The notes under the pieces: model-generated
Seen by the model: the letters and a program-made list of their open reading frames with translations, nothing else
Told to the model about the DNA's origin: nothing
Databases searched by the model: none
Program-made: the position numbers and the translations under genes
Shown: positions 1-35,804 of the stretch, piece by piece
Layout of the letters: each line of letters begins with the position of its first letter
Numbering within the stretch: the first letter of the stretch is position 1
Origin: Gammaproteobacteria bacterium
Lineage (GTDB): Bacteria; Pseudomonadota; Gammaproteobacteria; GCA-2400775
Length of the DNA stretch: 35,804 nucleotides
Assembly (NCBI GenBank): GCA_002400775.1
Contig: NVRF01000003.1
Coordinates: 563-36,366, forward strand
Direction: 5' to 3'

Positions 1-142
1 CGCCACAACATCGCAAGCTCGTCGCTGGCTACGCAGCACTCCCTCAATGGCTCTACGGCAACGATAGCTGTTTATTTTCTTCTCCATCACTCGCTAGCGC
101 TCCTCATTACGAAAAAAATAAATCAGCGTTGCCTATCGGCGA

Positions 143-580
143 CTACTCGCCCTCGCTGCGCTCTCCTTGGCTCGCAGCGAGTGAGTTTGTTTTTCTAACT
201 TCATTTTTATTTTTATGATTAGATACAATCGCAGCCACCTTGACAGGTAACTCTCCCGCATCATAACGCCATAATATTTCACGCAAATAATGATCATACT
301 TAGAAACAAAAATTGCTACTCGTAACTTTCCGTCTTTATCTTTTAAACTCCATTCAGCATCAACCTCCCATGTCAACGGAGCAAACTTGCTCTCAAGATC
401 AGACAAAAAAGCCTTATTACCCTGAACATTCCATTCCACCCGAATAAAAAATCAATTCTCGTTCACATCAACATATTCATCCAAACTATGGATATTACCG
501 CCCTGCTCATAGATAAAAGTGGATATACGAGAAACAAACCCAGGCATGTCTACGCAGGAAAGCAATAAAATCAAACGCAT
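143..580 (-). pseudogene. purU: Broken formyltetrahydrofolate deformylase (purU remnant)
   Basis: PurU hydrolyses 10-formyl-THF to THF plus formate for purine synthesis. Reading from an ATG at 580, preceded by AAGGAAG, gives 42 codons of the N-terminal ACT domain (RLILLLSCVDMPGFVSRIS, then a conserved-looking DEYVDV). A TGA follows at 454-452. The same frame continues as FFIRVEW and then the start of the formyltransferase domain (LRVAIFVSKYDHYLREILW, IVSNH). Homology stops near 215 and the frame ends at 143 in an unrelated Ser/Glu/Arg-rich tail. Intact family members are about 280 residues, and the hydroxymethyl/formyl-handling C-terminal half is missing. The nonsense codon replaces the residue just before the conserved FF(M/I)R segment. 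The two lesions together indicate a dead gene. The piece from the GTG at 439 should not be annotated as a separate protein. Confidence 0.8.
152..181. repeat. GC-rich inverted repeat at the purU breakpoint
   Basis: A perfect 9-bp inverted repeat, CTCGCTGCG (152-160) and CGCAGCGAG (173-181), is separated by 12 bases. It lies where the purU reading frame has already left homology. The surrounding 1-200 bases are rich in CGCTAGCG and CTCGC words, unlike the AT-richer gene sequence, so this may be the edge of a short repeat element that removed the 3' half of purU. What lies left of the window is unknown. Confidence 0.45.
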
Positions 581-620
581 ATAGCTTCCTTTTTTGATCA
601 ATACAAAAGTAAAATCGATC

Positions 621-1067
621 CTAACTCAGGCGCTTCACATGCAAAATTACGCCATCGACGCCATTCACCTTCACCTTCGCACCAGCCTCGCAATCATCAC
701 CCTGTATCTTCCACGTGGAATCATCAACTGTGATTTTTCCACTGCCATTTACAATCGGCTCTTCTAATGTAAAGACACGATCAATATACTGCGCACCACG
801 ACGATTAAGTGTGGGGTGATCCGTTTCGGTTGGGTTGCGTGCAAGCCGATAACGCCAAATAACGATGGTCGCCACCGATACCACAGCGAAAATTGACCAC
901 TGAAAAGGCGGCGCCATATCCGGAACAAAATAAAGCACCACACCGACAATACCCGCCGCAATCCCCATCCACAAAAAGAAGGCGCCCGGCGCCAGTGTTT
1001 CAATGATCACGAGCACAACGGCAAATATCCACCAATGCCAATAATCAACTTGATCAAGCATTGTCAC
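621..1067 (-). CDS. NfeD-family inner-membrane protein
   Basis: A 148-residue NfeD-like protein of the short YbbK/YuaF class. The N-terminal half holds hydrophobic membrane segments (WHWWIFAVVLVIIETLAPGAF; FFLWMGIAAGIVGVVLYFV; FQWSIFAVVSVATIVIWRY). It ends in a soluble OB-fold-like domain from about residue 85, with RRGAQYIDRVFTLEEPIVNG, a G-K-I-T-V-D-D-S-TW segment and a closing GVILHVKRL. Short NfeD proteins pair with SPFH/stomatin proteins to organise membrane microdomains; the exact activity is not settled. Its ATG overlaps the end of the upstream SPFH gene by 14 bp, so the two are almost certainly translated from one mRNA. No serine-protease domain is present, unlike the long NfeD form. 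Confidence 0.9.
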   Translation of the reverse strand: MTMLDQVDYWHWWIFAVVLVIIETLAPGAFFLWMGIAAGIVGVVLYFVPDMAPPFQWSIFAVVSVATIVIWRYRLARNPTETDHPTLNRRGAQYIDRVFTLEEPIVNGSGKITVDDSTWKIQGDDCEAGAKVKVNGVDGVILHVKRLS

Positions 1068-1989
1068 TACCCTTTTGTTTTTCCATTGCCGATTTTGCTA
1101 ATTCGGTAATACCACCAATGGCTCCGATGACACTAGCCGCCTCTAGCGGCATAAAGACCAGTTTATGATTGGGCGCACTACCAATTTTTTCCAGTGCCTT
1201 AATATAGTTATTGGCGACAAAATAATTAATAGCATTAATATCACCAGCGCTGATCGCATTTGACACCACGGTTGTCGCTTTAGCTTCTGCTTCGGCTAAA
1301 CGTTCACGCGCCTCGGCATCGCGAAACGCAGCTTCCTTACGTCCTTCCGCCTCAAGAATGGCCGCCTGCTTTTCACCGTCTGCCTTAAGAATTTCTGACT
1401 GCTTAACACCCTCAGCATCAAGAATCGCCGCGCGTTTTAAACGCTCGGCCTTCATTTGTCGAGATAATGCCTCAACGAGGTCTTTTGGTGGCTGAATATC
1501 CTTAATTTCGATACGCGTAACTTTAACCCCCCAAGGCGTGGTGGCATCATCGACCACGTCGAGTAACTGTGCATTAATTTTGTCACGCTGGGATAATAAT
1601 TCATCCAGATCCATCGAACCCATAACGGTACGGATATTGGTCATGGTCAAATTCAATATAGCCCGTTGCAGATCGTTGACTTCATAGGCTGCCTTAGCCG
1701 CATCAAGCACTTGAAAAAACACAACGCCATCAGCGCTAATCATGGCATTGTCGCGCGTAATAACTTCCTGCGATTGCACATCAAGCACCGTTTCCATCAT
1801 ATTTAACTTGGCACCGATTTTATCTACAACAGGAACAATAAAATGCAAACCCGGCGCTAACGTCCTGGTATAACGACCAAAACGCTCTACCGTATATTCC
1901 ATTCCCTGCGATACCGATTTCACACCTTGGAATAAGACCACCACCGCCAATATCACCATGGCAATTACAAATATATCTGCTGTACCCAT
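1054..1989 (-). CDS. qmcA: SPFH/band 7 membrane protein, QmcA-like (paraslipin class)
   Basis: A stomatin/prohibitin-family protein anchored by one N-terminal hydrophobic helix (IFVIAMVILAVVVLF). The SPFH core begins with SQGMEYTVERFGRYTRTL and PGLHFIVPVVDKI, and includes RTVMGSMDLDELLSQRD and WGVKVTRIEIKDIQPP. A long Ala/Glu-rich coiled-coil follows (repeats of AEG..QAAILEAEG), then an oligomerisation C-terminus. It probably forms large membrane rings with the NfeD partner encoded immediately downstream and overlapping it. An upstream GTG at 2001 lies inside the ribosome-binding site (AGGTGGG, 7 nt before the ATG at 1989), so I take the ATG, giving 311 residues. The gene corresponds to E. 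coli qmcA, which is likewise followed by an NfeD-like gene. Confidence 0.9.
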   Translation of the reverse strand: MGTADIFVIAMVILAVVVLFQGVKSVSQGMEYTVERFGRYTRTLAPGLHFIVPVVDKIGAKLNMMETVLDVQSQEVITRDNAMISADGVVFFQVLDAAKAAYEVNDLQRAILNLTMTNIRTVMGSMDLDELLSQRDKINAQLLDVVDDATTPWGVKVTRIEIKDIQPPKDLVEALSRQMKAERLKRAAILDAEGVKQSEILKADGEKQAAILEAEGRKEAAFRDAEARERLAEAEAKATTVVSNAISAGDINAINYFVANNYIKALEKIGSAPNHKLVFMPLEAASVIGAIGGITELAKSAMEKQKGSDNA

Positions 1990-2066
1990 TTCAACACCCA
2001 CCTTTTTTGTTTATATTGAGACTTTTTCACGACGTAGATTTTTCGTTAAAGCAAGGTAAAAACAGC

Positions 2067-2230
2067 CTCATACCCCAAGGATTCTGTTCAATACCCCCTT
2101 GAGGGGTACACCCCGAAAGCCCACGACTGCACGGATGCAGGAGGCAGAGCGACTCAGGAGACAAAGCCAAGAAGCAGTTGCCGAGTTTACAAGAGTCAAT
2201 GAGCATTTCTGCGTACCCTTGGGGTATGAG
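2067..2230. repeat. Short element bounded by 14-bp perfect inverted repeats (MITE-like)
   Basis: CTCATACCCCAAGG at 2067-2080 is repeated exactly in inverse as CCTTGGGGTATGAG at 2217-2230, enclosing 136 bp. The interior carries a second imperfect palindrome (TACCCCCTTGAGGGGTA, 2092-2108). The overlapping short open frames on both strands have no recognisable product. The structure suggests a small non-autonomous element or a large cruciform between the SPFH gene and the EamA gene. I see no clear target-site duplication. Confidence 0.5.
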
Positions 2231-2287
2231 ACTATTTTTAACGCCGCCATAGCGGAAAAGATGCTTCGTGCAAAGGCCTCATATTAG

Positions 2288-3157
2288 CTATCTTAAGTTT
2301 TTTATCTTTTTTTTGTACCCTATCGCAAACGCTATACCGCTGAGCACCAATACACACGAAATTATAAACCGTGTAGAAATTGGCTCGTTAATGAATAGTA
2401 CACCACCCAACGCTGCCAGCACCGGGACACTCAACTGGAGCAATGCCGCATGCACTGTACTGATATGCGGTAGCACTGCGTACCAAATTGCGTAGCCTGC
2501 CCCAGAAGCAATAGCACCCGACAAAAGCGCCAGTGCAACACCCTGCCAAGGCAAACGATCCAAATTAAGTAAAAACAGACACGGTAACAAAACGATAACC
2601 GTGGCAAATACAAAATTACTCGCCGTACTAAGTAACGGCTGAGTCACCCCCCTGCCAAGCAAAGTGTACCCCGCCCAGGCCACCCCGGCGACAACCATTA
2701 ATACCAAGCCTATGGGTGAAGGCGCAGAGACACCTGGGGCCACCAACACAATAATCCCTGATAAAGCAAACAACCACCCCAACCATTCAATAATTTGTGG
2801 CCGTTCACCTTCGTACAAGGCAACAGCCATCATCGTCAATTGCACAGCAGAAAACAAAACCAGTGCACCAATTCCCGCATCAAGCGTAATGTACGCAAAA
2901 GAAAAACCAAGAACATAGACCGCCAGAGAAATTGATGCGCGCCATGTGCTATTACGCACCAATGATCGTAGCGATCGATTAGAAACGCCCACAATTAAAA
3001 TCAGCGCAACTGCGCCGGAAAATAAACGCAATAAAGAGAAACTAGCGGGATCGGTGGCGTATACGTCTAAAGCCAAACGACACAGCACCGAATTTGCGGC
3101 AAAAGCAATCAGCGCAATTAGTGTAGATAAAAAAAGAAAAAATCGGCTTGAAGCCAA
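2288..3157 (-). CDS. EamA-family (drug/metabolite) transporter
   Basis: A 289-residue polytopic inner-membrane protein with about ten predicted hydrophobic helices arranged as two EamA repeats, the usual DMT-superfamily layout. Family-like segments include FAANSVLCRLAL in helix 1 and GYAIWYAVLPHIS...AALLQLSVPVLAALGG in the second repeat, followed by an FINEPIS motif typical of EamA proteins. Such proteins export amino acids, metabolites or drugs; the substrate cannot be read from the sequence. The only start in the open frame is TTG at 3157, three codons after an in-frame stop, with a weak AGG upstream. The C-terminus is basic (KKKIKN), suggesting it faces the cytoplasm. It is a single gene, not obviously in an operon. 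Confidence 0.85.
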   Translation of the reverse strand: MASSRFFLFLSTLIALIAFAANSVLCRLALDVYATDPASFSLLRLFSGAVALILIVGVSNRSLRSLVRNSTWRASISLAVYVLGFSFAYITLDAGIGALVLFSAVQLTMMAVALYEGERPQIIEWLGWLFALSGIIVLVAPGVSAPSPIGLVLMVVAGVAWAGYTLLGRGVTQPLLSTASNFVFATVIVLLPCLFLLNLDRLPWQGVALALLSGAIASGAGYAIWYAVLPHISTVHAALLQLSVPVLAALGGVLFINEPISTRFIISCVLVLSGIAFAIGYKKKIKNLR

Positions 3158-3338
3158 ACGTGCTTAACCTATGCAAAGCCGATTCAGAACATCGACCTTA
3201 AGATCATAAACGTTGTGGAGAAGAATAGATATTCCCTATAGCACTGAAACCGCAAAATTTAGGATATTTCTGACAGCTATGCAAGCAACCAAATGGCCGT
3301 TACCAATAACGGCCACCAGTATTCATTAATACTACAGC

Positions 3339-5654
3339 CTACCCACTAATTCGGCGAGTGCTCACGACATTAGATAGTTGCGAGATTTTGGCAAGGACGC
3401 GGCTAAGGTCATCGATATTGCTGATCTCAATGGTTAAACGCATCTTGGCCTGATTGCTGCTTTTGTCTGATAAAGTATTTGCCGCAATTAAATTGACTTT
3501 GTTATTAGCAAATACTGAGGTAACGTCATGCAGTAGGCCATGACGATCATAGGCGATAACTTCAATATCGACACTGTAATCTTTATCGGGATCAGGCCCC
3601 CATGAAACCTCAATTAAACGCTGCGGGGATTCGGCACTGAGCCGCAAATAGTTACTGCAATCTCTACGATGAATACTGACACCCGCGCCACGCGTAATAT
3701 AGCCACCAATAGGCTCGCCCGGAATGGGTTTACAACAACGCGCAAGCTGTGTCATTAAGTTACCAACACCCTGCACGTTAATGTCCCCCGCCTCACGCGC
3801 TTCGGGTTGGGGTGTTATTTTGGGTAAGTCTGGTGACGCCTCGCTAGTGTTTCGATTAAGCAAACGTTCTGCTGTGCGCACAACTTGACCTAATTTGATC
3901 TCGTTACGACCAACTCCCGCGTAAAATCTATCTACTTTTGTGCAATTAAAATGTTCAGCTAGTTTTTTTGTATTGACCTGATTTAAACCAAGCCGCTCTA
4001 ACTCTCTATCTACCCAGTGCTTACCAGCAGTTAAATTTTGTTCAAAATCCTGTTGGCGTAACCAATGCTGTATTTTACTGCGCGCGCGCGCAGTCTTGAT
4101 ATAACCTTGGTGTGGATTGAGCCAATCACGGCTAGGGCCACCACGTTTTACAGTTAAAATTTCCACCTGGTCGCCGGTCGCCAGCGTATGCGTCAAGGGC
4201 ACCATTTGCTGGTTAACCTTAGCGCCACGACAACGATGACCGACCTCGGTATGAATATGATATGCAAAATCAACCGGGGTCGCGCCAAGCTCTAAATCAA
4301 TAATTCTGCCTTGCGGTGTGATGACATAAATTCGATCTGCATGAACTTCGGATTTAAAGCGATCAACAAAGTCACTGGCATCGGAAACTTCTTCTTTCCA
4401 TTCCAACAATTGCCGCATCCATTGCAATTTATCTTCAAAGACACCGTCATGCACTGCGGCCTCTTTATAGGCCCAATGTGACGCCACACCATGTTCTGCG
4501 TGAGCGTTCATATCATGCGTACGAATTTGCACCTCTACCGTACGCCCGAGCGGGCCGACCACTGCGGTATGTAACGATTGATAATTGTTTTCTTTTGGTG
4601 TGGCGATATAGTCATCAAATTCACCACGTATGTAGTTCCACTCGGAATGTACAATACCCAGCACTCCATAGCATTGCGCCACATCTCTAACTAATACGCG
4701 TACCCCGAGGACATCATAGAGTTGATGGTAATCAAGGTTCTTACGCTGCATTTTTTTCCAAATGCTATAAATATGTTTTGGTCTTGCGACGATATCCGCT
4801 TCAATGTTCGCATCACGTAAGCTTTGCTCAAGACCAGCTTTAAACCCATCGAGGTAATCCTGACGTTCGACACGACGCATCTCCAGCATTTTAGCGATAC
4901 GTTTGTAGGTGTCCGGCTCAAGATAGCGAAAAGAAAGATCTTCAAGCTCCCATTTAAGCTGCCAGATTCCTAACCTGTTAGCCAGTGGCGCAAATATATC
5001 GAGGGTCTCTCTTGCAATACGTTTTTGTTTGTCAGGGCGCAAACAAGACAGTGTTCGCATATTGTGAAGACGGTCGGCGAGCTTGATCAATACGACTCGC
5101 ACATCTTCTGCCATTGCCAGTAACATTTTACGTAGACTTTCTGCCTGCGCATGCTCTTTAAGCATAGCGGGATCATGACCCGGCAAGGAATCAATAACAT
5201 CCATCTTGGTCACACCGTCGACGAGCCCGGCAATAGTGGTGCCAAATTCAGCTTCAATGTCTTTTAAGGTGGTTGAAGTGTCTTCGGCGACATCATGCAA
5301 TAAGGCAGCAGCAATCGCCTCATGATCCATTTTCAGGCTGACCAGAATATTGGCTGCTGCAAGCACGTGTTGAAAATAAGGTTCACCCGATGCACGGGTT
5401 TGGTCTATGTGGGCTTTTTGAGCCAAGTCACTAGCACGGCGGATAACGTCGATTTCGTGTGGGCTATATTCAGATGACAGACTACGCAACCACGTCTCAA
5501 CATCGAGTCCGCTATCACTACTTTCTATTGGGTGTATTTCAGCTGCCTGTACCACTCTAGGAATATCAATTAAATATGAATATCTACAATAGCACCGCAT
5601 TTTATTTAATGCGACACTTAAATTAGTGCTTTGCGACTGGACTTGGTTCAGCAA
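3339..5654 (-). CDS. relA: RelA-type (p)ppGpp synthetase with an apparently intact hydrolase motif
   Basis: A long RSH protein that makes the stringent-response alarmone pppGpp/ppGpp on starved ribosomes. Domains in order: N-terminal HD region (about 85-210), synthetase (about 270-390, with RPKHIYSIWKKMQ, EFDDYIATPKENNYQSLHT and VEVQIRT), TGS (about 440-510), helical and Zn-finger region (ARCCKPIPG, HRRDCSNY) and ACT (about 690-770). The EFDD motif, the Zn-finger text and the closing VVSTRRISG match gammaproteobacterial RelA rather than SpoT. Unlike E. coli RelA, the HD region keeps GEPYFQHV, LLHDVAEDT and LADRLHNMRTL, so ppGpp hydrolysis may survive. The start is uncertain: TTG at 5654 gives 771 residues, ATG at 5600 gives 753, and a GTG near residue 34 best matches E. 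coli length. None has a strong ribosome-binding site. Confidence 0.9.
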   Translation of the reverse strand: MLNQVQSQSTNLSVALNKMRCYCRYSYLIDIPRVVQAAEIHPIESSDSGLDVETWLRSLSSEYSPHEIDVIRRASDLAQKAHIDQTRASGEPYFQHVLAAANILVSLKMDHEAIAAALLHDVAEDTSTTLKDIEAEFGTTIAGLVDGVTKMDVIDSLPGHDPAMLKEHAQAESLRKMLLAMAEDVRVVLIKLADRLHNMRTLSCLRPDKQKRIARETLDIFAPLANRLGIWQLKWELEDLSFRYLEPDTYKRIAKMLEMRRVERQDYLDGFKAGLEQSLRDANIEADIVARPKHIYSIWKKMQRKNLDYHQLYDVLGVRVLVRDVAQCYGVLGIVHSEWNYIRGEFDDYIATPKENNYQSLHTAVVGPLGRTVEVQIRTHDMNAHAEHGVASHWAYKEAAVHDGVFEDKLQWMRQLLEWKEEVSDASDFVDRFKSEVHADRIYVITPQGRIIDLELGATPVDFAYHIHTEVGHRCRGAKVNQQMVPLTHTLATGDQVEILTVKRGGPSRDWLNPHQGYIKTARARSKIQHWLRQQDFEQNLTAGKHWVDRELERLGLNQVNTKKLAEHFNCTKVDRFYAGVGRNEIKLGQVVRTAERLLNRNTSEASPDLPKITPQPEAREAGDINVQGVGNLMTQLARCCKPIPGEPIGGYITRGAGVSIHRRDCSNYLRLSAESPQRLIEVSWGPDPDKDYSVDIEVIAYDRHGLLHDVTSVFANNKVNLIAANTLSDKSSNQAKMRLTIEISNIDDLSRVLAKISQLSNVVSTRRISG

Positions 5655-5988
5655 AATATTACGATGCTTTGCATTACGACCCAGATCGGCTGTCGTCTCA
5701 AATCCTTGTCACGACCTGGTTAAATGCTAACATCGACCACCACAGCACAGGGGGCAATGGAGATATAATCTAGAATACAAGCTCTAATATAAATTATACA
5801 AATTCGTTATACCACCATATGACAGAGAAACATCTTCTTTTTAAACGAAAAAATATCAGAATATCTTAGTGATGAATCGGCGAGAAAATATATGGGAAGG
5901 CTGAACGTGAACAGCGCAGCTTCAGAGGTTTTCTAAACGTTCTCTTTTGCTTCTAATCGATAGCGCTCCACTCGAGAGCGCCTGAATA
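5655..5988. other. Intergenic region between rsd/algQ and relA
   Basis: No protein or RNA gene could be supported in these 334 bases. The middle (about 5760-5830) is very AT-rich and could hold the relA promoter, but no clean -35/-10 pair was found. The end next to rsd contains a short GC hairpin, listed separately. Confidence 0.5.
5963..5981 (-). terminator. Possible weak terminator hairpin after rsd/algQ
   Basis: GCGCTC (5963-5968) and GAGCGC (5976-5981) form a 6-bp stem with a 7-base loop, 8 bases beyond the rsd stop. No U-run follows on the minus strand, so intrinsic termination is doubtful. Confidence 0.3.
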
Positions 5989-6426
5989 TCAGCCTACCAT
6001 TGCACGAATAACTTTATCTTCTAGTTCAATTCGATCAGCCAAGGTTTCGCCTAAATTCGAAAGATCTGTGCGTAGACTAGCAAGCTCATTGCTATCGTGA
6101 ATTAGCTCAGGATGATCATATTTATCGTTGAACTCAAGAATGTGATCGGTACACTGCGAAATACGGGGGAATGCTTTTTCAGCGACATCGATAACTGATT
6201 TACGACGTTCACGTTTTTCATCAAAATACTGGTACAACTTAAAATGCGCTGCGGCAGTGTAGTCAATTAGTGATTCACAAAATCGTTGTAACAACTCAGG
6301 CATGCCAGCATCACCGACTTGCGGAGGATGAGTCGCAATTTCATTGTATAAAGAAAGCAAATGAGTACGGGTCAGAACGAGATCATCTATTGAATTATGC
6401 GTTATTACGCGGCGCTCGTTTTCCAT
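5989..6426 (-). CDS. rsd: Rsd/AlgQ-family anti-sigma-70 regulator
   Basis: A 145-residue all-helical protein of the Rsd/AlgQ family, which binds region 4 of the housekeeping sigma factor and frees RNA polymerase for alternative sigmas; AlgQ in Pseudomonas affects alginate and virulence genes. Recognisable text includes LQRFCESLIDYTAAAHFKLY (Rsd: DFCQSLVDYLSAGHFSIY), a central helix with ILEFNDKYD, and LSNLGETLADRIELEDKVI near the C-terminus, where family members have GEALEARFxLEDKL. Length is close to E. coli Rsd (158). A GTG at 6435 overlaps the ribosome-binding site AGGTGA, so I use the ATG at 6426 five bases beyond it. It lies downstream of no obvious operon partner; relA follows on the same strand after a 334-bp gap. 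Confidence 0.85.
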   Translation of the reverse strand: MENERRVITHNSIDDLVLTRTHLLSLYNEIATHPPQVGDAGMPELLQRFCESLIDYTAAAHFKLYQYFDEKRERRKSVIDVAEKAFPRISQCTDHILEFNDKYDHPELIHDSNELASLRTDLSNLGETLADRIELEDKVIRAMVG

Positions 6427-6616
6427 CAGTTTCACCTTTTATTGTTATTCAAGTAACTGTTTATTGCAGGTAACGATTAGCACGTCAAATTACTGTCGAA
6501 ACCACTCTTTTACCCACCCTTGACAGAACTAATACAATTGCCGTGCCAACTTGATTAACAAAATAAAAATGCACATAACAATGCACCAACATTAAGGCGG
6601 CTGCTCGGGGGCCGTT

Positions 6617-6853
6617 CTATACATTAATATCGATCAACGAACCGCGAAGTTCATCAGCAGTTTTAACGACCTGAGCCGAAGCTTGAACCTGTAGCTCAGC
6701 TTGCCTAAGATCTACCACTGCTCGGCTTACATCGCTGACTGTCGCGTCCTTTCGTGCCGCTGCACCAGCAATATCATTAGCACTTTGCTGGGCTTGGCTC
6801 AGTCCACGCTGAACACCAAGTAATCCGTTATTAAACGCACTGTCTATTCTCAT
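6617..6853 (-). CDS. Small orphan protein resembling flagellar rod/hook C-termini
   Basis: A 78-residue soluble protein. It begins with a helix (INGLLG-like: SAFNNGLLGVQRGLSQAQQSA) and ends with AVVDLRQAELQVQASAQVV followed by KTADELRGSLIDINV. The last segment strongly resembles the C-terminal helix of flagellar axial proteins such as FlgE/FlgG/FlgC (VxLIxAxxAFxANAxVIKTADEMLGTLLDI). There is no other flagellar gene in the window and no beta-rich middle domain, so it could not build a rod by itself. It starts with ATG at 6853 after a good GAAGGA. It sits after ligA but its stop and start show an independent ribosome-binding site. Function unknown; the similarity may mean a stand-alone axial-type coiled coil. 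Confidence 0.7.
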   Translation of the reverse strand: MRIDSAFNNGLLGVQRGLSQAQQSANDIAGAAARKDATVSDVSRAVVDLRQAELQVQASAQVVKTADELRGSLIDINV

Positions 6854-7001
6854 GGCGTATCCTTCGGTATGCCCCCCGAATCAACCCATGTGCCTCATGC
6901 TCATGAGTTACGTCCGCCTTAATCAGTTGTCGAATCCATTTCAACTCATCATGTTTAGCGGCAGAAAAATGGCAACCTTTAATGGTTTATCACAATTGAG
7001 A

Positions 7002-9050
<2,049 letters not shown>

Positions 9051-9072
9051 CTATTTTCGCCAGCCACAAAAA

Positions 9073-9951
9073 TCAGAGGTTAAGCTGACCTTGTTTCATC
9101 TTGCGTTGACTGTAAAACTGATGAATAGATTCCTTAATCAAGTTTGCACCCTGAGATGTCAAAGCACTACGCTGACTATCATGCAGCTCACCACCTAACC
9201 GTCGCGCAAGCCGATGGCCGATATCGAGCAAGCGCTCGAATGTATGAACATTATTGTCTGGCCCAGGGAGCAACATAAACAACGTGACGCCATGTGTCTT
9301 GGTACTGGCCATGGTATTAGGATCAAACGTTCCAGGCTCAAGCATATTAGCAACGCTAAAAAGAATTGGGCCAACGATCTGTTCAGTATCATAAAAATGA
9401 AAAATATCACGATCACCGTACTTTAGGCCTAGCTTGTCAAAAGCCTCTAGCAACTGTTCACCATGAAACTCGCTGTCAGGTTTTGCAACAACATAAACAC
9501 TAACAACCATTTCAGGGTTATCGCCAAGTGTTGCTTGGGTTACTGGCTCTTCCTGAAAATCTTGCAATTCACCGGTAGCCAAATGATGACCAGCTTCAAC
9601 GTCCAAAACAGGCTCCAACTCAACATCAAGAACATCCTGCTCTCGCATCAATTTACCAAACTGATCCAGCTCTTGACCATAAGAACCATCCATCCGAGTA
9701 TCGTCAGATTGAGTTGCGTCGAAATGAGCCACGCGATCAAACGGTTGCGCTTCTATATCATTTGACGCGGTCAATCGATCCATATCTGGTACTGTTTTTT
9801 CAACAGCCGCATCAGCATCATCAATTTGCTCCCAACGTATATCGTCGTGACCAAAGCTGCTCTCATCCTCTATATGGCGTCTATACCAAAGATAAGCACC
9901 AGCTCCAATCAAGGCCAGACCCAATACGCATAAGATGATGGTAGTTAACAT
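9073..9951 (-). CDS. zipA: Cell division protein ZipA
   Basis: Inner-membrane anchor that tethers FtsZ at the division site. An N-terminal membrane helix (TTIILCVLGLALIGAGAYLWY, residues 3-23) is followed by a charged linker rich in Asp and Glu (about 30-140). The FtsZ-binding ZipA C-terminal domain (about 145-285) includes VSVYVVAKPDSEFHGEQLL, FDKLGLKYGDRDIFHFY and LFSVANMLEPGTFD. The linker is acidic rather than the Pro/Gln-rich linker of E. coli ZipA. The gene begins 8 bp after the smc stop and precedes ligA, matching the standard cluster. Start is ATG at 9951. Confidence 0.95.
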   Translation of the reverse strand: MLTTIILCVLGLALIGAGAYLWYRRHIEDESSFGHDDIRWEQIDDADAAVEKTVPDMDRLTASNDIEAQPFDRVAHFDATQSDDTRMDGSYGQELDQFGKLMREQDVLDVELEPVLDVEAGHHLATGELQDFQEEPVTQATLGDNPEMVVSVYVVAKPDSEFHGEQLLEAFDKLGLKYGDRDIFHFYDTEQIVGPILFSVANMLEPGTFDPNTMASTKTHGVTLFMLLPGPDNNVHTFERLLDIGHRLARRLGGELHDSQRSALTSQGANLIKESIHQFYSQRKMKQGQLNL

Positions 9952-9959
9952 AAGTATGT

Positions 9960-12900
9960 TTACCCTACCGCCCGGCTATCGGTCATTGCTACGGCTTCTT
10001 CGACATCAACAGCAACCAAACGTGACACACCTGGCTCATTCATCGTAACTCCCAACAACTGGTCTGCCAGCTCCATGGTGATTTTATTATGACTAACAAA
10101 AATGAACTGCACTCGCTTGGACATTTCACGCACTAGATCACAGAACCTGACTACGTTAGCATCATCAAGCGGTGCATCAACCTCATCAAGCATACAAAAT
10201 GGTGCGGGTGTTAAATCAAAGATTGCGAACACCATGGCTACCGCGGTCAAAGCCTTCTCACCACCAGAAAGCAGATGAATCGTGCTATTGCGCTTGCCCG
10301 GCGGACGTGCCATAACAGTAACACCTGTATCAAGCAAATCGGTACCGGTCATCTCAAGATAGGCTTCACCGCCACCAAACAGACGCGGAAATTTTTCTTT
10401 GATTCCACTGTTAACCTTATCAAACGTTTCTTTGAAACGCATGCGCGTTTCGCGATCGATCTTGCCAATGGCTTCTTCCAGGGTTGCCATGGCCTCAGTG
10501 AGATCGTCATTTTGAGCATCAAGATACGTCTTACGCTCAGACTCTGATTTATACTCATCAATCGCTGCCAGGTTAACCGGCTCTAAACGGCGTATCTTGA
10601 CATCGATTTTCTCAAGACGTTGTTGCCAAACCTGATCATCAGCATCGTCAGGCAAGCTTTCAACAACTTCTTCAACTTTATAACCGCTTTGCTCAACCTG
10701 CTCAACAATGGTATCAGAGCGCACTTTCAACTCACCCATGTGAACACGTGCTGATTCCAGGCGATGACGCACCGTTTCAATCTGTTGATCGACTTCATGA
10801 CGTTTTTTATCAAGCGACATCAAATCATTATCAATCGCTGACACCGCATTGCGCGCCTCATTAAGTGATGTCTCTACTTTTAGTCGCTGCTCAAGCTTTT
10901 CCTGTAAATCCGCAGAAAGTTTCTCGATAGGTTCATCAGCAGTGCTTAACGCAAGCTGTAATTGTTCGCGGCGCGAACTAATTGTTTTCAACTGTTCTGT
11001 CACACGCTGCAAACTCTGTTCAGTCAAACGTAACTGTGTACGCATTGACTCAACATTCAGGGCCAACTGATGTTTGGCGTCTCTATCCGTCTGTGCTTGT
11101 GTTCGTAAGCTGCCTAACTGTGAAACATGACTATCGCGCTGTTGACTAAGGCTGCTACGACTAATATCAACCTGTTCCGTCTCGCCCATAACGTCGTGCA
11201 AGCGCAGCTGCACCGCACCCAGATCATTCTCTACAGTCTTTAAACCAGCGCGTACTTCTGATAATTGTTTTTGCATTTGTTCAAGTCGTGAACGACGTTG
11301 AACCAGGTAAGCCTTTTTGCCACTCAACTGTTCACGCAGCCCAGCATGTTCTGACGAAATAGTAGCAAGCTGTGTTTGCAAAGCTTCTCGCGCTTTCTCG
11401 GTGTTCGTAATTTCTTCTGCAATACTCAAAAGTGCGGCTTTCAGCGTATCAATATCCTTATCTATCGTGTCTGATTCACGCTGCAAATGATGAATTACTT
11501 TCTCGCGTGCCAGCACACCAGCCGCTTCATCATTCGCCTTGAGTACACGCACCCATGACGAGCTGAACCAAACACCCGAGCGTGTTACAACAGACTCGCC
11601 GTCAGTCAACCTTGCCCGTATTACCAAAGCCTCATCAATTGAATCACAGATATAAACGCGTGACAGCAGGTTCAACACCGCTTCTGGCGCCTTGACCTTA
11701 ACAGCAAGATTATCAAAAGATAAGTTACCTGGGCCTGGTGATTTTTCCGCTGCCAGGCTAAGCAATTCCAGCTCACCCTGCTCAAGCTTGTCTAATACTC
11801 GTGCATGCGCGTTCAAATCATCAACACAAACTGCTTGCAGATGAAAATCAAGCACCGACTCAACTGCCTGCTCCCAACCTTCGTCTACTTCAACGATATT
11901 TGCTAATCGCCTGGCCTGTTTAAGACCACTTTGTTCCAACCATTCACTAACCTGTTCTTGCTGACCACCCAAAGCTGCTCGCTGCAAACCCTGTAGCGAT
12001 GCCAACTCATGTGTAAGCTGTTGGCGCTGCCCGCGTTTTTGTTCGAGGTCTTGCGTAATAGACGATTGCTTTTGACGCTGCTCACCAAGCGTCTGCCTGT
12101 GTTGTTCTAAACTGGCACGCGATGCTTCCAGCTTATTACTGACCTCAACTGAAGCGGTTTCCAATCGTTCAATTTCGGCTTCATCATCCGATAAATTGAT
12201 ACTTGCAATTTCAGCATCAAGGCTTTCGTTTTGCTGTGTCAGCTGGTTGCGACGCTGCTCAAGATGATGACCACGCTCACGCTCCACTTCGGCGACACGA
12301 TGCTGTTCGGCAGATTTCGCGGTCAAAGCATTCCACTCGTCCTGCCAACTTTGCATCAAGGCTTCCAGCTCGGCCAATGCGCTAATATTAAGTTGCTCGG
12401 TTTCGCTAAGTTGCTGCAGACGAGGCTCATTTTCTTCTAAACCCAGCCGCAACTCAGAGACTTTATTGTTGTCCTGCTCAATATGCGCATTAGCATGTGC
12501 CCAGGCATTTTCAGCACTGTCTAATTCGGATTTTTGCTGCGCCTTTTTGTCTTTAGCTCCGTTAATTGACTCTTCAAGTCGAGCAATATCAGCGCCCAAT
12601 TCATAAAAACGTGCTTGCACTGTATTTAAACGGGCATCATCCTCATTTCTTTGTTGGCGTTGCTTTTCGAGCCCTGTTTCAACATTGCGTAACTCAGCCT
12701 GATGTTGCTCAAGCTTGTTTTCATCTTCGCGCAAACTCACTTGTTGTTTATCGACATCGACTTGTAGTGTCTGCCAACGCAGAATCAGGGCCTGCGCTTT
12801 AAGTTCACGCGACTCTTGCTTTAAGACTTTATATTGTTCAGCCGCTTTTGCCTGACGATCAAGCACTCCGATGCGTTTGGTGATTTCTTCACGAATATCG

Positions 12901-13484
12901 TTTAAGCGGCTGAGGTTTTCACGCGTGTGACGTAAACGGGTTTCCGTTTCGCGGCGGCGCTCTTTGTATTTTGAGATGCCGGCAGCTTCTTCCAATAAAT
13001 GACGTAGCTCATCAGGCTTGGCTTCAATTAAACGTGAAATCATGCCCTGTTCAATAATTGCGTAACTGCGTGGACCTAGCCCCGTACCCATAAAAATATC
13101 GGTAACATCACGACGCCGACAGCGTGTGCCATTTAAAAAGTAGGTGGATTGACCTTCACGCGTCAACAGGCGTTTTATCGCAATTTCATTGTACGCGGCA
13201 TACTGACCACCGGCACCGCCATCACTATTATCAAAAACGAGCTCAATGGTGGCCTGCCCTACCGGCTTGCGCGTATTCGAACCATTGAAGATAACGTCAA
13301 CCATGGATTCGCCGCGCAAATGTTTTGCCGAGCTTTCACCCATCACCCAGCGTACGGCATCAATAATATTAGATTTACCACAACCATTGGGGCCAACGAC
13401 ACCGATGATATTACCCGGCATAGCGACATTAGTAGGATCGACGAAAGATTTAAATCCAGCAAGTTTGATTTTTTTTAGGCGCAT
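9960..13484 (-). CDS. smc: Chromosome segregation protein SMC
   Basis: A 1174-residue condensin ATPase that folds and helps segregate chromosomes. The N-terminal head has Walker [20 protein letters not shown] (about 31-49). Two long coiled-coil arms flank a hinge (about 510-640, including [19 protein letters not shown]). The C-terminal head carries the ABC signature [14 protein letters not shown] (about 1073) and Walker [14 protein letters not shown] (about 1100). Length and order are typical of bacterial SMC rather than MukB, which fits the gene neighbourhood. The scpA/scpB partners are not in the window. It is the first gene of smc-zipA-ligA; its ATG faces the plus-strand queF across a 97-bp shared promoter region. 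Confidence 0.97.
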
Positions 13485-13581
13485 TACACTTCAATTATTA
13501 TTAGGGGGTCATTCATTAAATTCATTATTGACGCAACGATTTGGGTACAATAAGGTATTTATCCTATTGAATACCACCATC

Positions 13582-13974
13582 ATGACAACAACACCTAGCA
13601 AATCACTGGAAACATTTCCCAATCCACAACCAGAACGTGATTATACGATACGGATTCATACTCCGGAATTCACTTGTCTGTGCCCCAAGACCGGGCAACC
13701 TGATTTTGCCACAATCGACATCGAGTATGTACCGGAAAATGCGTGTATCGAACTTAAGTCATTGAAACTTTACACCTGGTCGTTTCGAGACGAAGGTGCC
13801 TTTCACGAAGCAGTGACCAATTTGATACTCAGCGACCTGGTCAAGGCTTGCGCGCCCCGTTTTATGCGCGTCAGCGCCCAATTCAACGTCCGCGGCGGTG
13901 TTTACACTACTGTCGTCGCCGAACATCGCGCAACAAACTGGACACCACCTCAGCCTGTAATTCTACCGGAATAA
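13582..13974 (+). CDS. queF: NADPH-dependent 7-cyano-7-deazaguanine reductase QueF (short form)
   Basis: Reduces preQ0 to preQ1 in queuosine biosynthesis. The 130-residue protein is the short, unimodular (YkvM) type. The catalytic Cys is Cys34 within [16 protein letters not shown], and the acid partner is Asp41, the same seven-residue spacing as Cys55/Asp62 of B. subtilis QueF. The substrate-binding [22 protein letters not shown] and the later [11 protein letters not shown] are also present. A longer open frame exists upstream, but it crosses the divergent smc start region and has no family support, so I use ATG 13582. No preQ1 riboswitch fold was recognised in the short leader. The FGGY kinase begins 22 bp later. 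Confidence 0.93.
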
Positions 13975-13996
13975 CGCTGAACGATCAGTATCCTCC

Positions 13997-15304
13997 ATGG
14001 TGCCCTCTATTCAACCCCTGTATTTAGGGATCGATATTGGCACCTCGGGCTGCCGACTTGCCATCATTGATGGTGCTGGCAAGCAACTCTGCTTTCATTC
14101 CAGCCCCTTACCGGCATCGACCACAGATCAAAACCGCGCCGAACAAGACCCGCTGAATTGGTGGCAAACACTCTGCTTTTTAATCAAAAACAAGCTCGAC
14201 ACCTCCATCAAACAGCGCATTGTAGCCATCAGCGTCGATGGTACATCAGCCAGCCTGCTGCTCTGCGACAAACAAGGCCAACCATTAACTCCGTGCTTGA
14301 TGTATAACGACTGCCGCGCGATCAGCGAAGCAGCGCAAATAGATAATATCGCCCCCACAGAATGCAGCCCCGTTCGAGGCCCAAGTTCTGCTCTGGCTAA
14401 ATTGCTTTATTTTGAAGATCAACACATCACCGATGCTTACCATGCTTTACATCAAGCAGACTGGATCAGCAACCGATTAACGGGGCGATTCGGCGTCTCT
14501 GACAGTAATAACTGCCTCAAATTGGGCTATGACCCAGTGGCGCAACAGTGGCCTGGCTGGTTACTCAATCGTATTAAAAACCCATCATTACTGCCTACAG
14601 TCGCTGCACCGGGAAACGTTATTGGCCATATCGATAACGCTATCGCTGCTTCTTTGACATTGCCAAATAATGTCCTGATCGTTTCAGGCACGACTGACAG
14701 CATTGCTGCCGCCAGAGCGTCCGGAGCCATACGACCGGGTGACGCCATTACCTCTTTGGGTAGTACACTCGTGGTCAAAATCGTATCGGAAACACCCGTC
14801 TCATTGACACAGTATGGTATCTATAGCCATCCCTACGGCGATAATTGGCTGGTAGGTGGCGCATCAAATAGCGGTGGTGCTGTGTTATTGGCCTATTTCA
14901 GCCTGGAACAGATTAAAGAGATGAGCGAGCAGATCAATCCTGAATACGATACCGGCCTTGATTACTACCCATTGCTGGGCGTTGGCGAACGCTTCCCCAT
15001 TGCCGACACTAGCAAACAGCCCAAACTTTCGCCTCGCCCCGAGCAAGACGTGCTGTTCTTTCAGGCGATGCTTGAGGGAATCAGTAATATTGAAGCGCTG
15101 GCCTATCAACGACTAATAGAACTTAGCGCCACGCCAGTGCAGCGTATTTTCAGCGTTGGCGGTGGCAGCAAAAATAAAGTGTGGCAATGTTTACGCGAGC
15201 GCAAACTAGAACGCCCTATGACCATTGCCATATCGGACGAAGCCGCTTATGGTAGTGCGTTGTTAGCGCGCGAAGGTTATAGTAAGCGCAATAATTACAA
15301 ATAA
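13997..15304 (+). CDS. FGGY-family carbohydrate kinase, D-ribulokinase-like
   Basis: An ASKHA-fold sugar kinase of 435 residues. The phosphate-binding loop is LGIDIGTSGCRLAI (10-23), followed by VDGTSASLLL, an SGTTDSIAAARASGAI adenosine-loop region, a GSTLVVKIVS segment and the late GGGSKNKVWQ motif. It is shorter than typical xylulokinases (about 480-500) and resembles the cyanobacterial/plant D-ribulose kinase group, which phosphorylates D-ribulose to ribulose 5-phosphate. The assignment to that subgroup is from overall pattern and is not certain. It follows queF by 22 bp with no clear ribosome-binding site. No sugar transporter is nearby, so a salvage or metabolite-repair role is more likely than growth on an external sugar. 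Confidence 0.8.
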   Translation: MVPSIQPLYLGIDIGTSGCRLAIIDGAGKQLCFHSSPLPASTTDQNRAEQDPLNWWQTLCFLIKNKLDTSIKQRIVAISVDGTSASLLLCDKQGQPLTPCLMYNDCRAISEAAQIDNIAPTECSPVRGPSSALAKLLYFEDQHITDAYHALHQADWISNRLTGRFGVSDSNNCLKLGYDPVAQQWPGWLLNRIKNPSLLPTVAAPGNVIGHIDNAIAASLTLPNNVLIVSGTTDSIAAARASGAIRPGDAITSLGSTLVVKIVSETPVSLTQYGIYSHPYGDNWLVGGASNSGGAVLLAYFSLEQIKEMSEQINPEYDTGLDYYPLLGVGERFPIADTSKQPKLSPRPEQDVLFFQAMLEGISNIEALAYQRLIELSATPVQRIFSVGGGSKNKVWQCLRERKLERPMTIAISDEAAYGSALLAREGYSKRNNYK

Positions 15305-15366
15305 GCCTTTATGTCACTTACCGCTACGCTAATGCTTCCTATTAGACACCTCATAAAATACTTTTT

Positions 15367-16155
15367 GTGCAATTTTTAAGCGGCGCCAACTATTTCCTGA
15401 AAGGATTCGGTTTGATATTCAAACCGAAAATACGGCGCTTTATGCTCATTCCATTAGCCATCAACATCGTGCTGTTTACCGTCGTTATTGTTATTGGCTA
15501 CAGCTATACCAGCGACTTAATTCTGTCTTTAAACAATAAGCTCGACAATTGGATCGCTCAGCTACCCGCCTGGCTATCCTGGTTGGCTGTCATCGTCAAC
15601 AGCCTGGAATGGATTATTTGGCCAGTTTTCATATTGTCAGGCCTGCTCTTTTTATTCTTCTTTTTTTCGATGCTCGCCAACCTGATTGCCGCGCCTTTTA
15701 ACGGCTATTTGGCTGAGGCGGTCGAACTGCATCTCACCGGCGAAGCGCAAAACCCGAGTAATAACAATTTAGTCAAAGACGGCATCACCGCAGTCAGGCA
15801 CGAGCTGCACAAGATTGGCTACTTTGCTCTACGCGCCATACCCTTGCTTATTTTATTTTTTATCCCAGCGGTCAATGTCGCGGCGCCCATTCTATGGTTA
15901 CTTTTTAGCAGTTGGATGTTGGCAGTCGAATACCTTGATTACCCAATGTCAAACCATCAAATTCCCTTTAAACAGCAACGTAAACTACACCGGCAGCAAC
16001 CAGGGCTGTCTTTTGGCTTTGGTGGCCTAGTCGCCTTGGCGAACACAATACCTATCCTTAACTTTATCGTTATGCCGAGTGCAGTTGCCGGCGCGACTGC
16101 ACTTTTTTGCAGGAATAATCACCTAAACAGCAACACAAAAATAATTAAGCAATGA
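15367..16155 (+). CDS. cysZ: CysZ-type sulfate transport protein / EI24 domain protein
   Basis: A 262-residue inner-membrane protein of the CysZ family, a sulfate channel-like protein feeding cysteine synthesis. It opens with FLSGANYFLKGFGLIFKPKIRR, a family hallmark, then four main hydrophobic stretches (about 25-45, 70-105, 150-185, 205-235). Conserved-looking features are SMLANLIAAPFNGYLAEAVE and a late WLLFSSWMLAVEYLDYPMSNH, where CysZ proteins have W...YLDYPxxNH. Start is GTG at 15367, with a poor ribosome-binding site. No cys genes adjoin it. The last 15 residues are polar and variable. Confidence 0.9.
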   Translation: MQFLSGANYFLKGFGLIFKPKIRRFMLIPLAINIVLFTVVIVIGYSYTSDLILSLNNKLDNWIAQLPAWLSWLAVIVNSLEWIIWPVFILSGLLFLFFFFSMLANLIAAPFNGYLAEAVELHLTGEAQNPSNNNLVKDGITAVRHELHKIGYFALRAIPLLILFFIPAVNVAAPILWLLFSSWMLAVEYLDYPMSNHQIPFKQQRKLHRQQPGLSFGFGGLVALANTIPILNFIVMPSAVAGATALFCRNNHLNSNTKIIKQ

Positions 16156-16231
16156 TAAAAAAGGTCGATATAATACCCGGAAGGCTTGTGCTACTTGCAT
16201 CGCCGCGCCTTTTACATAAACCAGGCACACT

Positions 16232-16840
16232 ATGAACAAACACACACCCCCTCAGCACTCATCATTTTTGCTTCCAGTGACACGAATTATCGTTGTGCTA
16301 TTACTCGCTATTTTCTTTAGTATCACCGCTTCGGTATCAGTATCATCAGTAGAATCATACGAACCGTGGATACTGATTGACACCAAAGCCGAACAGTTAT
16401 CAATCAAGCGTAAAGACGATACAATAAGACTATTCGAAGATATCGCAATTGGCCGAGGTGGTGCCGCGCAACTGCGTATACGTGACGACGGCAAAACCCC
16501 ACTTGGTGAATTTGAAATCGCATGGATCGCCAAAAAAAGTCAATTTCACATGTTTTTTGGCCTGAACTACCCTAATTTAGAACGCGTACAAAAAGCCTAC
16601 GATTCAGGAGAAATAGATCGCGTCACCTATTATCGCGTCAGAGATGCCATAGTCTCAGGTCAAGTACCACCACAAAATACCAAACTCGGTGGCTATCTCG
16701 GCATTCATGGACTAGGCAGTAAAGATCTTAAAACCCACCGGCAATACAATTGGACACTCGGTTGTGTTGCATTAACTAACATAGAGATAGAAGAGCTCGC
16801 CTTATGGCTAAAAATTGGCACCCGTGTCGTTATCCGCTGA
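16232..16840 (+). CDS. L,D-transpeptidase (YkuD domain), YafK/ErfK-like
   Basis: A 202-residue periplasmic enzyme with one N-terminal hydrophobic helix (IIVVLLLAIFFSITASVSV, about 20-38) acting as signal peptide or anchor. The YkuD domain fills the rest: ILIDTKAEQLSIKR, then GKTPLGEF and the active-site block HGLGSKDL (about 157) through WTLGCVALTN with the catalytic Cys near 178. L,D-transpeptidases form 3-3 peptidoglycan crosslinks or attach lipoproteins through meso-DAP; some YafK relatives instead cleave that bond. Its position 140 bp before an Lpp-like lipoprotein and close to a second L,D-transpeptidase suggests work on the same lipoprotein-peptidoglycan bond. Which direction it catalyses cannot be decided from the sequence. 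Confidence 0.9.
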   Translation: MNKHTPPQHSSFLLPVTRIIVVLLLAIFFSITASVSVSSVESYEPWILIDTKAEQLSIKRKDDTIRLFEDIAIGRGGAAQLRIRDDGKTPLGEFEIAWIAKKSQFHMFFGLNYPNLERVQKAYDSGEIDRVTYYRVRDAIVSGQVPPQNTKLGGYLGIHGLGSKDLKTHRQYNWTLGCVALTNIEIEELALWLKIGTRVVIR

Positions 16841-16980
16841 ACGCTAACTGAACATAAAATAAAGTTAAAAAAACGCATTAGCTATTTAACGAAACTGAAA
16901 ATATTGCTACCATTGTCGTTGAAAGCTTAATGCAGTAACTATTCTGTATTGATTGGGCTGATAATAAGAGGGAGACACTC

Positions 16981-17298
16981 ATGACTAAATTTAAAACTGT
17001 ATCTAAATTGGCAGCCGTTGCCATTACTGCCGGCATGCTTTTCGGTTGTAGCCACGCAGACCTAAAAAGCGCTATTGCTGACGCTCAATCTACTGCTGAT
17101 GCAGCTGCCGCTGATGCTGCTGATGCATTAAGTGCTGCAAACAGTGCTCAATCTACTGCTACCAACGCGCAAAGCACTGCAGATGCCGCACAGAGAGACG
17201 CTGATGCTGCTTACAGCCTGGCTTCAGATGCTAACGATTGCTGTGAAGCAAATACAGACCGTCTTGATCGTATGTTCAAGAAGTCTATGCAAAAATAA
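16981..17298 (+). CDS. Braun/OprI-type murein lipoprotein
   Basis: A 105-residue outer-membrane lipoprotein. The signal peptide ends in a lipobox LFG-Cys23. The mature chain is an Ala/Asp/Ser heptad coiled coil with repeated QSTADAA blocks (about 35-75), like the alanine zipper of Pseudomonas OprI. The C-terminus is TDRLDRMFKKSMQK, close to Lpp's QRLDNMATKYRK and ending in Lys, the residue through which Lpp is joined to peptidoglycan. Mature length (83) is a little more than E. coli Lpp (58). A strong GAGGGAG ribosome-binding site precedes the ATG, and a strong terminator follows, fitting an abundant monocistronic message. An unusual CC pair lies near residue 88 (DCCEAN). Confidence 0.88.
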   Translation: MTKFKTVSKLAAVAITAGMLFGCSHADLKSAIADAQSTADAAAADAADALSAANSAQSTATNAQSTADAAQRDADAAYSLASDANDCCEANTDRLDRMFKKSMQK

Positions 17299-17314
17299 GT
17301 AATACCCAGAAAGC

Positions 17315-17343
17315 AAAAAAGCCCGCCAATGGCGGGCTTTTTT
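17315..17343. terminator. Strong bidirectional rho-independent terminator
   Basis: GCCCGCC (17321-17327) pairs with GGCGGGC (17331-17337) around a 3-base loop. It is followed by TTTTTT on the plus strand and preceded by AAAAAA, so it can terminate both the lipoprotein mRNA and the convergent L,D-transpeptidase mRNA. Confidence 0.93.
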
Positions 17344-17374
17344 ATGCTTGTCTAAATTTTTTTGGGAACAAGCC

Positions 17375-18382
17375 TTACGGTTTCAACAACACAAGTTCTT
17401 GAGCGTCTTCAAAATCTTGAGTCTCTTCAATATCCGCAGGCCCTTCACTCGACGACAGCGAAATTGTTACCGGCATACCATCTGCCCGTTCAATAATTGA
17501 TGCCAAACGCGCCCATTCAATACTTGCCTCACGCACTTTGGTTGCCCCGATAATAGCCTTAACCACAGGTGTTTTACTAAGCTTCTTAGTATCAGCGTTC
17601 TGGCTTAAAGCGGCATGTACTTCCAAATACAAAGCATCACCCAACCAACCCACTTTATAGGGTTGGTCAACTAAACGTACTTTGACGCCCACATCTACTG
17701 ATAAAAAAAGTGCTTCAATACTTTCTGGATACATTCGAATACAACCGTGAGTGACCTGCATACCCACACCAGCCGGTTTGTTGGTTCCATGAATCAAGTA
17801 ACCAGGGATACTTAAATTTAGTGCGAACTTACCCAGTGGATTGTCAGGGCCCGGCGGTACAACTCTAGGTAATGGGTTGCCATCTGCAGCATGTTCAGCA
17901 AGAATTGAGTCAGGTGGACGCCAAGTCGGATCTTTACGCTTACTGACTATTTTAGTCAGCCCCAGAGGCGTAGCCCAATCTACACGACCAACGCTAATCG
18001 GGTAGGTCACGACTTGAGGTAACTCGCCTTGTGCAGGCTTAGGATAATAATAAAGCCGCATCTCCGACACATTAACAACAATGCCTTCACGCGGCGCTTG
18101 CGGCAATACGTACTGTGTCGGCAACACGACCTTAACCCCCTCACCTGGCAACCAGGGATCAATGTCAGGATTGCTGCGAACAATTTCCTCATAGCCTAAG
18201 CCCGAATCACGTGCAATATCGGCCAATGTATCTTCATGCTTGGCATAAACATAATCGACACTGCCTATGACATCCGTACCCTCTGGCGGCAAGGCATAAG
18301 TCTGCGCAAACACAGGAGTTGAACTGAACATAAGTAGGCTCACGGATAATGCGGCTACCACTGGTTGGAGTACTAATTTCAT
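17375..18382 (-). CDS. LysM-L,D-transpeptidase of the ErfK/YbiS/YcfS/YnhG type
   Basis: A 335-residue secreted enzyme. Signal peptide 1-26 (ending FSSTPVFA). A LysM-like peptidoglycan-binding segment follows (about 45-92, HEDTLADIARDSGLGYEEI then NPDIDPWLPG). The YkuD catalytic domain (about 98-235) has VNVSEMRLYYYP, LIHGTN (about 194) and THGCIRMYPE with the catalytic Cys near 208. The architecture is that of E. coli ErfK/YbiS/YcfS, which link the C-terminal Lys of Braun lipoprotein to meso-DAP. The neighbouring Lpp-like gene, converging on the same terminator, is the obvious substrate. A roughly 95-residue C-terminal extension ends in an acidic tail of unknown role. Confidence 0.92.
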   Translation of the reverse strand: MKLVLQPVVAALSVSLLMFSSTPVFAQTYALPPEGTDVIGSVDYVYAKHEDTLADIARDSGLGYEEIVRSNPDIDPWLPGEGVKVVLPTQYVLPQAPREGIVVNVSEMRLYYYPKPAQGELPQVVTYPISVGRVDWATPLGLTKIVSKRKDPTWRPPDSILAEHAADGNPLPRVVPPGPDNPLGKFALNLSIPGYLIHGTNKPAGVGMQVTHGCIRMYPESIEALFLSVDVGVKVRLVDQPYKVGWLGDALYLEVHAALSQNADTKKLSKTPVVKAIIGATKVREASIEWARLASIIERADGMPVTISLSSSEGPADIEETQDFEDAQELVLLKP

Positions 18383-18424
18383 AAATAAAAATCCTGCACG
18401 ATGGCTAATTTTACCATATCCCTA

Positions 18425-19600
18425 CTAAACTGAACGAGATCGTTCCAAATAGGCCTTTATCCGTGAAACGCCTTCACGCAAGCGTGACAATTTCGTTGTG
18501 TAGGCAAATCTCACATAATGACCGGGGTTATAGTGACCAAAATCGCTGCCCGGCGTTAAAGCAACTGCCGCATTCTCTAACAACTTATCGACCAATACTT
18601 GGCTATCATCAGTAAGCGCTAAACAGCGTGCATAGATGTAAAAAGCCCCTTGCGGTATTACCGGCACCTCAAAACCAAGCTCTTTCAGCGCTTCAATCAA
18701 ATAATCACGACGCTGATGCAATTGCTGGCGACGCTTTGCCAGCTCGCATAAGGTGTCATCGTTAAAAGCCGCCAATGCCGCATACTGGCTAGGCGTAGAC
18801 GTGGCCAAAAAGAAGTTTTGTGCTAATTTATCAATCACCGGCACGTAGCTTTCAGGAACCACCATCCAACCAACACGCCAACCTGTCATACCAAAATATT
18901 TCGAAAAACTGTTAATCACAATCAAATCATCACTGATAAACAAAACCGTTTCAGGCTGCATGTCATAAACCAGTGACTGATAAATTTCATCAACGATCAA
19001 GACACCTCCACGACGCTGCACTAACTCAACGATGCGTTTTAATTCAGGCATAGAACAACAGGTACCAGTGGGATTAGACGGGCTCGCCAATAACACCGCT
19101 TTGGTTTTCCCAGTCCAGTGTCTATCAATTAAATCTGCCGTCAATTGATATTGCGTCGATTCATCCACCGCAATCAAAGCAGGCCGACCTTCAAACAAGC
19201 GTACAAAATGACGATTACAGGGATAGCCCGGATCGGCCATCAACACTTCATCACCTGGGTTCACCAGCGCCGCCAACGCTAGTTGCAGCGCACCAGAGCT
19301 GCCCGGTGTTACCACAATACGATCACTGCTTATCTTTACAGCAAAGTGCGACTGATAATACTGGCTAATCGCTGTGCGTAATTGTGGCAACCCCAAAGCG
19401 GGCATGTAATACGTTAAACCCTGCTGCAAAGCAGCAATACCCGCCTCAATAATCGGTGCTGGCGTGTCGAAATCTGGCTCACCAATTTCCATATGAATAA
19501 CATCCGTACCGGCTGCCTCCATAGCGCGTGCACGCGCCAACACATCCATGACCTGAAACGGTTCAATCTCCAGTGAACGCAGCGATCCCTTCACAAACAA
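18425..19600 (-). CDS. PLP-dependent class I/II aminotransferase
   Basis: A 391-residue fold-type I aminotransferase. Typical marks are IHMEIGEPDFDTP near the start, YYMPALGLPQLR, TPGSSGALQLAL, the ASPSNPTGT loop, IVDEIYQSLVYD and the PLP-lysine in INSFSKYFGMTGWRVGW (about 228-244). The C-terminal LTPGSDFGHYNPGHYVRFAY carries the substrate carboxylate-binding Arg. The amino-acid substrate (aspartate, alanine or aromatic) cannot be assigned. The frame opens with TTG at 19600, directly abutting the TAG of the upstream HAD gene; GTG at 19594 is an alternative. Either start lacks a ribosome-binding site, so translation is probably coupled to the HAD gene. Confidence 0.92.
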   Translation of the reverse strand: MFVKGSLRSLEIEPFQVMDVLARARAMEAAGTDVIHMEIGEPDFDTPAPIIEAGIAALQQGLTYYMPALGLPQLRTAISQYYQSHFAVKISSDRIVVTPGSSGALQLALAALVNPGDEVLMADPGYPCNRHFVRLFEGRPALIAVDESTQYQLTADLIDRHWTGKTKAVLLASPSNPTGTCCSMPELKRIVELVQRRGGVLIVDEIYQSLVYDMQPETVLFISDDLIVINSFSKYFGMTGWRVGWMVVPESYVPVIDKLAQNFFLATSTPSQYAALAAFNDDTLCELAKRRQQLHQRRDYLIEALKELGFEVPVIPQGAFYIYARCLALTDDSQVLVDKLLENAAVALTPGSDFGHYNPGHYVRFAYTTKLSRLREGVSRIKAYLERSRSV

Positions 19601-20371
19601 CTATCGCAAGCGATCAAGCGTCACCACATCAAGCATCGATACGCCATCAAATAGCTGCGACTGACGACCACCAATCACCTGCATTGCACTGCCAGGTTCA
19701 CCGAGATTCGACACGATTAATTCAGCACCGTTGAAATCATGATCTGAGGTAAAATCATTGACCGTAATCACCGTCGTTAAATTCGCCCCTTTCGATGCCA
19801 GAATACCGTTACGAGAATCCTCAAAGACCAGACATTGCTCTGCTGCAAGCCCCATCTCCTTTAGCGTGTAATGATAGACATCAGGCGCAGGTTTTTTCTT
19901 CGCGACAATATCACCCGCAGCAATAAGCTCAAACCAATCAATTGATTCCTTGCCCAAGGTGTTAGCCAGTAAGGCCGTGACATTACCAAATGTTGTCGTA
20001 GTAGAAATAGCCAAACGTCGTTTTTGCGCACGCGCTTCGTTCAAAAACCTTTCAATACCCGGCCGCAATGCCACTGCACCTTGATCTACCATATCTTTAA
20101 AGTGGTCTGTCTTAGATGCATGTATCGAGGCGAAATAGTCCTCTAAATCAAGCGAAACATCCTCAAACGGAGGATCGTATTTCTCCAGATAATGGAGCAT
20201 ACGTTCCTTACCGCCAGTAACCGCCAACAATTCCAGGTAAAGTTCGATAGACCAATTCCAGGAAAGACCAGCATCAGCGAATGCCTTATTAAAAGCCACT
20301 AAATGGCCGTCACGCTCCGTATCAGCCAAAGTACCATCAACATCAAACAGATAGGCCTCAAAACTATTCAT
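19601..20371 (-). CDS. HAD-superfamily phosphatase, CbbY-like
   Basis: A 256-residue haloacid-dehalogenase phosphatase. Motif I is FDVDGTLAD (Asp10 and Asp12 as nucleophile and acid), motif II is ISTTT, the Lys motif lies in AKKKPAPDVY, and motif III is VFEDSRNGI. The LLAVTGGKERMLHYLEKY cap segment is characteristic of CbbY proteins, which dephosphorylate xylulose 1,5-bisphosphate, an inhibitor of RuBisCO, in Calvin-cycle organisms. RuBisCO genes are not in this window, so that role is inference. ATG at 20371, seven bases after AAGGGGA, is chosen over an upstream TTG at 20395. The aminotransferase starts immediately at its stop codon, so the two are an operon. Confidence 0.88.
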   Translation of the reverse strand: MNSFEAYLFDVDGTLADTERDGHLVAFNKAFADAGLSWNWSIELYLELLAVTGGKERMLHYLEKYDPPFEDVSLDLEDYFASIHASKTDHFKDMVDQGAVALRPGIERFLNEARAQKRRLAISTTTTFGNVTALLANTLGKESIDWFELIAAGDIVAKKKPAPDVYHYTLKEMGLAAEQCLVFEDSRNGILASKGANLTTVITVNDFTSDHDFNGAELIVSNLGEPGSAMQVIGGRQSQLFDGVSMLDVVTLDRLR

Positions 20372-20489
20372 CACATCCCCTTTTACGGTGTACAAATTTG
20401 CAATATATATAAGACATTACACTAAAATAGTAGTAAGTCAGCATAGCAAACCCCTTAGCATTCAGTATAGTCCTTACATTCGATTGAAC

Positions 20490-20518
20490 TTGGTCAACAC
20501 GCACAAATATGCTATAAG
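20490..20518 (+). promoter_or_regulatory. Candidate sigma-70 promoter for dksA
   Basis: TTGGTC (20490-20495), a 17-bp spacer and TATAAG (20513-20518) stand 37 bp before the dksA ATG. The match is fair, not perfect; this is a sequence-only prediction. Confidence 0.4.
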
Positions 20519-20554
20519 GTAGGGTTTTAGAATTGGCAAGTGAAGGAGTACGGC

Positions 20555-21364
20555 ATGCCTAAAGCGAAAATCAAAAAGGCGCCAGCAAAAAAAACGGGCA
20601 AAGAAAAGGCCTTGAAAAAGACTGCACCTAAAAAAGCTGCCGTCAAAAAAAGCTTGGCGAAAAAAAATGTGCCTAAGAAAACGTCAGGTGAAAAAATGAC
20701 TACAAAACCTGCAACAAAGAAAACGGACGAAAAAACCACGCCCAACAAAAAAACTGTGGCGAAAAAAACTCTCATTAAGAAAGCACCTGCTAAAAAAGCA
20801 GATGCCAAACAAACTGCGGCAAAAAATCCCGCCCCTAAAAAGAAGGTCTCAGTGAAAGAAACATCTGCAAAAAAATCACCTAAATCTAATACTAAAATTA
20901 CTAGTACCAGCAAAAAACAAGCGGCGCTTGAAGGTACAGATATTCTGGCAATGGGTGACACCCCTATTGCTCCATATGAAGAAAAAAGTGGTGAATCTTA
21001 CATGGGCGAAAAACAAACCGCTCATTTTCACAACATCCTCAATACCTGGAAACAGGCTCTGATGCAGGAAGTTGATCGCACTGTTCACCACATGCAAGAT
21101 GAGGCGAGCAATTTCCCAGACCCCAATGATCGCGCGAGCCAGGAATCAGAGTTTACTATCGAACTACGCACACGTGATCGAGAGCGCAAACTCATTAAAA
21201 AAATTGATGAATCCTTAGCTCTACTTGATTCTGAAGACTACGGATATTGCGAGACTTGCGGCATCGAGATCGGTATTCGCCGTCTTGAGGCACGCCCAAC
21301 TGCAACCCAGTGTATCGATTGTAAAACACTCGATGAAATCAAGGAAAAACAGATTAGTCGATAA
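20555..21364 (+). CDS. dksA: DksA with a histone H1-like Lys/Ala/Pro N-terminal tail
   Basis: The last 135 or so residues are an orthodox DksA, the RNA polymerase secondary-channel factor that acts with ppGpp. It has the coiled-coil tip FPDPNDRASQESEF, ELRTRDRERKLIKKI and the zinc finger C232xxC235...C253xxC256 (YCETCG, CIDCKTL). The first 125 residues are instead a basic repeat of KKAPAKK, KKTAPKK and AKKAD words, like histone H1 or AlgP tails, likely to be disordered and to bind nucleic acid. The total of 269 residues compares with 151 in E. coli DksA. A GTG at 20540 lies in the ribosome-binding site; AAGGAG stands six bases before the ATG at 20555, which I use. Acs follows after 34 bp. Confidence 0.93.
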   Translation: MPKAKIKKAPAKKTGKEKALKKTAPKKAAVKKSLAKKNVPKKTSGEKMTTKPATKKTDEKTTPNKKTVAKKTLIKKAPAKKADAKQTAAKNPAPKKKVSVKETSAKKSPKSNTKITSTSKKQAALEGTDILAMGDTPIAPYEEKSGESYMGEKQTAHFHNILNTWKQALMQEVDRTVHHMQDEASNFPDPNDRASQESEFTIELRTRDRERKLIKKIDESLALLDSEDYGYCETCGIEIGIRRLEARPTATQCIDCKTLDEIKEKQISR

Positions 21365-21398
21365 CATTCACTAACATTAAAACCGCGAACGCGATCTG

Positions 21399-23378
21399 AT
21401 GACTGATATTGACACGAAGAACACCATCGACTCAATGCTGCAAGAAGATCGCTGTTTTGCGCCACCCAGCGAATTTGTCGAACACGCGACAATTAATAAG
21501 GCAGACGACCTAAACAAGCTCTATCAATTAGCCAACGATGACTACGAAACCTTTTGGGCCACACTGGCACATGACGAGATCGATTGGCATACGCGCTTCA
21601 GCAAGGTTCTCGACTCAACGAATGCACCTCACTACCGTTGGTTTGATGACGGCACACTTAACATTAGCTACAACTGCATTGATCGTCACCTTATCGAGCG
21701 TGCAGACAAAACCGCCATCATTTTTGAAGGCGAACGCGGTGACATACAACGACTAAGCTATCGCGAACTTCATAGCGCAGTATGTCGCTTTGCCAATGCC
21801 CTAAGATTACACGGCGTAGAACACGGTGATCGCGTTGTTCTGTATATGCCGATGGTGCCAGAAGCCGTTATCGCCATGCAGGCCTGCGCACGCATTGGCG
21901 CCATCCATTCAGTCGTATTCGGCGGTTTTTCTGCTGAAGCATTAAAAAACCGTATCGAAGATGCAGGTGCAAAAGTCGTTGTTACTGCAGACGGCGGATA
22001 TCGTGGCAACAAAATTATCCCATTAAAAGCAGCGTGTGACGAGGCACTCTCCCATGGCTGCGAAAGCGTCAACGCCGTCTTTGTACTCAAGCGTACTGGC
22101 GAAGATATCGCCATGACGACAGGACGCGACATCTACTGGCACGACGCAACCAAACTCGTCGCTGATGATTGCCCACCTGAATGGGTAAACAGCGAACACC
22201 CGCTCTTTCTTTTGTATACATCGGGCTCTACCGGCAAGCCAAAAGGTATTCAGCATTCAAGCGCAGGTTACCTACTTGGCACCATCATGACCATGAAATG
22301 GGTATTTGATGCACAGGATGATGACATCTACTGGTGTACCGCTGATGTCGGCTGGATTACCGGGCACTCTTATGTCGCTTACGGTCCACTTGCACTGGGC
22401 ATGACGATATTCATGTACGAAGGCGCACCCACTGTTCCAGATGCCGGCCGATTCTGGAAGTTATGTCAGTATCATAAGGTCACCGTGTTCTATACCGCAC
22501 CCACCGCAATCCGCGCGTTAATGAAAGCTGGTGATGCCTACCCTGGTTCGCATGACCTTTCTTCACTACGGTTATTAGGCACCGTCGGCGAACCCATCAA
22601 CCCCGAAGCCTGGATGTGGTATCACCGCGTCATTGGCAAAGAGCGCTGCCCCATTGTTGACACTTGGTGGCAAACCGAAACCGGCGCCAATATCATCGCG
22701 CCCGTACCTGGCGTCGTAGTAACCAAACCCGGTTCCTGTACTCGGCCATTGCCTGGAATAGATGTCGCCGTTGTTGATGAAAGCGGTAATGTAATCAAAG
22801 AACCTAACAAAGGCGGCTACCTCGTCATTCGAAAACCCTGGCCATTTATGCTACGCGCCGTATGGGGCGACGAAGAACGTTATCGAAAAACCTATTGGGC
22901 TCTTTTTAATAACAAGTATTATGTCGCTGGTGATAGCGCTCGCTGTGACGAAGATGGCTACTACTGGATTATGGGCCGTACCGATGACGTGCTCAATGTT
23001 TCCGGTCATCGCCTTGGCACAATGGAAATTGAATCCGCGCTGGTTGCACATGAAAAAGTAGCTGAAGCGGCAATAGTAGGCGTACCCGATGACCTCACGG
23101 GTGAATCCATTTTCGCCTACGTCGTCTTAAAAGGAGACCGCCCTATAGACGGCATTGACGAAAACCTCACTGCAGAGCTACGCCAATGGGTTGGCAAACA
23201 GATTGGTTCTATTGCCAAGCCCAAAGAAATTCGTTACGCCGACAACCTGCCTAAAACCCGCTCAGGAAAAATCATGCGGCGCCTACTACGCACTATCGCC
23301 AGCGGTGAAGCCATTACACAAGACACATCAACACTGGAAAACGAGGCCATTCTCGAACAGTTACAGGGTAAGCAATAG
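21399..23378 (+). CDS. acs: Acetyl-CoA synthetase (AMP-forming)
   Basis: Activates acetate to acetyl-CoA through acetyl-AMP. The 659 residues match full-length Acs. Motifs: [14 protein letters not shown] (about 273), [24 protein letters not shown] (about 421), the AMP-binding [20 protein letters not shown], the hinge and CoA-binding [15 protein letters not shown] (about 534) and the regulatory lysine in [10 protein letters not shown] near 620, the site acetylated by Pat-type enzymes in other bacteria. It starts 34 bp after dksA with ATG 21399. No actP/yjcH acetate permease is adjacent. Confidence 0.97.
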
Positions 23379-23502
23379 TTCAGCTTCGAGCGTATATCAT
23401 TCCTGGTGGCCCAATACATTCAGTTACGTGTATAAAAACTCTGCATTTAACGTACATTTAGCAACAGCCTTTATCAAAATTAAAAAGTCATGGATTCACA
23501 AT

Positions 23503-24312
23503 ATGAAACTAAAAGCACCCATCAATTTCAAGCATGCGATTATTGCCATAACACTTTTGTCATTGTTCCTCGCTGCCTGTGCAACCTCGCCTACTGGCCG
23601 CAGACAACTACTTTTATTTCCTGAATCTCAAATGGCTGAAATGGGCGTCGCAGCTTATCAACAAACCAAAAAAGACACCGCTATTTCAAAAAACCCCCAA
23701 TCCAACAGCTACGTAAGCTGTATTACCAACGCCATTACTGCCAAAGTCGAAGGTAATACAGTATGGGAAGTCACTGTATTCGATAGCGAACAAGTCAATG
23801 CCTTTGCCTTACCCGGTGGAAAAATCGGTGTCTATACCGGCCTGCTGGATGTCGCCAAAAACCAGGATCAATTAGCCGCCGTAATCGGTCACGAAATTGC
23901 CCACGTTACCGCTCGACATGGTAATGCGCGTGTTTCCGCCTCAACAGTGACACAAACGGGACTCACCGCCGTACAAGTTATCGCTGGTGGCGCAAGCTCC
24001 GAGAAACAACAATTGCTTGGCTTGCTTGGCCTTGGTGCACAAGTTGGAATCTTACTTCCCTATGGCCGAGGCCAGGAAAGTGAAGCCGACACAATAGGTT
24101 TAACCTATATGGCCAGCGCTGGCTTTGACCCGCGCGCAAGTGTAGAACTATGGAAAAACATGGCCGCCGCATCCGGTGGTAAAGCACCACCTGAATTACT
24201 TTCCACACACCCGTCAAACAGCACACGCATCAACAAGCTCACCCAGGCTATACCAGATGCGATGATCATCTACAACAAAGCACAATCCCAGGGTGAAAGA
24301 CCTAATTGCTAA
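23503..24312 (+). CDS. Lipoprotein M48-family zinc metalloprotease (LoiP-like)
   Basis: A 269-residue outer-membrane or periplasmic protease. The signal peptide ends in a lipobox LAA-Cys26. The Zn-binding motif HEIAH starts at His130 (His130, His134, catalytic Glu131), and the third ligand is Glu194 in QESEADTIGL. Family text RRQLLLFPESQMAEMG, AFALPGGKIGVYTGLL and LLSTHPSNSTRI fits the LoiP/YcaL group of E. coli, which trims or quality-controls outer-membrane proteins. Longer in-frame starts overlap acs and lack family support; ATG 23503 gives a proper signal sequence. There is a 124-bp gap after acs, so it may have its own promoter. Confidence 0.92.
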   Translation: MKLKAPINFKHAIIAITLLSLFLAACATSPTGRRQLLLFPESQMAEMGVAAYQQTKKDTAISKNPQSNSYVSCITNAITAKVEGNTVWEVTVFDSEQVNAFALPGGKIGVYTGLLDVAKNQDQLAAVIGHEIAHVTARHGNARVSASTVTQTGLTAVQVIAGGASSEKQQLLGLLGLGAQVGILLPYGRGQESEADTIGLTYMASAGFDPRASVELWKNMAAASGGKAPPELLSTHPSNSTRINKLTQAIPDAMIIYNKAQSQGERPNC

Positions 24313-24335
24313 ACAAGAAAATCAAACAATTTAAA

Positions 24336-24464
24336 GGCACCTCGAAGAATCAGAACATTTGTTTCAAGGCAAGGCAAATGACTTTCGAGAATCGTTTTAA
24401 CCCAATGCGTTAATGAGACTCATAAACAGTCATCCAACTCAGCATTGGAGTTTTTCAGGTGCTC
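24336..24464. repeat. Possible short element with imperfect inverted ends
   Basis: The gap between two convergent genes begins with GGCACCTCGAAGAA (24336-24349) and ends with an inverse-like TTTTCAGGTGCTC (24452-24464). The core GCACCT/AGGTGC is exact, while the flanks are imperfect. The left end recalls the left terminus of the IS5-family copy at 26430 (GGCACCTC). It may be a small non-autonomous relative or chance. Confidence 0.25.
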
Positions 24465-25016
24465 TTAACTCGACTTGACACGATCACCCTGGCCACGGCC
24501 AAGCACTGTCGCAAAAATATAATAGAAATAACTGCACAAACCCGAGTGCTTCAACATTAGCGCATCATATCTTGCCAGTTTTTCAGGCGTCGACATATCA
24601 ACATCGTTAACCTGCGCCAGCCCGGTAATACCCGGCCTGGCATCATATATACCCCTTTCGGCTCTACAATCAACCAACTCCGTTTGGTTAAATAAGCAAG
24701 GTCGCGGACCAACCAAGCTCATTTGGCCAAACAACACATTAAACAACTGTGGTAGCTCATCAAGCTTAGTTCGTCTCAAAAAACCACCCAGCTTAGTCAC
24801 CGACGACATCTCAGCCAAATGCGTCGCCACCGAATCGGTATTCACACCCATCGTTCTAAACTTAATCAAGGTAAACGGCTTCTGGTGCCTGCCGACCCGA
24901 GTTTGAAAAAAAAGTGGGCGCCCCGTATCGAACAAGCCGATAACATAAATGACCGCCATTAAAGGTAAAAACACCAATATCCCTAACGCAGCCAGCAATA
25001 GATCGAAACCTCTCAT
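24465..25016 (-). CDS. Monotopic phosphoglycosyl transferase (bacterial sugar transferase)
   Basis: A 183-residue PglC/WcaJ-catalytic-type enzyme that moves a phosphosugar onto undecaprenyl phosphate, the first step of many exopolysaccharide, O-antigen or glycoprotein pathways. It begins with the re-entrant membrane helix (RGFDLLLAALGILVFLPLM), followed by GRPLFFQTRVGRHQKPF, IKFRTM, the catalytic TKLDELPQL (Asp-Glu pair) and QMSLVGPRP, then DARPGITGLAQV. Both ends fit the short form, so it is complete. No other glycan genes are here; the next sequence upstream of its start is a decayed IS3-family element. It may be the leftover of an interrupted polysaccharide cluster. Confidence 0.9.
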   Translation of the reverse strand: MRGFDLLLAALGILVFLPLMAVIYVIGLFDTGRPLFFQTRVGRHQKPFTLIKFRTMGVNTDSVATHLAEMSSVTKLGGFLRRTKLDELPQLFNVLFGQMSLVGPRPCLFNQTELVDCRAERGIYDARPGITGLAQVNDVDMSTPEKLARYDALMLKHSGLCSYFYYIFATVLGRGQGDRVKSS

Positions 25017-25103
25017 AGAGAGGCACTCAGTAACTTTTTCATACGTTCAGCCTAAATCATTAACACGGATTAGAGTAATGGTATAGTAAATTTTGCCACC
25101 TAA

Positions 25104-26340
<1,237 letters not shown>

Positions 26341-26427
26341 TAAACTGTGGCCAGATTTTCTTGGCCACTACAAACCTGTCCTGTGGATGGGGTACTGTTC
26401 AATGGTTGAATACTGGCTAAGATAATA

Positions 26428-27678
26428 GAGGCACCTCTATAAATTCAAAAACAGCTCAACGTATTTTCGTAGCGCTACAATGAACCTCAATTAGCGATTT
26501 TTCGTATCGTTTTTCTGTAAAATGTTTAGCCCCATCCCTGTGTTCATCTTCTTTCTCCCATTATTGGAAGAATTTCACCCTTTTCTCATGCGCTGGACAA
26601 AGCAATCCTGCTAAGGCTCACACGACGCCTGATGTTGTAGACTAAATTCATCGACCCGATCTTTGCTTTGGCCCCCGCCATTCCAATCGCTCGAATAAAC
26701 ATGCCGTTTTGTTCATTTTCCATCAGCCCAAAAACATGTTCAACGCGGGCACATGTTTGTAATCTTTTGCTATTAGCTTTCTTATTCCGATCAGTGAGCG
26801 GTTGGTTTCGTTTGCCTTTGGTGTGCACATGACTACGATAGTCATCCGCTTCCAGCATGAGCTCGTTCTCTTGGCGGCGATCAGCGCTGTCAGCCCAAAC
26901 ATCGCTCGAACTATTTTCGCTCAGTAGTTCAAAAAAAACTGTGCATCATGAACTTCAGCTGAGGTGACTTTATAGTCTCGAATCAGTTTGTCGACGTTGT
27001 CGATGACAATATGATCTTTGTAGACATAGCGCTTTTGATCATTTTTCTTTGCCCAACGGGCGTCACAATCCTTTTGGCGCTGTACGTTCAGGTTTTCTTT
27101 AAAGCGTTGAGGAATGTTACCGGCTTTTATCTTGGCATTCTCTTCGCGGCTGTTGCGCTGGATTGGAGCGTTAATAAAACTTGCGCCGATAATCTGACCT
27201 TTCTGAGCTTTGAAGCCTTTTTCTTGCCGTTGCAGGTCGCCGTCATTGAACAACGCTTTAACGAAACCTTACCGGGTCAGTTGCTTCCGAAATAACCAGA
27301 GAGTCTTGGAATCAGGCGCTCCATCTTCAGAACTAAGTTTGAGTGATCGGCAAAAGCTGTAGCGGTCGCGTACCTGGAATTCAAGCTCATCGCCCCCAAG
27401 GTTATAGTGGTTCTGTAATACCAATGCCTTGAATATCATGACAACATCAAAGGGTTTTCTGCCGGCCTTGCTTTGCCTTGGCTTGTTTCAGTATTGTTGC
27501 AACGTTTCCCGAAACTCTTCCCAGGCAATTATCTGGGCGAGCCATATCAGGGCATCGCGTTCGTTTAACTTTTCATGCCGTTTATCTAAATCAAAGAAGC
27601 TTGGTTGCATTTCCCTCACTTGGCTCTGTGGCTTTCTGGTTATTCTACAGAAGTTGCCTTGATTTATAGAGACGCCCT
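26428..27678 (-). mobile_element. Decayed IS5-family insertion sequence
   Basis: A disrupted IS5-type transposase lies between imperfect terminal inverted repeats. The left end is GAGGCACCTCTATAAATTCA (26428-26447) and the right end read inversely is AAGGGCGTCTCTATAAATCA (to about 27679). The shared core is TCTATAAAT with further matches outward. The insert is about 1.25 kb, usual for the group. It adjoins the IS3 remnant with some 55 bp between. Confidence 0.72.
26586..27610 (-). pseudogene. IS5-family transposase, multiply frameshifted
   Basis: The start is ATG 27610 (MQPSFFDLDKRHEKLNERD, the family N-terminus). The frame stops at 27488. In other frames the protein continues as KPFDVVMIFKALVLQNHYNL, ELEFQVRDRYSF, then DSKTLWLFRKQLT with a TGA before GFVKALF. 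Another piece (26921-27253) has KGQIIGASF, PIQRNSREENAKIKAG and DARWAKKN with the YVYKDHI segment (DDE core). The final piece (26586-26858) has YRSHVHTKGKRNQPLT, CARVEHVFGLMENEQ and GMAGAKAKIGSMNLVYN. Several frame breaks and stops mean it cannot be active. Confidence 0.85.
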
Positions 27679-28145
27679 TAATGTACCCAAGCATTACGCA
27701 CCTCCTAATTAACATTATTTAAAATAATCAATCGTTATACACAACATCAATAATTACTGAACAGGTAAATCAACGGCATAACCTTACTATTTATAATAGC
27801 CTAACAATTTTACTCTGCTTTTCCTTGTTGTCACCCCAAAACCCCTTTGCTTCCCGTGAGTTAGACCATTGAATTTTTGGTGGCAGTAACTCAGCAACAT
27901 TCCTGAATAAATAATTGAAAATATATTTTCTGGGAAATTTTTCACAAAAAATTTCACTCATCTTATAACAACTCTAAACATAGGGTCATTTAACTAGCGT
28001 TCAGCTAACAAACCGCAATGAAGCATTGCGATAATACTTTATGCATAATTAACGCCAAACTAACTATAAAAGTTCAGTGTAGTTTTTTAAAATTCCCTAT
28101 GTTACATTCCCCGGCCTGACACATAACTATGTAAGGAATGTTTCT
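27679..28145. other. AT-rich gap upstream of the subtilisin-like protease
   Basis: No gene seen. The sequence is strongly AT-rich. The last 25 bases carry the ribosome-binding site TAAGGAATG for the protease. A promoter probably lies at about 28000-28110, but no convincing -35/-10 pair could be chosen. Confidence 0.4.
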
Positions 28146-29522
28146 ATGAAATCTGTTTTTTTCTCCGTATTTTCAATATTTTTTGCAATATTACTCTGCA
28201 ATAAACTTGTGTATGCTTCTCACGTCATTCCAAACCAGTATATTGTTGTCTTTAAAGATCAGAACATGAATGTTCCGGCAAAAGCCAATATTGCCGAAAC
28301 AGGTGAGCTAGTTAAGCAAGCCTGCGAACGTTTAATGACTGAGGTAAAGCAAAATCAGTTTTTAGTTAAAAACAGACGTGGTAGAAGAGCACAAAGAAAC
28401 ACAATACCCAATGAAATGATTTCGGTTTATGAGCATGCTCTGAAAGGATTTTCAGCCACGCTAACTCCTGCCGCCATAGCATATTTGAAAAACAAACCAG
28501 AAATTGCTTATATCGAAGCAGATGGAATCGTCACACCGAGTGTAGTGCAGGTCTCCCCCCCGTCATACGGACTGGATCGGGTTGATCAGCGAAATCTGCC
28601 GCTTGACCGGTCGTATACATTTAACACAGATGGTAGCGGTGTTCATCTTTATGTTATTGATTCCGGTATCAGAACTACACATGCTGAATTTGTTGGCAGA
28701 ATTGATAATGGTTTTGATTTTGTCGATAACGATACCAACCCTAGCGATTGCAATGGGCACGGCACACATGTTACTGGTACAGCAGCCGGCACCAATCACG
28801 GTATCGCTAAAAATGTCACCATACATCCGGTACGTGTCTTTGGCTGTTCAGGCGACACCTCTTTTAGCGTAATTATTTCAGCTATAAATTGGGTTGTGAA
28901 TAACTTGCAGCTACCTGCTGTAACAAATATGAGCTTGGGTGGTAATCGCAGCACAACGATCGATACTGCGGTCAACAACCTGATCAACAGCGGTGCAACA
29001 GTCACTGTCGCCGCTGGCAACAGCGGCAGTAATGCGTGCGCCGAAAGCCCTGCGGGCGTAGCCAATGCAATCACTGTTGCGTCTTCCACCTCCACAGATC
29101 AGCGATCAGGTTTTTCCAATATTGGGCAATGTGTTGACCTGTTTGCACCGGGGAGTGCCATCCCATCCACTTGGTGGACTGGCGATACAGCAACTATGAT
29201 TTTAAGTGGGACGTCTATGTCGTCGCCGCATGTGGCTGGGGTAGCAGCACTATACCTTCAGCAAAACCCAACTGCATCACCTGCGCAAGTAGCCAATGCT
29301 GTCATTAGCGGCTCAACCACCAACGCAATTGCTAATGCAGGGGCTGGCACGCCCAACCGACTCCTTTACAGTGCACTAACCGAAGAACAACCACCGATAG
29401 TGGAAGAGCCACCTGTGGTGGAAGAGCCACCTGCAGTGGAAGAGCCACCTGCAGTGGAAGAGCCACCTGTAGTGGAAGAGCAGCCTACCCGGCGACAAAG
29501 ACACCGCCGCCGGCACCGCTAA
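28146..29522 (+). CDS. Secreted subtilisin-like serine protease (S8, proteinase K type) with PPxVEE tail
   Basis: A 458-residue pre-pro-protease. The signal peptide is about 1-25. An inhibitor I9 propeptide follows (about 28-125, IPNQYIVVFKDQN through ALKGFSATLTPAAIAYLKN and IAYIEADG). The catalytic domain is about 138-410 with Asp172 (YVIDSGIRTTH), His205 (NGHGTHVTGTAAG), the oxyanion Asn in AAGNSG and Ser357 (SGTSMSSPHVAGVAALYL). Four or more Cys residues in the domain fit disulfide-stabilised proteinase-K relatives. The C-terminus has five 6-residue repeats PPxVEE and a basic RRQRHRRRHR end, not a known anchor. It is preceded by AAGGAATG and lies beside two dead IS elements. It probably degrades extracellular protein after autoprocessing. 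Confidence 0.93.
   Translation: MKSVFFSVFSIFFAILLCNKLVYASHVIPNQYIVVFKDQNMNVPAKANIAETGELVKQACERLMTEVKQNQFLVKNRRGRRAQRNTIPNEMISVYEHALKGFSATLTPAAIAYLKNKPEIAYIEADGIVTPSVVQVSPPSYGLDRVDQRNLPLDRSYTFNTDGSGVHLYVIDSGIRTTHAEFVGRIDNGFDFVDNDTNPSDCNGHGTHVTGTAAGTNHGIAKNVTIHPVRVFGCSGDTSFSVIISAINWVVNNLQLPAVTNMSLGGNRSTTIDTAVNNLINSGATVTVAAGNSGSNACAESPAGVANAITVASSTSTDQRSGFSNIGQCVDLFAPGSAIPSTWWTGDTATMILSGTSMSSPHVAGVAALYLQQNPTASPAQVANAVISGSTTNAIANAGAGTPNRLLYSALTEEQPPIVEEPPVVEEPPAVEEPPAVEEPPVVEEQPTRRQRHRRRHR
29391..29480 (+). repeat. Five 18-bp tandem repeats encoding PPxVEE
   Basis: Units of CCACCTGYRGTGGAAGAG run in frame inside the protease tail, with x being I, V, A, A, V. The near-identity of units at the DNA level makes copy number prone to change. 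Confidence 0.9.
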
Positions 29523-30190
29523 AATTAGTATAGATAAGGAGCCGCCCCACGAAGAAGATTATAAAACTTAGGGGTAAGACCAAGTCTATCGATAATTGTC
29601 TCCGTTTCTCAGCCTAGCGAAATAAAAAATGCCCACCGATTGGGGTGGGCATAAATTACCAGAACAAATCCAGGCTTCCCTATTAGAATTGCTATACCAA
29701 CAACACCCTTGACACTCATGGTAAGGTCGCCAGCTTCATCAATACGATGGTGCCGTAGTTAACGTGTTTTTTTCTTCTTGAAATGTCGCAACAGACGGCA
29801 GACAGGTTGACAATAAATTTTCATTTGGAATTATGGGGCGGTGCAGTCCGTGTATCGGCTAGTGGTTCTAAGTCGTTTACCACTTGCGATCGTCCCACAC
29901 GCCATAACAAGGAATTTTTCATAAAGACTAAAACATAAGAAAGTCCAAACTATAGAAGAGGTATTTGAATACTCATGTATAAATTCCTAATAAAACTAAG
30001 AATTCTCCATTTTGAGTAAATTTTTTGGGTATGAGGAACATCAACTACTCTGAAGCAAAATATAGATAGGTAAATGCCCACTTTTTAATGAACGTGCATA
30101 AAAAAACTCGCTTTTTCAAAAGCTCCGATTCGCGCTTGATTCTTTTTCCTTCTTTAACAAAAAAAACCAGCAAACCCTCGTCGCAAACAT
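29523..30190. other. Gene-free region downstream of the protease
   Basis: About 670 bases without a supportable gene. It contains one hairpin (29631-29650, listed separately) and a stretch at 29720 that resembles an insertion-sequence end (GGTAAGGTCGCCAGCTT), without any transposase. Short open frames near 30045-30240 look non-coding. Confidence 0.5.
29631..29650 (-). terminator. Hairpin with U-run on the minus strand
   Basis: GCCCACC (29631-29637) pairs with GGTGGGC (29644-29650). Read on the minus strand it is followed by ATTTTTT, the layout of an intrinsic terminator. On the plus strand, after the protease, it lacks a T-run but could still slow polymerase. Confidence 0.55.
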
Positions 30191-30218
30191 GTCCGACGCG
30201 GCAAACCCCGCGCCGGAC
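30191..30218 (-). terminator. Conserved 3' RNA hairpin of DUF5666 copy A
   Basis: GTCCGACGCGG (30191-30201) and CCGCGCCGGAC (30208-30218) form an 11-bp stem with a 6-base loop, 52 bases beyond the stop of copy A. The one mismatched position becomes a G-U pair in minus-strand RNA. An equivalent hairpin follows copy B with compensating differences. The nearest U-run on the minus strand is about 20 nt further on, so it may be a 3'-end or stability element rather than a classic terminator. Confidence 0.6.
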
Positions 30219-30270
30219 GCATAGCACTAATACGTCTTATTTTGTCATCAGTGCCGCCACATCACCAATG

Positions 30271-31896
30271 CTACAATCGGACGATACTGTCATCATCTTC
30301 ATCATCTTCATCTTCATCTTCATCTTCATCTTCATCTTCGTCTTCGAAATCATTGAAGCTGAAGCCGAAATCATCATCTTCAAATTCAACTTCATCGGCA
30401 ATACCATCGGCGGGATTCTCATCGTCGATTTCGACAATGCTACCAATTGCCACCCGACTGAAGAATTCGTTGGCGCTGATATCATCATCGTCGTCTTCAA
30501 ATTCGGTTTGACCATCGATAGTGAAGGTCACACCAAGCAATGTGACTGATTGCGCAGCAGCGTCGAAGGACTGTATTGGAGCTTGTATCTCGATGTCACC
30601 ATCATCGTCATCTTCACGCTCAATCTCACTGGCAAAGACATTGCCGCCGACCAGATAGCCTTCAATCTCAAGAAAGTCACCCGTGCGAACATCACTAATA
30701 TTAAATTGCGATCTGTTGTCATCATCGTCGTCTTCATCTTCAAATTGTGTGCTGAAGTTAACGTTGACATCAATGCTTTGCGAGTTAGGAAACATCATGG
30801 TGATGACGTTGTTAACCGGATCGACTGCCTGTACCCGGGATTCTATTTCAACACTGCCACGGCGCTGGTCTATTCTTTCAGCCATCAGAACACCATTTAC
30901 CCGCCTACCCTCGACCTGAATGACTGCGCCATTTGCCAGATTTTCACCCAGGCGTCTGGGCGAAAATCTGGCGCCACTGGCATCAACTCGCTGATTACCG
31001 ATATTGAACTCAGCGTTGCTAACATAATTGTTGACGCTGCCATTAATGCTGAAGTTGAAGTCGTCAAAATCATCACCAAAGCTTTCATCTTCAATTTCGC
31101 GGGCGTTGATCGTGGTAGCATCCAACGCGGCGATGGTACCTTCGACCTCTACTGTTAATCCATTGGCGATCATATCGTTAGGAAGATCATCAAGGACAGT
31201 GCTGCCATCAACATTAACTGTGATGGAGGCATTTGGCGCTAGCCTTAGAACAAAGCTACTACCATTATAATTTTCAACAACACCGTGCGCCTCGACTTCG
31301 CTTAAATTTGGTGAAAATGATACTCCATCAAGCGCAACATAAGTCGCACGCAACACACCAGTAGTGTCAAAAAATCCACTAATGTCCAAACGATTATTCA
31401 TAGCCACGTTGGCAAAGGTAACCCCACTGCGAAAGACCGTTGATCTCTCGTCAACGGCAACGGTGACACCCAGCACAGAAAAGGTTTTTACCGTGCCATC
31501 AACATTGGGAGCCGGGTTTGTTGCGACCGGGCCTTCAATAACGCTATCAAAGCGAATATTACGGGCGTTACCAGTACGGCTACCGTCAGCGTCACGTGTA
31601 TTGGCCGTACCGTCAACGTGCACGATCATACCCAGCGCTAAATCGTTTTCACTCGCTGGCATATCGTCAATCATGATATTGGCGTCATCTGTATTAAACC
31701 GAATGCCATTAACAAAAACACTACCAAAGCCGGTGATTGCGCCATTCGCACTGACACCCGTGCCAGCAACATCGGAAAAATCTTCACTCACGCCGCCGCC
31801 TCCACCGCCACAGGCGTATAAAACACTGGCAGCAACAATCGATAGTGATCCGTATTTAAGTTTTCTGTTCATCGTTTTTCTAGCATATGTTTTCAT
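30271..31896 (-). CDS. DUF5666 repeat lipoprotein with Glu-Asp tail (copy A)
   Basis: A 541-residue predicted lipoprotein. The lipobox VLYA-Cys29 is followed by a run of six Gly. The body consists of about five repeating beta-rich segments of 70-90 residues, each with forms of V.V(D/E)G and LxxGxxVxVxG (for example GFGSVFVNGIRFNTDDA; LALGMIVHVDGTAN; MIANGLTVEVEGTI; GAVIQVEGRRVNG), as in DUF5666 proteins. Acidic patches occur in the middle (FEDEDDDDDN) and at the end, (ED)n then IVRL. ATG 31896 with AAGGA is used; MNRKL eight residues later equals the start of copy B. It aligns end to end with copy B. Function unknown; cation binding by the acidic segments is a guess. Confidence 0.85.
   Translation of the reverse strand: MKTYARKTMNRKLKYGSLSIVAASVLYACGGGGGGVSEDFSDVAGTGVSANGAITGFGSVFVNGIRFNTDDANIMIDDMPASENDLALGMIVHVDGTANTRDADGSRTGNARNIRFDSVIEGPVATNPAPNVDGTVKTFSVLGVTVAVDERSTVFRSGVTFANVAMNNRLDISGFFDTTGVLRATYVALDGVSFSPNLSEVEAHGVVENYNGSSFVLRLAPNASITVNVDGSTVLDDLPNDMIANGLTVEVEGTIAALDATTINAREIEDESFGDDFDDFNFSINGSVNNYVSNAEFNIGNQRVDASGARFSPRRLGENLANGAVIQVEGRRVNGVLMAERIDQRRGSVEIESRVQAVDPVNNVITMMFPNSQSIDVNVNFSTQFEDEDDDDDNRSQFNISDVRTGDFLEIEGYLVGGNVFASEIEREDDDDGDIEIQAPIQSFDAAAQSVTLLGVTFTIDGQTEFEDDDDDISANEFFSRVAIGSIVEIDDENPADGIADEVEFEDDDFGFSFNDFEDEDEDEDEDEDEDDEDDDSIVRL
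30291..30346 (-). repeat. Triplet run encoding the Glu-Asp tail of copy A
   Basis: About 18 consecutive ATC/TTC/GTC triplets (plus strand) encode alternating Asp and Glu in copy A. The core is a near-perfect ATCTTC hexamer repeat, a likely site of replication slippage in steps of whole codons. The antisense frame reads poly-Ser or poly-Phe/Ile and is not a gene. Confidence 0.85.
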
Positions 31897-31918
31897 GGTT
31901 CATTCCTTATATTTTTCA

Positions 31919-31980
31919 TCAAGAAAGAGAGCGTATTATCGTACTAATACATCCCTGGTAGACTCCTAGATTGACATAGG
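31919..31980 (-). pseudogene. Relic of the 3' end of a DUF6502 gene
   Basis: A TGA at 31919-31921 lies exactly 22 nt upstream of the copy A start, as the DUF6502 stop lies 22 nt upstream of copy B. The preceding bases, read on the minus strand, align with the last codons of that gene (TATTAGTACGATAATAC against TATTACTACGACAATAC, then TTTCTTGA against TTTCTTAA), with a 4-base indel. It appears to be the residue of a second DUF6502 copy. Confidence 0.55.
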
Positions 31981-32158
31981 AAATCTGTTTATAGTTATTA
32001 TCATCTTCCTGAAACACTGCCACCGTCACTCAAAGCAGCGTGCAAAAATCCAATGAACTCAGATCTAAAATATTCCATAACTCAATGTCACTATACGTAA
32101 ATAAGATGAAGGATCGCCTAACAAAAAGATTAAGAATAAATTAAGGGAGATGAAGATT

Positions 32159-32284
32159 ATGGCTTTTCATCAGACCACTTTAGCTCAAGAAATCGTGGCA
32201 ACAATTAAAGAAATTGATTCGGTCACTTTCAGCAGAGACAGCGTTAATAATATATCGATACATAAAAAATACCCACTACGATAA
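32159..32284 (+). CDS. Possible small protein of 41 residues
   Basis: An open frame on the opposite strand within the 525-bp gap between the DUF5666 copies. AAGGGAG stands nine bases before ATG 32159 (an in-frame ATG at 32150 is too close). The product begins MAFHQTTLAQEIVATIKEID and ends HKKYPLR, amphipathic but with no family I recognise. Only the ribosome-binding site and the amphipathic helix support it. It could be a chance frame. Confidence 0.25.
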   Translation: MAFHQTTLAQEIVATIKEIDSVTFSRDSVNNISIHKKYPLR

Positions 32285-32375
32285 CTAACACTCGCCCTTT
32301 AGCTGCCTGATACCAACATAATATTTTGATTTTCTTGTTTTAGTTAGTATTTTTAAATGTCAGCTGACAAAATAC

Positions 32376-32402
32376 GTTCGGCGCGGCAACCCCACACCGA
32401 AC
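32376..32402 (-). terminator. Conserved 3' RNA hairpin of DUF5666 copy B
   Basis: GTTCGGCGCGG (32376-32386) and CCACACCGAAC (32392-32402) with a 5-base loop, 19 bases beyond the copy B stop. Two positions mismatch in plus-strand RNA but become G-U pairs in minus-strand RNA, and GUAUUUUG follows. Together with the copy A hairpin this supports a conserved RNA structure. Confidence 0.62.
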
Positions 32403-32421
32403 GCTTAACCTTGATTACAAC

Positions 32422-34002
32422 CTATCTACCATCATCGTCATCGTCATCGTCATCATCGTCGTCGTCATCGTCATCGTCGTCGTCTTCAAAGTCATTGAAG
32501 CTAAAGCCGAAGTCATCGTCATCAAATTCGACTTCATCAGCGATGCCATCTCCGACTCCATTGTCTTCGATTTCAACAACGTCACCGATCATCACCCGGC
32601 GGAAGAATTCGTCGGCGTTGATATCGTTATCGTTATCTTCAAATTCAGTTTGACCGTTAGTGGTGAAGGTTACACCAAGTATTGTGAGCGATGGCACCAT
32701 AGGATCGAAGGCCCCTACCGGACCTTGCAGTTCGATAAAATCATCGTCATCGTCATCGTCATCGTCGCGCTCGACCTCACTGGCAAAAACAGCGCCGCCA
32801 ACCAGATAGCCTTCAATCTCAAGCAAATCATTAATGCGGATATCGTTGATGCTAAATCGCTGTGACCCGTTGTCATCATCGTCATCAAACTGTGTACTAA
32901 AGGTAACGTTGACGTTGATGCTTTGGTTGTTGGGAAACATCATAGTGATGACGTTGTTGGCCGGATCAACTGCCTGAACCCGGGACTCTATTTCAACATT
33001 GCCACGACGCTGTTCAATGCTGTCAGCGATCAGGGTACCGTTCACCACACTGCCCTCAACCTGAACAACCGCGCCATTACCCAAGTTGGCTCCCAGACGT
33101 GCAGGTAAAAAACGAGCGCCACTGGCATTGATCAGCCAACTGCCAATATTGAAGAACTGAGTGTTGCTATTATAATTACTGATGCTGCCCGTGATGCTGA
33201 AGTTATCAACTTCATCGTCGAAGCGTTCCTCTTCCACTTCTCTGGCGTTGATGATGGTTGCATCCAACGATGCGATAGTGCCATCGACTTCGACCTGCAA
33301 TCCATTGGCGATCATATTATTGGGAAGATCAGAAAGGTTAGTGCTGCCATCAACATTGACCATGATGATTACTCCTGGAGCGAGTCTCAAATCAAAGCTG
33401 TTACCGTTAAAGTTCTCAACAACACCACGTGCCTCGACTTCGCTAACACCAGGGAAGAATGCCGGTTCGTCGAGCGCGACATAAGTCGCACGCAACACGC
33501 CGTTAGCGTCAAAAAATCCACTGATGTCCAAATGGTTATTCATAGCCACGTTAGCAAAGGTAACCCCACTGCGAAAGACTGTTGATCTCTCGTCAACGGC
33601 AACCATAACGCCAAGCACTAAAAAGGTTTTTTCTGTACCGTCGGCGTTAGCTTGCGGGCTTGTTGCGACCGAGCCTTCAATGACGCTATCAAAGCGAATG
33701 TTACGGGCGTTACCAGTACGACTACCATCGGCGCCACGTGCATTGGCCGTACCGTCAACGCGCACAACCATACCCAGGGCTAAATCGTTTTCACTTGCTG
33801 GTATGTCGTCGATCATAATATTGGCTCCATCCGTGTCGAATCGAATGCCATTGACAAAGACACTACCAAAACCCGTAATAGCGCCATCGGCACTAATGCC
33901 AGTACCGCCGATACCCGCTGTGTCACCGCCACCGCCACCGCAGGCATATAACACGCTAGCAGCGACAATAGATAGTGATCCGTATGTAAGTTTCCTGTTC
34001 AT
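32422..34002 (-). CDS. DUF5666 repeat lipoprotein with poly-Asp tail (copy B)
   Basis: A 526-residue paralogue of copy A, matching it almost throughout (for example GFGSVFVNGIRFDTDGANIM; NARNIRFDSVIEG; VDERSTVFRSGVTFANVAMNN; VEIESRVQAVDP.NNVITMMFPN). Lipobox VLYA-Cys21 is followed by Gly residues and GIGGTGISADGAITG. It has the same repeated beta-rich modules and a central acidic patch. The C-terminus is FED followed by a run of 18 Asp in all and GR. The ATG at 34002 follows GAGGAAAAT. A longer open frame to 34089 overlaps the upstream DUF6502 gene and is not used. It begins 22 nt after DUF6502, so the two are co-transcribed. Function unknown. Confidence 0.87.
   Translation of the reverse strand: MNRKLTYGSLSIVAASVLYACGGGGGDTAGIGGTGISADGAITGFGSVFVNGIRFDTDGANIMIDDIPASENDLALGMVVRVDGTANARGADGSRTGNARNIRFDSVIEGSVATSPQANADGTEKTFLVLGVMVAVDERSTVFRSGVTFANVAMNNHLDISGFFDANGVLRATYVALDEPAFFPGVSEVEARGVVENFNGNSFDLRLAPGVIIMVNVDGSTNLSDLPNNMIANGLQVEVDGTIASLDATIINAREVEEERFDDEVDNFSITGSISNYNSNTQFFNIGSWLINASGARFLPARLGANLGNGAVVQVEGSVVNGTLIADSIEQRRGNVEIESRVQAVDPANNVITMMFPNNQSINVNVTFSTQFDDDDDNGSQRFSINDIRINDLLEIEGYLVGGAVFASEVERDDDDDDDDDFIELQGPVGAFDPMVPSLTILGVTFTTNGQTEFEDNDNDINADEFFRRVMIGDVVEIEDNGVGDGIADEVEFDDDDFGFSFNDFEDDDDDDDDDDDDDDDDDDGR
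32431..32484 (-). repeat. GAY triplet run encoding 18 Asp in copy B
   Basis: Eighteen consecutive ATC or GTC triplets on the plus strand give GAT/GAC codons, a pure Asp run. The two codons are mixed, so it is less regular than copy A's hexamer repeat, yet still prone to in-frame length change. Confidence 0.9.
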
Positions 34003-34024
34003 GGCATTTTCCTCATATTTTCCA

Positions 34025-34840
34025 TTAAGAAATAGTATTGTCGTAGTAATAAATCCCCATACTGACGTAAGCGTCCTGCTTGACGTCATGAGAACCTTTT
34101 TTAGTTATCTCATGTTGAGAGAGCCAAATATCCAGCTCTTCGAGTAATTGCTGCGCTTTTGCGCGACTAAGTTCCCTAAATTCGGAAAGTGATGATGCCT
34201 CTATAGACACGTTCGACACCTTACGCTGAAAGCGCCGCTGTTCAGGTGCGGCCGTCAGGTTAAAGTCAATAGTCGAGACCAGTTCAGCGCTGTCGGTGCC
34301 GAGAATATTTAAAATATCAACAGGGTCATTACCCGGCAAGTAAGCGTGTTTCAGCAGTTTAACGCTGTCACCTTCCAGCTGAATTGCCTCTGCGTTAGAT
34401 AACACATCAAGCATGGCGCGCACGGGGACATCACCACTGTAATCGCGCACTAAACTGGCAAATGAGGACCGCTCACCTTCAATGGCTAACAGCAACGGCT
34501 GATCATCGCCATTGAGATAACGGGTGTCATTGAGCCAGCCAGCAATCACCCGGGTGGCGCGGTTGTAGCGTTCGTTTACGCCCTGATCGCCGTTCCCATC
34601 AAGTTCAAGCACACGCTTCGATTCTTTGCGTGTCAGACCAGTAAGGGCCGAGATATGAGAGACAGAGGGCTTACGCCCAGGCACGGCAAATTCGGTATTT
34701 GCGGCTTGGACAAAGGCGTGTTTGGCCCATTCAGCGAATTCGCCATAGGACACACCATTGCGCAACAAAATACGCACAAGCGGTTTTAGCAGTTTAAGTA
34801 CAGCTTTTGACAGTGCCAATTTCAGAGATTGATTTTCCAT
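34025..34840 (-). CDS. DUF6502-family protein with helix-turn-helix-like N-terminus
   Basis: A 271-residue soluble protein. The N-terminal third has LKLLKPLVRILLRNGVSYGEFAEWAKHAF-like text (the GVSY.EF...K..FV pattern of DUF6502) and then KPSVSHISALTGLTRKESKRV, which looks like a winged-helix or HTH unit. The middle has VIAGWLNDTRYLN and FASLVRDYSGDVPVRAMLDVL; the end is coiled (LSEFRELSRAKAQQLLEELDIWLSQHE) with a short tail. It is the first gene of the unit with copy B 22 nt downstream; DUF6502 and DUF5666 proteins recur side by side elsewhere to my knowledge. A regulatory role is inference. ATG 34840 is used; the frame is open to 34894. Confidence 0.8.
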   Translation of the reverse strand: MENQSLKLALSKAVLKLLKPLVRILLRNGVSYGEFAEWAKHAFVQAANTEFAVPGRKPSVSHISALTGLTRKESKRVLELDGNGDQGVNERYNRATRVIAGWLNDTRYLNGDDQPLLLAIEGERSSFASLVRDYSGDVPVRAMLDVLSNAEAIQLEGDSVKLLKHAYLPGNDPVDILNILGTDSAELVSTIDFNLTAAPEQRRFQRKVSNVSIEASSLSEFRELSRAKAQQLLEELDIWLSQHEITKKGSHDVKQDAYVSMGIYYYDNTIS

Positions 34841-35008
34841 GTTTGGTAATATATTCCCAAATAAACAAAACCTCAAATAGATATTAGCAATCAACTTCTA
34901 TAGTTTGATAGTTTAAATTCCTAGAGTGCGACAATAAGGAATAGCAAGGGATTATTCTAAAACAAGTGATCTTTTGAAAGCTTATACTTTGACAGGCTCC
35001 TTAGATCA
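34841..35008. promoter_or_regulatory. Leader of the DUF6502-DUF5666 unit
   Basis: An AT-rich stretch of about 170 bases upstream of the DUF6502 start that should contain the unit's promoter on the minus strand. No specific -35/-10 or operator could be picked out. Confidence 0.3.
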
Positions 35009-35228
35009 TCAAGCTAATAAGTCGGTGCCGCCGCCCACATCCTTTGGCTGTCTGGCAAGATCATAGAACTCGAACGAAGCCTTATAAGTCTCGAAAATAG
35101 CCGTATCAAAATCCGGCTTCGCGCATACCCGAAACGCCTTTATCGGTTACTGCAGAGGTTAGTGCCTTAGACGGCTTGATAGCTGAGAACATTGAGACCG
35201 CAGACCCCAATGGCTCAGAGATAAATGG
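35009..35228 (-). pseudogene. Frameshifted coding remnant, unknown family
   Basis: Two minus-strand frames read like one decayed protein end. Near 35228-35105 one frame gives SEPLGSAVSMFSAIKPSKAL and AVTDKGVSGMREAGF then TGA. An overlapping frame takes over as KPDFDTAIFETYKASFEFYD and LARQPKDVGGGTDLLA, ending TGA at 35009-35011. Balanced amino-acid content suggests real former coding sequence. I do not recognise the family. Confidence 0.35.
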
Positions 35229-35233
35229 TTAAA

Positions 35234-35804
35234 TTACGCGGTGATAACATCTGGCTTTCGCCAGAAGCACAGGAGCAAATTGAGCCATCCTGGTTTGGCG
35301 GTTTTACTTTGAGCTGAGAGTCTTAATTTATTGGCTGCCAGCCATTGCATATCTATTACCTTGGCCACACTACTTTCCGATGCACCTAAATAAAGTGTAG
35401 CGGCTGTAGTTTTTTCAATAGTGGGTAAACGTCCTTCCAGGTGGCCGATATTTTCAATGCGGTTACGTAATGCCGGGGTTGGAGCATTCCATTTACATGC
35501 ATTCTCACTCAAAGCATACATCCAGACTATCGCTTCCTGGCTTCCCAGCCATTTTTGCCATAATCGGCTCATCTTGGCACAAGTAATTTGTGCACCGCCA
35601 TTGCGTGACATGTCATGTATTGTCGGCCAGTAACGACATTCTAAATAGTTACTTGTTACAGCAAGTGTGCATATTGTTTCGAGAGCATGATGATCACCAT
35701 TTTTTTCTAAAATATATCTATCTGCAGCCAATATGTCGAGATGCGCCGCATAGGCAGAAACAAATTTATAAAGTGGTGTGTAAATATTGAAGAATACAAC
35801 AAAT
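35234..35804 (-). CDS. 3' part of an unknown gene running off the right edge
   Basis: The frame is open from 35803, the last complete codon in the window, to the TAA at 35234, so at least 189 residues are visible and the 5' end lies outside. The apparent TTG start at 35731 is only an internal codon. The first visible part is hydrophobic (FVVFFNIYTPLYKFVSAYAA) then HLDILAADRYILEKNGDHHA; the rest is mixed with two CR/CK-containing segments, Trp-rich (LWQKWLGSQEAIVWMYAL), ending WRKPDVITA. The ILAADRYILE segment faintly recalls the third-ligand region of membrane M48 peptidases, but no HExxH is visible and I do not assign a function. Confidence 0.6.
   Translation of the reverse strand, partial: FVVFFNIYTPLYKFVSAYAAHLDILAADRYILEKNGDHHALETICTLAVTSNYLECRYWPTIHDMSRNGGAQITCAKMSRLWQKWLGSQEAIVWMYALSENACKWNAPTPALRNRIENIGHLEGRLPTIEKTTAATLYLGASESSVAKVIDMQWLAANKLRLSAQSKTAKPGWLNLLLCFWRKPDVITA

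Follow-up and report, generated by a model that had tools for sequence, protein, structure and literature searches.

We propose, with good confidence, that the DUF6502 protein encoded in the gammaproteobacterial DNA analysed here (a stretch of 35,804 nucleotides, hereafter the window) is an autoregulatory repressor, most likely a homodimeric winged-helix protein, that governs a regulon of surface lipoproteins. In the mechanism that we put forward, DUF6502 would act as a one-component factor binding a 20-bp palindrome, TTTGGGAATATAWTCCCAAA, with the core TGGGA-N6-TCCCA. This palindrome surrounds the -10 box in a promoter close to consensus (TTGACA-N17-TATAAT) and ends 2-4 nt before the ATG, so that the occupied site would block RNA polymerase and the gene would repress itself. 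The co-transcribed DUF5666 gene, as well as distant DUF5666 genes with the site, would encode OB-fold lipoproteins of the outer membrane, in amounts that DUF6502 would adjust to a signal. For the window, we propose that a duplication of the entire transcription unit predates the split from the species of NORP163; the second regulator then decayed to 27 codons, and lipoprotein A persisted under purifying selection, behind a terminator-like hairpin and without an operator.

The features of this region are collected in Table 1. The match of the DUF6502 protein to PF20112 covers positions 3-263 of 268, with a score to be compared with a gathering cut-off of 27, and each of the two lipoproteins shows six stretches of PF18914 (143.9 and 119.9 bits). 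The source genome is a draft of 1.5 Mb that is 52% complete, and the genome-wide pattern searches described below refer to this draft. At 28146-29522 the window also encodes a subtilase (S8, with an I9 propeptide) whose linker is a repetitive PPVVEEPP stretch and whose C-terminus is rich in Arg and His.

Table 1. Coordinates in the window of the DUF6502-DUF5666 cassette, its duplicate and the associated signals.
Feature	Position	Strand	Remarks
DUF6502 gene, 271 aa	34025..34840	minus	PF20112, 1.9e-69, 234 bits
Palindromic operator (proposed), TTTGGGAATATATTACCAAA	34842..34861	minus	abuts the DUF6502 ATG
Sigma-70-type promoter, TTGAGG-17 nt-TATATT	34848..34876	minus	-10 box within the palindrome; 9/12 matches
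DUF5666 lipoprotein B, 526 aa	32422..34002	minus	PF18914, six stretches; acidic tail
Terminator-like hairpin 3' of copy B	32374..32404	minus	13 bp stem, T-rich tail, z -4.0
3'-end remnant of a second DUF6502, ~27 codons	31919..32017	minus	tblastn and shuffle-tested alignment
DUF5666 lipoprotein A, 541 aa	30271..31896	minus	PF18914, 1.8e-42
Hairpin 3' of copy A, homologous to that of copy B	~30187..30217	minus	z -3.4

The adjacency of DUF6502 and DUF5666 on which the initial annotation had relied was confirmed by a survey of gene neighbourhoods. For this, genome contigs were scanned and 79 loci from Gammaproteobacteria, Nitrospirota and others were chosen for their similarity to the window protein, which biases the set to close homologues; in almost all of them a DUF5666 gene was found directly 3' of DUF6502. 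Likewise, in the relatives sampled initially, a DUF5666 gene came directly after most intact DUF6502 genes and commonly overlapped them by 4 nt. In the full set, DUF5666 directly follows 89 of 99 DUF6502 genes, with the 4-nt overlap in 41, and two of the ten exceptions are contig ends. An even sample of 275 Gammaproteobacteria genomes, 76 of them with DUF6502, linked the two families strongly: DUF5666 (E<=1e-9) was detected in 41 of these 76 genomes versus 3 of 80 sampled among those without DUF6502 (p = 5e-13). At the sequence level, the two-gene unit is conserved across several bacterial phyla, and its carriers among cultured strains include Haliea salexigens, Pseudohaliea rubra, Chromatocurvus halotolerans, Thiomicrorhabdus and Motilimonas. 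At one locus (L067:2708-6864), the neighbours of DUF6502 are not DUF5666 but a FecR-like protein and a protein of the TPR type, which matches Slam (surface lipoprotein assembly modifier) weakly over its full length.

Inspection of the upstream regions revealed a palindrome, TTTGGGA-N6-TCCCAAA, that covers the -10 box at the DUF6502 promoter. Its exact core was present in 67 of 96 DUF6502 upstream regions and in none of 1920 shuffled ones, and with up to one mismatch the number rose to 75 of the 96, where 0.7 were expected. The consensus obtained by aligning the sites has TTGACA at -35, a 17-nt spacer and TATAAT at -10 inside the palindrome; at least five of the six -35 positions match in 56 of the 75 sites, versus 2 of 75 in the control, and the ATG comes 2-4 nt past the palindrome in 61 of the 75. 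With this spacer and a -10 box around 7 nt 5' of the ATG, the sequences have the geometry of a leaderless sigma-70 promoter: a start around 7 nt past this box would coincide with the ATG, and the DUF6502 mRNA is probably leaderless. The site of the window deviates from the core by one mismatch (TACCA), and its two promoter boxes are weaker than the consensus; its palindrome is identical in NORP163 and is the sole close match within its own genome.

Repression is proposed because the site overlies the -10 box, a placement that usually marks autoregulation when the promoter is the regulator's own. As the end of the palindrome adjoins the ATG, it could alternatively fold within the mRNA, as a 5' hairpin that governs translation. 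We consider this extremely unlikely, since by the promoter geometry transcription would start at the ATG or close to it, which leaves the palindrome outside the RNA. Moreover, at unlinked DUF5666 genes the site is found 35-92 nt 5' of the start codon and yet still at the -10 position, and the centre of the palindrome retains TATAAT, not the features of a loop.

The proposed operator is conserved at the promoter of DUF6502 itself and at target genes as well. It precedes 16 DUF5666 genes that have no DUF6502 before them; the -35/-10 geometry recurs in all except a few of these genes, and eight of the 16 are unlinked, being located on other contigs or a megabase from DUF6502. In three genomes with DUF6502 the site was also found before PF09826 beta-propeller lipoproteins (L218:2897-5062, L219:2993-5149 and L201:561-2801), which, judged by sequence, are likely members of the regulon. 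Further genes behind sites include some without family assignment. In three related genomes, the gene 3' of the site encodes a conserved protein of 352 aa that has a P-loop-like region and matches MobB weakly (L198:1645-2703, L199:1894-2976 and L057:8690-9748), and in genome G066 an MtrC/MtrF-like multihaem cytochrome (L211:1235-2920) stands behind it, a possible tie to extracellular electron transfer. At some of the stand-alone DUF5666 promoters (L190:2397, L207:2893 and L208:5354), a second, degenerate palindrome was observed around 20-25 nt downstream of the first.

The distribution of the site over the 275 Gammaproteobacteria follows that of DUF6502, with 36 genomes containing both, 13 the site only, 40 DUF6502 only and 186 neither (odds ratio 12.9, p = 9e-14). 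These site counts are lower bounds, since the strict pattern overlooks weaker sites, that of the window included, and under this pattern the exact site is absent in 40 of the 76 DUF6502 genomes. In divergent DUF6502 branches, e.g. in genomes G005 and G039, no clear site was found. Given these gaps and the branches without a site, the model may apply to a single subfamily, and the divergent branches may have other sites or other partners. In 13 genomes lacking DUF6502, 14 sites were retrieved; not one precedes DUF5666 or another gene of the kinds listed above, and around half lie inside long ORFs. We discarded the exact sites of such genomes as true operators, as they resemble chance matches or copies of an unrelated repeat. 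In one of these genomes (G099; L238 and L239), TGGGACTAAAGTCCCA occurs at nine places, partly as close inverted pairs, and looks like an unrelated repeat.

These data also bear on the alternative that some other widespread regulator reads the palindrome, DUF6502 being merely co-regulated, for example as an RNA-binding or assembly factor. Such a role would agree with the absence of a Pfam HTH assignment for DUF6502, with the ability of SelB-like winged helices to bind RNA and with the several site targets that are neither DUF6502 nor DUF5666. We regard it as quite unlikely, given that site presence tracks DUF6502 over the 275 genomes, that the sites of genomes without it look like chance, and that DUF6502 is the one regulator-like product at the conserved site, with its own -10 box covered as is usual in autoregulation.

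The HTH-like character attributed to DUF6502 from the sequence agrees with its predicted structure. The model (mean pLDDT 80) is helical, with HTH-like helices at residues 60-67 and 71-79 and a second helix pair (127-149) that is followed by a two-strand wing in a winged-helix-like arrangement. The predicted helices and wing would fit an HTH or winged-helix fold; the matches to known HTH proteins, namely the SelB winged helix and other HTH families, are weak. None of the HTH models of Pfam matched DUF6502 above threshold, and sequence searches of solved structures returned chance matches only. The motif SxxxxLTGLTRKExKR is conserved among 59 DUF6502 homologues. A search of a literature library for DUF6502 and for the operator sequence found no paper.

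The five best PDB matches of the DUF6502 model were HetR chains (around 320 columns, E-values of 1e-3 to 3e-2), and the sites of HetR, from heterocyst-forming cyanobacteria, likewise have GGG...CCC ends (PMC4192349), as might be expected if DUF6502 were a distant transcription factor of the HetR family. We rejected this kinship, which we judge very unlikely. These best fold matches are weak, with TM-scores of only 0.25-0.30, and the profile comparison (hhalign) stayed at background level, with scores of 14-16 against a background median of 13.8 and maximum of 24, so that no sequence relation was found. Neither does DUF6502 share the HetR binding core, GGGnnnnnCCC (PMC4192349): the half-sites are separated as GGG-N5-CCC in HetR and as GGG-N8-CCC at the DUF6502 site, and the targets differ as well. 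In organization, the repressor proposed here resembles the autorepressed operons of the TetR, LexA and MarR types, which likewise combine a regulator gene, a palindrome overlying the promoter of that gene and a small set of targets. It differs from them in that DUF6502 gives no Pfam match to these types, its message is probably leaderless and its targets are mainly surface lipoproteins.

Regarding the targets, both lipoproteins of the window start with MNRKLxYGSLSIVAASVLYAC, with the lipobox LYAC and the cysteine at position 21 in lipoprotein B. The bacterial-lipoprotein pattern of signal, lipobox and cysteine was also found in nearly all homologues. The residue after the lipobox cysteine is not Asp, and from the sequence we infer an outer-membrane location. 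The structure model of lipoprotein B is a row of OB folds, in which single DUF5666 domains match CusF (TM around 0.7) and the chain resembles the bead string of ribosomal protein S1, whereas identity to these proteins is 10-15%, DUF5666 is a predicted exported lipoprotein and the analysis gave no sign of metal or RNA binding. The Pfam entry (PF18914) is a domain of unknown function, to which the row of OB folds, the lipid anchor and the proposed control by DUF6502-type proteins can be added; in the literature search, the name DUF5666 appeared in gene or feature tables.

The extreme acidic tail that had been regarded as a feature of the system did not hold up. Most relatives end in '...DGIADEVELED', and the tail is found in around 12 of 96 DUF5666 proteins, as several separate gains, so that it was ruled out as a functional hallmark. 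Its length changes from around 18 D in lipoprotein B to around 8 D in NORP163, as expected from a GAY triplet repeat. The acidic C-terminal tails at four other loci (L107, L118, L132 and L058) have separate origins, in Halieaceae and other lineages, and their repeat units differ.

In the window the cassette was duplicated. The two DUF5666 lipoproteins lie in tandem after DUF6502 and, as initially annotated, align end to end, with 76% DNA identity across 1628 nt and Pfam matches in both. The decayed DUF6502 3' end described before copy A was recovered as well. At the nucleotide level, the whole junction upstream of copy A aligned to the DUF6502 3' end with a local score of 81 (maximum of 38 in shuffled sequences), and the part 5' of the remnant stop codon alone with a score of 53 (maximum of 37 in 2000 dinucleotide shuffles). 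A tblastn search with the DUF6502 C-terminus gave two pieces, 32017-31958 (residues 245-264) and 31955-31926 (residues 262-271, with an internal stop), which are collinear, differ in frame and are the best matches in the window after the DUF6502 gene itself. One DUF6502 was lost, as had been proposed: the remnant carries a frameshift and a stop, and nothing recognisable of the second gene was found beyond these C-terminal codons in the region 5' of copy A. The reported spacing of 22 nt, equal to that before B, stands when counted from the remnant stop to the first ATG of copy A (31896). The start homologous to that of B (ATGAAC) is at 31872, 24 nt further in, and copy A consequently has a short extra N-terminus.

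The hairpin pattern occurs at two places only in the 1.5 Mb genome, one after each DUF5666 copy, and its stem is preserved between them through paired changes. The duplicated unit therefore spanned at least the stretch from the DUF6502 end to the terminator-like hairpin, and homology across the coding region, the upstream junction and the end hairpin is that of a tandemly duplicated transcription unit, as claimed for DUF6502 plus DUF5666. We infer that the unit reached beyond the DUF6502 end and began with the whole gene. A tree built from 96 DUF5666 proteins groups B with the NORP163 orthologue and places copy A as the sister of this pair (support 98-100); dS is around 0.9-1.0 between A and either of them versus 0.26 between B and NORP163. 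As copy A falls outside the B/NORP163 pair, the duplication is older than the split of these two species; by this sequence evidence it is neither recent nor species-specific, and NORP163, with a single cassette and no copy A, most simply lacks the latter through loss. In NORP163 (L053:1-1600), a tRNA-Arg-like gene and site-specific recombinase-like fragments were read by eye at the place of copy A. Extra copies of separate origin exist elsewhere, such as the two complete cassettes of Pseudohaliea rubra (L107) and the order DUF5666-DUF6502-DUF5666 in genomes G037 and G038.

Copy A could instead be a related cassette acquired by transfer beside B. It is around 25% diverged from B as well as from the NORP163 gene, and NORP163 has B only, with the tRNA gene and recombinase-like fragments at A's place. 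We hold this to be unlikely, because the nearest relative of A is by far the B/NORP163 pair (path of 0.33 versus around 1.7 to the next), A and B are in tandem on one strand and share both the junction and a hairpin that the rest of the genome lacks, and tandem cassettes had separate origins in Pseudohaliea rubra and relatives.

Selection on both retained lipoproteins, suggested from their open frames, was supported by a dN/dS of 0.17 between A and B (bootstrap 0.12-0.22), well away from 1 and indicative of purifying selection. The values were 0.15 for A versus NORP163 and 0.22 for B versus NORP163, so neither copy looks neutral. On these values, the A and B proteins appear to have been constrained over most of the time since the tandem duplication, with which a recent relaxation of A would be compatible. 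No operator was detected before copy A, where the best match in the gap has four mismatches, and a terminator-like hairpin stands between B and A; copy A has for these reasons probably escaped control of the DUF6502 type, and it may be expressed via read-through or an unrecognised promoter. The window would thus represent a natural case in which a regulon lipoprotein was duplicated and then parted from its regulator.

The uncharacterised envelope system suggested by the initial annotation can be put in sharper terms: DUF6502 resembles a transcription factor that has a conserved operator of its own, with the lipoproteins as the proposed regulon. For PF20112, a family without described function that DUF6502 matches over its full length, operator and regulon are new information. 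We lean slightly towards the broader view that DUF6502 is the founder of a transcription factor family not described before, in which an autorepressing leaderless operon and a cell-surface regulon would constitute an unrecognised envelope response. In Gammaproteobacteria, Nitrospirota and other phyla, this regulon would comprise the OB-repeat lipoproteins (DUF5666), secreted PF09826 beta-propellers and, possibly, multihaem cytochromes of the outer membrane. DUF6502 and DUF5666, two families of unknown function, would in this way be joined in a testable circuit whose regulator, exact 20-bp operator, promoter geometry and target genes are all specified. The operator pattern alone can locate members of the regulon in unannotated genomes, and, as the cassette is carried by cultured strains, binding and regulation are testable at once.

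What the first reader, a model, noticed from the sequence alone, without database searches (positions are those of the whole stretch)
30191..32402. Paired 3' hairpins with compensatory changes after both DUF5666 genes
Both copies are followed by an 11-bp stem at 30191-30218 and 32376-32402. Pair 3 is C-G in copy A and U-A in copy B, a covarying change. Pairs 6, 7 and 9 differ only between Watson-Crick and G-U when read as minus-strand RNA, while the same positions mismatch in plus-strand RNA. This is the signature of a structured mRNA 3' end rather than a DNA site. Copy B's is followed by a short U-run, copy A's is not, so the role may include stability or processing.
Basis: seen in the sequence. 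Interest (0 to 1): 0.65.

Follow-up and report, generated by a model that had tools for sequence, protein, structure and literature searches.

The report
Hairpins capping DUF5666 gene transcripts
Two neighbouring bacterial genes of unknown function each end in an RNA hairpin that was kept while the sequence around it changed, and relatives of these genes often carry a similar hairpin at the same spot; it most likely marks and protects the end of the messenger RNA, which is a known kind of element.

Summary
The hairpins are real and exactly as described. A same-genus genome (G001) has a single DUF5666 gene, orthologous to copy B, with a third version. Across the three, all 33 cells of the 11-pair stem pair as sense-strand (minus) RNA; 28 of 33 do as antisense. 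The element is not dispersed: a covariance model finds only these three in five genus genomes, and no sequence homologue in 20 other DUF5666 loci.

The wider test is stronger. In 116 DUF5666 3' ends from 47 other families, 61 have a strong hairpin (-15 kcal/mol or below), at a median of 17 nt after the stop. Other genes of the same loci: 44 of 259. Wobble cells favour sense G-U over antisense 46 to 15; controls show 17 to 23. At DUF5666-to-DUF6502 junctions, 12 of 16 have a strong hairpin, none with a U-tract.

Best reading: a 3' mRNA hairpin that defines and protects the DUF5666 transcript end. B and G001 are weak, probably leaky terminators; A and the operon-internal ones are exonuclease barriers, as in malE-malF and SRPS operons. 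Known mechanism, undescribed gene pair. No RNA data were available.

The parts
30191..30218 (-). Hairpin A: 11-pair stem, 6-nt loop (GGUUUG), about 50 nt after the stop codon of copy A; no U-tract directly after it
32374..32404 (-). Hairpin B: 11-pair core (32376-32402) extendable to 13 pairs, 5-nt loop, about 17 nt after the stop codon of copy B; followed by AUUUUGUC
30271..31896 (-). DUF5666 gene copy A (541 aa as listed; lipoprotein-like N-terminus by eye, acidic C-terminal tail)
   Evidence: signal/lipobox reading is mine
32422..34002 (-). DUF5666 gene copy B (526 aa), 75% identical to copy A in protein by the genome search
34025..34894 (-). DUF6502 gene just upstream of copy B; conserved partner of DUF5666
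30159..30166 (-). Run of 8 U that begins 24 nt beyond the stem of hairpin A, with only a weak local stem before it
29629..29652 (-). Canonical intrinsic terminator, about 540 nt downstream of hairpin A on the same strand; likely back-stop for copy A read-through

Best explanation
Each hairpin is a 3'-untranslated-region RNA structure on the sense (minus) strand that forms the stable end of a DUF5666 mRNA. Shown: position, sense-only pairing, and conservation beyond flanks and across paralogues. Also shown: class-wide enrichment of strong hairpins after DUF5666 stops, and lack of a U-tract when DUF6502 follows in the same direction. Inferred: the stem blocks 3'-to-5' exonucleases, so the DUF5666 part of the transcript outlives what lies downstream. 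After copy B and in G001, the 4-U tail makes it also a weak, probably leaky intrinsic terminator, leaving some read-through towards copy A. After copy A, transcription runs on (to the run of 8 U, the terminator at 29652, or Rho) and is trimmed back to the hairpin. The likely purpose is more DUF5666 product than its operon partner.
For: Three hairpins (A, B, G001) keep all 33 of 33 stem cells in sense and 28 of 33 in antisense. Third-codon-position identity between A and B is 59% (dS 0.91), and flanks outside the hairpin align poorly while the hairpin aligns almost throughout. B and G001 stay alike only to about 70 nt past the stop, just beyond the hairpin. The model finds only these 3 in 5 genus genomes, next E about 3, so it is not a dispersed repeat. 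DUF5666 ends with a hairpin of -15 or below: 63 of 118 with the window genus, 61 of 116 without; other genes 44 of 259 (convergent 31 of 121, same-strand 13 of 138); shuffled DUF5666 ends 22 of 590. Odds ratio 5.5 after adjusting for G+C and orientation, bootstrap 3.2-9.2. Sense G-U 46 against antisense 15; 19 against 4 families; composition-corrected p 3e-5; controls 17 against 23. DUF5666-to-DUF6502: 12 of 16 strong, 0 of 16 with a U-tract; reverse junctions with gap of 40 or more: 3 of 16. Precedent: U-less hairpins after the stabilised upstream gene (PMC5927463 section 7; PMC4423207 passages).
Against: No RNA-seq, Term-seq or decay data for this organism. 55 of 116 DUF5666 ends outside the genus lack a strong simple hairpin. 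22 of 118 ends have hairpin plus U-tract, i.e. plain terminators, so a general enrichment of well-terminated, perhaps highly expressed genes could explain part of it. In the window DUF6502 lies upstream, not downstream, so the ratio-setting idea applies only to B over A or to unknown downstream RNA. Copy B's hairpin passes the tool's terminator scan and a recalled terminator score is slightly positive for its 12-pair form. The column-shuffle test on three sequences alone is not significant.
Confidence: 0.66

Rival explanations
1. Ordinary intrinsic (Rho-independent) terminators: B and G001 are functional ones with a short U-tract, and A is a decayed copy whose U-tract was lost after duplication. 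No role beyond termination.
For: B is the only terminator-like site in 31850-32430 (found also). Recalled d'Aubenton Carafa score +4.3 (B) and +10.0 (G001) for the 12-pair form. 22 of 118 DUF5666 ends carry hairpin plus U-tract.
Against: A's stem is as stable as B's and kept its pairs although the U-tract is absent; a decayed terminator should lose pairs. The score falls to -6.5 and -1.3 when the full 13-pair stem is used, and is -14.8 for A. 41 of the 63 strong DUF5666 hairpins have no U-tract, and none of the 16 DUF5666-DUF6502 junctions has one.
Confidence: 0.24
2. A DNA-level inverted repeat, for example an operator for the adjacent DUF6502 protein or a mobile-element end.
For: Palindromic stems next to a gene that could encode a regulator (DUF6502, function unknown); B and G001 also share a TGTCARCTGACA near-palindrome just after the hairpin.
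Against: Changes keep pairing only in sense RNA (class-wide 46 against 15); a DNA site has no strand preference. Only three copies in five genus genomes. No DNA-binding fold was found for DUF6502 (only weak hits to designed helical proteins; the fold is of very low confidence).
Confidence: 0.04
3. A regulatory RNA domain (3'-UTR-derived sRNA, riboswitch-like or protein-bound element) specific to this genus, with the conserved loop GGUU(U)G as contact site.
For: Loop and loop-closing bases are almost unchanged in all three copies.
Against: No Rfam family at or near its gathering score in 29500-34200. No sequence homologue in other DUF5666 loci. A single short hairpin with three sequences cannot show loop selection.
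Confidence: 0.06

Closest known systems
3' protective hairpins of differentially decaying operons (malE-malF type; PMC5927463, section 7 and passages read)
   Same: Stable hairpin after an upstream gene, usually no uridine tract, thought to resist 3'-to-5' exonucleases; position conserved between relatives.
   Different: There RNA ends and half-lives were measured; here only sequence. Many of theirs lie inside the next coding sequence; these lie shortly after the stop codon. In the window the partner DUF6502 is upstream.
Selective RNA processing and stabilisation (SRPS) stem-loops, e.g. cip-cel (PMC4423207 passages; PMC8219983 abstract and outline)
   Same: Stem-loops at 3' ends of highly expressed operon members, most not followed by a U run; stem-loops kept between related species.
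   Different: Clostridia, shown with processing sites and transcript ratios; no processing site known here.
Internal leaky terminators after substrate-binding protein genes (PMC9045158, abstract and outline only)
   Same: Long GC-rich stem with a lower-U tract after an exported-protein gene, as for B and G001.
   Different: Termination efficiency was studied there; not here.
Canonical intrinsic terminators
   Same: GC-rich stem close to the stop; B and G001 have 4 U in a row after it.
   Different: A and most of the strong DUF5666 hairpins lack a U-tract.
REP elements
   Same: Extragenic palindrome near a 3' end.
   Different: Not repeated: three copies in five genus genomes, each after a DUF5666 gene.

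Membership tests
3' protective (exonuclease-blocking) mRNA hairpin | Stable hairpin directly after the protected gene, on the sense strand | tested here: met
   class-wide sense bias
3' protective (exonuclease-blocking) mRNA hairpin | No uridine tract of the intrinsic-terminator type | tested here: inconclusive
   Met for A; B and G001 have 4 consecutive U. Class-wide 41 of 63 strong hairpins without U-tract
3' protective (exonuclease-blocking) mRNA hairpin | Followed by co-transcribed, less stable RNA | tested here: inconclusive
   Copy A lies 525 nt after copy B on the same strand, with no sigma-70-like promoter match in between; co-transcription unknown. 12 of 16 DUF5666-DUF6502 junctions carry a strong hairpin
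3' protective (exonuclease-blocking) mRNA hairpin | Mapped RNA 3' end at the hairpin and longer half-life upstream | not testable with these tools
   no RNA data in session
Intrinsic terminator | GC-rich stem of 5 or more pairs, short loop | tested here: met
Intrinsic terminator | U-rich tract directly after the stem | tested here: inconclusive
   B passes the scan (5 T in 8), A does not
REP / dispersed palindrome | Many copies in the genome | tested here: not met
   2 in own genome (52% complete), 1 in G001, none in three others at E below 3
Known Rfam RNA family | Match at the gathering score | tested here: not met
   10 matches in 29500-34200, none near its gathering score, none listed on the hairpins

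The most novel reading that the evidence does not exclude
DUF5666 genes throughout this class carry a position-conserved, sequence-variable 3' hairpin. Where DUF6502 follows in the same direction the hairpin lacks a U-tract and sets a high DUF5666-to-DUF6502 mRNA ratio by selective stabilisation. That would be an evolutionarily maintained post-transcriptional ratio control in a gene pair for which my searches found no functional description.
Probability: 0.4. Interest if true: 0.45.

Novelty: new member of a known kind. Interest (0 to 1): 0.33.

Why it matters
It gives a functional hint on two families with almost no literature in the library searched (DUF5666: 4 papers, seen in a search listing only; DUF6502: 0). 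They form a conserved gene pair whose transcript end seems to be under selection. It also gives a simple sequence-only test, sense G-U against antisense G-U in strand-neutral inverted repeats, that separates RNA hairpins from DNA sites. The mechanism itself is already known in other operons.

Tried and rejected
Rejected: dispersed repeat or mobile end; known RNA family; sequence-homologous hairpin in distant DUF5666 loci. The 44 pattern-matched stretches of genome contigs gave only one distant relative (L052, Vibrio fluminensis, 24% identity). Search by order of G209 held only 6 genomes; the phylum draw gave 21 of 398 genomes with DUF6502, of which a few were fetched. NCBIfam gave nothing for the three proteins. 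DUF6502 profile against the PDB gave 3 weak hits to designed proteins. A single-sequence fold of DUF6502 reached mean pLDDT 41 and was not used; no fold search was run. First hairpin statistics with greedy ORFs were replaced by profile-labelled ones; both agree in direction.

Limits of the counts: 118 of the 133 DUF5666 segments remain after dropping duplicates, ends with under 100 nt of sequence, and ends without a neighbour. Control genes had to have an open segment of 250 aa or more and a gap of 40 nt or more; DUF5666 ends had no gap condition. The detector sees simple stems with at most one mismatch. In one search the hairpin of L122 (-19.5) was cut off by my gap limit and counted as a miss; the one of L094 lies 133 nt from the stop, near DUF6502. 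A different rule gives 9 of 13 for that junction class. The GU test on the junctions alone is not significant (7 against 2).

Full report
What is there. Their sense-strand RNA folds at -24.1 and -23.9 kcal/mol against -18.1 and -13.8 for antisense, and no shuffle of 200 is as stable.

A third copy. Of five genomes held for the genus, only the window's own and G001 have a relative of copy B. G001 carries one DUF5666 gene after a DUF6502 gene, 88% identical to copy B, and its stop codon is followed about 17 nt later by a third hairpin with the same loop. All 33 stem cells of the 11-pair stem pair in sense RNA; 28 of 33 do in antisense. With transitions placed at random on the stem, all pairs survive in 3.7% of simulations; the column-shuffle control is not exceeded (172 of 500), so three sequences alone are suggestive only. 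Between A and B the coding third positions are 59% identical (dS 0.91). The hairpin stays alignable while flanks do not. B and G001 remain alike up to about 70 nt after the stop and then diverge, which fits a transcript end there.

Not a repeat and not a family. A covariance model of the three finds nothing else in the five genus genomes before E about 3, and none of the 20 other DUF5666 loci given to it reaches E below 1. Rfam has no match near a gathering score.

Class-wide test. In 369 genomes of the class, 61 have a relative of copy B at 1e-10 and 99 have DUF6502. I fetched regions around most of these places and labelled genes with profiles made from the sample: 133 DUF5666 and 123 DUF6502 segments, with 89 DUF6502-then-DUF5666 and 16 DUF5666-then-DUF6502 junctions. 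A simple hairpin of -15 kcal/mol or below lies within 100 nt of the stop in 63 of 118 DUF5666 genes (61 of 116 without the window genus, 47 families). For other genes of the same loci the count is 44 of 259: 31 of 121 at convergent ends and 13 of 138 at same-strand ends. Dinucleotide shuffles give 22 of 590. After allowing for G+C and orientation the odds ratio is 5.5 (bootstrap 3.2-9.2), and the median distance from the stop is 17 nt. Of the 63, 22 have a U-tract and 41 do not.

Strand test. I searched the same ends for inverted repeats with a rule blind to strand (G-T and A-C oppositions treated alike). Outside the window genus, strong repeats after DUF5666 genes hold 46 sense G-U and 15 antisense G-U oppositions; 19 families lean to sense and 4 to antisense. 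Control genes give 17 and 23. Base composition predicts no bias (odds 0.94), weak chance repeats in the same ends show 35 and 46, and the composition-corrected p is 3e-5. The ends without U-tract show the bias as well (32 against 13). This supports an RNA role and speaks against a DNA site.

Operon-internal hairpins. At the 16 DUF5666-to-DUF6502 junctions, 12 hold a hairpin of -15 or below and none has a U-tract; in the reverse order, 3 of 16 junctions with at least 40 nt of room do. A hairpin between co-directional genes without a U-tract is what has been described for malE-malF and other E. coli operons, where such structures are read as exonuclease barriers (PMC5927463, section 7 read), and for SRPS operons, where 28 of 33 stem-loops have no U run (PMC4423207, passages). 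Leaky low-U terminators after substrate-binding-protein genes are also described (PMC9045158, abstract).

Mechanism. I take hairpins A, B and G001 as 3' caps of DUF5666 mRNA. For B and G001 the four U after the stem make partial termination likely; a terminator score that I recalled from memory lies between -6.5 and +10 depending on where the stem is cut. A is well below zero (-14.8), so A most likely works by stopping exonucleases after transcription has ended further on, at the 8-U run, at the terminator 29652-29629, or by Rho. That Rho-terminated transcripts are trimmed by 3'-to-5' exonucleases is stated in PMC7815308 (passages). Which share belongs to termination and which to stability cannot be told from sequence.

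Verdict. The element belongs to a known kind (3' stabilising or terminating hairpin). What seems undescribed is its steady association with the DUF5666-DUF6502 gene pair. The library search for these names returned 4 papers (listing only) and 0 papers, which cannot exclude descriptions under other names.

Noticed in passing
window 34894-32422 and related loci L089-L221: DUF6502 directly upstream of DUF5666 is a widely conserved gene pair (89 such junctions in the sample), often as DUF5666-DUF6502-DUF5666; neither family has a known function in the papers searched.
   Followed up: partly
window 32159-32284 (+): A 41-aa ORF with a purine-rich stretch before its ATG lies between copies B and A on the opposite strand; the surrounding 451 bases have no match in the other four genus genomes.
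   Followed up: partly
window 32422-32490 and 30271-30345 (-), L032 about 1680-1700 (-): The C-terminal acidic tail, encoded by GAY/GAR triplet repeats just before the hairpin, differs in length and make-up: Glu-Asp alternation in A, about 18 Asp in B, 8 Asp in G001.
   Followed up: no
window 32352-32373 (-) and L032 about 1605-1628 (-): After the B and G001 hairpins a near-palindrome TGTCARCTGACA followed by TTTAAA is conserved, and similarity ends directly after it.
   Followed up: no
genus genomes G002-G004: Three of the five genus genomes have no DUF5666 match, so the cluster is patchy; G001 has one copy where the window has two.
   Followed up: no
L153 (G047), downstream of its DUF5666 gene: A long REP-like palindrome containing GCGGTCCTTGACCGC follows a DUF5666 gene, suggesting that different palindromes take the same position in other lineages.
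   Followed up: no
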